Origin: Citrus sinensis
Lineage: Eukaryota; Streptophyta; Magnoliopsida; Sapindales; Rutaceae
DNA: 64,000 nucleotides
Assembly: GCF_022201045.2 (NCBI RefSeq)
Contig: NC_068562.1
Location: 3,968,001 to 4,032,000, forward strand
Direction of reading: 5' to 3'
Shown one piece after another: positions 1-64,000 of the stretch. The stretch's first letter is position 1. Each line of letters opens with the position of its first letter. A program made the translations under genes and the position numbers. Below the pieces are notes generated by a model that was given only the letters and a program-made list of their open reading frames with translations, was not told the origin of the DNA and did not search any database.

Positions 1-1316
1 TTTCGGAAAAATCTTCACAAATCCATAACGAATTAAGATTCGCCAATCTCACGTAGTGATTTAAAATTTTTGTGCATAGCTGGGAGCTTGAAATAAAAGA
101 TAAAATTTAAAAAAAAAAAATTGTTGATCTTCCATAAAGATTTTCTTTCGCTTAAAAAAATTCAACAACTGTCATTGACATAATCTTGAAGCTTATACAA
201 ATTAAAGGTCAAGTAATCGAAATGCTAACCGGAAAGAGACTTTCATTGGCAGGCTGTCGTTAAGCTAATAACGAATGGAGCAAAATCCGGAAGTGTATCG
301 TCAATTCAAAAAGTTGTGGCGATTAAGAATTCAGTGGGTCAATTTCATGCGTTCTTCGCATCTATACTTTGTTTAATATTCATTTTTATCTTAGCCTTTG
401 CCTTGCCAGAAACTCCATCCATCCAACCAAGTAGACATAATTTTATCCTGTTATTTTTTTGCAATGGTTTCTTAATTTAAAATTTTGACTTTAAAAAATA
501 ACTTAATATTTCATCCGTTAAATTCACTCAATCCAATAACGAGGATTTAAAGTTAAAATACGGAACTTATTTCTCCATCCAGAAACCGTTGAATAAAATA
601 AATACAATTAATAGATAGAACTTTAAATTACCTTCTCAAGTAAAAATTTTTTTAGAGAACCCAGACTTTTCCCTTTCAATAAAGACACAGAAATTCCTAC
701 ACCCTTCGGCTCTTTTCCTATAATATATTATCTACGCACGCTCTAACTTCTTGGAGCTCCACAGGCCGGTCGGTAGTCTATCGTGAAAAGAAATTGCTTA
801 GTGCTTGGGAAGACACGTAAGGCGAAGCATACAGCATTTTCAAACTATACGAACAGGATTTTGATTGGGTTTGGATTCTTAAAAGAAGGATTATCTTTAT
901 TAGTTACCTTTAATAATATCATGTACACTTTCGTCGCTTACCATTAAAATGGTATCAAGAATAACAATGGCCTGCATAATTTTTGCATTATTTTCTAGCT
1001 GGCTAGTTTCTAGTTTTTTAAGCACCTCCCATTTGATGTCTGGTATTCATTTTTTCTGGAAAAAAATATTCAGCTTAGTGGTTACTTAGGGATCTATTGC
1101 GCATTCTGAAATGGTAACAAGATTCTAAAGTCAATTTCTGACGAAGCACAAGCGTGAAAATAAAACTTGGTTCAAACTTCAAACTCAGCATCCGATCACA
1201 GACCAACGATATAAAGTTGTTGGAGTCAAATCCTCAAATAATTTAAAAAGAGTCCCCACAACCAAAAAGCCCTTCACCGTCCTTTACTAGCGTGCCTTTG
1301 CCACCAAAATCGTTCC
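1..1316. other. AT-rich non-coding DNA upstream of the peptide gene
   Basis: No recognisable protein or RNA gene is visible. The last part presumably holds the promoter of the small secreted-peptide gene that follows. Confidence 0.5.
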
Positions 1317-1327
1317 TTATATAAAGG
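1317..1327 (+). promoter_or_regulatory. TATA box of the PIP-like peptide gene
   Basis: The string TTATATAAAGG lies about 130 bases before the chosen ATG. That spacing leaves a 5' leader of roughly 100 bases. It is the only good TATA box near the gene; the role is inferred from position and match. Confidence 0.55.
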
Positions 1328-1456
1328 ACGGTACCCTGTCCAATGGAAATGCCAAGCCGCTCTTTAATTTACGAAAGAGAGAATATTTGAAAAGCAAGGG
1401 GAGAGTTGTTGAATACTTGAGTCCTTGAAATTCGGAAGGACGAAATTAACTTCACC

Positions 1457-1732
1457 ATGCAGCAGGCAGCATCAACAATGAGACACCTGCGTTTAGTTCT
1501 GATGATCTTGATGATGATGATTCTTTCTCATTCAATTTGTGTTGATTCTCGGGCTCTTCGATCAGGGGGAACAGATGAGAGCTCTGTCGAGATATCTTCT
1601 TCATCTTCATCATCATCATCATCATCATCAGCTAACTCCGCCAATAATAAGGACTTGACTGTCCGGGTTTTGGTAAAGGAGCAAGTGTTTACGTTGGCTT
1701 CAGGACCTAGCAGGAAAGGCTCTGGCCACTAA
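1457..1732 (+). CDS. PIP-like secreted signalling peptide precursor
   Basis: The 91-residue precursor opens with a hydrophobic signal peptide (about residues 8-31, rich in Leu, Met and Ile). A variable, serine-rich middle follows, and the chain ends in the short conserved motif SGPSRKGSGH. This layout matches the PAMP-induced secreted peptide (PIP/PIPL) family, whose C-terminal SGPSxxGxGH core is released in the apoplast; Arabidopsis PIP1 is perceived by the receptor kinase RLK7 and amplifies immune signalling. There is one SGPS copy. The first ATG was chosen; a second in-frame ATG at 1478 would also leave a signal peptide. Twelve consecutive serines come from a TCN repeat at 1595-1630. The gene has no intron and stands alone. 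Related IDA or CEP peptides are less likely because of the SGPS...GH ending. The peptide's own function is inferred from family. Confidence 0.78.
   Translation: MQQAASTMRHLRLVLMILMMMILSHSICVDSRALRSGGTDESSVEISSSSSSSSSSSSANSANNKDLTVRVLVKEQVFTLASGPSRKGSGH
1595..1630 (+). repeat. Coding TCN (mostly TCA) microsatellite
   Basis: Twelve serine codons in a row, mostly TCA, lie within the variable region of the peptide precursor. Length changes here would not touch the signal peptide or the C-terminal peptide. Confidence 0.8.
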
Positions 1733-3857
1733 TATCCTCTGTTATTCAAGACTCCTTTTGTTTAGTTAATTTCATTTCTAGATTTCTGTTTGTTATTGGT
1801 AGCTGGTACCGTAGGTGTTGTAATATATGTTTCTAGCTACTGTACAATGGACCAAGTTTTTAGTAACAGGCAGAGAAATTCTTTGATCTTGTCTTTTAAT
1901 CTTGCGTGATAAATCAATTGTCAGTTTTTGTTATGGGTATCATTGGATTTGATATGTTGTTAGCCGAAGCAAATTTCAAATCGCGCCTGAATGTATAAAG
2001 GTATCAACTTGAAGATCGGTTCATCGTTTAAGAAATAGTTTCCAAATTGTGTAGCAACTTGCCAGCAAAGTCACTTATTTCCGATTACTTGCTTCGCTCT
2101 AAAATTTTGAAAAGAGGTAGAAGAAAGGAAAAGAAAAAGAGCTCATAACTCAACCCTCAATTATTAAAAAAAATTCAACTCACTTCCCTATTTTTCTAGT
2201 CTCCGCATAAAAAATTCCAACGCCAACAGATTTAAAAATTTCTTGGACAAAAAAGGTGTGCTATATATTAATGAAATTGTACCTAAAAATTATTATTTTC
2301 CAAACATGCGATGTGATGGAGTATTTAAAAATCTTTTGTGGTGTAATTAGGAGCATCACAATCTAATACGCAAAAAAATGGAATTATTACAGGCAACCTG
2401 GCGAGTTTCTGCCAGTTAAGCCAAGTCAAAAATCGATGGTAAGCGTTGAACAAAAAAGCCCCGTGTGACCAAATTTCAGGTTTATGTGTTACTTTGTATT
2501 TGACAATGGAATTGACAATTGCCTGTGTATTGTTGGTCGTGCCACTCAAGAGTCAAGACTCCTTGTGTTTAAAAGTTGAGATACTTGGAGATGGAAGGTT
2601 CAACCGAGATAAAAGTCGATACAAGTAGGTAAATATTATTTTTAAAGTCAATAACATAGACAAAATACTATCGAATATATAGAATTTTGTAGCTGTAATT
2701 AAAAAGCCACGACTACGCTACATTAATTTCGCACTCTCACTTCCTATTGGGATCCATGTTTTGACTGCCCCTCCCCCTGGTGTTGATGTTTACTTGCATA
2801 ATGACAGCTTAGGGACGGCATTCCCTCGTATTGTTAAACTTTACCTTTGCTAGGCTCGCCTTTCTTTAAAAGCCACGACTAGTATCCATTAATGCTAGGA
2901 CCCCCTTGCCCAAGAAAATTTCATTGATACCCCTTAATTTATAATAAATTTAATAAAATAATAAATAGAGTTAGAAACTTATTTTATAAAGTAATTAAAT
3001 TATATGTTTATTAAATAAATTAAAATAGTTATGGGATTAAAATGTTAGTATTGCTTTAACTTATTATAAAAATATCATAGTTTGGTCTAATTGAAAAAAA
3101 AAAGATGCCAATATATAATATTGTCACTAGTATTAAAAGGTTACAAAATGATATAGTAACAATTGACAACACATATCATATTCTCTATTATTAAAATAAA
3201 GATAATTTCATAAATAATTTTTAATGTCCAAGTTTAATAACTTATATTATAAGCTTATTTGTTACTTAGTTGTCATTCTTTTATTAAATATATGTATTTT
3301 ACTAAAAAAAATTTATAGTTGCCTTGCTTAATACATATGTTATTTTACTGTTTTACATGGACGGATATTCACACAAATATTACCCAATTAAATTTATAAA
3401 TTAGTATGGGGTAATAAAAAGTCATAAGTCTACCTTTAAATACTAATGTGTTTGGCGAAAACTAGTTGTAATGATTTGAAGGATAAGTTTATTTTACACT
3501 ACAATTATATGATGAAAGGTTTATAATACCTTTATTTTCTTATCAAAATTATTATTTTACAATTATAGTTTTATTTGCATAACATCTCAATACTAAATAA
3601 AGCCTAAATAAATTCCTATTAGTTTTTTAGCCACCTATGTAACAGTTGAAAATAAAATCTAGTTGTTGTCCTAAAATATATTCCAATTATACAAATTTTC
3701 TTACAAACAGAGTATAACTTATCAGTTGCCTTAAAAAGCATACAGAATATATTAGAACTAATAAACAGCGAAAGCAGAAGCAAGCTTGTCCAGATTATAT
3801 TTACCTAATACGAATTGCAAAGGCTAAAGAAACTCAAATTGTGTAACTTTACCTGAC
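1733..3857. other. AT-rich intergenic DNA
   Basis: No gene is recognised. A short GC-richer patch at about 2740-2920 contains two copies of AAAGCCACGACTA (near 2702 and 2869), which suggests an old rearranged repeat. The rest is AT-rich sequence with stops in all frames. Confidence 0.45.
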
Positions 3858-5198
3858 ATCTTCAATTCCCAGTTGAGAGAAGACTTTATTTTCTAATGAG
3901 AAGACTTAGATAGGTGATCTTTCAAAGTTCCTTTTTCCATGAACTCATACTAGCATCATCTTTAGACCTTTTATTACAACACCCAATTAAGGAAACAAGA
4001 TGGCGATGGCAAATTTTTTATAAGACAATTATTGCAGTTTGGAATTCTGGAAGCGCTTGGCCTGAGCCTGTTTCGCCTCGTTTTACCGCAACTTTCATGC
4101 TGTTCCTGAGAGTTCCTCTGTAGACATTCCCAAATACTCCCTTACCATTACTAACTTTCTATCGAAATTGTGCGTCGCAAACTTAATTTCCACATAAGTA
4201 ATTTTTAATCCAAAGTTTACATTATGCATTGGGAAGCCAGTTCCCTCAGGGACCCCACGATAAGAACCCCCTCCTTCATGTACATGTAACAGACACCAAT
4301 CCAAAGCTAAAGGAAATTCATCAGGCTTTTGCTTTCTCCATATCAAACAAAAAACAGTACAATTTCCAATATGCAAATCAGAACCGAACATGCAAGCACT
4401 GAGCCAACTACAACCATGAACTGCTTTTTCTTAGGTCCATTCACCACAGGAACTGCACCCGCTGTATCCGGGTTGTACAGGTAATTATCATCACGAATCC
4501 AGTTCCTTCCTAGATTGTCATTCTCTTGCGTAATCATAGGGCCACCAACATTGATCCTATCAATTGTTCGTAGAGCCTTCGAGTGAATGCCCCTTTAATA
4601 ATTAGTCTTAAAAACTGGAGGACTAACTTATGAAGCATTATCATGAATGAAACTTAAGAGGTAAAGGGTCCACAGGGAAGGCTTCAATGGCACTAGCAAA
4701 CGCGAAAGATGATTCTTGAGGCCTAAAGTAGACGCTATATTTACTGGAGACTGCCTACTGTTTTGGACATTAAAATTATGCATCAGCACAAACTAATCGG
4801 AGGTCGAAACGTCGGAAACAGCTTTGAAGAGATTGATTGCAGAGGAGAAAGCAAAGAAATGAAGGCGCATCTGGATGAGTACCGTTACTGCTAACATCAA
4901 ATTCGTAGGGAGGTGGTTGATTGAAAACTCTTGCTGTTTGATAGAGAACTAATATATCTAGTAACTGGCTGCTGTTTTAAACAGGATAGTTCTGCTTTGA
5001 AAAGGAGATGGAATCTGAACTCAGATCCCCACTGAATGTCGGATTGCCGGGATTCATGTTGGTATCTGAACCACAGTTGATGAAGTACTTGTCTGGAAGA
5101 GCGTAAGCTGCACAAGTAAGCCCCACTGATAAGACATGGAGGAGAAAAATAAGAGGGGATGAAGATTTAGGGACTTTTATGGTTTGAATCTTAGCCAT
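3858..5198 (-). pseudogene. Decayed CrRLK1L (malectin-like) receptor kinase pseudogene
   Basis: Read on the minus strand from the ATG at 5198, several frames together spell a CrRLK1L receptor kinase. A signal peptide is followed by YFINCGSDTN (start of the first malectin-like domain). Then an in-frame TAA comes just after SKQNYPV, followed by LYQTARVFNQPPPYEF and SSFAFASAIEAFPVDP. The second malectin domain starts with RINVGGP near 4550 but is mostly deleted, running almost directly into a transmembrane segment (about 4430-4370). The juxtamembrane LHVHEGGGSY and NFGLKITYVEI, a glycine loop (GKGVFGNVYRG) crossed by a frameshift, the VAVKRG lysine motif near 4090, HLVSLIGCC and LVYEFMEKGTLKDHL follow. 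The rest of the kinase is not seen. Stops, frameshifts and a roughly 200-residue internal gap make it non-functional. Living family members are mostly intronless, as here. Confidence 0.85.
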
Positions 5199-5927
5199 GA
5201 ATTTAGTTGGAGGAAAGCTAATCTCTGTGAATTTTGAATACGTAGTGGCTGAAAGATACTTGTGTTGACATAGTTGAAAAATTAAACATGAAAATCTGGG
5301 AAAAAAAAACATAATGATCACATAATTTTATGACAGGAATACAAAATATATGCCACGACGATAGAAATTTATGCTCTCCATTAGAAGATGCCCTCGCCCC
5401 TTGATATCGAAATAGCTGACTATATACAGGCCAATTATGTAAGCTAAAGTAAATGTGGACCCGTGGAAAACTTAGAAACTGGCTAAATGTATTGAATTTC
5501 GTCTTGCATTTGGTGGGTGAAGCAGAAGGCCCCACAATGGTAGGAATTCTACAATAATGGCACTCCTTGCAATCTACTTGCTAATGGGTTAAGGCAGCAG
5601 ATTGGTCTGTTTGCTTAATCTAGGGCATTTTGGGATGCTATATATTTTCCATCCTATATCCGATTCCTGAAAAGATTAACCGATGATGGAAGGCCTGATC
5701 CTTTGAAGGCTTCCAAAACCTGGAAATTGGTAAATACCATATACAGGTTAAACTGATACTGTACAGTGAGGTGAGATTATTTTCTCAAGGATGAAAAAGA
5801 CTTGAATATCTTCCCTCTTCAGCGCTAGTAATTGACACTATCTGATCCCGGAAATCAAGAGGAGGATGTGGATGTCCGTTAGCAAAATTTCTTTTATTTA
5901 TTTATCTTTGTTGGGTCTCGTTCAGAT
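5199..5927. other. Intergenic DNA between the receptor pseudogene and the MULE
   Basis: No gene is recognised. The sequence ends exactly at the 9-bp target duplication of the following transposon. Confidence 0.5.
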
Positions 5928-5936
5928 TTTAATATT

Positions 5937-5985
5937 GAGTGGTGATATTTGACCCCTTCATTATATCTCACCAACCCCCACTAAT
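5937..5985 (+). repeat. Left terminal inverted repeat of the MULE
   Basis: Begins GAGTGGTGATATTTGACC and pairs with the right end at 10961-11009. It shares the AACCCCCA block about 40 bases in. Weaker similarity continues further inward. Confidence 0.9.
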
Positions 5986-6604
5986 TATTTTTATATTAAT
6001 ACTTATTTTATCCTTATATGAAATGACTTAAAAGGATAAATATATTTTAAGTACACCCACATAATAATTTTTATTAATAATTAATAAAACTAGTCTAATT
6101 TTTTAAACCCTAATTTCCTTTAACTTTTTAATTTTTTTTGGTGAGAATTGATTAAACCCTAATTATAATGATCAATAATATTCTTAGCCAACAATTGCTT
6201 TGTTAAACGTTCAGTCAAATCTTCTTAGAACAATCCTTGAGAAATAGAAATTCCCTACAAGCATCATAGATGAAACAAAAAGTCATAAGAATGGTCCTTA
6301 TATTGCCTGATTATTGGTTTAGTGGCATTTAATGAAACAATCTCCTTGTTATTGCTACGGAAGTATTGTTTGTAGCAAATAAGCCTTTATTTCCTGATTC
6401 TTGCATGATCCCATAAACTCAACAAGCACGACAACTGAACCTGTAAGTCTTGGAGTGAGAGTTCTACCGAGTGACCCATGGTTGATTGTCTTCTTCTTCT
6501 AGTATAGGGAAAAGCGAGTTCGTTTAAAATTTGTATAAAACCCTAGAATCTAACTTTTTAAATTATCTCTTTTCATATATTATATACTCCTTGCTTTTGT
6601 AACT

Positions 6605-9600
6605 ATGGAAGAAATTAATTTGCAGTACTCACTAGCGGATGAAGAAGAAGTAAGTTTAAAGTTTTTTTCCCTTTAATTTTTGTACTCTATTTATTTTCAA
6701 CACCCTAATAATTTTATATTTCTAACAAATTTTAGGATGAAAAGCCTATTAATCACGGAAACAATGTCACAAGAGAATCGAACATTGTAGATGATTGTGC
6801 TTGTGTTTTCAGCACTGACAAGGTAGACAGTTAACTTTCACTTTTTAATTTTTTATTATTAATTAATATTATTCAAAGCTTTCTAATTGGATATATTATA
6901 ATTTTGTTTTGATTAGGTTTTTAATAGCAGGGAAGAATTAATTGAGTGGACGCGAAATGCTGGAAAGAGAAATGGATATGTCATTATAATAAAAAAGTCA
7001 GATGTAAGTGCACATGGTAGAAATCCAAGAATAATTTTCGCTTGTGAAAGAAGTGGTGCTTACAAGTGTGTTTCTAGTGAAGGTCAAAGGCCAAAATGTC
7101 CTAAGGCAACCGGAACAAAAAAATGCAATTGTCCATTCAGATTAAAAGGGCAATATTTGGCAAATGACAATTGTTGGGTTTTGAAAGTGATATGTGCAGA
7201 ACATAACCATCCTGCAGCAAAACATCTTGAGGGGCACTCATATGCAGGTAGACTTACTGAAAAAGAGAACAACTTATTGATTGATATGTCAAAAAGTAAT
7301 GCAAGGCCAAAGGATATACTATATACGATAAAGCAAAGAGATATATATAATGCTACTACTATGAGGTCTATTTACAATGCAAGACATAGATACAAGGTTA
7401 AAGAACTAGCCGGTAGGTCAAAGATGCAACTACTCATGAGCAAATTGACTGAGCATAACTACATTGAGTGGTATCGAAGTGATGCTGATACAGACAGTGT
7501 TAAGGACTTATTTTGGGCTCATCCTTTTGCAATTGACCTATTGCGGGCATTTCCACATGTGTTAATTATGGATTGCACATGCAAGACCAACAGGTATGCT
7601 TTTCCATTACTAGAGGTGGTTGGTCTCACCTCGACTGAGATGACATTTTCAGTATGTTTTGCATATATTGAACGCGAGCGGGAGGATAACTACAGTTGGG
7701 CACTAGATAAATTGAAAGGTTTTATGGATAATAATATGTTACCGAGTGTAATTGTGACAGATAGAGAGGTAGCACTAATGAATGCTATTCAAAATGTTTT
7801 CCCAACTGCAACTCATATTCTGTGTAGATGGCATATCTCAAAAAATGTTTTATCTAACTGTAAGAAGTTATTTGAGACTAATGAGGTATGGGAATCTTTC
7901 ATCACTAATTGGAATATATTAGTACTATCTGCCACAAAAGACCATTATATGCAACACCTAAGACTTTTGGAGAGTGAATTTGTTAGATATCAAGAAGTTA
8001 TTGATTATGTGAAGAACACATGGCTGGATAAGTACAAGGAAAAATTTGTTGCAGCTTGGACTGATTCAATAATGCATTTAGGAAATACAACCTCAAACAG
8101 GTAAATATTCATTAAAATATATTCTTATATTTAATTTTATTATTGAAAAAATAACTTTTTTTTTGGTATTTTCTTAATAGGGTTGAGACATCTCATTCAG
8201 CATTAAAAAGGCAACTACAATCATCACGAGGAACTTTTGAGACGTTATGGACTAAAATCCATGCTTTAGTAGAACTGCAGCATACAGAGATTAAAGCTTC
8301 GTTAGAGAGAAGTTCAACAATAGTGCAATATGATTTCAAACCTTCAGTTTTCAAGGAATTGCGAGGATTTGTTTCACGAAATGCACTCAACATGATATTT
8401 TGTGAGTCTAAACGAGCTGATTATATTGGTTTAGATCCATTGGCTTGTGGATGCGTAGTTCGACGCACTCATGGAATTCCATGTGCACATGAGATTGCAA
8501 GGTATAAGCGTGAAGGAAGACCTATTCCTTTGTCTTCTATACATCTACATTGGAAGAAACTAGACTTATTACCTACTACCAAAGCTGAAACTACAGATTT
8601 AAGTTGTTCAACTGAGATGGAGATGATTTTGAAGCGTTTTAATAATAATGATTACACTGGAAAGTTACAGATTTTGAAGAAGTTAAAAGAACTAGCAAAT
8701 CCAGCATCAACTTATCTTATTGAGCCAGAAGCTAAAGCAAGAACACGAGGCCGACCTTCTTCAAAGGCAGATAATTCTACTCGTCGAGATCCATCCAAAT
8801 TTGAACATGTATTATCTGCACTGAATAGTCATTCTCCACATTTATCTTCAAGTAAGATTTCTGTACAATCTAAACTACGACAAAGAAAAAAGGTGCACCA
8901 GTCTCAACTTCCTAAGCATTCTTCTTTCATTGATTCATTTCCACAAGGATTGCGGCCATATATACATCATGTTAAAGATGTTGCTGCAGATGGTAATTGT
9001 GGTTTTCGTGTTGTGGCTGATTTAATTGGTTTGGGTGAGGATAATTAGATTCAAGTGAGGAGGGACTTAATTGATGAATTAAAAAGCCACTTTGATGACT
9101 ATACCCAAATATTTAAGTATGCAGGTAGATCTGATGAGATTCTACAGTCACTTTCATATTTTGAAAGCAATCCATCAAATGATTATTGGATGACCTTCCC
9201 TGAAGCAGGATATCTTATCGCTTCTAAATATAATGTTGTGCTGATATTCTTATCTCAACTGCAGTGTCTCACTTTTCTTCCACTCAGATCAACTCCATTA
9301 CCATGGCCCTCTCAAAAGATTATTGCAATTGGATTCATTCACAATTGTCATTTCATACAGGTAGTTTTTTAGACATTTTGTTAATAATTATTATTTCATA
9401 CCACAACCCTCTAAGAAAAGAAAAAAAAAGATTTTTTTAACACTTGTTAACTATGATTTTTTCAATATTTTACTTTTTTATTACAGGTATTCATGAATCT
9501 AGGTTCACCGATGCCATCAATAGCAAGTAGTTGGTTAAAATATCATTCTTCTGTAGCAGAAGGATGGGCAACTCCATATGATAGGAACATTATTGCTTTT

Positions 9601-9657
9601 AAAGATTTAGTACCTAATGTGGCAAGCAAAGACACAATTGATTTGGATGATCAATAA
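6605..9657 (+). pseudogene. MULE transposase with FAR1-like, SWIM and OTU domains (one nonsense codon)
   Basis: Five exons were read by splice sites and phase: 6605-6649, 6736-6822, 6917-8100, 8181-9360 and 9487-9657, about 888 codons. Exon 3 holds a FAR1-like zinc-binding region (VFNSREELIEWTRNAGKR, Cys pairs, AEHNHPA) followed by the MULE transposase core: LIMDCTCKTNRY with the first catalytic Asp, VIVTDREVALMNAI with the second, and CRWHISKN. Exon 4 has the SWIM zinc finger (CGCVVRRTHGIPCAHEI), a basic TRGRPSSK stretch, and an OTU-like cysteine-protease motif, DGNCGFRVVADLIG. The matching histidine region, HNCHFIQ, closes exon 4. The frame is open except for a TAG at 9046-9048 (codon about 728), where GEDN-stop-IQVRRDL suggests TGG became TAG. 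The product would lose most of the OTU domain unless read through. The exon 1-2 assignment is less certain than exons 3-5. Confidence 0.85.
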
Positions 9658-10960
9658 GTATTTCCATTATTTATTGTTTTTTTAAATGATTTGGGCAAGT
9701 TGTTTTGTAATAAGTATTTCAGTTCACATATTATTTAGAAAATACAATTTTATCCAGAGAAACAGCAACAACTTATTAACACTAAGAGGGGATACAAAGC
9801 CATTGGTTGAATGTAGTACCCAACTACCCATTGTTACAATATTTTGAGTAAGAGCTATGAAAATCAGTTTATTTCTGCTATTAGATATCATGTCGATGTT
9901 TTAATTGCATGGTTTTCTCAAATCCTTAAAATTGATTGTTATTAGAAAGGAATTAATGGGGAAAGGAAAGTCATGAAAAATTCTTCTGTTGTGTTAACTG
10001 AAGCCAGACAGCTGTTGGTTTGGAGAAGTTTGTACTATCTGCTGAGTATTTCATTAAGAGGAAGCTATATTTGGATTTTTTTTTTTAGAAGAGCTATATC
10101 CAGATGTTGATATAGGAATAAATAAGATTTAATTGGTTTTTACTTTTGTTATTTCTTGCAAGTGTAAATAGGTTAAAAAATTGTTAAATATGTGATATGA
10201 GCAAGGAAATTACCATCAGAAGGGTTACTTGAGAGTTACAATAGCTACTTTTGAACCTAATTCTACTTTGATAGATTCATAATGTATGCTTATTTAAGAA
10301 ATTTGGTCACTTTGGTGGTCAAAATCTACTCGGCAGTTGCAAAACTTCATATATTGTATATAGAAAAAAAAAACAGTAATGATCATTTGTACAGAGAATG
10401 AAAGTAATAATTTTATTCATTCAGTAAAAATGACAAACACTTGGAAGACTATTAACAGCTATGATGAAATACATAAATTCTTCAATTTGTAAACAAAAAA
10501 ACAACCAGTCAAGATACTCAAAGAACTAGAAAAGCCAATACAAATTGAAACTAACTACAATACTTAAATATATAATTTCTTGAATTTGTAAACACCACAC
10601 CTCCGCATGCTGAAAAAGGTAGCTGCACTTGCAAGAAATTCCAGAACTATCATGTCTACCCCCTTGGCTAATTCTTGTATTTCTATACTCACTTTGGGCT
10701 TGATAGACTTAGCATGATACTTCGATTTTGTAGGATTGACTTGGCATGGTTCGTGGTCCAATCCTTACTGGAATTATTAAATTCTTTTCCATGGTTACGG
10801 TGGCGATTATCAGAATTTTTTTTCTGTTTTAAAATAATTTTTATAAGTTTTATAAATGGGTGCATGAAGTAAGATAAAAATTATAATAAGGGTAAATTAG
10901 GAATTAAGTGGGGTATATTAAGAGATAAAAATTATTTTAAAATTATTAATGGGGTTAATT
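9658..10960. other. 3' non-coding part of the MULE
   Basis: About 1.3 kb between the transposase stop and the right inverted repeat. Only short chance reading frames occur. It presumably holds the transposase 3' UTR and subterminal binding sequence. Confidence 0.6.
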
Positions 10961-11009
10961 GAAAAATGGGGGTTTGTGAGATATAATTAGGGGTTAAATA
11001 TCACCACTC
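10961..11009 (-). repeat. Right terminal inverted repeat of the MULE
   Basis: The reverse complement begins GAGTGGTGATATTTAACC, matching the left end. It is directly followed by the TTTAATATT target duplication at 11010-11018. Confidence 0.9.
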
Positions 11010-11018
11010 TTTAATATT

Positions 11019-11462
11019 TTTCGTAGGAGAAGTTAACAAGTAGCTCAAAATTCTTCTGTTGAGTTTGTGATTGCGTGCCGTACTGAGCTTTTAAATGGCT
11101 AGAACTAGATGCATGTTAACTAGCCCGAACAGACACTTTGACCCAGTAAGCTGTGAGCCACTAATAATCCAGGGAATTACGGCTCAAAAGCCCAATGTCA
11201 CCCTGATTCCGCATCTGGGCTAACAATGTAAGCCCAAGGCCAACTTGATATTCTAGAAGCTAGTAGTAAAACCACCCAAAAAGAATCGTAAGACTGGGTC
11301 AAAATGGTTTCACTGTGTGCCCCTAGTTTCAATTTCTTGCCATTCCACCTCCTTGCCATATTACAAAATAAAATAATATACATGCATTTGGTTTTGCCGA
11401 CCCCATCAGGCACTTAAAAGACAATTGCGCCATCAAAACAAGCTAGTCAAAAAAGAATCACG
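11019..11462 (+). promoter_or_regulatory. Promoter region of the MEE59-like gene with site II elements
   Basis: Three TGGGCT/AGCCCA motifs lie at 11188-11196, 11216-11221 and 11231-11236, 230-280 bases before the ATG. Such site II elements are bound by TCP factors and are common upstream of plant housekeeping genes. The MULE inserted only about 450 bases upstream of the ATG, so it may have cut off more distal promoter sequence. Confidence 0.5.
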
Positions 11463-12313
11463 ATGGTGTTGGCGGGTGTGGATCAGTGGACGGTGACTAA
11501 GCCAAGCCGGAGCGACGAGGTGTTGGACGCAGTCGAACAGGTCAGGATCGCCAATCGGGTCAGGGCTCAGATCGATTCCATGGCCCCAAAACGTCCCACC
11601 AAGCCCAACAGAAGCGAACCTGACTCTATTGCCCCCACTAACGACCAATCTGCTGCCAACGGAAACATCCCCGAGCTCGACAAGCTTCGATCTCTTCAGT
11701 CCCAATCTCATGTCCGTATCCATCCCGATCTACGTATCTCTCCTTTCCATTTTCATTTATTATTATTTTTTTTTTAATAGTCTAGATGTTTTATTTATTC
11801 AAGCATGTATCCGCAGGTTGGGGTTATATATTCAGCAGAGGTAAACAATACGGCGCAAGATGAGTTTGTTGAGACACAGTACTATAAGCAGTTGGTTTCG
11901 ATTGACAAGGACCATCACACGGTTTTGCTTCAATTAATCTTCATTTTCCCATTATTATTATATTAATTCTTCCTCTAGTGTTGTTCAAACTCCCCCTTCC
12001 CCACCTTTTTATCATTGGGTTATTTAATTTTATGATTGAACAGACGGGAACTGGGTTTATAAGAGTCGCGAATGAAGGAAATGGATATAATATTCGTGTG
12101 GCAAATGGATGCGACAGTGGCGATAGGCCTGTTTACAAAAGCAACCCTGCAACAAATGACTGGATTCCCAGTGTCGAATACGATCAGGTATTATGCTAAA
12201 TTAATCAAGGTCCTAAACTAGCGTCGAAAGGAATTTCTGCTAATAGGTGATGATTTCTTTTTTATTTTCAGGGATTCATCTCTTCCAAGCCGAATCGGAG
12301 CGAGGGCTGTTAG
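11463..12313 (+). CDS. MEE59: MEE59-like conserved plant protein
   Basis: Four exons in phase 0 (11463-11711, 11817-11921, 12044-12187, 12272-12313) give 179 residues. The N-terminus MVLAGVDQWTVTKPSRSDEV and the blocks APKRPTKPNRSEPD, TGTGFIRV, NPATNDWIP and SSKPNRSEGC fit the small plant family that includes Arabidopsis MEE59 (maternal effect embryo arrest 59, At4g37300), as I recall it. The family has no known enzymatic domain, and no signal peptide or membrane segment is visible. Arabidopsis MEE59 is named from an embryo-arrest phenotype; its biochemical role is unknown. The gene is tail-to-tail with the first CYP81 gene, and its position next to a CYP81 cluster and an ELI1-like PPR gene supports orthology. 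The donor of exon 1 (CAT|GTCCGT) is weak but is the only one nearby that keeps phase. Confidence 0.78.
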
Positions 12314-12776
12314 ATATGTGACTTGTAAAAAAGATGTGTTCTTCAAATTTGATGAGGTTGTGGGTTTAGTGATTTTGGTGTGAATGGAATTAATGTGCTT
12401 TTACTCCCAATTTTTCTACATGTTGGTGTACTTATCCATTTTCACTGTTGCAACCGAAATTAATGATTAAAAATTAAAAATCACCACTTGCTGCCGTAAC
12501 GCAGGCGAACTAACCAACAAATGAAATTGACGTGCTGGCATGTTCAATAAATATCGGTAAAAAGAATACATTTAATTCAATTAAATAATATAGAACAGAT
12601 AAGGTAGGAAGTGTTTTCATATCATTAGTAGTTAAACAAAAAAAAAAATGTAATTCAACAACCGCGACTGTAAACAAAAACCATATTTAATATGCAATAA
12701 CGTAGCTCGGGTCATTTGTAATTAAAACACAACCAGAACCGAGAAACATCACAAAACAAAACAAATTGAAAAATTC
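12314..12776. other. Convergent 3' region between MEE59-like and CYP81 genes
   Basis: 463 bases hold the 3' ends of two genes that face each other. No additional gene is seen. Confidence 0.5.
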
Positions 12777-14418
12777 TCAAGTGCTACCAAGTAGAATTTT
12801 GTTGATGATGGGACGCGGTTTACACAGAACCTCGAGGGCCTCAGCTTTGGGCATGGTGATTCCTTTCCCTTCGGTCATGTCAATTTTTTGGCAACCAATT
12901 CTCTCCCACTCGAAACACTGAATCAACGAGCCCAAAGTCAAGCCTACCAAACGCTGGGCCAGCCCCATCCCAGGACAAGATCTCCTTCCCAATCCAAAAG
13001 GCATCATTAGCTTACGGGCCTCGCTTTCGCCATTTTCGAATCTTGCAGGCTCAAATTTAGTGGGCTCATCCCACAGCCCAGGATCCCTGTGAATGGCCCA
13101 TACATTGACCAATAACGTAGTGTCACGTGGCACATCAAATCCTCCAACGACGCAATCATCAGACGATCTGTGAGGTACCAGGAGTGGAGCTGTTGGATAC
13201 AACCGAAGGGTCTCGGAGATGATACAATGAAGATATTTTAGTTTGGAAAGATCCGGTTCATCGAATAGGTGTTGTTGACCAACATGAGTGTCCAATTCCG
13301 CTCTAGCTTTCTGCAACACATCCGGGTGATTGACCAAGTTGGACATTGCCCATTCCATTGTAACAGCTGTCGTGTCTGTTCCTGCCAGCAGCATAGTCTG
13401 TATGTGTGTGTGTGTGTGGTGTCGTTAATTTTGTAAATCGCCGCAGTGTGTGTGTGTGTGTGTGTGTGGGGATTGAAAAAGAGATACAATCGAATCTACT
13501 AACCTTCGCAAGCCCTTTGATAGTCTGATCGGTGTAGTAATGTGGTTCGGAGTGTTGCAGAGAAAGCAAATGGTCAATCATGGAATCCGTATTCTCTAAA
13601 CAAGCCTCCTTTTTATTTCTGCGTTCATCAACCAAACGTTGGAAAAATTCGTCCATTCTTTTGCTAATCTTCACAATTCTTTTCTCATAATTGCTGATCC
13701 AGTTCAACATAGGCAGGTGGTCTCCAGGATTCGAGGTCCCACTGAGGGCGAAAGCTTCCCCGACAATCTCCTTGAACCTCCCGGCTTCTTCTTCATCCTC
13801 CAGTACGTCATCGCCAAAGTACCGCTTCCCTGCAACTATTCTCATCATAACATTAGTCGTTAGCTCCGAAAACAGTGTTTTCAGCTCTACCTTTGAAAAC
13901 TCTTCGCGTGCATAATTCGCGGACAGTTTTTTCAACAACCGTTTAATCTCATCTCTTCTGATGGGTGAAAACACGTCGACACGATTTGATGAGAGCACTT
14001 CTATGGCAGTGATGCGGCGGAGATTGCGCCAGCGGTCACCGTACGGTGCTTGCACGAGAGTGGTGTAGTTGTAGGAGATGTGTTTGCCGCTGAGAGATTT
14101 CGGGCGGTTGGCGAAAACGACATCGTTTTTGGTGAAGCATTCTTGCGCAGCTTCAAAGGATGATACAACCACCACGAAGCGGGAGCCGAATCTGAGGGAA
14201 ACAATTGGGCCGTATTGTTTCGACAGGTTGTAAAGAAAGCGATGTGTCGGGGGCTTTATGAGGTGAAGATGGCCGATGACCGGCATGCAAGGTGGGCTCG
14301 GTGGCAGGTTTTTGTAGCCTCTCCTCCTTCCCTTAAACTGAAACAACTTCATCAAAGCGATTATTACGAATATAAAAGAAACACAAGCGTAGAGAATGGT
14401 TGTGTTCTTCTTCTCCAT
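12777..14418 (-). CDS. Cytochrome P450, CYP81 family (copy 1)
   Basis: Two exons, 14418-13504 and 13397-12777, give 511 residues, the usual length. An N-terminal membrane anchor (about residues 8-27) is followed by the proline hinge [20 protein letters not shown]. Exon 2 carries the oxygen-binding I-helix AGTDTT, the K-helix ETLR, a variant PARF in place of PERF, and the haem-binding loop [13 protein letters not shown]81 enzymes are ER-bound monooxygenases acting on isoflavones, lignans, indole glucosinolate precursors and related compounds; the substrate here cannot be told. The intron falls where the other two copies have theirs. The ATG at 14418 (MEKKNTT) was preferred over the upstream ATG at 14439 because the other copies also begin with ME. 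The intron is only 106 bases and is rich in CA repeats. The gene is divergent from copy 2 and convergent with the MEE59-like gene. Confidence 0.9.
13403..13468 (-). repeat. Two CA/TG dinucleotide repeats in the CYP81 copy 1 intron
   Basis: About eight TG units lie at 13403-13418 and eleven at 13447-13468. Together they fill over a third of the 106-base intron, and one abuts the 3' splice site. On the coding strand they read CACACA. Confidence 0.85.
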
Positions 14419-15280
14419 TTGCTGACTGCTGCTGATCATAAGGTTCTAGTGAGTGCTAATTTTGGTGTTTCCAAGGTGCGCTGCTGCTGACTTGCTGTTG
14501 CAGAAGAACTAACTAATTGTATTTGCATTGCCATGACCACTAAAATATTTAGAAATTGTTAATTTTTTATTGTCTCTCGTCAAACACTTATCCGTAGGAA
14601 AATATACAATAAAAAATAATGCACGTGGCAGTCGCTGTACACAAAATAATGCACAGAAACGGTTCCTCTCTCTCTTGTCCTCTCCGTGGACCCAAGGAGA
14701 AGCAAATTATAAATCACTAAACGGTATCAATATGCTGCCGTTTCAGTCTTCATTTTGCCGTCCTTTAGTTCAGTTATCATTTTCCTATTTCTAAACACTT
14801 GCAATGACCACAAGAATTTAATACTGTAAAATAAAAACTCAAAAATAATATATTATAGCTGTACCAAAAGCAGGAACATAATTGGGACACAAATCAATCA
14901 AATAAAAACATTTCTACATATGATAAATTATTAAAGTTATTTTCTTTTTACTACTAAAATTATTGCGGAATAACATTTAATTGCAACTACAGTACCTTAA
15001 CATTTTACTACTAAATAATTACAAATTCTTAGATTTTATTATTTTTTCGTTAAAGACTATTAGTTGACCTTTCAAAAATTAATTACACCTTTGCTTTTAA
15101 AAAAATAAATTCAAGACTCATTGCATACGTTGGCCTGTAAAAGACTAATTAAAATATTAATAAATAAAATGACTGATTTACCTGGAATTTAAAATACTAA
15201 TAGTAAGTATAATTAAATTATTCTGCCTACTGTTAAGATGATTAATGATGGATATTAAACTAATAGTCTTTTTATCGAGG
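14419..15280. other. Intergenic DNA, CYP81 copy 1 promoter side
   Basis: AT-rich and without a recognised gene. The first few hundred bases must hold the minus-strand promoter of CYP81 copy 1. Confidence 0.45.
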
Positions 15281-15593
15281 GTATTCTCATCAAATCGTCT
15301 TAACGCGTTTATATCAATTAGAAGAGATGAAATCAATCGGTTATTGAAAAAACTGTCGACTTATTCACGCCAAGAGTTTCCGAAGATGGAGCTGAAAACA
15401 TTGTTTTTGGAGTTTACTTCCAGTATTATGTTGAGAATGGTTGCAGGGAAGCGGTACTACGGCGACCCTGTGGAGGATGAGGAAGAGGCGAGGAGGTAAT
15501 TAGGGAGATTGCAAAAGATGCTTTACGGATCCAGGAGATTAGTTGCCTATATTGAACTACATCGGTAATTATCAGAAAAGAATTGTGAAGCTT
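15281..15593 (+). pseudogene. CYP81 gene fragment
   Basis: A stretch equivalent to roughly residues 145-250 of the neighbouring P450s is preserved: [42 protein letters not shown] and DEEEARR. A frameshift and stop follow, but REIAKDALRIQ and NYQKRIVKL can still be read in another frame. There is no N-terminal anchor, no I-helix and no haem loop, so it cannot make a P450. It lies in the same orientation as copy 2 and between copies 1 and 2, so it is a remnant of an extra member of the tandem array. AGKRYYGD is shared with copies 2 and 3. Confidence 0.88.
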
Positions 15594-16854
15594 ACTTTGT
15601 GTTGGGACAAGTAGAGTTGGTAAAATTTAACATAATCTTTTATTTAGTACAACACGATATGAATAAATAAGTTTATGTCGTGAAAATTAACACAAATGAC
15701 GTGTTATTATTTAATGAGTGATTGAGATGTGTTTAAAGTAATACCATCATTAATATGATAGTTACACTAGACCAATAAATGAATGACAAGCCAATTGTCA
15801 CATTATCTAAATTTAAATATATACATATTTGTATAAAATTTTTGTAAATATAGTATTATTCTTTATTAAATGATGGTGTTCACTTTTAAGAGTGTGACCG
15901 AGTAGTTTTCAAGTAGATTTATTTAGTTGATCACCATGGATCGAATCCCTTATTTTTAGAAAAAAAAAAAATAGCAATGTTATTTTTAAATTTTTTTGGA
16001 AACGAATGTATATTCATTGCTTGTACACTAGTTCCCATTTTAATTACTCTCATTTCACAGGCAATTTTGGCAAGGGTGGTCTTGTAGAAATCAGACGTAC
16101 TTTGATTTTCTCATCCACAGGTTTTGTTTTCAGTCCTTTTCGACAACTGAAGCGAAACGAGTCTTCCGCACAAAAACTATAAATCTAGGTATTACAACTT
16201 TCACTTTCCAAAATGCCTAACAAAATTATGTGAATTGATATAAGTTGATGAAATTAACAGGATCATAATTCCTAATAGATACAGCTGGCGAGAATTGTCA
16301 ATTGGTTATAAAACCAGTTTACATGAGTGGGTGTCAGCTGAATTAGCTTAGTTTGTGACAGAGAGTTTTTTTTTTTTTTTAAAGTAAGGGAGTGGGTAAG
16401 CCCAAATACAGTTTTTAACTCCTTTATTACTCTTAAGAATCAAATCTGAATTTTAATAAAGGTTACAACTGCACTGCAAGTAATCCGACCACACCTTTAG
16501 GGACTAACGGAGAGTTACACCTTCAGAACTTACTGGGTGGGAATCAGTTTGCTGGTCGGGAACGTGGTTTGGACTTTGGAGGACCGGCAAACAGCACTTC
16601 AATGCTTAACTCAACTTTCCTATTAGAACGCATGCAAAAAAAAAAAAAAAAAAAGAATATTTCTCTCTTTAGAATGTTCACAATCTCAAAAGTGAATTAT
16701 CCTCTCCTTTCAGTCATCCTCATACCTCTATTTACAAGCATTTCTCTAATAAGACAAGTTAGATTCATTTCAAATATTATTACTTCATCAATGCATGTCA
16801 TATACCTCTTCATGTGAGCACTTCTGAAGTTATTGTGACCTCGTGTGCTTTATT
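15594..16854. other. Repeat-like intergenic DNA
   Basis: Apart from the tRNA-like remnant there are long A or T homopolymers (about 16366-16380 and 16636-16653). No gene is recognised. Confidence 0.4.
15895..15948 (+). repeat. Degenerate tRNA-like head, possible short SINE remnant
   Basis: TGACCGAGTAG (box A-like, as in tRNA-Ser/Leu) at 15895-15905 and GGATCGAATCC (box B-like, one mismatch) at 15938-15948 have tRNA-like spacing. An A-rich tract follows at about 15959-15971. No clear target duplication was found and no tRNA fold was confirmed. Confidence 0.3.
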
Positions 16855-16870
16855 AATGAGACACATATGA

Positions 16871-17172
16871 TACCAATGGGCCTTTGGTCCAATGGGAGAA
16901 GCCTTGCACTTACAATGTTGAGTGCAAGGGTTCGAGCCTCCATAAGAGCATTATGGAGTTTAGTTTCAGTTCTTCCTCAATTATCAATTAATTGAGTGGA
17001 GCAGGCACCCCTCGAATATTAGAGAGGGTTTAAAATATCTGGGCATATACTTCAGTGTGTCAATGTATGATGGTGGTCCCAGTTATATAGTATGATTGTA
17101 AATATTAATTGTAATGTCTGATGTAATGTCAGTAATATCTATGTATAACAGACTCCAAAAAAAAAAAAAAAA
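16871..17172 (+). mobile_element. tRNA-derived SINE retrotransposon
   Basis: A roughly 300-bp unit has an RNA polymerase III box A (TGGTCCAATGG, 16885-16895) and box B (GGTTCGAGCC, 16929-16938) at tRNA-like spacing. Between them is a perfect 7-bp stem (CTTGCAC...GTGCAAG) like an anticodon arm. The unit ends in a run of A and is flanked by a 16-bp perfect direct repeat, AATGAGACACATATGA, at 16855-16870 and 17173-17188. This is the classic structure of a SINE inserted by LINE machinery. The perfect target duplication implies a young insertion. No family name can be given without a search. Confidence 0.9.
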
Positions 17173-17188
17173 AATGAGACACATATGA

Positions 17189-18976
17189 GGGTTATCTTCT
17201 ATTCCAAACACTCTAGCTAACTTCGAAATTCATCCATAATTAATTATTTTTTTCATTTTAGCCCAGGTGGGACACATGGTATAATGTAGGCTCTTCGAAA
17301 ATAGGACACACCTTATCTCTTTGGATGGTATAAAAGAACTAGGATGAATGAGAATGATATTTAGCGTATGATAAGCATAAACAATTTATTTTGCATTAAA
17401 ATAATGTAGAACCCAATTTATTTTTGTTTCAATATTTTTAATTATGTTAAAAGTAGGTAGGGAGGGATGGATTTGACGGATTAACCCAAAAATAATTTTT
17501 GACTTCTATTTTTTGTGGAATCAAGTTCGGATGGCTAACTAAACAAAAGGACTGAAAACTACACGCTCGTGCAAACCGTTTTTCTTAATTTTATAAATCT
17601 AGGTTAATTGGAATTTCGGATGCTTGAATTCTAGCCATACAAATCAAATCAGAGATATTTTTTTTAAAAAAAAAAAAAAAAAGCAGACAGAGATTGATGC
17701 GTAGTGTTTCTGGAAATGGTGGTGGTAATGGACCTTTGTAGACCCAAAAATTTTACGTGGGGCCTTTCGGAATATTGATGAAGAAAAATGGTGCCTAAAC
17801 CGACAATGCATTTGCGGCCTGTAGGTGTAAAATATCGTCTGGTTGAACAACTTTATGACTGCCATTTCATATTTGTCCCTTGCATGGGTTTCGTGTTTGA
17901 TAAAGGAAAATGCTATTTTACTGCTTGTTCCTATTGGATCGGAATACACCTATGCTTGACATTAAAGAAAAAAAACATGTTTATAATTATCTGAGAAACC
18001 ATTTTCGGATAATTTTTAAGATTAAAGCACAATGCAGCTTTATCAAATGGGACCTAATTGTTTCACAATTCTACTTTAAATGCTAGTTGGGACACTACTT
18101 GGCTACCCTTAGTGTTATTTTTAATGGATATTATATGTATATATATATTTGTACATGCATATATGTGTGGGTATAGACACACACATAAGTATTGAGTTGA
18201 CATTCATAAATTGAATGATTCATAACTTGTAATTTTCTTCTTTTTTGTTTTTAAAATATAGAGTGGTGGACAAAATTCAAATCAATTTTTTAGTTCTCTC
18301 TTTCTTCTTAAATTTAAATTTAGACGGTCAACTAAATAAAATTGCTTGATTCATTACTTGTCAAATTACTTGTTAGTATATGTTACCATCTAATAAAGAA
18401 GCGGCATCTCACTTCAAAAGAACAAAGTTTAGATACTATTCTTTTGATGGCATAATATTATTCGAGCCATCTAATAGACCAACATATACTAGATAGTAAC
18501 GTTAAGAGTTAGATGGTTGTGCTTCTTCTTCTTCTCTTTTTTTTTTCTTTTTTTCTTTTTTGCCTTTTTTCATTTGACAATATATAAACTGAAGAGAAGA
18601 AGCAGAGGATGACGTGCACAATGAGTGAAAAATATTATTTTGGTACAAAATTAATTTTTTAATGCATAAAATTAAAAAAAAAAAAACGTAATGGATAAGA
18701 AAGATTGTTACATATATAGTGATTTTGATATGAACAAAATTAATGAAAGCTTCACAAAATTAGCACGTTGGTCATGTACGTCAATATATTAGCACGTTGA
18801 ACATGCAGATGCTGAGGAAATTGTAAAAAATAAGATAAAAGTTTGTCAATTCAACGCCACACTACAAGCGTTGCTACAAAGACCCAACTCCTCTCCACCT
18901 ACAAATAATTCACCACAAAAACTCACTCGAAAGCTTTATCCTCAAACCAAAACAAAACAAGCGCCAAGCGAAAATC
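17189..18976. other. Intergenic DNA upstream of CYP81 copy 2
   Basis: AT-rich and without a recognised gene. It includes a pyrimidine-rich stretch (about 18515-18570), TA-rich microsatellites (about 18130-18190) and an A tract at 17666-17682. The last few hundred bases presumably form the promoter of CYP81 copy 2; no convincing TATA box close to the ATG was found. Confidence 0.45.
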
Positions 18977-20638
18977 ATGGAAGAGACAGCTCTCTACCAT
19001 TCATCAATTTTTCTCCTATTCCTAATGCTTGCTTTCAAGTTGTTAATGTTTTGGGCAAGAAGGCGCCATAGAAAGCTACCCCCAAGCCCACCTGCAATGC
19101 CAATTATCGGCCATCTTCATCTCATAAAACCCCCAGCGCACCGCTTTTTCTACAACTTGTCCAAAAAATACGGCCCTATCTTTTCCCTTAGACTCGGTTC
19201 CCGCCTCATGATAGTCGTATCATCAGCTAAAGACGCCGAGGAGTGCTTCACAAAAAATGACATCGTTTTCGCCAACCGACCCAAATCACTAAGTGGCAAG
19301 CACATCTCCTACAACTACACCACCATTCTGACAGCCCCGTATGGTGACCACTGGCGGAACCTCCGCCGCATCACTGCCACTGAATTACTCTCCTCAAAAC
19401 GTGTCAACATGTCCGTAGCAATAAGAAGAGAAGAAATCAAAAGGTTGCTTAAGAAACTGTCGACTTATAATTCGCGCCAAGAGTTTAAAAAGGTAGAGCT
19501 GAAAACGATGTTCTCAGAGTTAACGTTTAATATTACGATGAGAATGATTGCGGGGAAGCGGTACTACGGTGATAACGTGGAGGATGAGGAAGAGGCGAGG
19601 AGGTTTAGGGATACTGTGAAAGAAGTTTTAGCGGTTAATGAGACCTCAAATCCTGGTGATTTCCTGCCTTTCTTGAACTGGATTGGCGATTTTGAGAAGA
19701 GAATTTTGAGGCTCAGCAAAACAATGGACACAATTTTGCAAGGTCTGGTTGATCAACACAGAAATAAAAAGGCTGGTTTAGAAAGCATGGATACTATGAT
19801 TGACCATATGCTTTCTTTGCAAGAGTCTCAGCCCGAGTACTACACCGATCAAAATATCAAAGCCCTTATGTTGGTAATTTTATTTTTTAATAATAATAAT
19901 AATAATAATAATAACAACAACAAGTTTGGTGCGGTGTACTAATTTTAACGTCGTTAAAAATTAAAAATGTTTAGTATTTATTTCATGTATAATTTTTAAC
20001 TTTGCATGCAGACTCTAATAATAGCGGGAATAGACACATCAGCAATCACATTAGAATGGGCAATGGCAAATTTAGTCAATCACCCAGAGGTGTTAAAAAA
20101 TGCTAGAGCTGAATTGAACGCTCAAGTTGGCCAAGAGTGTTTAATTGACGAATCGGATCTGTCTAAGCTACCTTATCTCCGTAATATCGTATCAGAGACC
20201 CTTCGATTGAACCCAGCAGCGCCGCTTCTGATCCCTCACAGATCATCGGATGATTGCACTGTAGGAGGATATGACGTGCCGCGTGACACAACCTTGTTGG
20301 TCAATGCTTGGGCAATTCATCGGGACCCAGAGTTGTGGGATGAGCCCACTTGTTTTAAACCAGAAAGATTTGAAAGCAGTGAAAGTGAGGCTCATAAGCT
20401 CATGCCTTTTGGGCTTGGAAGGAGAGCCTGCCCAGGCGCAAGCCTAGCCCAACGCCTTGTTGGCTCGACGTTGGGATCGTTGCTTCAATGTTTTGAGTGG
20501 AAGAGAATCGGTGAAGACAAAATTGACATGACCGAGGGCAGAGGAATCACCATGCCCAAAGCCGTCGCATTGCAGGTTATGCGTAAAGCATGTCCTAATA
20601 TACATAAGATTCTATTCGATAGTGATAAAAAGATTTGA
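18977..20638 (+). CDS. Cytochrome P450, CYP81 family (copy 2)
   Basis: Two exons (18977-19873 and 20012-20638) give 507 residues. An N-terminal membrane anchor (about residues 8-26) is followed by [20 protein letters not shown] and [12 protein letters not shown] (helix C). Exon 2 has the I-helix AGIDTS, the K-helix ETLR, the PERF region (FKPERF) and the haem loop [10 protein letters not shown] with the thiolate cysteine. All catalytic motifs are present and the frame is open, so the gene should be functional. The 138-base intron holds a TAA/CAA microsatellite. It is head-to-head with copy 1 (the CYP81 fragment and SINE lie between them) and tail-to-tail with copy 3. The CYP81 assignment rests on overall resemblance recalled from memory; the substrate is unknown. 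Confidence 0.92.
19888..19923 (+). repeat. TAA/ACA trinucleotide repeat in the CYP81 copy 2 intron
   Basis: About eight TAA units followed by several ACA units, just after the 5' splice site. Confidence 0.8.
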
Positions 20639-22376
20639 AGCTCGCTTTAGTATGTTCTTTTTAACTAAGATTTATACGCAACGTTCTTGCAAAATGGAAC
20701 CATATAAATCTCTTGAATTCTCTATCATAAGGCATATGCGATTAATAAAAATAATTTATGATTCTCAAAATTAGATTTTGAATAGCTACTCTTTTTTTGT
20801 TTTTCAAAATCTGCTATAGGATGGGATAACTTTGTCAAAAGTGATTTTTAAAAAAATTTACTAAACAACTAGTTTAATTTTTTACTTTTTAAAATTATTT
20901 TTTTGTATCTCTCAAAAGTAATTTCAAACAGACCCTTAATCATTATAATTTAATGTCTCTTACCGTAGTGACAATTTTATTTATAAAAAAAATGTCGACG
21001 CAGAGAACTTTTGTGATATAGTATTTTCATAAATTATTGCAAGATTTCTTTTGTTTGCACATGAATTCAAGCAAAATAATATTAATAAAAAAAATCAGAG
21101 ACTTCAATTTCAAAAATACACCACGAAAGTCCTCGACTACATTTTTAGTTTATTACATTCAAGTTCTTGAGAATTTAGTAAAAAAAAAAAATTCAATTAT
21201 ATTTATTTTCATGGTTTTGCTTCTAAAACTTTTGTACATTATGTTGTTAGTAAGTGGCTATATTAGCCATTGGACTACAATCAGCAGTTGAGGGTGGAAG
21301 TTTGAGTCAGAGTATGAGGACTCCATTCTCCTCTCATAACTAGGTAAATGTAGGTATTTCTCTAACAAATGTGACATAAATAAGAAATATATCTTCCGAA
21401 TATTAGATTTAGAGGGGTAGATATGTTATAATGTGAGAATAGAAATTTATATCATATCATAATACAATTGATTTGAGATTACTCCCATGCAAATTTATCA
21501 TTATAAATATCAATAGACATTTGTTTATAAAAATATATCAATATACAAATAAATATATGTGAAGATAAACAAAAAGTGCAAACACATAAATTTTTCTTGT
21601 AATTAATCAGGATCCTTTTATTATTTGATATTTTCTTGAACAAAGTGCAATTTTTAATAGTTAATAAATTAAAAAAATAAAAGTAATTAAATTTCTAATT
21701 ATACCATAGCAATACATGACAAATGACAGATTTTTAAAAATTTAAAAGAGGTTTTTTTAAAATTAAATTCTTATTATTCTTATTTAATTTTAGTTTATAT
21801 TGAAACGAAAATATATTGGATGTCAAAGATGAAGAAACAACAGTAATATTTTTATTTATTTAATTAAATGATACTTATTGTCTCCTATGAATTTTCAAAT
21901 TTGTCATCTCCCTGATTAGCGAATGGCCACAGCGCAGGGGCTAGCATCGCATGCTTTTCAACACCGCGACTTTTTTACAATTTAATTGGAGTATTTTTCT
22001 TATGTTTCTTTAGATACTTTGTGGTTTTTTTTTTTTTTTTCAATTTAATTCAATCCATTTCATACGTATAAATATTTATAAACTCAACGAATGATGATAA
22101 TTACCAAAATCAAGCACTCTATTATGAAAGAAGGTTTTACAATCGAACTTTACAAATGAAGAATCTATTAACCAAACATTTAGTTCGCAACTTGAGAATA
22201 GTTTGAATGTAACACCTTTTTTTTTAAACTCATAATAATACATGAAAAAGTCGATTATGCAAAAACATACATAAACATCTCTTAGTACACTGCCTAAAAT
22301 CATCACACAAATGCTTCAACTATTCTAACGAGCACAACATTGCCAAAAGAGAAATAAAAGAAATAACCACTCTGAT
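20639..22376. other. Convergent intergenic region of CYP81 copies 2 and 3
   Basis: AT-rich and without a recognised gene. A piece at about 20790-20935 (TTTGTCAAAAGTGATTTT, then TCAAACAGACCC) resembles the right half of a common plant hAT-like MITE. Confidence 0.4.
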
Positions 22377-24824
22377 TTAGTCAAAGAGTTCCGAAACATT
22401 GTTCACGATGGGGCGAGCTCTACACATAACCTCCAATGGCTTGGCTTTAGGCATGGTGATTCCTCTCCCTTCGGTCATATCAACCTTTTCTTCATCAATT
22501 CTCAGCCACTCGAAACATTGAATCAACGAGCCTAAAGTCAAGCCCACGACACGTTGGGCCAAACCCGATCCAGGACACGCTCGCCTTCCCAACCCGAATG
22601 GCATTAGCTTGTGGGCCTCACATTCTCCCTTCTCGAACCTTTCTGGTCTAAAATTGTTTGGATCATTCCACAACTTAGGGTCCCTGTGAATAGTCCATGC
22701 ATTTACCAATAAGATTGCGCCACGTGGAACATGGTATCCTCCTACAGTGCAGTCGTCGGATGATTGGTGAGGTACTAGAAGTGGCGCTGCTGGATACAGT
22801 CGCAGGGTCTCTGATATAACACTCTGAAGATAATGTAGTTTGGAAAGATCAGGCTCGTCGATCAAGTACTCTTGGCCAACTTTACTGTCTAGTTCCGCTC
22901 TGGCTTTTTCTAGTACCTCTGGATTATTGACCAAATTGGACATCGCCCATTCTATTGTCACTGCTGATGTGTCGGTCCCAGCTAGCAGCATCACCTGCAT
23001 GCATTATGCATACACATTTATTAATTTGCTTTCGACCCTTCGTTTATTTATCGGATAAATTAAGCTGATGCATATTATTAATCATCCAATTCAAGATTGT
23101 AAATTCAAATTTGAATTTTATTAAAATCTAGAAAAGTTATTACACCATATACCATTATTCTATTAGACTAAAATTTCCGAAATTTAATAAAACTCAAGAT
23201 CTTGAATATATATGTATACATATATCTGCCAATAGTCAATAGAAGACATGGGTATGTAGTAATTTGATTGGCTAAAGATGTTTGGAACTTTCAGAACTGG
23301 GAACATACAAATTCTTCTTATATTATTTTTTCTTAAATTTAATTTATGATACAAAAAGCACCTTCTCACTAATTGCGTTCTTAGAAAAATATTTATAAAT
23401 TATATAATTATTCTCATTTTTAAATTTCGAATAACAAAATTTTGTTTCTACTTTTGGTTTTATATCTTCTTAAACAAATTTCTTAATTATTCAGAATTAG
23501 TGGAGAATTATATGCTATTCGGTATCGCGGCTCAAACAAAAGGCTAGAATCCAATTTCATTTTTTTTTCAAAAACGACGACGTCCGACACCCTTGCACTA
23601 TCATGATACTCTCAAGTTCGAAGTTACCCGTCCATGCGCGCATAGTTCAGGTCCAAGCTTTCAAGGATAAGCTCGACAAATTAATAGCCGCGATTATTAT
23701 AGACGCTCTAATTCATGCATGAATCACAAACCACAAACTTCTCCAGGATGTGGATGCATAAATTTTAATGTTTGAGATATCAAAACTTGATCAACTTCTA
23801 TTTTCTATTTTCAGTTTTTATTTGATATAAAGAGTACTGTTCCAGCAATTTAATCAATTAATTGATTGTTTTAATTTAAAAGAAAAAAAAAAAGATGAAT
23901 GGATCGAGTTAAAGTTTGACTAACCAGTATAAGGCCTTTGATGATTTGATCGGTGTAGTATTCGGGCTGAGACTCTTGCAAAGCCAGCATATGATCAATC
24001 ATAGTATTGGTGCTCTCAGAACCTGGCTTCTTAGTTCTGTGCTCATCAATCAAGCCTTGCAAAAACGCATCAGTAGTTCTACTAAACCTCAAAATCCTCT
24101 TCTTATGATCACCAACGTCGATCCACTTCAAGATCGGCAAGAAATCTTCTGCATTCGTTGCCCCACCATACGCCGCAGCTTCCTTAATGATCGTCCTAAA
24201 CCTCCTCGCCTCCTCTTCATCCTCCACGTCATCACCGTAGTAACGCTTCCCTGCTACCATTCTCATCATAATATTAAATGTCAGCTCCGAAAGCGCTGTT
24301 TTCAGCTCCACCTTTGAAAACCCTTGGCGTGAACCAGTACTCAACAGTTTCTTCAGTAACCGTTTGATTTCTTCTCTTCTACTTGGTAGAAAAGTACTAA
24401 GACGGTGCGATGAGAATACTTCGATGGCGGTGATGCGACGGAGGTTGCGCCAGTGCTCACCGTACGATGCCTGCGTAACAACCGTGTAGTTATAGCCCAG
24501 GTGTTTGCCGGTGAGGAATTTTGGACGGTTGGCGAAGACGATGTCGTTTTTGGTGAAACATTCCTCCGCAGCCTCAGAGGATGAAACGACTATCACGAGG
24601 CGAGAGCCAAAGCGGAGGGAGATGATGGGGCCGTATTTTTGTGAGAGGCTTTGCAAGATGCGGTGCATGGGCTGCTTTATGAGGTGAAGGTGGCCGATGA
24701 TTGGAATAGAAGGCGGGCTTGGAGGAAGGTTTTTGCGGCGGGTATACGAGAACTTGAGAGCAATAATAATAATATTGAGAAAGAGGAGCAAAAGAGCTGA
24801 GTAGAGGATGACTGTGTTTTCCAT
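22377..24824 (-). CDS. Cytochrome P450, CYP81 family (copy 3)
   Basis: Two exons, 24824-23925 and 22994-22377, give 505 residues. The translation starts MENTVILYS with a membrane anchor, then [20 protein letters not shown]. The I-helix AGTDTS, K-helix ETLR, FRPERF and haem loop [10 protein letters not shown] are all intact. An upstream in-frame GTG at 24830 is not the start; the ATG at 24824 is. The intron sits at the same place as in copies 1 and 2 but is much longer, 930 bases. A TATAAAGT box at 24889-24882 lies about 60 bases upstream, giving a compact promoter. As for its neighbours, the role is ER-bound monooxygenation in specialised metabolism, substrate unknown. Confidence 0.92.
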
Positions 24825-24881
24825 GCTCACTTGCTGGCTAGTAATGCTGGCTGCATGCCAAGCGAGTGGATACCATCCACT

Positions 24882-24889
24882 ACTTTATA
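24882..24889 (-). promoter_or_regulatory. TATA box of CYP81 copy 3
   Basis: The minus strand reads TATAAAGT about 60 bases before the ATG at 24824, a normal distance for a short plant leader. Confidence 0.6.
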
Positions 24890-27800
24890 CACAAATTAAA
24901 TGAATACAGACAATAACGACAAAAGTTGAATCTCGACAAGCTTAGACGAGGGATCCAAGTTTGGATTGAGTTTTCCTGTCGTGCATGATCGCCATGTGTT
25001 TTAATAGCTGCTGTGGAGTGAGATTTTTTTTTTTTTGTCTTAATCATTGTGTATTTTGAAAATTACCCCAATTATAAAAGGTACCTTTAAATTCGTACCA
25101 CAATTTAAATTAGAAGTTCTCGCTTAAATTGGGAGGCATAAGTTTTTCTAACAAAAGCAACTTTTCTACGACTCAAATTGAAAAATAAATCCAGTCAAAC
25201 CACTTAAAGGAAACTCAATTACGAGTGGAACCAGTACTTTATTAGTTATTGTAGAGTAAGATTTAGTTCGGTGCGGTAGCCGCCCAATCCACGTCTTACA
25301 CGATTTTCGTGACGTTTGTGATTTTACATCACTTTATCCCACTTGAAATAAAAAATTTCTTTGTGACAATCGCTTTACTTATTATTTATTTTAAAATCCG
25401 CAAGCAGATTTCAAATTCGTCCTTTAATCTCATGCCTACCGGAGTCTGGAAGATTCATAATTCGATGGCCATCCAAAATGAATAAGTACTCATCAGCGGA
25501 GGCCTTGTAAGTTGTGAAAGATTATTTATTAATTTTGGAAAGAGTTTAATTTAGCAATCACAAATGCCTTTGTGTGTCTTAAGTTTAAATATTTAGAATA
25601 ATATATAAATATAACTAAATTATTAGATTCAATTCATGTGATAGAAAGAGAGGTTCTTAATCTATTCATTTTTAGTAAGTACATAAATATTATTACAAAT
25701 AATTAATATATAGCCATGGTAAATTATAAATAATTAAAAAAAACACACACACACAGAGAACAATACACTTAAAACACTCAATAATTTTGCCTATTTGTTT
25801 GACGACTGGATCCGTATATTTTCTTCGTGTTACGTCATTGATTACGCAAACGAAGATTTGGATGATGACAAAATATGGGTAACGATGCAACGTTGGATCA
25901 CAAGTTCACAATGAGAGTGATCGATCGTCCTTGCAATTGTTATTATTTTTCGTTACGCATTATCTTTTTATTTATAATATTTGATTGATAGGAACGCTAA
26001 TGCTGGCTACGGGTGCAGATCATATCGTGCGATTCAGACAAAAAGCATTTAAGATAAAAGCAAATTTTACTATCTCATTCTTAGGTCCATAACTTTTAAA
26101 ATAATTATTGTTACTTATATTATAAAAATAATCAGTTATAAAAAAAAATTAGTTAAGTATTTGATAAATTTTGTATTTAAAAATATTGTGAGTTTTGAAA
26201 GTAATTATGAAGGTTTGGTAAATTTCTGTTAAACTACTGAGAGAAAATAAATTACTAAAATATATATAATGTATGATAAAATTTATTTATGGATGTAAAA
26301 ACATACACGTATAATATTTTTAATTGTGTATTATAATAATTTTTACTAAAAAATAATTTATAATAATTTATTTTTTATTTTAAAATAATTGATAATTAAA
26401 TTTATAATATAGTGAAACAAATTTATTAATAATTTGACCAACAAATTGATAGTAATAAATTTATATTGATGAATTACAATAAAAATTTATTTAAATATTG
26501 ATTTTATTTCCAATTCAAATAAGGATAATTTTGGTTTAGGTAATAATTTTAAGGTTATTTATGTAATTGTATTAAATGATAAAATTGATCCTCAAAATCC
26601 GAATCTAAAAATTATTCATTACATACTTTTCAAAATCAACCCTTCTTTTCAAAATCAGCTGTAAAAGGGGTTGATTTTGAAAAAAGTATCAAATACTAAA
26701 ATTAGTTTTTAAATTTTCAAAATTATTTTTAAACCTCTCAAAAGCAATCCCAAATGGGCTTTTAAAAGAGTTGGATTATCGACATTCCTCCAAAAATTTT
26801 TAAAAACCCTTTTCTATTACAATAACATTGAAGGACAAAGATAATTGCCAATTCATCTATTTTAGTATCTTACCTCTTTTCAAACTCTTTTATCTTCTTC
26901 TCATTAAAAAATTTCCCTCAAATTCTCTGTATTTTTATTTTATTCATTGATTAACACATTCTATTCATTATAAAAATCCAATTTGTCAAGCAAAATTATT
27001 GTACAATATCAATTGTCCTAATTTTTAGCTTTATTAGAAGGGACCTTCTAGCCGAGGGAACAAAAGATATATCATTAACAAAATTTAGTCACTCTACTTC
27101 AAGTGCAATGATCTCATATTTGATTTCTTCTAAATGCTCATGAGCGGTAGTCATGCCATCTTGCACGCCTCTAATGACTTTTTCTAGTATGTTATTATAC
27201 TATGCATTTGCTTCTGCTTTATTAGTTCCGATGGCTTCTATTTTCTCGTGAGTACTTCTTAAATTTGCAATTCATTATCAAATAAATTTTTTTTAAAAAA
27301 TCATGATGTTTTTTTTGTAAATTAATTGTTTGAATCTTGGCATTTTTTTTTTCCTTTTGATAATTTTTCCTTCGGAATTATTTCAAACTCATAATAAAAC
27401 TGTTTACATCATAGTTTCAAATATATTAAATCCGATTCATTAGTTTGTATTAAGAAGATTATCACCCACATAAATTATTTGTGCAAAGATTTATATAATA
27501 AAAGTCTAAAACAACTTTAGAAGTGAGAACATATTAGGAAATCGAAAGATTAACAAACTATAGATAAGGGTAATTTTGACATTAAATGAAATATTATTGA
27601 AAAAAGAGTTTTGAGAGGATTTTAGAGGGATGCCAGTGATCCAACTTTAAAAAAAAATGGTAGGTGTTTTAGCTAGTATTTGGGAGTTTGATTATTAGTT
27701 GGCCTCATGGTTTTTTATTCGAGTAATGCTATTAGAACCCTTTAATTATCCTTATAACTCCGCCTTTATTATGGAATTACATTCAAAGATAATCATTAAT

Positions 27801-27969
27801 TATAATTAAACTCATCTACTATTTCTCTCTCATTTATTGTAATAAACCCACATATAGCAATGGATCTAAATAAATTATTGACCATGGGTTAAATTAAATA
27901 ATAACAAGATATAAAAACTAAAACTTGAATGTGTAATTTTGTAATTCATTTATAATTATTTTCCAATTG
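24890..27969. other. Gene-poor AT-rich DNA with transposon remnants
   Basis: No gene is recognised. About 26640-26760 resembles the end of a hAT-like MITE (CTCAAAAGCAATCCCAAATG). A CA microsatellite lies at 25743-25754. Confidence 0.4.
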
Positions 27970-30290
27970 TTATATGTTTTGAAAACATTGTGCAATAGAC
28001 TCATTATCAAAACTATTAAATATATATTTTTCTACATAAACAATCAAATTATCATTCGTCCATTCTTCTCCGATCAGATTTTGAAGTTCATTCTTCAATT
28101 TCATTATTGAAAATATTCTCTATTTTGTGGCTATGGAAACTGGAAGCATGAATGGTAATGTCACCAACAAATATACTAATGGATACATCTTTTCTTTTCT
28201 TTTCTTTTTTGTTCTCAACCATTCTTTTAGCAAGGTCACCTATTCCCTTTAATTTTGTAAACCCACTATTATAGTGCATATCTATTATGTATGTTTGAAA
28301 CTGTGTTTTAAGTACTGTAAGCTTTATTGGAGAAAATTCCTTTGGATAAAATTGAGCCAAACATGCTAAATTGTCCTTATCAAAAGCAGCCAATGAGTCA
28401 TTTGGACTTAGACATACCAAACAAAGAAGCAATTTCGTATTCATCTTATTGAAATAATTATTTAGCTCTTAAAGTTGTAAATCTAAAACATAAAAAATAT
28501 ATCAACTCGATAATGATGTGTGTTTTAGATCTCTTGACCTTACAACATGATTGAACACACGATAAAAACACATTATTCATGTTAGGGACATCAATATCAT
28601 GCTTCAAACAAAAAAAAAAAATCTCACAAAGTAAATAATCTTATCTATCATCTCTCATCATTTGTAAGTTTTTCTTACATATTTCAACCAATTGAATGGC
28701 ATTTAGACTTTACAATATCTTGTTCATTTCTTTAAAGTGCTTGTGAAAACTCATCTGAAAATAAAACTATATCTCTCATCAAATATAGACTAAGTATAAA
28801 ATTAAAAGATTGTATAAATTCTGCTAAGTAATTTGCTTGAAATCTCTATTCATAGAGTTTTACTTATCTTTTGCAACTATCTCAAGCACACTAAATATAT
28901 GTGGAAAAAAAATTATAAAAAGTAATGCACCATAATGTGAGCTCTAATGTGTATCATTAAAACATTTCAATGTAGCCTATTTGTTTTAGCCTTGCCTACT
29001 TGGTAGATCATCTTTTTCAAGTGCTTCAACAACTGAAAGTGATTGATTTGCTTCTCTTAAAGAATATTTTGGCCACTTACATGAAGTCATAACAATATTA
29101 CCAATTACATTGAAGAAAGAATTAAGTTCATCGTGTTTCTTTGCCATAGCCACAGTAGCTAACTTTAGTTGATAAGTAAAATAATAAATATAACAAACAC
29201 ACCCATTCTCATTCATAATAAGTGTTTTAAGATCATTGAACTCTCCTTGCATGTTGTTAGCCCCTCAAAATTTTGCATGAGCAATCTAGATATACTCAGT
29301 CCATACTTAAAAAATAAATGAAAAAAGAGTTTCCTTGAGCAAGATTGTAGTGGTACTAGTAACACACTTAACACTTATAAAACACCCAATAACAGATTCA
29401 TTCTTATCTACATATCATAATGCAATAACTATATGCTCCTTCATAGATACATCATGAGATTCATTGATCAAAATAGAAAATAATGCATCACCTATATCTC
29501 TAATAATAGTATTGGTGGTTTCAGTAAAACAAGCCTTCACATTATCATTTTGAATTGAATGCGCAATGAACATGTCATTTCTAGGAGCATTCTTCAAAGT
29601 AACTATTTTGAGATATTCATTGATATTAGTAGGAAATCTTATAATCTAAAGATAATTTCTTTGGTTACTTGAATTATCAGAGTCAGTATGACCATGAAAT
29701 GCAAGCCCCTGTTCAAAAAAAAGTCAAGAAACATCAATGGATGCTAACAAGCGAGTTTTATATTTTTTTATATCTTGATTAGAATGTCTGTCAAAAAATA
29801 TTCGAATATATTGTTTTCATTTAATTTAAAACTTCACAATCCCTTATGGCCTTGTTGTGAGCACTATTAAGACCTTTAATATACTCTTCCAATCTTTTTG
29901 AATTCTTCCAATTTGAGAACTCATTTTTTGTAAATGTTTCACACTTGCTTACTCACCAATTTTGGTCTGAAAACATAATAATAACAACAATATGCATAAT
30001 TCTTTTATATACTATGTTCTAACCAATTTTCATACTCATTGAACCAAACAAGATTAAATTGTCACTTTTGTAGCCCAAATTTAAACTTACAAAAATTGTG
30101 GAATTTAGGTTGGCAAGGACCCATTTGTAAATATATTATATGAACTTTATCTCAAACGTCAGGATTGTAAGAAGAAATTAGGGTTGTTGTCCAATATCAT
30201 GAGGAAGTTTTGACAATTTTAAATTAGACTTATTTCATGTTTTTGGACCACTATCATCTCTCTTTGGAAATTGTGGCATCACTAGTTTTC
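27970..30290 (-). pseudogene. Decayed hAT transposase (TTF zinc finger / DUF4371 / dimerisation type)
   Basis: Translation of the minus strand in shifting frames recovers the domain order of the plant hAT family often annotated as ZMYM1-like. At about 30180-30060 is the TTF-type zinc-finger region (MGPCQPKFHNF, WFNEYENWLEHSI, YAYCCYYYVFRP). At 29700-29415 are FHGHTDSDNSSNQ, LKNAPRNDM and TTNTIIRDIGDALFSILINE. At 29250-28990 is MQGEFNDLKTLIMNENGC. Near 28450-28090 are LAAFDKDNLACLAQFYP and KLKGIGDLAKRMVENKK. At about 28090-27970 is the C-terminal dimerisation region (LIGEEWTNDNLIVYVEKYIF). Many stops and frameshifts break it, so it is dead. Terminal repeats and the 8-bp target duplication expected of hAT elements were not found. 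Confidence 0.85.
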
Positions 30291-32513
30291 TTTTAAAATA
30301 CTTTCCTCTATCTATTTCATAATTATCTAAGGGAGTATTTATATAAAATAACTTTATTATAATTAAAAAAAGATTAAGGTGGCGTTTTTTTTGTCTGAAA
30401 TCTGAATACACTTAAATTAGTCTGAATTATGAATAGAGTTGAATGTCTGAATCTAAATGATTTTTTTTTGTATGAATCGACAAAAATAAATGTTAAATTG
30501 TTTTTTTTAACTTAAAATTTTTTTAAAATTGATATTTTTAATGTATAACTAGTAACTATAAACAAAATCACAAAAATTTGTAAAGGCTAGAATTCAATCA
30601 CTTAAACTATTACATTTTGCATAGAGATATATTAATACAAGTTAAAATTGCCATAAATTTGATATGTGAAAAGGAATAAAATACTCAATTATTTACTTAA
30701 TTCGAAAAAAAAAAATCTGAAAGGGATATGCTTACCTCATAGAAAGATGCTGTAGAGACAAACTCACTCTGCTGACCCCACCCAACCCAACAATAACTAA
30801 ATAAATTAGACCCACCTTTTGCTTTCTTCACTAAGAATAACGAATGAATGAAGAAGCTTGATTGCTTGTAGCTTGCTTTTTTGTTTAACACATTCTCCAA
30901 TTGCAAGTGTTGGCACCCACGATTCAATAACAAAATATTTTGGACCTTCGGCTTTGATTTTTAAGTCAAAGTAAGAATGGGGCCACCTACAAATTTGATG
31001 GGCTATTTAGAATTCAATTGATTTTAATTTTTTTTTAAAAGGAAACTTTTTCCTAGTGGCGGCTAGTGGATCCACCTCTGCCATGCATTCCATTATTTAT
31101 TATTTTTATTTTATCTGCAAACTCTTTCAATGCATCGACATGTCATTTTTTTCCTACTTTTATAAGTTTGTGACTCCTCATCTCCAATTATTCAATTGAA
31201 ATAATCTCTATTTCTTTTCTTTTCCTTACAGATTTATAATTCTTATATCTTTCTAAATTAATTAATTATTTTCGTACTTAAAGTCTACGTTTAAACTGAA
31301 ACATGAATAGGCTTATTTTACATCAAATTTATCATCTAGAAACGTTGTTTGTGTAGAGGGTAAAGAACAAGAGTGTAACTAAAAAGACCCCATTTTTATT
31401 TCAGGAGTGAGAAAATTAGGAAAAAAGGTAAGTAGTTTTTGGTAATTAAAACAAGTATAATTGAAAAGAGGCAAAGTCTTTTAAGAGGGAGTTACAAGCT
31501 CCATTCTTTGCAGTCCAACAAAAACATTACTCGTTATGCTTGGTTAATGTCTGGGCCCAAACATAAAAGAAAGACCTCTTCAAAGAGGGAAGCTTCTAAC
31601 ACCCCCACAAACTCCTTGTAACACCCCTTTTGAATTTTTTTTTTCTTAAAATACTCCACTTCAATTTATGAAATATTTACTATATATTAAAATCAATCAT
31701 CTTACCATAGAATTTTACTCTAAAAAGAAATTTTGTTTTACTATTATTTACAAAATCCACAAAAGTCTTAAAATTTTAAATTATTTTTTCTTATTATATA
31801 ATTTTTATCTCCACAATCCTAAACTCTCATAATTTTCTCAAGAATAAATATTTGTAATTAAAATTTAAAAAATATAAATAGAAAATTATAAAATGGGATG
31901 GATTTAAAAATTTTATAAAATAATATCTTATTTAAGTGCTTAACTGAATTTTTATTTAAAATAAGAAATGAATTAATTTGTCTTTGTTATTTAAGCAATT
32001 TCAATTGAAAAGGATTGTATAAGAAATTATAAGGAGTGTCAAAAATCCTACTTCTATGAGTAACAACAATTATAAGCTTACATTAATTGAAAAAAAAATA
32101 TTGAAGGAGGTATTTCAACTTAAATTTTTGATTTAAAATTTTTCATAAATTTTGAACCATTAAATCCATACACAATTTAAGGATGATTTTAAAAATAACA
32201 AATAAGATTTAATGATACCATCAAATTTTATGTTCAAATTTTAAGTGAAATGTTGCCCGAACTTAAAAAGGAGCGCACAAATGCTCTTTTATCATACCTA
32301 TTCTAAACGGCGGTTTCAAAGGCCTCTTCGCCTCTGCAAATATAACAACGGCCACGCTTTGCCCGACTCATAAAAAACCACAGAGAGAAAAAAAAAAAAG
32401 CAAAAAAAGAAAAACGAAAATCTCTTTTTGTCCTGTTACTGTTGCTGGAGCTTGACCGCATGATTTTTTGACCGTTTATCCCAGCCATTGATTCGGACGA
32501 ATTTCGTGCAACG
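30291..32513. other. AT-rich intergenic DNA upstream of the HOS15-like gene
   Basis: No gene is recognised. GGTGGCGTTTTTTTTGTCTG at about 30379 resembles a MITE end. The stretch 32300-32513 is GC-richer and should contain the leader and promoter of the WD40 gene. Confidence 0.4.
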
Positions 32514-35500
32514 ATGAGTTCTATCACTTCTGAAGAGTTGAATTACCTAGTCTTCCGCTACTTGCAGGAATCAGGTAATATCTATTCTGAAAATTTATTT
32601 CAAGTTATGATTTTGATTTTTTTTTAAGCAAGACGGATTTTCTTTATCTAGGGTTTGTATTATACTTCCAAGACTACAACCTAATTTGGCTGTTTTAGAT
32701 GGTTTCTCTTATTCAATCACTGTTGAATTAGGTTAGGGTTGGATTGGGAGAAAAAGGTATAATCTTGGAGATGATTTTTGTATTTTGTACTGTTATGGAA
32801 TAACGTGCACGAGTGTTTAGATCCATTCATGATTTTTTTTAAGGGTCATTAATATGTTGCCGTGATAATTTTTCATTTTCGTTTGTTTGTTTCAGGCAAT
32901 GTTCCCCTAGGGTTTGCTATTACAGGATGCATTTAGTTGATTGATTGTGGGGTTGTATTTGTTGTTGATTGGTTTAAGCTGAAGTTTTCGTTAGCAGCAG
33001 ATATGGCGTGACCATCAATTCCTTTGTTTTTTGCTGTGTAAATATGTGCGTGACGGTGAATCTCGCTTAGTATGAAGTGAAGATTAGTCACTGAATTTCA
33101 TTAGAGTAGTGAGGCAGCTTGGCTTTCGTATTTATTATGCAAACTTTAGCTTATATTTTACAATGGTAAAAACTTTAGCTTATATTTCAGCCTGTTCATT
33201 GGTTTCAGATGGCCAATATATAGAGAAGATTAACAAATTATTGTATCGTCTACTGTTTGCAAATTTTAGAGAGAAGCCTGAATTGCTAGTTCAATTAACA
33301 GTGAAGATGTAAATTACTCTGCGCTTGCATGATGATAATGTGATGTGCACTGAAGTAATATACTTAATTGCTAAAAATATAGTCTTGACTAATTTCCATG
33401 ATTCAATAATGATCAATTACTAATGTTTAAATGCAAAGTGGATTTATATGATTCAATAATGATTAGTTGTTAGTAGAGCTGTAAAATTATGGCTTCTCCA
33501 TGATTTTAGAAAATTATATTTAAGTATTTTCTCACTTGTAGCAAATCTCACTCCTGCAGGGTTACTACACTCGGCTTTTGTTTTAGGATATGAGGCTGGT
33601 ATCAACAAATGCAATATTGATGGCAATTTGGTTCCACCTCGTGCTCTGATTACATTTGTACAAAAGGGGCTTCAATACTTGGAGATGGAAGCAAATTTGA
33701 GTAATGTTAGAATGCAATTCTTTCGGTTTTGATACTCTCTGTATTCACTTGTGTCCCTATAGGTGTTTTTTTTTTTTTTTTCCATATCTTAGAATTGTGG
33801 TGATCGGTGTTTTTTTTAAGCTTGCCAGAGTGATGTAGACATGGATGAAGACTTCTCATTCTTACAACCTATGGATCTCATAACAAAGGATGTCTGTGAA
33901 CTGCGACAAATGGTGAAAGAAAAAAAGAAAAATCTAAATGGTGACAGAGATAAAGAGATTGATGTTGACAGGGGACATGAAATAGAACATGGGCGGGTAA
34001 AAGAGAAGGAAAGACTTGATAGAGAGAAGGAACGTGAAAGGGATAAAGAGAGGGTAGAGAATGAAAAGGAGCCAGAGAAGCAGCATGAGAGTCACCCTGA
34101 TAAAGAAATGTTAACTGTTCAAGAAGAGAAAGTTAATTCCAAACCCGAAGAAAATGGAGTCTTGCGGGGCGAAAAAGGTTTTTTAATCTTTTCTGTTTGC
34201 TTGTAATGATTTTCTCTTCATTTTTCTTGCCCTCTATAGTTGTGGTTTCACCGCATTGTTTTCTTTATATTTTTCTTCAACTGAGTGCATGTGTGATTTA
34301 TAGATGCTTGCTATTGAAAGTGATTGATGAGTGAGGTAATAGGTCAAGACAGCATATTCTTAAACAGCAAGGAGAAACTGGTCTGTTAAAGAGCAACGTC
34401 ATAGTCATTTTACATAAAGTATAGTTGTCTGAAAACCTAAAATATAAGGGTGTTTTTGTTTGCATTTGACTGAAAATGTTCAGAGTTTTTTTTTTTTTTT
34501 AATGGTAGTATTTACTCGGCTTTGTGATTGACCCCTAAATAAATTGTGAGCTCGGATGGTCCATTGATTGGGGCCTTTAAAATTTTCTTCTTGTTATTAT
34601 TGAGTTGTCTCTTTAGGATAATATATCTAAAAGTTTACACCTCTATTTTAGCACTCCAAAAGAAAGTCTGGGGAAGTTAAAAGACTGAAGGTGGTCATAT
34701 CTACTTACTACTGCTAAGAGTTACTGATTATTTTTTACCACTGTGATTATGAGAAAAGCTTCTAAAACTAGGGTTGTGTGTGCATTAATTATTCGGGAAC
34801 AGATTAGTTACTAGACATTTGTCCCATAGAAGGATTCTGAGTTCCTTTTTCAGTTGGTAATCGACGATTTTACAAATGATTTATGAAAGATAACTACTCT
34901 CAATTCCCCTATCATAGTTATGAAATCTGTGTATTTGTTTAATAGGGCCAGAACCAATGGATATTGCTACAACCTCAGCATCTCAGTCTTTTGAAATTCC
35001 AAATTCTGATGTGACAATTTTAGAAGGACATACTTCTGAGGTTTGAGCCTTTTCCTGTTCATCATTTTGTTTGATTCTTTATTTGGTTTTTCTTGTCCTA
35101 TGTTTCAGCTTTATGCTGGATAACAGTGTAACCATGCTTGCAGGTTTGTGCATGTGCATGGAGTCCAGCAGGTTCTCTTCTGGCATCTGGGTGGGTAATT
35201 TATTTCTAGATGAGCTTATTTCAGTGGGAATAATTCTTTTATTGTCCTATTAACTCCCTGTTATATGTAACACTTCCATTTTCAGCTTCAATTTCTAATT
35301 GTTTGGGTATTCTTTTTTTATAAAGGCTTTTTTAATTCTGTTGCTCCATTTTTTCCCCGGGGGGGGGAGATTATGGTATGGATATTGAATTGCTAAATAT
35401 TCAAACTAGATAACTATGGTGCCTCTGTCTATCGCAACGGAGGAGTAATTTTTAGCTTTATTTAAATTTTTTTGGGTTGTTATTTTTGATTGATAGAGCA

Positions 35501-38500
35501 CTGCTGTTCATGCCAAAAAACTCAAGCGAAAACAAGTATACTAAGTCGTGCTTTTTGTATTGATTAGGCTTAGGAAATTAAATCTTAAAGAATTATTGGA
35601 AAGTTTGTACTGTTTCTATTGCATATGTAACATGGCTTATATATTTTTACAAATTCCTATGAGTTCCTTTACTAATTGAGCTTCAGTATGGGTTACTTTC
35701 CACCCCTTTTTTAGCCAATTTGAGCATAACTGTCTAAATTTTTGTACTTGCCATTTGATGTTGGAAATGGTTTATGATTTAGGCCTGGAATTTAAATCTT
35801 TGTTGTTGGATTTCTTGATTGTTAACTGTCCTGAATTATACGGTGTAATTATCCCCAATATTTTGGAGCATTTTCACATCTGCCGAGGTAATATCCTGCA
35901 ACTAGCTTCGAAAGGTTGCAGAATTTTATCCTTATTATCCTAACACCTTACATTTGATCCTTCCCTCATCTTCTAGTTCGGGAGATTCGACAGCTCGTAT
36001 TTGGACAATTGCTGATGGGACCTCCAATGGTGGTGCACAAAATGGTCCTTTAAATGTTCTGGTGCTGAAGCATGTAAAAGGAAGAACAAATGAGAAGAGC
36101 AAGGATGTCACAACACTTGATTGGAATGTGAGTTCTGTCAGTCTTTTCCTAAGGTTTTTGACAACAGTTGTTTACTTTGCATTAGTTATTGTGAATATTC
36201 ATTTTCTTTGAACCAATAACCTTTTGTCAAGGTATCTACTCCGTGAAATTGGCCTTATTGTTGATAATTCTATTGTGCAAGAAATAACTTGTTTGCTTAC
36301 CTTTTTCCCCTTTGGCCTAAGACATAATTAGAAAGTTTAGTTGATGAGTTCCAATGAAATAAGAAACATCCCTGCCTAGAAAGCAATATTTGTAGCACAG
36401 AAATATCCCTGGCGCTGAATAAAGGAAAACTGGTCTACCTTATTCAATTTTCTTGCAGAAATTGCGTTGCTAGGAATTTGGTTATATATTTTATTATGCA
36501 ACTTTTTTTGTGATGGAACAATGTTTCAAAAATGGAAATACTGGTAATGGAGTTCAGCAAATTAGCCAATTTAATTCTGAATAACACTCACTTTGAAGTT
36601 AGTAAGTCAGTCTTGCATACAGTTAAGAGCTTGTTTGATTCAATTACTTGTGGAAAGGTAAATTTCAGCACTTAATTATTTTAAGTGTCTTTGATCTTGC
36701 ATTTGTTTTCAGCAATTACTTGAATTGTCTATTCACATTTATTTCAACAATTAATGTTTTAAGTTTGTATTCGATTATGGTGATGGAAGGGGTCCCAATG
36801 TTCCAATTCTCAGTATTCTTTGGTGTAATGGTGGCACTATGGGTGTGTAGTTGATGATGAAAATTTACAAAATAAAGCAAAACTTTTGCTGTCAACCGGA
36901 TGTATGCTTTTCTGAGAATAAATTGCTGCTCTCCTTAATCGATATTTGAACATCATGTTCTAATATTCTCCCTTCTTATGAAATTCTTTCTCTCTCTTAC
37001 TTGCGCTTTCTGTAGAAAATTGTTTTCCAGTTGTCATCTGGGATCCTAGATAGTGCGCCAATACCTGACTATATACTTTTCTTTCTCTTTTATGTGCAAT
37101 GGAAGAGTTCAAAATTTTTTGCTTACCTGAGTGCAGGGCGAGGGGACATTACTTGCGACTGGTTCATATGATGGCCAGGCAAGAATATGGAGTACAAATG
37201 GTAAGATGTTTTTACTATTGATATTGCATCGGTGGGTCATGGTGTTTCCAAAGTAATGAATCCTTTGCTGATCCTAAGATCCATCCTCATATCAATAATA
37301 ATGATGACTTAACCATTGTGCGGAGAAGATGGTTATTTAGGGACGAAACAAGTGGCTTGATGACACCTTCACTTTTTAATTCTTTTTGCGTTCTATATTC
37401 CACCCTCACCATTATGTTTTATGTCCTACGGCATTTGATGAGAAAGGAATATGTATAATTCCATTACCTCCATGTCCCCATTCTACCTACCAAACAAGTG
37501 GAAGCAAAGATGCTACTTTTTCATGTCATCTATTCCTTCTAAACATTAAGACTTAAGTATTGGCCAAAATAAAAGAAAATATATCTTTGTGATATAGTAC
37601 TCATAGTTACGTCAATCTTGCTTTTAGTTTAGTTTTTTTCCCCCTTTACTTTGGAGTCTGCAGCTCTCCTTATGGGTTGTCTTTTTAATTGATCTAGGCG
37701 ATCTGAAGTGTACCTTGAGTAAACATAAAGGACCCATATTTTCCCTTAAGTGGAACAAGAAGGGTGATTACCTTCTCACCGGAAGCTGTGATAAAACTGC
37801 AATAGTATGGGATGTGAAGACAGAGGAATGGAAACAGCAATTTGAATTTCATTCAGGTACGCTGTTTGACTACACTTTGAGTGTCCATGATGTATATCGG
37901 CATTACACTCATTTGTGTCGGGATTAAACCTTCATAATTTGTTCTTTTTAGGTCCAACGCTTGATGTTGACTGGCGCAATAATGTTTCATTTGCCACAAG
38001 CTCGACAGACAACATGATATATGTGTGTAAAATTGGGGAAAACCGCCCTATTAAAACTTTTGCAGGGCATCAGGTTTGATCTTGCATTCTACCCATCATT
38101 ATTCTGTCTTAAAACTTCAATGTCGTTACTGAAGTGATATTGTAATCTATTCTGCTTTTCCTCTTCAAGTAGAGTTGTCAAATTTGTGGTTTGCTTTATT
38201 TCAAATTCAATCTCTCTGGAATGCCCAATTCAAAGATGGTGCGTGTGTCTGAAGCTAAAACCCAATTGTGTGGTTCTGGTTAGCTGCCTTGCTACCAATC
38301 TTGTGTCATTACTACACTAATAGACAATGTCATGTATGGTATGCACAAGCATGTTTTAGGGATTGTCTGCTTCTGTGGACAGTTTGTTCTCCATTTTATA
38401 ATTCTGTTTGCAACTAATGCAAGTTTCTGTTACTATACGAAAGAAAAGAGAACGACTAAAAAAAGGAAATGATATCACTATGTTTATATATGTTTATATA

Positions 38501-41083
38501 TAGACAATGGTTTGTCTATGCAGTAAACTAAAAATTGAGTTAATTTTCTATGTAATAATTGGGTTGGTTAAGCAAATAAAGGTTGGCAGGTACAAAGGCT
38601 TGATTGGAGCATTCAGATACAATGGCTTGGGCATTTTTTCTTTAGATTAAATGGTTCCTAACTGGTGTTCTATTGTTTCTGGTGGATCAATGTTTTCATC
38701 AGATCAAAACAGATAAAACATATTTTGCATTGTGCGAGCCTTCCTATTGGGAACATTTTTACTCACTGGAGTGTAGATGTTTTAACTCGCTCACTGACAA
38801 ATTCTTTTGTTGAAATGCTGATGTTAAACTACAATTATGTTGAATGTCTGAAAAGTATTAAACCTTTGTAGGCCAAAATATTCATATTGAAACCATGTGA
38901 TGCTTTTTAAGCTAATCTTTTGAACTCTGCAATTTCAGGGTGAGGTTAACTGTGTTAAATGGGATCCAACAGGTTCGTTGTTGGCCTCTTGCTCAGATGA
39001 CGTCACTGCCAAGGTTATTTCTGCTACATTTCTCCTTAACTAATAATTTTCATTTGGCTACATGATGTAGTTCATTTTTTCACTGCCAACCATTCTGTTT
39101 TCATAAAGGGGAGCCTTGTTACATTAAGTATTTTGGCTCCAGTTGTTAGTTGGGCCAGTTGGGCACTAATAATTTCTCTTCCTAGCATTCTCTGAAGTTT
39201 GTTTTCTTATTGGATTTTCAGATATGGAACATGAAGCAGGACAAGTATGTTCATGATTTGAGAGAGCATTCCAAGGTACCACTGATATGTTAATTCCTCG
39301 ATCATTTCTTGTGCATATGTTCATACACGTGCATAATTGTTACCATTATATCGTAATAATTATGAATAATTGTGTTGCAGGAGATATATACTATCAGATG
39401 GAGTCCTACAGGATCAGGGACGAATAATCCTAACCAGCAATTGATCCTAGCGAGGTTAATACCATACTTTTTATATTGGATATGTTCTATATATTTTAAG
39501 TATTTTGCAACAACCGAACGAGCCAATTTACCACTACATTTGGCATGTAGTGACGTTGAATTGTGAAGAAAATGTAGTTTGACATCATTAAAATGTAGGT
39601 TGACATTGTACTGTAGATGATGTTTGTACAAAACTTAATTAGTTATAATTTATATCCATTGAATTTCACTGTTGTGTTATTACCGTTTTGATTACCTTTA
39701 GCATGTGTGTGAAAATTTCTCAATCATAGGAGGGTATGTATTCCTGATGTGTGTACTACTTTTTTGTGAATTTCGTACTACCAGTAAGTGCTATCTGTGT
39801 TAGCTGAGCAGGCACTTGTATTGGAAAGTCAATCATATTTATTGATTTGGAAATCTCTGACTCTTGCAATTGATTCTTTTGCATAAATGTAGTTTGCTGT
39901 CTCTTGTTCTATATATTTTAAGTATTTTGCAACAACCGAACGAGCCAATTTACCACTACATTTGGCATGTAGTGACGTTGAATTGTGAAGAAAATGTAGT
40001 TTGACATCATTAAAATGTAGGTTGACATTGTACTGTAGATGATGCTTGTACAAAACTTAATTAGTTATAATTTATATCCATTGAATTTCACTGTTGTGTT
40101 ATTACCGTTTTGATTACCTTTAGCATGTGTGTGAAAATTTCTCAATCATAGGAGGGTATGTATTCCTGATGTGTGTACTACTTTTTTGTGAATTTCGTAC
40201 TACCAGTAAGTGCTATCTGTGTTAGCTGAGCAGGCACTTGTATTGGAAAGTCAATCATATTTATTGATTTGGAAATCTCTGACTGTTGCAATTGATTCTT
40301 TTGCATAAATGTAGTTTGCTGTCTCTTGATTGAGGAAAGCTGACGTGCTTTTCATATATTTGGAGTGAAATGAAGACTTCCAATGTGGAGATGTTGACAT
40401 TGTTATACGTATATAGTATTAGTTATATAAAACGTGCACACACATATTAAAATATAACTAGAGGTGCAATATTTTATTATTACAATTGTATTTCTTACAT
40501 GCTATAGTTTTGTTTTTATGCAGTGCTTCTTTCGACTCTACAGTAAAGCTTTGGGATGTAGAGCTAGGGAAACTCCTCTACAGTTTGAATGGACACAGGT
40601 ACATTAACTTATGGCTTCTTTGTATGTGAGCAACTAGGGAGATTGGTAATCAATAATGTTTTTATTATCAATAATAGGTCTTATAAACGTTGATAATGGA
40701 ATAAGTCATTACTTTAGTTCTACTGGTTCTTTTGAGATGAAATCACAAGCAATTTGGATTTGTTTAAGTCTTGGATCCAAATCTCTTTAGCCCACTTTCC
40801 TTGTTTTCTGATGAATGATGATTGTGGTTGTTTCTAACAAATGCGTGGATATTAAATCATCAGGGAACCTGTGTACTCGCTCGCATTTAGCCCTAATGGG
40901 GAGTATTTAGCAAGTGGATCTCTTGATAAATCCATGCACATCTGGTCACTGAAGGAAGGAAAGATTGTGAAGACGTACACTGGCAATGGCGGTATATTTG
41001 AAGTATGTTGGAATAAGGAAGGTGACAAGATTGCTGCCTGTTTCGCCAACCATACAGTTTGTGTTTTGGACTTCAGAATGTGA
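32514..41083 (+). CDS. HOS15: HOS15-like LisH/WD40 repeat protein (TBL1 type)
   Basis: Fourteen exons, all with consistent phase: 32514-32574, 33560-33705, 33829-34177, 34946-35040, 35144-35190, 35977-36127, 37137-37200, 37698-37856, 37952-38073, 38939-39013, 39222-39275, 39381-39454, 40524-40598 and 40864-41083. They encode 563 residues. A LisH dimerisation motif ([25 protein letters not shown]) opens the protein. A long Lys/Glu/Arg/Asp-rich linker (about residues 95-165) follows, then a C-terminal array of WD40 repeats (for example TARIW, QARIWST, TAIVWDV, AKIWNM, VKLWDVE, MHIWSLK). It closes with CVLDFRM. This is the TBL1/HOS15 family. Arabidopsis HOS15 is nuclear, works with histone deacetylases and a CUL4 ubiquitin ligase, and affects cold response and flowering. 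The product is about 50 residues shorter than Arabidopsis HOS15, as I recall it, mostly in the charged linker. It converges with the PPR gene downstream. Confidence 0.93.
39484..40327. repeat. Recent 422-bp tandem duplication in HOS15 intron 12
   Basis: Positions 39484-39905 are repeated at 39906-40327 with a period of 422 bp. I found only two differences by eye (T/C in GATGATGTTTG against GATGATGCTTG, and C/G in GACTCTTGC against GACTGTTGC). Both copies lie inside the intron before exon 13, so the protein is not changed. Confidence 0.92.
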
Positions 41084-41687
41084 AGATCTCAATGATGTTG
41101 GGACTCAGATGTCCTCCAACCTTGTTGGAAATGTGGGAAGCTGTTCCTGCTTCTTTAACATTCAGTCTTATAACTATTGGGTAGATTTTACATTGCCTAG
41201 TAGATTAGGTGTAGGCATTAATTATTAATTCTGATTTGTTGTAAGTTTCAAGTGACGGCTCACTTAGTTGTCAACGGGATGTTGTCCTTTAGGGTATGAA
41301 TTGGTAACAAATTGTGTACAGAATTATTTGTGCGGATTTCATTAACTTATGACTCGGTGTTCTTTTAAATCCTTTTCTTCTTTGTCTTCTCGTCCCAAGT
41401 TTAGTGGTAGCTTGTATAATTTGAGTTTAAATGGTATGAATTAGTTGAAAGAATTAAAGAAATTATATGTCATATGATCTGAGCTTGTTTTGAGCACCGG
41501 ATCAATGGTCAGCAATTGTTTTATGTGGGTCCTTAGCAATTGCTGACCATTGATCCGGTGCTCGGGACAAGCTCGTATCAACATCGGATCCGTTTACCTC
41601 AAATCTCAATACTTCGTTAGTTGAATAATGACTTCACAACATAAAGTATAGACATGGTATTAAGAGTAAAATAGGGCTTCGTTAGAA
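41084..41687. other. Convergent 3' region of the HOS15-like and PPR genes
   Basis: About 600 bases hold both 3' UTRs. The main structure is a strong inverted repeat at 41481-41574. No further gene is seen. Confidence 0.5.
41481..41574. repeat. Inverted repeat (fold-back hairpin) between convergent genes
   Basis: A perfect 27-bp arm (41492-41518, starting GAGCACCGGATCAATGG) is repeated in reverse complement at 41537-41563 around an 18-base loop. After a 3-base mismatch the pairing goes on for 8 more bases (GAGCTTGT at 41481-41488 with ACAAGCTC at 41567-41574). It could be a small fold-back MITE or act at the 3' ends of both transcripts. Confidence 0.9.
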
Positions 41688-43556
41688 TCACCAATAATCT
41701 CCGCAAGAACAAGTACCATTCACAAAGTGGTGAAATCGGTTTCTATCCCTCATCATGATCTTACGTCCTGTGAACTTCGAGATAAGTTTGAACACAGCGT
41801 GACAATCAGGACAAACGCGGAGGTTCTTCACAATCTTTATTGAAGTACCTGGTTGAGTACTAATTAGTCCAAAAGCAACGGCCAGTTTCTCACTGTGAAC
41901 TTCAAGGGAGTTTTGTTTCTGCTTCTCCCCAATATCATGCAACACAATCTGCGTCTGCAGTATGTAACCCTCTGCCTTAAGCCAACCATTGATCTCCTCC
42001 AACATCATATAGATCTCTTTGCTCTTTGGATGCCTCAAATCTCCAGCAAGGAACTCATGTACTTTGTTGCTCAATTCGATTGAGCTACAACCGGGCTCCT
42101 TCTGCACTCCTTTCTCCTTCATCAAGGTCCTCACCCTTGCCACTCCGTCCCAGTTACCAATTGCAGCATAGATGTTGGACAGAAGAACATATGTCCCCGA
42201 ATTTGCAAGATTTTGGCTAATAAGATACTCTGCAATTTTCTCTCCTAAAGCAATATTACCATGAAGCCTACAAGCTCCAAGCAAAGTCCCCAACAAAACT
42301 GAATCCGGTTCAATCTTCATATCCATAACAAGCTTGTATGCTTCTTCTATTTGCCCGGCACGACTAAGAAGATTCACCATGCAACCATAATGTTCAACTT
42401 TTGGTTCAATTGCGTACTCATCTTTCATTGTATTGAAAAATCTCCTTCCCTCATTAACCAAACCAGCATGAGCACAGGCACTAAGAAGACCGATAAAGGT
42501 TATATCACTAGGCTTCAGTCTAATCCTACACATTTCATTGAACAATTGTAATGCATCTTTACCAAATCCATGCATTGCATATCCTACAATCATTGAATTC
42601 CAAACAACAACATCTTTGTCATTAACCCGATCAAAAACCAGACGTGCATCCTTTAAGCTGCCACATTTACTGTACATATTGATAAGAGCAGTACCCACTT
42701 GAACATTAACCTTTATATTCCTGCTATTCTCAATATACGAATGAATCCACCTACCAGACTCCAAAGCACCAATCTGCCCACAAGCAGATAACACAGCCAC
42801 AGCAGTCACTTCATTAGGCTCCACTTTTTCCGCCAACATTCGTCTAAACAACACTAAAGCCTCATTAGCCAACCCGTGTTGTGCATACCCATCAATCATC
42901 ACGTTCCAACAAACAACATCCTTTTCTTCCATGTCGTCAAACAACACTCTCGCTGCAGCAACCTCCCCTTGTTTCGCGTAACAAGTCAACATCGTTGTTA
43001 GAGAAACCAAACTCCTCTGAGGCATAGTTGCAAACAGTTTCTCCGCGGACAAAACGTCACCTCCCCTTGCATACAAATCAACTAGACTTGTGCTCACGTA
43101 TAAATCCTTATCTAAACTGAACTTCACCGTCTGCGAGTGAAGTGCTTGTCCGGGTTTCAACGGACAAGATATTAGAGCAGACGAAAAAGTGAACGCATTC
43201 GGTTCAATATTGTCAATGAGCATTTGGGAGTAGTAGAAAAGGGCTTGTTCGTAAGAATTGCGCTGCGCATGACAGTGAATGATTGCCGTGTAAATGAAGA
43301 CATTCTTTTTATGGGTTTGATGAAAGAGAGTGATAGAGTAGTCGAGGCGGTTGAGCGAGGAGTAAGCGCGGAGGAGATGGAAGTTAATGAGGGGCTCGGT
43401 GTGAAGGTTATGGCGGTAGAGAACAGCGTGGATTCTGAGGACATCGCTGATTGATTTGCAGTTCGAGATTACGCCGGCGAGTCTGTTTGGTGGTGGAAGG
43501 CGGTGGGCTGCCGTGTGTGGTGGCGGTGTAGCCTGTGTAGTGGCGAAAATAGACAT
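41688..43556 (-). CDS. ELI1: PLS-class pentatricopeptide repeat protein with E and DYW domains (ELI1-like)
   Basis: A single exon encodes 622 residues. The first roughly 30 residues are rich in Thr, Pro and Ala and look like an organelle transit peptide. PPR motifs fill residues 40-450, with typical blocks such as VVCWNVMIDGYAQHGLANEA and VVVWNSMIVGYAMHG. The E/E+ region and a complete DYW domain follow: HSEKLAVAF (HxE deaminase signature), CPDCH (zinc ligands) and the terminal CSCGDYW. DYW proteins bind organelle transcripts in sequence-specific fashion and carry out C-to-U editing. Length, intron absence and position beside the CYP81 cluster match Arabidopsis ELI1 (At4g37380), a chloroplast editing factor. 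The edited site here is not known. The gene is head-to-head with the LYR gene and convergent with HOS15. Confidence 0.92.
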   Translation of the reverse strand: MSIFATTQATPPPHTAAHRLPPPNRLAGVISNCKSISDVLRIHAVLYRHNLHTEPLINFHLLRAYSSLNRLDYSITLFHQTHKKNVFIYTAIIHCHAQRNSYEQALFYYSQMLIDNIEPNAFTFSSALISCPLKPGQALHSQTVKFSLDKDLYVSTSLVDLYARGGDVLSAEKLFATMPQRSLVSLTTMLTCYAKQGEVAAARVLFDDMEEKDVVCWNVMIDGYAQHGLANEALVLFRRMLAEKVEPNEVTAVAVLSACGQIGALESGRWIHSYIENSRNIKVNVQVGTALINMYSKCGSLKDARLVFDRVNDKDVVVWNSMIVGYAMHGFGKDALQLFNEMCRIRLKPSDITFIGLLSACAHAGLVNEGRRFFNTMKDEYAIEPKVEHYGCMVNLLSRAGQIEEAYKLVMDMKIEPDSVLLGTLLGACRLHGNIALGEKIAEYLISQNLANSGTYVLLSNIYAAIGNWDGVARVRTLMKEKGVQKEPGCSSIELSNKVHEFLAGDLRHPKSKEIYMMLEEINGWLKAEGYILQTQIVLHDIGEKQKQNSLEVHSEKLAVAFGLISTQPGTSIKIVKNLRVCPDCHAVFKLISKFTGRKIMMRDRNRFHHFVNGTCSCGDYW

Positions 43557-43983
43557 GACTGTCGTTGCCTCGTTGCTGGGTTTTCACTTTTCAGAAGGCT
43601 TGGAGCCATCCTATTACCTATAGGCTGCGAATTTTTGTGTAACTTGTGATTTTGTTTAATTGTTTGTGCGTGGGCCAGCACCCAGTAGGCACTAACGAGG
43701 GCATTTACGGAATTTGATCTTCATTCTGTGTTAGAATTCCAAATGTTATGGCTTCGTGTTAGTGAAAAACCTTTAGCACAGGGTTACAATTTTTACACAA
43801 ACACATGCTCTCTCCCTCGCCGACCGCCCACTGTGTGAGCTGCCACTAATCGTAGAGACGTGGAGGTTTGATCTGCTTCTTAATCTTCACTAATCATTTG
43901 CTGATCTAATAGTTTTTACGTAATGATTTGAGTTAATTTTTCTCAGCTAAAGTTTGAAAGAACAGAGTAAAACTTGGGAAAAT
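43557..43983. promoter_or_regulatory. Bidirectional promoter region between PPR and LYR genes
   Basis: The two start codons are 427 bases apart and point away from each other. A site II element (TGGGCC, 43671-43676) lies inside. No TATA box is obvious. Both products are predicted to go to organelles, for which such TATA-less, site II promoters are usual. Confidence 0.6.
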
Positions 43984-45911
43984 ATGCCGTCTCTCCAAAC
44001 AGCGTTGCCTCCTGAACTTGCCAACAACGTTATTAGAGTTAAGTATCTATCATTTCCTTGGTTTTAAGATCACAACACATCTTATTTATAGTCGCACTCT
44101 CGGATGAATCTATATTTTATTTATTAATTAATTTACATGAACAAAATTTCAGCTTTACCGAGAGTGCCTTCGAAGAGCTAAATACATTGGTCATCAGGTA
44201 AACGCATGTTCTCCCTGTAAATTAACCATTGATTGGAAATAAGCTTATGTATCTTTCTAATGGGTCTGTGGAGAAGTTAATTATTCACATGGGTCCAGTA
44301 TTCACAATGAGATTTTACATGTTCTTGGGAGAGTGTGGTATTTCGAGGAGTTAGTTCAATTGTTTGATGAAATGTCTGAAAGCTTGTGAACGAGAGAACT
44401 TACAGATTCTTGCTTATTAGATATGGAGCTGTATTAGTGTTTTTAATAAGAGGAAAGATTTTGTAATGTGTTATATAGTATAAGCATGTTGAAGCTGCAA
44501 ATCATTTTTTGAGTCTAGGAAGAATGACCGTTTTGATATAAAGGCAAGTAATATTTTCTTCAGTGGATGGCGTGTGTTAGAGAACATGCATGAGTCAAAT
44601 AGGATTTCAAAGGATATAATTTCATCTCAGTGTGAGTCAGAAATGTTTAGTTTAGTTAACCAATAAAGAAAAATTGGGATGGGAATGAGGTTGTTCCAGA
44701 AATTTGGGAGGAACATGTGGCAATTTGCAATTGTATCATTCATGCACTTCAATTTAAGAAGAGAATTCATGAAGCTTTGGATGTTCTTAAGGAGATGAGT
44801 GAGCAAGGTTGTCTCCTAAATGTCATGAATTGCAACTTGCTTATCAAGCATCTGCAGGAGATTTGGATGGAAAACTTTTACAAGCTTTTGAAACCTGAGG
44901 TAGCTCCTAGGCTTAGGAGGGAATGGAGAAAAATGAATACATAATGAGTGATGATCATGTTACCATTTGACTCAGAAGTTATGTGTGAACTGGTGATATA
45001 GGTATTCAGGAATTTGTGGGAATGACGATTGTTATGGTAAAAGTTAAATATTAGGTGGTATGTGAGTGGCAAATATATGAAGTGCATATTGTTACAAGTT
45101 CTTCGGTCAGTGATCCATGCTTTATCATTTCTCAAACTTGTCTGGGAATTTAATCGTGTCAGTTCAAGTGTTGAATGCTGTACTATTTACCAGACTGTAA
45201 GTTATTATGTGAAGTCCTTTAAAGACATATGAGACCATGCTTGAATTTGTTGCATACTTTACTCCTTTGTCCATGCTTCTTTCCTGGCTGAGGGGTTGTT
45301 TTCTATTCCTAAGGATAATTTGCATGGTTGGCAATGTTTCCATTTACTAGCCTTTCCTTGTAGAATTTTATTAATTTTCTTCATTTCCAAGCAGTTTTTG
45401 AAATTAACTCTGTACCTTGCTCATTTAATGATGCAGAAACATAATACAGAGCTTCTTGTTAATATGGTGAGGCAGCAATTTAAAAGGAACAAGCATGAGA
45501 CTGATCCAGAGAAGATTCAGAAGATGAAGGATGAGTAAGTTTCAGCTCTGTCTGTTTCTAATTATTTAAAATGGCAAGGATGTATGTTCCCAACACACGG
45601 CATTATCTTTTAGCTCTTCTCTTTTACACTGGGCAGTTTCTTGTCACATACTTCTCTTTTTCTTCCACTTTTTCCAGTTCTTGTGTAAAATTAAAAGGCT
45701 GAAAAGCATGTCCTTTTGTAATAATGATTTTCTTTTTCTTTTTTCTCTCTATTTGATCTGATTTTCCCATAAATTTTCTTTTCTAAGTTTTGCCGGCAAA
45801 AATCAAGGTAATTATGTCTTTGTGGTTTGCAGTGCTGCAAGGGGACTTATAAACCATATACTATATGAATCTGAGAGATTGTCTGGTCGTAAATTCAGCA
45901 AGAGTTCCTGA
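43984..45911 (+). CDS. LYR-motif (Complex1_LYR) mitochondrial protein
   Basis: Four exons (43984-44037, 44153-44197, 45437-45534, 45833-45911) give 91 residues, beginning MPSLQTALPPEL. The LYR tripeptide opens exon 2 (LYRECLRRA), and a conserved Phe-containing stretch follows in exon 3 (MVRQQFKRNKHETDPEKI). The end reads AARGLINHILYESERLSGRK. LYR proteins are small helical adaptors that, with acyl carrier protein, assist assembly of respiratory complexes or Fe-S enzymes in mitochondria. This one resembles the plant LYRM9-like type (Arabidopsis At3g19508, from memory). Which complex it serves cannot be told. Intron 2 is 1,239 bases and contains a PPR pseudogene on the same strand. It shares a divergent promoter with the PPR-DYW gene. 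Confidence 0.88.
44280..45040 (+). pseudogene. P-type PPR pseudogene inside intron 2 of the LYR gene
   Basis: In shifting frames one reads PPR-like blocks: SIHNEILHVLGRVWYFEEL, LFDEMSES, then AICNCIIHALQFKKRIHEAL with KEMSEQGCLLNVMNCNLLIK, and downstream MEKNEYIMSDDH. These look like a P-class PPR protein, not the PLS/DYW gene nearby. Several stops and frameshifts break it. It has no visible introns and lies within the 1.2-kb intron, so it is most easily explained as an inserted copy or a captured fragment. A poly(A) tail or target duplication was not found. Confidence 0.75.
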
Positions 45912-46629
45912 TGCTGTTTTGGATTCTTCGTTTTCTCATATGTCGGTTTTCATGTATCTTCCGAAGTTTTAGCAGTTTACTAATTAATAAAAAGAGTAGA
46001 GACTTGACCGTCCACAGTTCTTCACCTATGGCAAGAGAAAGAAGAGAGCTCGTGGAAGCTTATCAAACAGGAAGCAAATAGCTTGTAATGGATAATGCCT
46101 TTATATTCCTTTATAAAATAACATGCCAATTTTTTCACCATTTTAACTGTGCTTCCTTCCTTCCAGCCAAGGGTAAAAGTACATGTTCCACAACTCTATT
46201 GATAGAGTTTTCTTAGCAGCGGGCACCTCATCCGTTCATATTCATCTAAAAAATTCTCGATAGAATTTTTGACCCCTACAATTTTTAGCAACCCCCTTTT
46301 TTAATTAGCCGGAGAATGGTGTTGGAATCATGATCGTGAATTGATGGGTATAATGTTCCAATTTTTCCAAACGGTTATAATAACTACCCGACCCCAGGCC
46401 CATTCAAGTTGGGCCAGAATCACTCAGAGTCAGCCTTCTTTGAAGCTGCCAGCAGCCTTAGTGAGAGACAGTTAGGGGCTCCCGCCTCCCCTTCGACCGA
46501 CCAACGGAGTCGAAAACGCTGTCGTTTATAATAGGCTTTAAATCCATCTGCCTAAAATAAATTGAAGGACTTGAAAGTTAAACCGACGACGCATCATTCA
46601 TCAAATTCAACTGGCAGCAGCAAGAAGGA
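45912..46629. promoter_or_regulatory. LYR 3' region and NFD6-like promoter with paired site II elements
   Basis: GGCCCA (46397-46402) and TGGGCC (46410-46415) form an inverted pair about 220 bases before the NFD6-like ATG. This fits a TCP-controlled housekeeping or organelle-protein promoter. The left part holds the 3' UTR of the LYR gene. No further gene is seen. Confidence 0.5.
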
Positions 46630-47656
46630 ATGGCTTGGCGCTGCGGAACTTCAGCAAGGACGGTGATGTCTAGCGCTAGATCATATCTCCCTCGCATCCG
46701 CCCTTCACCGCCACCAGTCCACGCCAGCCGCCTCCGCTCTCGGCTCTCCCTCCCCACCACCACGAGGTAACCCTCCTCAGGCCTCAGGACTACGCTACTC
46801 ATTCGTAAACAACACTTTGTTTTGTTTAGGTGAATTCATTCTAATGTGACAAGTGTTGGCAGGTCTATTGGATGCACCCAGTCCCTAATGCCGCTTCATG
46901 GCGTGGTCGCGGCCACTCGTCTCACTTCTCACATCTCCGTCCATGCCCGTGCTTTCTGCGATTTATCCCAGGGTACCCTGTGTTTCTGTTTCTGTTTCTA
47001 TTTTAACTGCCTAGATTTTAGGGTTCGTTTTATGCCATTTGTTTGTTGATTCTAATCTCAAAAAAGGTCGGCATCTTTAGCTTTATTGTTTAATCATTTC
47101 TACCAATAATAATCCTAAATTATTTTTATGTGTCAAGTCTTTAAATGTTTATCACAATTTCATCTTCTGCCCCTTTGCATAAAGCTTTTTAATTCTGTAA
47201 TCTTTCGGTCAAATGGTTGAGATTTTAGTTGATCGATGATGTAGTTGAGAATGTACTTAGCTGTTTAGAATGCACCTTCCCTATATATATATTTGTGCGG
47301 TTAATTTAGTTGCACATTTTCTAATGATTTTCAGACTTGAATTCAGCTTGATTTCTGCTAAAGTTCTCTTCATGATCTTGAACTTGTATTTTCCTTTTTA
47401 AATCTAAATTTATCTATTCATTTATGAGTTGTGTGTGTGGGTGCCCGCGTGTGTGTGGGTGCGTCTGTAATACTCTATATCTGTGTCGTGATGACAATAT
47501 GGGATGTCTGTGCAGAGCTAATTGTTTGCATTGGTATGTTTTCTAGGTACTTAACTAAACTCTTGGTTGGATCAGCACACAGGTGCTAGTGCTACATCAT
47601 ATGGGATTTTGCAGTACATCAAGCGGGGACTGTCTTTTGAAGTAAAAGGCATTTGA
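46630..47656 (+). CDS. NFD6-like short organelle protein
   Basis: Three exons (46630-46766, 46863-46972, 47583-47656) give about 106 residues. The N-terminal half is rich in Ser, Arg, Pro and Ala with no acidic residues (MAWRCGTSARTVMSSARSYL), a typical mitochondrial or plastid presequence. The second exon carries the family core, QSLMPLHGVVAATRLTSHIS followed by RAFCDLSQG, which I associate with Arabidopsis NUCLEAR FUSION DEFECTIVE 6 and relatives, mitochondrial proteins needed for karyogamy. The last exon is the least certain: family members often differ after the SQG motif through alternative splicing, and here the unspliced form would read SQGTLCF and stop at 47049. A Pack-MULE-like element lies about 800 bases downstream. 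Confidence 0.7.
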
Positions 47657-48441
47657 GTTCTCATTTTATTGTAGTTCTAGTTTATTTGAAAGTATGTACT
47701 TCACAGTAGTTTTTGGACTTTGTGGAAGGTAACTTGAAAATATTAAGAGATTATATAGGTCTATATTCAAGAACTGTCATGTTAACTATTTATATATGCC
47801 GACTAACTGGCATGGCTTGCCAGGATTTTGATTTGCAATATCTTTTTATGCTCCGCTAAATATATATTTGTGTTTTTGTGATTTCTATGTACTTATTTTC
47901 CAAATTCTGTATAAATGCCATGCTCTTCAAATTCTGTATAAAAACCACTGTTTTGTATTTGTATGGATGGTGTAACTTGGAATATGGGATACAGCCTGCT
48001 TGACACCCAAATAATAAAATGAAGCGGTTTAGGCATTCTTTTTCTTTTATTCTTGAGGATTATGCACTTGTTGCATGCTGTGCCATGGGAAGTAACATAA
48101 AGGCTTGTAAGTCATTCATTGTGTTGAGTAATTGATGAATGAGACTGATGTGGTCATAAGAGCACTAAAATGTAAAATCTGGTCATGTATTAAATGAAGA
48201 CTGCTTAGTGTTCGTGAGTCATTAGTTTCTGAAGGATGGATTCATTCCAGGAATCAATTTTGCATTTTTCCCCTTTTCTCATAAGATGCTCAGGTTTATG
48301 TCCATGCCCTAGCTACTTATGGACAAAGGGCTCCTAAATTCGTAATCGCTTTTAATTGTAAAACCATCTAGAAAAAATGAGACGGACCATTTGTGTTCGT
48401 CTCGTGCCATGTTTTCCGATAAAATATCGTGTCATAGATCG
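47657..48441. other. 3' flank of the NFD6-like gene
   Basis: No gene is recognised; likely 3' UTR and intergenic DNA up to the transposon target duplication at 48442. Confidence 0.45.
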
Positions 48442-48622
48442 TTTTCTGAAGGGTAATTTTCGGATACCTCCCCTGAGGTTTGCCCTTGCTACACTTAAAG
48501 AGAATGTATGCATATATTAACATATAGCAACCCTGACCGTGTATCAGCGTTACAGCAACGTTTGGTTGTTAAGGGCAAAAACGTAATTGCACGAATAAGA
48601 ATTGCAAAAACAGAAGCCAGAA

Positions 48623-49236
48623 GGGTAATTTTTAAAAACCTCCCCTGAGGTTTGGATTTGTTGCAAGTAGATGGCGAGAATTGATTTATTTGTAAAAAAT
48701 CTCCTACCGTCAGTTAATTTTAACATTGACCGTTAGTTGACCGTGCAAAGACAATATTACCCTTAACAATAGTTTATAAACGAAAATAACTAAAAAAAAA
48801 ATCAAAATTATTAGTTATTTTACCATCTTTAAATTATTGATATTTTCTTAAAATTCCTATAAAAAAGATAAAATTAAAAAATTAAAAAATACTCTTTAAA
48901 TTATTGATATTTTCTTAAAATTCCTACAAGAAAGATAAAATTAAAATTTTAAAAATGAAATAGTCATAATCTTTACCTATGATATTGTAAATTTTTGGAA
49001 TTGACAAGGATAAAATTGTTAAAAAATAGGGTTTGTGCTTTTCGCACCAATAATTTTAGTTTTTTTTAGTTATTTTAGTTTATAAACTATTGTTAAGGGT
49101 AATATTGTCTTTGCACGGTCAACTAACGGTCAATATTAAAATTAACTGACGGTAGAGAATTTTTTACAAATAAATCAATTATCACCATCTGCTTATAACA
49201 AACCCAAATTTCACGGGAGGTTTTTAAAAATTACCC
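48623..49236. mobile_element. MULE-like MITE nested inside the Pack-MULE
   Basis: A 614-bp element with very long inverted repeats (about 175 bp each) starting GGGTAATTTTTAAAAACC. A perfect 10-bp duplication, GAAGCCAGAA, lies at 48613-48622 and 49237-49246. Its first roughly 30 bases are related to the host element's terminal repeat, so both belong to sibling MULE families. The centre is AT-rich with a 66-bp tandem repeat and has no coding potential. Confidence 0.9.
48827..48950. repeat. 66-bp tandem repeat in the nested MITE
   Basis: The string TCTTTAAATTATTGATATTT begins at 48827 and again at 48893. The two copies stay similar for about 55 bases, including AAAATTCCTA and AAAGATAAAATT. Confidence 0.8.
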
Positions 49237-49455
49237 GAAGCCAGAAAGCAGGAGCTTTTGCTTCCTTTCCCTCTCTCTCTCTCAAAAGAATTTAAAGTGA
49301 AAAAAAAAACACTTTCTTCTTTTCTTTGTCTCTTCCCCGCTTCCTCTCCACCCATTTTGTTCTTTTATCAACAAAGCTGAAAAACAAAGGTCACTATTTC
49401 TGCATCGCCACCACTTTGTCGTATTGCTTTGCTAGTCAAACAAAATTTTAACCCC

Positions 49456-49971
49456 ATGTTAGAAAATAACACCAATATTAATGCTCCTTCTTCTTCTCAT
49501 CCTTTCACCTCTTCAGAAAATGGTGCTCTAGTTATTCACGAAAAAAAGAAATAGAAAACCAGCAGGCACCCCATTCAGTTTTCTTTTGTATATGGGTTCA
49601 TTTATTTTAAGGCGAATTGCAAGTTTTAACTTATGTTTTTCTGTTTTTTGTTTGATACACACAAATACAAGCGCACGCGTATAGATCCGGATGCAGAGGT
49701 GGTATCTTTATCACCCAAGACCTTGTTAGTATCAGACAGATATGTATGTGAGATCTGCAACCATGGGTTTCAAAGAGACCAGAACCTGCAAATGCATAGA
49801 AGAAGGCACAAGGTGCCACGGAAGTTGCTGAAGAGAGAAACAAAAGTAGTGAAGAAGAGAGTATTTGTTTGTCCAGAGGCAGGCTGCTTGCACCATGACT
49901 CTTGTCATGCTTTGGGAGATTTTGTTGGCATCAAAAAGCACTTTAGAAGGAAGCACAACAACCACAAATAA
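49456..49971 (+). pseudogene. Captured IDD14/15/16-type C2H2 gene fragment
   Basis: The first exon begins MLENNTNINAPSSSHPF (ATG 49456) and should end in KKRNRKPAGTP, but a one-base frameshift puts a TAG just before that block. A roughly 110-base intron is retained. Exon 2 starts at about 49683 with the INDETERMINATE-domain signature PDAEVVSLSPKTLLVSDRY. Zinc finger 1 (CEICNHGF...HRRRH) and zinc finger 2 (VCPEAGCLHHDSCH...KKHFRRKH) follow with all Cys and His ligands kept, then NNHK and a stop. Fingers 3 and 4 and the rest of the protein are absent. The HRRRHKVP and KRETKVVKKRVFVCPE wording points to the SHOOT GRAVITROPISM 5/IDD15 subgroup. The upstream CT-rich leader (about 49250-49455) was captured too. 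Retained intron and leader show DNA-level, not mRNA-level, capture. Confidence 0.88.
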
Positions 49972-50184
49972 ATACTCTCTTCAGCAGTTGACAAGGCAAA
50001 CAAATATCGTCTGTTATGGTATTGTGCAGTGAAGGCCATTATTGTAATTGCATAAACAGAGCAAACGGCAGTCTAACGCTAATTCACGGTCAGGGGTGCT
50101 ATATGTCAATATACGCATACATTCTCTCTAAGTGTAACAAGGGCAAACCTCAGGGGAGGTATCCGAAAATTACCCTTTTCTGAA

Positions 50185-53100
50185 GGAGTCCATCTAACTC
50201 CGAAGCAGAAACTACTTATAACAAATGTATATCACAATCGAACACATAGCAAATGTAAGCATGGTTAATTGTGGTAGTATATATTAAAAAACGATATAGG
50301 TTAGCGCTTTGGGCTGATGCTTAATAAAGTGCTAATATTCTCTAGCACGTGCTAACCATGCTAGGCGCTCTGTTCCGCACCACTCAATTTCTGTACGGCG
50401 TGGTGTTTTGGTCTTTCACATGTTGCAACAGAATATGGTGAGTGACTAGTGTGACTGTGTCTACTACTCAATCTAATTCTTGGGGTTATAATTTATGGAG
50501 CAATATATTTAAGAGAACTTGTTCTGAAAGTAAATGGTCAGTCGATCATCTTGTGGGGAGTTAACACTTGCAACGAATGAGATAGCTGTGCCGCCCTTAG
50601 TTGGCTGTTGGCTGGAACGAAAAGCCCCACAATGCACTTGGCACTGGATGCCATTGCTTCGTTCTATGTATTTCAATTTTCAAGTATAGAGGTTCTAATT
50701 ATTTTCTTTGTACCTACCGCCCCACGATTAAAAAGATACCATTTGCCATAATCTTCGTCCAATGTTGTAGTTAGTGAAGTTCAATTATTAGATTTCTTAC
50801 TTTAATTCAAGAGACTAAACCAAGTTGTCCGGCCAGGGATGGTACAGTCTATAATGGATCCATCTGTTTGGTTGAATTTTCGTGTTGTCAAGGGTATCTA
50901 TCCATAGAAAATAAAAAATAAATGGAGTTTGGCAACTCTTGTTGACTAACCATGTAACTGACTTTAAACGATAATGACAGCAGCAAACTTCTTTTGCAAG
51001 ATCTACTCACAATGTTGCTAAACGTGACAAGTGAACATAGAAACCATTTGCATTCGTTACCATCGCCATTACTACAAATCAGATTAAAGGGAACAAGAAT
51101 GATAGCAACAGCATTTGGTCATTTTCCTTGATGGATTTGGTGAAGTTGAACAAACTTGCTTCATATTGCCGCATCATATCATCAACCCATTAAAAGCCTA
51201 GCCTCCCCATAGAATGTGGCCTCATTTGAAATTAAGGTTGAAACTCAATAAAATACTTATTTTATAATTTATGATAAAAAAGAAGTGTTCGGTAAATTTT
51301 ATAAATGCTGCTTATTTCATAATTTTCTTCATTTTGACAGTAACTTTTAAAAGCAGGTAAATGTTACTTTTCATAAATAACTTATTAAATAAGCTATCAT
51401 ACATTTTTAAAGTTCTTATTTTAACCTTAATATTTAAAAATAATAATTGTCTTATTTTCCCGTACACCATAATATTAAGCAATTAGATATCATATTATCA
51501 CCGCAATCAAATTACCCCCACAACTACTGTATATTCTCTGTAGTATCAAAATTTTGATCTAATGAGTTCATATTTTTAATATTTCACTTATACTTTCTAT
51601 TATAAGATTAAAAAATGTTTGCATATAATTATGTAATTTTTTTTGAATTTTGAACAATTTCACATGAAAATTAACCATAACTCTTAAAATTAATTCATAA
51701 CAATGGTTTTTAATATTCAATCTTTTTTTTTATAGTCACGGTGTTTATTGCATCAAGTTTAATATGAATGTAATGCATATTACTTTTTTATTCTATTTGG
51801 ATTATGTATTAGTAGAAATTTTATCATATTTTATATAACAAGTTTATTAAGTTTCTTTTTCACTATATGTAATTTTACGTGTTTTAAAAAGAAAAAAGTA
51901 AGTCTAAACATCATTAAGTATATTCCAAAGAAATAAAAGGTAATTTAAACTTACGTCTATTTTGGTCATTATATACTAGAACAACACATTTGTCATAAAA
52001 TTTGCCAAATGCATGTACAGTGCTTTTCAAACTCACAACAATTGCAACAACATAATTTATCAAACACCAAGCGATTTTTTTAATCAGCTGCTTATTGCAT
52101 CCACACAACAGAAGCAACTTATTTAATCAGTAACTGCAATCCTAAACTAGTCCTATATCAAAATAGGCTCGCTCAAGCTTTACTTTTTCAAGAATCGTTG
52201 TAAATATAGAATACAATTTTTGAAGTAAGCTTTTATAATTGATTCATGACCATGGGATTGTCAAATTGAAGGGGTTCTAGAGCTAGCTAGCCTACACCCT
52301 TGGAATCAGTACTTCAATGACGTCCACGGTTGTAGCTAATTTGCAACTTTATTAACAGATGCTTCAATTTGATACCTAGATAAGACTGTGCCTTGTTGTG
52401 CATCCTTGAGTAATTTCCGTTTTCGAGTTCATGTAATGCCTTTGTTTCAATTTCCAAATGAAGTGGACTGCATTTTACAATTTAACTCATTAATTGTGTT
52501 CCAAACTTTAGACAGTTTGGAAATACTGCAATTATAGTTTTTGGCTTGGACAAGATAGTTCAATACTGTTGGCCGCAGTAAACAACTGCAAAGCATACAA
52601 TGAGATTTTTGGCTATTTATTGAACTGAAACAGGGCAGTCCTCATATGGATTGCCCCACAACTGTTATTTTATCAATGACTTGGTACCTTTTCTATGCTA
52701 TTTTAATCATCTCTTAGATTACTGAAATGCATATGTATTTGTTTAGCATATCTAGATTGTCCTGAATTTCTTGTTCTTATTTGTTTATGCATTTTAACTC
52801 CGTTTCCTAGCAATTTGACCTGTAATATGAAATTAACTGATAAGACAAAGTCTGTTGTTTAAGATCTGACTCCGCTTTCCAATACCACGATTATTTTATC
52901 GTAAAGAAAGAAGCTTCAGTCTGAAAGCTGCTTTCATCACCATCCCGTCTGCGGGGAAACTGAGCTTTTGTAAATAATAATAACGGTAACCAACCCCATC
53001 TCTTTGCTACTTTTTCATCACCATTATTCTCAGTCACTTCACCTGGCCCTCATGGAAACTACTCAAATAAATCTTTCTAGAATAGAGTTTAACATTCACT

Positions 53101-54066
53101 AAATGAGCACAAATTCTTTGGTAATGATAACTCCTAGCAATCTAGAGAAAGTAATGGTGTTTGAGAATCAGTGAATGTAAAGCCTACCCTATTGTACTGC
53201 CAAAATGGTCCACATCTGATATTATTTGTACTACACCATATCTTTCATAGACCTTTTGAGGTGAGAACAGAGCATCAACTGTACTGTTTTATACTGGTAT
53301 AAATTAGGAAACCCAACCTTTGAGAGATCAACACTGTGAAGCATATAGATGAGTGGTCCATAATTTTGCAAAATCCTGCATGGGAAGATTGAGTACTGTG
53401 GTATGGGATAAATAGAATAGAGCACATGATGCTTGGGACCATTTATTCTAGTGATACTAGTGTTTTATTGATGCAAGTTTTACGCCTTTAAATGGTTAAC
53501 CAACGTGATTCTTTTGTAGGTAATTATGTTTTCTTGGGCCTGCTCTAAATCCTTGATATGTACAATTGTTTACGAGTTACATGTTGAATTTAGATCATCA
53601 GAGTTTATAGCTCACCTTCACCATTAATCATTCCTTCAATTTACTTCGTGTTCACTAATGTTGTTACGTAGTCTAAAGCGTGGCCTCTGAGCAAATTGAT
53701 TGCAATTTATATAGTTGGACTATTAATTGCTCTAATGTTAGTTAAGCTAAAGCTTCTGTTAAGAAATCATGTATGATGCCATAGAAGGTTCTTTATAAAG
53801 GTGAAAGTATGGAATCCATGTGTTGATATAGACCAATACTAAAAGTTGACATCAGCAATTCCCCTCAAATGATCAAGCATCACTTTGTGGGAACACCAGA
53901 TAGAATTGAGAGTTGATGTTAATAATATCCAAGGCCACTTGCATTTCCTTTTAATGCTTTTCTTTCTGTCCATTAAACTCCTTAGTGATCTATCCCTATT
54001 TAAGAGCAGCACAATAAAAAACTCAACTTACATATACCCTTCTGATTGGAGAATAGTATTATTCCC
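50185..54066. other. Intergenic DNA upstream of the C2H2/EAR gene
   Basis: Apart from a MITE at 51218-52154 nothing is recognised. The last roughly 100 bases hold a TATA-like TATTTAA (53997-54003), about 65 bases before the zinc-finger ATG. Confidence 0.45.
51218..52154. mobile_element. Non-autonomous hAT-like MITE, copy A
   Basis: The left end, GGCCTCATTTGAAATT, and the inverted right end, GGACTAGTTTAGGATT, are similar. Inside, motifs such as AAATAAGTTGCTT and AATCGCTTGGTGTTTGATAA (minus strand) recur in the element at 62811-63265. It has no coding capacity. A clear 8-bp target duplication was not found, so superfamily and exact ends are tentative. Confidence 0.5.
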
Positions 54067-54678
54067 ATGACTTACCAGGAGGAAGAAGCTGGTCAGACAT
54101 CGTGCAACAATCTAGATGCAGAACTGAAAGCAAATGACAACGGTGAAAGCAGAATTAAAGAAGTGGGGGATTGGTTGAGTTTAGGACTTAAAAAAGATGA
54201 AGCTCTCACAGCAGCAGCAGCAGCAGCAGCAGGGGACAGCACTGATCGCCGATCAAAACCTGCAAGTGGGAACAAGGTTTTCTCATGCAACTTTTGCATG
54301 AGAAAGTTTTATAGTTCACAAGCTTTAGGTGGTCACCAGAATGCTCACAAAAGGGAAAGAGAAGCTGCTAGAAGGTTTCAAAATCATAGAATGATGATGA
54401 GTTCAATTGGATTTCTTTTCAATTCTGTCCCTCTTAGATCACTTGGCGTCCAGCCTCACTCTCTCGTTGACAGATCCAGCGGAGCCTTGGGGCCGAATTT
54501 AGTAGCAAGATTTGGCGATGCCACCAGCACAGGCTTTGATATGATCCCATGGACGCCATTCATGCTTGAAGATACTATTGATATGTTTTGGCCTGGAAGC
54601 TGTCATGTCGATAATTCGTCAAAACCGGCACCAGATTTGCACAATCTCGAGCTCGACTTGAATCTTAAGTTGGGATAA
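54067..54678 (+). CDS. Single C2H2 zinc-finger repressor with EAR motif (ZFP/LATE-like)
   Basis: An intronless gene of 203 residues starts at the ATG at 54067 ([10 protein letters not shown]); the reading frame is open further upstream but has no ATG. An N-terminal WLSLGL motif (about residues 36-41) is followed by an alanine run encoded by GCA repeats (54209-54231). One plant-type C2H2 finger with the invariant QALGGH helix lies at about residues 74-94 (CNFCMRKF...GGHQNAH), then a basic KREREAARR stretch. The C-terminus LDLNLKL is an EAR repression motif that recruits TOPLESS-type corepressors. This layout fits the ZFP1/KNUCKLES/LATE FLOWERING class of nuclear repressors in organ development and flowering time; the exact member is not decided. 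A TATTTAA box precedes it. Confidence 0.88.
54209..54231 (+). repeat. GCA repeat encoding polyalanine
   Basis: Consecutive GCA codons give about eight alanines between WLSLGL and the zinc finger. A likely site of length polymorphism. Confidence 0.75.
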
Positions 54679-54958
54679 ATTTTAAGACAGTATGTATCTA
54701 TGTTGTCTCTTTCTTTTTCTTTTTTTAACCCCTTTCCCTGCTCGTGTTGAAATTCTTGTAATACGCTATCTATGAAACAAAGATACTAATATAGATATAG
54801 GTGTGCGTGGAAGAAGATAGCCTGATAGCCATATTTTTGCAATTTTATCCCAAAATTTAGATCGTACTGAAAGTACGTCGAGTTTTTAAACGGCAGTATT
54901 ACCAAGTTTGTCGAGTGTCGCAAACGGACCAGCAGTCAACATTCATTTGACCAACAAT

Positions 54959-55056
54959 TGGGCTTTTCCGGCCGACTGTGTATGAACAATTGGGCCTTTA
55001 TCCAGCCTCCAATTCCCCGGTTCATCCAATAAATGATGGAGATTCGGTAGGGTTTT
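54959..55056. promoter_or_regulatory. Promoter-like cluster of site II and telo-box motifs without a gene
   Basis: TGGGCT (54959-54964), TGGGCC (54991-54996) and TAGGGTTT (55048-55055, reverse of the telo-box AAACCCTA) lie within 100 bases. This pairing marks promoters of ribosomal-protein, snoRNA and other growth-linked plant genes. No downstream open frame is recognised on either strand. It could drive a small non-coding RNA or be the stump of a lost gene. Confidence 0.4.
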
Positions 55057-56027
55057 ATTTCCTTCTCTTTGCTGTCAAACGAAATTATGTTACTCGAGTC
55101 TTAATTTGTGTCTCAGTAATTAATCTGACGTGACTATTATAACAAGCTGCCACATCGATTGATGGCCAAGTAATTGGATATTTCATATTACTCAATTACT
55201 AAATTAACAATATATTTGAGTTTTTAAGCTATTTTCGGGTCAGATCATTAATAACACAGATTTTGCTGTAATCTAAGGTTGTGTAATTAAGTGCATAAGA
55301 AAAAACAAAACAATAAATTATTCAAAAAAATTAATTTTATATAATAAAATTATACTTTTGTTATAATTTAACTTAGTAGGAGCTTAAGTGCAGTTCAAGA
55401 AAGAATTCAAATGCTGAGACGAAAGGGTGAAAGCCGAAAAAAAGGTCTGAATGTTTTTTAAAAGTATATTTTATACTTTTGTTCAAATACTTCACTTAAC
55501 ATTATGTTTTTTAAAAGTATATTTTATAATTTAAGTGCAGTTCAAATACTTTTGTTATAAAATATTTTTTAAAAGTATATTTTATACAAGTGTTTAATTA
55601 AATTATTATTCAAAACAAAAAAATGAGTTAATTTATCTTTAGTATTTGGATAATTTCATTAAGAAATGGATTCTATGAGAAATTTTAGGATTGTAAAAAG
55701 GCTTACTCACAATTCATACTCATTTCATTGGGCTTAAGATTCTGCACCATATTTCCACAGCCGTGCCCACAAACATCCTAAAACCCTTGATACCAACTTA
55801 GCATATACATTATGAGAAAACAATTAATTTGACCATGTTTATATATTTCGAGAAGTATCGATTGTGTATGTGATGATCTTCTCTGAGTAGATGAACCGAG
55901 GGTTCATGCTGCACTTATCTATAAAATATGCAATGTAATATCAAATAAAATAAGAACTAAAAATAAAATTTCTAGATATCATTGTCCGCTATTGATCAAA
56001 AGTCTCTGCGAGGAATCAAGTTGTAGC

Positions 56028-56235
56028 CGTGTGAGGTAAGACAGGAAATTTCTTAACCACGACCAAAGTTAGGCATCAGCGTGCCGGAATAGGATGCTTG
56101 GAATTTGAATTTGAGGGCAAAATTCTCCACATAATAAACAAAATTTGTCTACATACGAGGACGAAGTTGCCTCTTTAATTAAACACCCGTGCGAGATGAG
56201 ACAAGAATCTTGTTAGCCTTGACCAAGAAATTAAG
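56028..56235. repeat. Imperfect direct repeat, about 40 bp, spaced about 160 bp
   Basis: GCCGTGTGAGGTAAGACAGG near 56028 and CCCGTGCGAGATGAGACAAG near 56187 begin two similar blocks of about 40 bases, roughly three-quarters identical by eye. Possibly the worn remains of a transposon. Confidence 0.4.
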
Positions 56236-57001
56236 ATACATCACACATATGCAACACATTGGCCTCAAAACTCAAAAGCCTATGAATAATGATGATCTCT
56301 CTTACGACAAGCCATGTGGTGTTTGAAATCAGTGTTCTTATCATATCCTTTTACTCTTACACATGCCAAGAAGAGCACAAACGCCTTAAAACTACTGTAG
56401 ATACCTAAAACCCTAACCTAACCGCCAACCTTCGCATTTAGGCTAAATTTAGCTTGCAGCCCTTCGATTTCTCTCGATTTAATTACATCGTATCACCAAC
56501 CATCATGAAAATCGCCCAGCTAGGCGTTAAAGCATTTCTCAACACGAGAAACAGATATATTATTTGATGAGCCTTTGCCAATTGCCATATGCCCACCGTC
56601 TGTTTGGCATACAAATGAGATTTGACTTTTTGTGGAAACTTATTCATGGCAAACGTAATATTATCATTTAATGTTCTATCACTCTTTGCTTTTATTGTAG
56701 AGCTTTAATGTTTTTTAGAAATCACGGAGTTTTCGACTAATAACTTTATCAAACAACAGGTGGTTTCATTCTTTTAATTTTTTTTCTCCACCTAACAAGA
56801 GGAAATGTAGCTTGTAAAATTATGACAGCTCCATCACTTTTTTCTATAATTTTTTATTTTTATTTTTAATTAATTTTGATTAAAAAAAGTATTCAATTAA
56901 TTAAATACTAGCAACAAAGTTGACATTCAAGAAATTTATATGTGTTCTAAAATATTAAAAATTTTCAATTAATTTTATGGAACACATGGAGGTTTCTTCA
57001 A

Positions 57002-57030
57002 CCCCCCCCCCCCCCCCAAAAAAAAAAAAA
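57002..57030. repeat. Poly(C)-poly(A) homopolymer tract
   Basis: Sixteen C are followed directly by thirteen A. Such a tract is prone to length variation and sequencing error. Confidence 0.75.
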
Positions 57031-60000
57031 CTAGGTGTCATATGTTGTTCTTCTAGTTACGTAAAATAATAATAATTAAGAAACTTGATACATTAATTCG
57101 TTATAAGTCGTAATAATAAAGTTTTCTTTATAAAGGGGATCTGTTGATTGTCTATCATGAATAATTGGATTAAATCACAATCACTCTTCATTCTTCACGT
57201 GCAACCCATCCGTGTTCCATAACTGTAGAATATAGATGAATTACTGAATTTATTAACTAATTAAAATATTAATGGAGAAATTGATGACCCATCGATATAA
57301 AATATATTTGATATGATTATTAATTAAATAAATAGGATAACATTAGCCAGAGTGGGACAATAATTATTAAAATATAACTAGTTAAAAAAGAGAGTAGTAG
57401 TCAATTATTGAGTATCAATCTCTTTGAAATTTCAGAAGATAATGAAATATTTGTCAGATGGACCCATATGTGAAATTGTGCGCATCAAAATCCCCAAGGC
57501 CTCAGCAATAATCAATTGGCTATGCTCCTAGATATAGTTGGTTTAGTTACAGATAATTTCGTTTAATACCAATTACAGAAACAAACAACTATCATTATGA
57601 ATCAAGATGATTTAAATGATATATAAATGGAGTCACGTCATTGATCTCATTAACATGAATGAATGAATGAAAAAGAAACAAAGCACGCGTGATTGTCTCC
57701 ATGATACGCTTTTTAACTTATTTCAAACATGCACTCATGAAAATAAATTTTGAGCCACAGATAAACATGAAGAGGTACATGTTCATCTAGTAAAATAAAT
57801 AGTGGTAATTGAGGTGGCATTCTATATGTGAGAGATCACGACAAAGCCTGCCACCGGTGTGCTCGTCGTGTAAGTAGAAAAGGAAAGAATGAAAAATCAT
57901 TGAGTTCAATCTTACTAAATTAGGGCATGCATATATCAATTTGCCCACATGATAGTTGGGTCCCCAATATGAAAGGAATAATAATACTGGTTTATCACCG
58001 AACGTGAAGTGATTATCGTATGCTGAATTTCTTCAAAACTAAAGCCTTCGAAAGCAACAGCGCTCCTATGGATGCATGCCTTTTGTCCAGTATCTTTGAG
58101 GAAGTCAGATTGTTATTTGCTACCTAGTTAAACCATTTCTTCTAGATATTGCGTATAATTCTCAAGCGAAAATCTGTCACGGGTGCATATATTTCTTTTT
58201 GCCTTTTTTAGTAGAAAAATTTAAAAAAAATTCAACTTCTACAGTCTAGAGTCTATACTTAAAATTTTTCAATGCTGATACAGTGTAAGTGTTGGTCTAA
58301 TATTTACTCAAAGGTGCATCTACGAGTGCATGCATCATTTTTCGTGCAAGTAAAGAACTCAACTCACCACTAAATATAATGATATGAATAGAAATAAAAC
58401 TGAAAGATAATAGGAAAAGAAAATGCATGCATGAAAGTAATTAGTGTGAATATATATTTGGTAAGAACGGCCAAGCGTATACTTATTGTACAACGACTAT
58501 GTTTAGCTATAAAAATCTTGTAGGAGTGTACAATGCAATGAATGTTAAAAATAAAAGTTCCCCATGGATTGATAGAGATTGAGATGGAGCGATGACAAAT
58601 TAATGCAAGTTTTTGAAGTTGAAAATTATTTCATGAGGCTGCATGGCCTAACAGACAACGATATACATGATAGCAAGTGTCTGTTATTTTGTATTTTTCA
58701 CAGAATTATTAATATTTTTTTATAGAAGCTCGTAAGCCTGATTATAAAATGACCATCAATTTTTCACATAGATTTGAGCTAAAGATTGCCTAAGCTTATA
58801 TACTAATTAGTTCAAGAACCATTTTCAGCCAACATGAAATAATTTTCCTATTTAACATCCCTGTCATGTATAAGGTGGTCTTTCTTTTACTAGTCTTTAT
58901 CATGTGAAAATATTATATGGATCTTACTTATGTATGAATTTGATTTTGATAATGTATAAAAGATCATGAACTTAACTCATAAATAAAAGTTACCTCGAGA
59001 GATGAAATTTTCTTCTCACACTTATATAAACTAACTACCTATTATTTCTTTAAGATGGATTTAAAATAAGTTGATATGATACTACATTAATTGTTCATGC
59101 TTTGGGGTAAGATAGATGAAAATTCTCTGTAAGTCCTTTCGTTGATGGCACAATTAATTACTCAATTGTCTAAGAACATGTGAAAATGACAAGTGCACGG
59201 GTGTGTGATTTTAATGTTCATGGAGTTTGAAAATTCAGTTTCAGAAGATGATCGATTCATCTTCAAGTTCAAGTGTCATTGCAATTTCTTCACAAACTAA
59301 TGAAGTAGCTGCTGCGTACGGATGTTGGAGTGACCTAACTTGTACGACTGTAATTATTACAAGAGCAGATTAGGCAATATGCATTATGCAAGACATAAAG
59401 GAAAAAAGTGCGTGCACCAGCAGCCAGTGCCCAGTTGGTCTCCACCACATATAATATGCCTAACACAGGGACCACGTTTCGTGAGTGAAAAAGAAATTAT
59501 AGGTTGGCGTTTTTCTTGTTTTATTTGCTTGTTTGAGGAACAACAAGGTTACTTATATTCATTTAGTTAATGACATATCTGGGGATGTGACAAAGCTAAT
59601 CGAGTAATAAGAATCTTATTATATGTACCGCCCCGTCAGTCAAAATTTTTAAGTATGACGAATGATGGGGGTTCTTTTAATCTTTTAGGCAAGCGGGAAT
59701 GTTTGGGGTTCACCGCAATAATTCCATGATCCATCAAAGGTCCTGAAATTTGAAATGAAGAAATATCTTTCTTGTTTTGAGCTCTCCTTGTGTTGTGTAT
59801 GGTTAAAATTATTCTTCATTTATTTTATCTTTTGACAACTGACTACTGTACTATCACGTCATGTATTCACTAAGGTCATTCTTCAGATTTTAAACAAGAG
59901 AAGAAGAAAAAAAAAAAATAGGATTGTGTTTTAAAATTTGATCATGCTAACGAAAATCACATTAAATTGACGTTAACTTTGCCCTGTCGTTCAAATAATG

Positions 60001-60555
60001 ACCAAAAGCGAAGACATTAGAGGTGGTAGAATTTTAAACCCGTTTAAAACGGACTCCTTTATAAGACTGGCGTTGATTTTATTAGTCTCTTCCAACTAGA
60101 TAATCCTAAAAAATTAACTACTTGACTCTGTATCTAAAACTCTTCTGCAGAGTATGGATGTTTGCGAGTGGGACTTGATGATTATTTCTCTGATGACTTA
60201 CAAATTCAAAATCAAATTCTGACCGAGTTATGTTGAGACAAGTAAACAATGTTAAAATCAATTGCTTATCGGCATATAGTCAATATGTTCCCTTGTATGT
60301 AGTCGTAAACCGGAAGTCAATTGCGTGAACAAAACAGAGAAAACAAGGTTAGTTTTATGATGTGCAAATTCAGAACAAGAACTCTATACTCAAGTGAACA
60401 AGTGAAAGAAAAACTTTAATAGATCTCTTAAAGATATATTTTTATATTTTTGTTGAAGCTTCAACATTAATTCTTGATAAATTAAAATTTAGGATTATGA
60501 GGATAAGGATGGGTCACATCCATAATTCATATATTATTATTAGGGATTCCCCTTA

Positions 60556-60682
60556 GGTGCAACAGTGGCACCGTGCCACAGTTGCACCTAGTCGTTGGAT
60601 GCAGTTGGATGTCAGTGGATCCCACCAATCCAACTGCATCCAACGGCTAGGTGCAACTGTGGCACGGTGCCACTGTTGCACC
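60556..60682. repeat. 127-bp nested fold-back element
   Basis: Two 55-bp arms (60556-60610 and 60628-60682) are reverse complements with a single mismatch that still allows a G-U pair, around a 17-base loop. Each arm's outer 33 bases (GGTGCAAC...GTTGCACC) are themselves palindromic with one A-A mismatch. The whole can form either one long hairpin or two side hairpins. The arms are much more GC-rich than the flanks. It resembles a small fold-back MITE; no clear target duplication was seen. Confidence 0.92.
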
Positions 60683-62810
60683 GTAGGCCGTGTTGATGGC
60701 TCCATGCGCATGAAAATTTTATTTTAGAAAAACGTCTCCATAAATCATTTTGATTGGATGAGCCGTGAGATCTGTCCGTTACTCCATTAACAATACGTAA
60801 ACGTTTGATTCAAAATCAAAATCACTAGTTAAGAATTCAATGATAGTATTAGAGATAATTTTTAATATTAATTTTTTAATCCAATTTTTAATTTTGATTA
60901 ATTAACTATTGAATAAGATTGTTATTTTATTAACTTTTATGAGTCATTTCTTAAGTAAAATATTCACATTTTTAAATAGCACTTGAAAATATGATAATTT
61001 TTTAATGAAAGATTGTCAATTTTCTCTCTATTGAAATCAATATATATCATTTACCCAACTGTTTTTATTATGACTAATTATCCCCTTACCACAATAATTT
61101 TACAATATTATTCTCATTTTCAAATATACTTTTATTCATATTTATTATGAATTCAGTAAATTATATAAACAAAAATCTAAAAGCTAAAAATAAGAAATAG
61201 AAGTTTGGGAGTAAAAAATTAATAATAAAATATTTTTATTATACTTTTTGTTGAACATCTTTCCTTATAATAAATATATATCTTATATTTCAAGATAAAA
61301 TATTATGCAAATGACTACCCATTTTCCTTACTTTTCCTTTAAATTTTATCTAGACTATCATCAAAACAGTGAAAAATAAGTGATATATATTAACTTCAAT
61401 AGAAAAAAAAAACTGACTTTTTTTTAATAATCCCCTTAAGAGAGCCGTACGTGCACATGAAAAATGGTAGCTGTAATGCAAAATGAAAAGGACATCATTG
61501 ATCGGATAAGTGTGAGGGTCCTCTCTATCAAAGATATTATTACGATCAATGATTTTATCTTTTTCTTAAAACAATAATAACTTTATAAAAAAATCTCTCT
61601 TTTTCTCCGAAATAATAAACTCTAGCCATCAAAACTATCTTCTCCGCCACTTCCTTTTGTGAGAGAAGGAGTAAATCATCAATCTTTTCATGCCAATAAT
61701 AGAATGGTTGTCTTTCTCTCCTTTTTGTGAGAGTTTTATCTTTATTTATTTTTATTTTATGTGGAATTTTATTTCTCTTTTTAGTGGGTTTTGCCCACAC
61801 TTTGTTGCGGTTATTATTGTAGGATGTCTTTCTCCACTTTCTAAATATATGCCGGATAGAATTAGATCGGAGTCATTGTCTTTTCCTTGGGAGCGAGCTA
61901 TTGAGTTCGCCATTCAGATGATGAACCTGCTCTTTCAAACATTTTGTTACACCATTGGCTGTGCCTAAGGAGAATTCGTTTTATCGGATTTAGGGCTCTT
62001 TGCAGCTATCTTTTCTAAATCCATTCTTATTATTCTTAATTATAAGCCTTCAGGTTATTGTAATCATATATATGTGGCATAAATATATCTCAGTTGTACT
62101 TCTTGGTGAGTTTGATGTAGTTTCTTTTAGCGCTAAAAGAATATTTATGTTTAACAAATAATAAGTAAAGATCGATCTTAGAAGCAATGCATGGTTCCAG
62201 ATCATCATTGATCTTAAACGGAAATCTTTATGATTTAGATTTAATAAATAAATTAAAATAAATTTTTTTTTGAGCCATTTAATTAATATCTTATAATTAT
62301 ATATAGTGATTAATTAACACAACAACTTGCAACTTGGACATCCACAACCTCCCATTCTATGAATGAACGAACACCTATAAATAATTTGTTAAAAGCAATT
62401 TCTTTTCACTTCAGAAAGCAAATAATTGCTCCTATTTAATGAAGCAAATAATTAATGGCAGATGCCAATTATACACAATTAAAAGAACTTTTCTCTTTCC
62501 CAATTACTTTCACTAAAGAGCTCGATTGATCCCCAATTCACAAAATATATTATATATATATTATGAGATACACGACGCATGTGATGTGAGAATTGATTTG
62601 TTGCCCATCACAAATATGTGCAAAGGCTCGCACTCGCCATTTTTCATCGCTCTCAATTGTTTCACAATCGCTTCTTTTTCTTTTTCCTTTTTAGTTTGTA
62701 TAATTGTTTGTAACAAGAAATTAATGAGAAAATTAAAATAATTTGTTTCATTTATAATTCAAAACTCTACAAGAACTGTGTGCATGATATCTCAAAACAA
62801 TTCGGTCTAT
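60683..62810. other. AT-rich gene-free DNA
   Basis: No gene is recognised. Open frames at 61555-61968 and 62526-62741 are hydrophobic, low-complexity and unlike any family I know. Confidence 0.4.
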
Positions 62811-63265
62811 GGGTCAGTTTGAGATTACAATGATTGATAAAATAAGTTGCTTATTCCGTACAAGTGAAATAAGCTGCTAATTAAAAAAATAGCTTGGCGT
62901 TTAGTAAATTATTTTCTTATTTTTTCTGTAATTTTGAAAAGCGTGTTTGTTAAATTTTATTACAAAAGTATTATTTTATTATATAATAATCAAAATAGAC
63001 ATAAGTCTAATTCTCTTTTATTTTTGCATTAGGGTTTATTAAAAAAAAATGTAATTTTTCTTTTATTAAAAATATTAAGGTTATAATACAAATTTTAAAA
63101 AGGTGTGGTGATTTATTTAATAAGCTGCTTATAAAAAGAAAACCCCTCAAAATAAAGAAAATTATGAAATAAACAACTTTTTAAAAAACATTTCAAGTGT
63201 CATTTTTGTCAAAACTTATGAATAAACTACTTATAACATTTGAACCGCAATATCAAATAGGACCC
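62811..63265. mobile_element. Non-autonomous hAT-like MITE, copy B
   Basis: About 455 bp. The left end, GGGTCAGTTTGAGATT, is similar to the inverted right end, GGGTCCTATTTGATATT. Internal AAATAAGTTGCTTAT and AATAGCTTGGCGTTTAG are shared with the element at 51218-52154 (opposite strand). There is no coding capacity, and the target duplication was not identified. Confidence 0.55.
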
Positions 63266-64000
63266 AAGTGATGCATTATTTATTTATAGAACAATACAAT
63301 TTCATAATTTATAAAATTACTTATTTAATCATCAACCATAAAATGAATGATTATCACGTAACGTTGGATAAAATATCTTAGGATATCAATTGAAGAATAT
63401 AAAATATCTCTTTATAATTAGATTCATTTAACCTAAAAACAATGAATTAGGGGAAAAACAATTAAATTAGACCGATTTTAGTATATAATCCTTTTTTTTT
63501 TGAATTAATTCTTCATATGGAACTCATAAATTAATTGGAGAATATTTTATCATTTTTATATATCTCACATTTTCAAAAAGCTAAAAGAAAATAAACTATC
63601 TATTTTTAATTTTATACTTTTAAGTTAGAGGAATGAGAAAGTTCAAATGAATATTTTAAGCCCCTAATTCTCTAATATTAGTACTCTGATGGTCAACCAA
63701 TAAAGTTGCTTGAAAATTACTCTTAGAAAAATTACAATAATATATACAACATATTATATTAGATTGCATGTATAAAATTTGTACATAACTTGTATTAGTA
63801 GTATTATTGTTGAAGTTTTTAAAGTATCACAATTGAAAATTAAATTATGCAAAATCTGACACCAGATATTAGAAAAAATTGAATTTTAATTCTTTTGTAA
63901 GATTGTGAGCTAAATTTAAATAAATATCAAACATTTACATCACTTTGTGATATATTTTATTTGATGCAATCAATCCCACAAAAGATCATTGTGAATCAAC
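63266..64000. other. AT-rich DNA at the window end
   Basis: No feature is recognised. Confidence 0.4.

Follow-up and report, generated by a model that had tools for sequence, protein, structure and literature searches.

The window, by which we mean the whole 64-kb stretch of DNA analysed here, contains at 48451-50175 a non-autonomous Mutator-like element (Pack-MULE) that carries a captured IDD zinc-finger gene fragment. Its features are listed below by position in the window, with the strand where one applies and the basis of each call.

48442..48450: 9-bp target site duplication TTTTCTGAA, left copy (direct reading)
48451..48564, plus: left terminal inverted repeat (TIR) of the Pack-MULE (inverted repeat I2, 90% complementary)
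48565..48599, plus: left subterminal backbone (visual comparison of the junctions in 18 elements)
48613..48622: 10-bp duplication GAAGCCAGAA, left copy (direct reading)
48623..49236: nested MULE-type MITE, 614 bp (inverted repeat I1 and genome search)
49237..49246: 10-bp duplication GAAGCCAGAA, right copy (direct reading)
49247..49455, plus: captured 5' leader of the IDD parent (alignment to the C2 parent locus)
49456..49571, plus: remnant of the captured exon 1, beginning with the native ATG at 49456 (alignment to parent, frame reading)
49572..49684, plus: captured intron 1 remnant, splice acceptor retained (alignment to parent)
49633..49971, plus: hypothetical open frame of 112 aa (ATG within the intron remnant, runs through finger 2)
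49685..49967, plus: captured part of exon 2 (parent match stops at 49967; Pfam PF22996)
49747-49809, plus: zinc finger 1 (ligand positions)
49870-49956, plus: zinc finger 2 (ligand positions)
49964..49986, minus: inverted filler (inverted repeats I8, 19 nt, 95%, and I16, 12 nt, 100%)
49987..50061, plus: right subterminal backbone of the element family (comparison with family members; left limit approximate)
50062..50175, minus: right TIR of the Pack-MULE (inverted-repeat detection)
50176..50184: 9-bp target site duplication TTTTCTGAA, right copy (direct reading)

The initial annotation described inverted ends of roughly 100 bp and a perfect 9-bp duplication, and both hold: read from the sequence, TTTTCTGAA is perfect over 9 bp on both sides, and the inverted arms (48449-48564 and 50062-50177; 116 nt as computed, 90% complementary) come to 114 nt without the duplication bases. 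Family members without the IDD piece have the left subterminal backbone too, and the capture junction falls close to the end of this backbone, the exact base being uncertain. No open reading frame of at least 120 aa that might represent the element's own transposase is listed within 48451-50175, and the 112-aa frame is IDD-derived according to Pfam. Both outer flanks are single copy in the genome, where an outer empty site was not seen.

Leader, exon 1, intron and part of exon 2 lie inside the element as originally described, 49247-49967 being alignable to the parent gene; since the intron is retained, a retrocopy is ruled out. IDD (BIRD) transcription factors have four zinc fingers, of which the third and fourth are of the C2HC type. 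The window element falls short of this definition, with fingers 1 and 2 alone remaining, in agreement with the earlier statement that fingers 3 and 4 are gone. These two fingers have all eight zinc ligands, and the 112-aa frame matches PF22996 (second finger of BIRD/IDD proteins; E=1e-16). The claim that the fingers keep their ligands and an open frame is therefore correct for the fingers themselves but not from the native start: the exon 1 remnant has a 1-bp frameshift, a TAG stop at 49552-49554 and a deleted splice donor, all three common to the window element and the copies C4a and C1 described below, and its ATG yields 32 aa only.

The filler at 49964-49986 repeats 49826-49872 in inverted orientation, passing over 24 bp, and carries a stop codon after ...NNHK. 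It is present in the window element and C4a and absent from C1. Because C1 reads on into the next parent codons (HKLWFV...) where the other two have the inverted copy, the stop behind finger 2 appears to be a scar left by repair and not the edge of the capture.

What the initial annotation treated as one element is in part a second one, since 48623-49236 is a nested insertion outside the IDD capture. Its GAAGCCAGAA duplication is perfect over 10 bp and its arms, of about 177 nt, are 92% complementary. A genome search with 48630-49236 gave at least 41 near-full-length direct matches including the window's own, the others being 93-95% identical; this is a lower bound, scoring having covered 40 of the 561 first-look candidates. 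Two of these copies lie side by side on C2 (20012116 and 20012754). As RNA, the MITE is predicted to fold at -267 kcal/mol, where 20 shuffles average -97 (z -26). C4a, the sister copy on C4, has a single GAAGCCAGAA and no MITE at the matching point, and thus represents the empty site. Among the nine IDD-carrying elements the MITE occurs at this point in the window copy only, and its absence from C4a places the insertion after the separation of the two.

Elsewhere in the window, a different MULE transposase is represented at 7157-9048 by two open frames; PF10551 matches the first (8.4e-26), and the second ends in what by eye recalls an OTU-type protease motif. Several P450-like open frames occupy both strands of 12777-24830, apparently a tandem gene cluster as judged by eye from the ORF list, and a 422-bp tandem duplication (two copies, 99% matches) lies at 39483-40328.

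The parent gene and the copies of the element

When 49673-49969 was searched against the window's genome (11 contigs, 299.7 Mb), 13 matches resulted: the query's own locus, C4 (100%), C1 (97%), C2 (94%), a partial match on C7 (94%) and eight others at no more than 74%. The C2 match is the parent IDD gene that the initial annotation had supposed, a full, intact gene at another locus, with introns and an uninterrupted 429-aa product (minus strand, start at 23273092, stop ending at 23271037, exons joined at limits picked by eye at GT/AG sites). In its protein, the models for the second, third and fourth IDD fingers score above their Pfam cut-offs, and the first finger falls just under that of C2H2 PF00096 (25.1 versus 25.2 bits). 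We take the parent to belong to the IDD14/15/16 subgroup; the earlier label 'IDD14/15/16-like' fits on this assumption, while Pfam itself reaches only the BIRD/IDD level. A phmmer search of solved structures for an IDD-specific match gave generic C2H2 fingers (20 sequences at E<=0.01), which say nothing particular about IDD proteins.

Nine TIR-bounded elements carry pieces of this parent, and a further copy is apparently truncated. The census compared the parent locus with the fetched loci, and the 1078-bp captured interval with the genome, where 36 matches were found (24 of 24 candidates scored); among the remaining ones are IDD paralogues, at 66-79% identity, as well as weak matches of short length. 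The exon-2 search had undercounted the family because its query was exon 2 only. In the following list parent pieces are given in coordinates of the L011 reverse complement.

Window element: 48451-50175 of the window; parent 4262-5061
C4a: 15402873-15403973; parent 4262-5061
C1: 13854781-13855898; parent 4262-5097
C7b: near 24269125-24270802; parent 4243-4957 and 5286-5310
C7c: 18042885-18043986; parent 4241-4726, 4766-4805 and 5092-5310
C3: 47377262-47378772; parent pieces as C7c, insertion at 5215-5228
C8: 18200532-18202042; parent pieces as C7c, insertion at 5215-5228
C7d: about 16791149-16792626; parent pieces as C7c, from 4249, insertion at 5215-5228
C4b: 6525209-6526121; parent 4241-4527 and 5215-5310
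L071 (C7:11154463-11155059; outside the count of nine): looks like a truncated tenth copy, matching the right half of a C3-type element, with one TIR in the 2001 bases fetched

Read by eye, the target site duplications are perfect in the window element, C4a, C1 and C8, match at 9 of 10 positions in C4b and C7d and at 8 of 10 in C7c; C3 sits in an A-run, and the flanks of C7b have no clear duplication. It had been considered that the flanking repeats might be shared by unrelated loci with no target duplication. Instead, the copies have other flanks and mostly their own duplications, so the window element and its cargo have moved together by transposition. A parent at another locus, target site duplications and further copies together uphold the reading as a Pack-MULE holding a captured IDD fragment. 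The first proposal, that it is the strongest candidate for an undescribed element, is weak: at least nine copies make up what is an ordinary Pack-MULE lineage, and the window element belongs to a known type, multi-copy, with decaying cargo. The window element and C4a have unlike flanks and different duplications and are 99.1% identical, MITE left out; with just 7 differences over 1102 aligned positions and 3 positions in gaps, the last transposition of their sub-lineage is recent.

Some copies bear insertions of their own. C7b carries two more repeat insertions (L012 5005-5448 and about 5576-5729), one with longer relatives at 71-82% and one a short unit with many at 87-92%; its middle part was considered as a second captured gene and rejected, since it mostly matches repeats and represents later insertions. 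An insertion of about 400 bp lies in the captured intron-2 piece of L051 (about 1345-1757) and also of L052 and L062, flanked by a TTCTTTCAA duplication and with no inverted ends evident by eye. C4b retains a shortened form of it.

Capture and mobilisation

The right junction TATCTT/CTGCAATG is common to six copies (C3, C8, C4b, C7c, C7d and C7b), in which the left parent match starts at 4241-4249. For these six, a single capture of about 4233-5310 (~1.08 kb) followed by internal deletions is well supported. The window element, C4a and C1 lack this right junction and their parent match starts at 4262. One capture for all nine copies would be the simplest reading, and extends to this trio through its left edge, which would fit when judged by eye; in local alignment of the left junction, the AT-rich backbone and the parent both align across it.

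Two trees bear on whether the parent was instead captured more than once, the trio deriving from its own event. The first was built from TIRs and subterminal sequence (260 columns; 18 rows, comprising the nine IDD elements and the 9 of 15 fetched non-IDD loci with both ends known). It places all nine IDD elements, including the trio, in one group (91/90), which also holds one non-IDD element, L053. The IDD label needs two changes on this tree and one change in 7% of bootstrap trees; 1 of 500 label shuffles was as low. The second tree, built from 476 columns of the captured 5' block in 10 rows, recovers the trio (100/100) and a group of five (100/99), and these and C7b radiate from near the parent with their branching order unsettled, so that the trio joins the other six only through the parent. 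The missing right junction, the later left start, this radiation and the position of L053 are what a separate capture would predict. Against it, the trio has all its pieces within that 1.08-kb interval, a left edge compatible by eye and TIRs that group with the others, and we regard a separate event as rather unlikely.

Searching for the family with 48450-48622 gave at least 40 matches (40 of 112 candidates scored), often the two ends of one element. Twenty larger regions around such matches were fetched, five of which carry IDD pieces, and transposase-like frames were recognized by eye in seven (L057, L059, L063, L064, L065, L067 and L069). For two of these, L057 and L063, Pfam confirmed transposase domains, with PF10551 (MULE) and PF04434 (SWIM) in both and PF03108 (DBD_Tnp_Mut) in L057; L063 has both TIRs, and L057 one in the fetched stretch. 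From this kinship of TIRs, the IDD elements were most likely moved in trans by a MURA-type transposase of such relatives.

The same TIR family includes L061, with a BPS1-like frame (939-1364; Pfam), and L070, with an SRP-receptor-alpha-like frame (945-1364; Pfam), and has thus captured more than one gene. L058 has a serine-rich frame at 1799-2122 with no Pfam match, which presumably resembles QWRF proteins.

Possible effects and coding state of the cargo

The window element, taken without its MITE, and the parent genomic stretch have 58 exact 21-mers and 34 exact 24-mers in common (sense strand, parent introns included), the longest run being 36 nt; C1 and the parent share an exact run of 60 nt. 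Such runs would in principle suffice for small-RNA cross-talk. Read-through of the MITE hairpin, captured leader and exons could yield 21-24-nt RNAs that match the parent IDD gene and dampen it. A strong predicted hairpin directly upstream of the captured leader would favour this route, nine copies would add up, and one paper on Pack-MULEs names them as possible small-RNA sources, with 40% of those in rice transcribed and possibly yielding small RNAs (PMC8277862). Yet the MITE is found at that point in one of nine copies, that of the window, and we consider it quite unlikely that the element acts as such a source. More speculative is the proposal that the Pack-MULEs derived from this one IDD gene, at least nine in number, form an RNA brake on it, with the window copy the strongest by virtue of the MITE hairpin before its leader; judged from sequence, we would give this a slight chance.

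The initial annotation also raised a truncated competitor protein, which directs attention to constraint on the finger frame. Between window and parent, dN is 0.062 and dS 0.120 (dN/dS ~0.5) over 96 codons, the last one filler. Taken alone, this ratio might hint at weak constraint, but it is offset by the parent's own branch, which adds mainly synonymous change (2 amino-acid and 52 synonymous codon differences between the parent and its paralogue). The finger codons are identical between window and C4a. Between window and C1, nine finger codons differ in amino acid and one synonymously, filler-touched codons included; with the two filler-touched codons left out, all eight substitutions are non-synonymous (few sites and low power), in agreement with eight mismatches in the 291 bases of the finger bin. 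Divergence between the two is 2.7% in that bin, 2.9% in the leader, 4.3% in exon 1, 1.0% in the intron and 8.1 and 8.8% in the TIRs, bin limits being approximate. In C1 the zinc ligand Cys22 has become Tyr, and C7b has a stop at Gln27. In neutral simulations with 12, 15 and 18 substitutions, the open frame and eight ligands were retained in 27%, 19% and 14% of runs; 17 differences were observed. Neither the codon comparison nor the simulation thus detected purifying selection on the finger frame, at a number of sites so small that weak constraint could escape.

Protein function of the captured fragment is unlikely on this evidence, and we see very little chance that the 112-aa two-finger product of 49633-49971 competes with IDD proteins for DNA. 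Its frame is open, the ligands are kept in both the window element and C4a, and the PF22996 match is strong. According to a review, two of the four fingers of ID1 carry an unusual DNA-binding property, and elsewhere in the same review fingers 1-3 matter for DNA binding (PMC6539433). Another source describes Pack-MULEs as potentially functional genes, on evidence of transcription, translation and constraint, the latter two for some in rice (PMC4858842); protein-coding Pack-MULEs are rare according to PMC8277862. On the other side, the frame starts within a former intron, behind a native ATG that opens a dead-end frame, finger 3 is absent, one ligand is lost in C1, every scored window-C1 substitution alters the protein, and chance alone left frame and ligands whole in 14-27% of the neutral simulations. 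The competitor idea is therefore weak, its native start cut off and its frame free of detected constraint.

A decayed original gene at the window site is ruled out by a parent that stands on C2 with other flanks, and any reading as a decayed or segmentally duplicated IDD gene without transposon cargo, which would accommodate the retained intron, has a negligible chance in view of the TIRs, duplications and unlike flanks.

Reconstruction and comparison with known systems

The history that we think very probable is that of a Pack-MULE that captured an IDD gene piece, spread, underwent different internal deletions and received a nested MITE, its cargo being most likely an unselected passenger. 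An element of the family with GGGTAATTTT... ends would have taken up ~1.08 kb of the IDD gene, comprising leader, exon 1, intron 1, exon 2 and the start of intron 2. This element would then have spread through the genome, mobilised in trans by the MURA-type transposase of same-TIR relatives, its descendants losing different internal parts. The window sub-lineage would have lost all beyond finger 2, and is now found on C4 and C7; the inverted filler with its stop would have been gained in the window element and C4a only, and the C7 copy, that of the window, later struck by the MITE. The captured piece is most likely non-coding and unselected, and presumably neutral to the host.

The copies form a readable series, with capture junctions in six, three sub-lineages with different deletions, a filler scar, a recent jump and a nested MITE. 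Gene capture and erosion by Pack-MULEs could be studied well in this family, as could the question whether multi-copy fragments of a developmental regulator feed back on their parent via small RNAs. We found no literature linking indeterminate domain genes with a Pack-MULE.

The nested 614-bp unit resembles MULE-type MITEs: its arms are 177 nt long, its ends read GGGTAA, its duplication measures 10 bp and its near-identical copies are many. It differs from them in lying inside another MULE with a similar TIR (51 nt at 80%). The cargo invites comparison with IDD14-beta of Arabidopsis, reportedly a splice variant and natural truncated competitor that retains the dimer part but no working DNA-binding part. 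Like it, the window fragment is in principle a partial IDD product; unlike it, the fragment keeps fingers of the DNA-binding part and not the dimer part. The element as a whole is like the Pack-MULEs of rice and other plants, as two sources describe them: a non-autonomous MULE with long TIRs, 9-10-bp duplications, a gene fragment with an identifiable parent and several copies with distinct duplications (PMC8277862, PMC4858842). It shows no categorical difference from these, and taken alone is not a new kind of element; it is notable for a history of capture, deletions, filler and nested MITE that can still be read, and thus a well-traced example of a known process.
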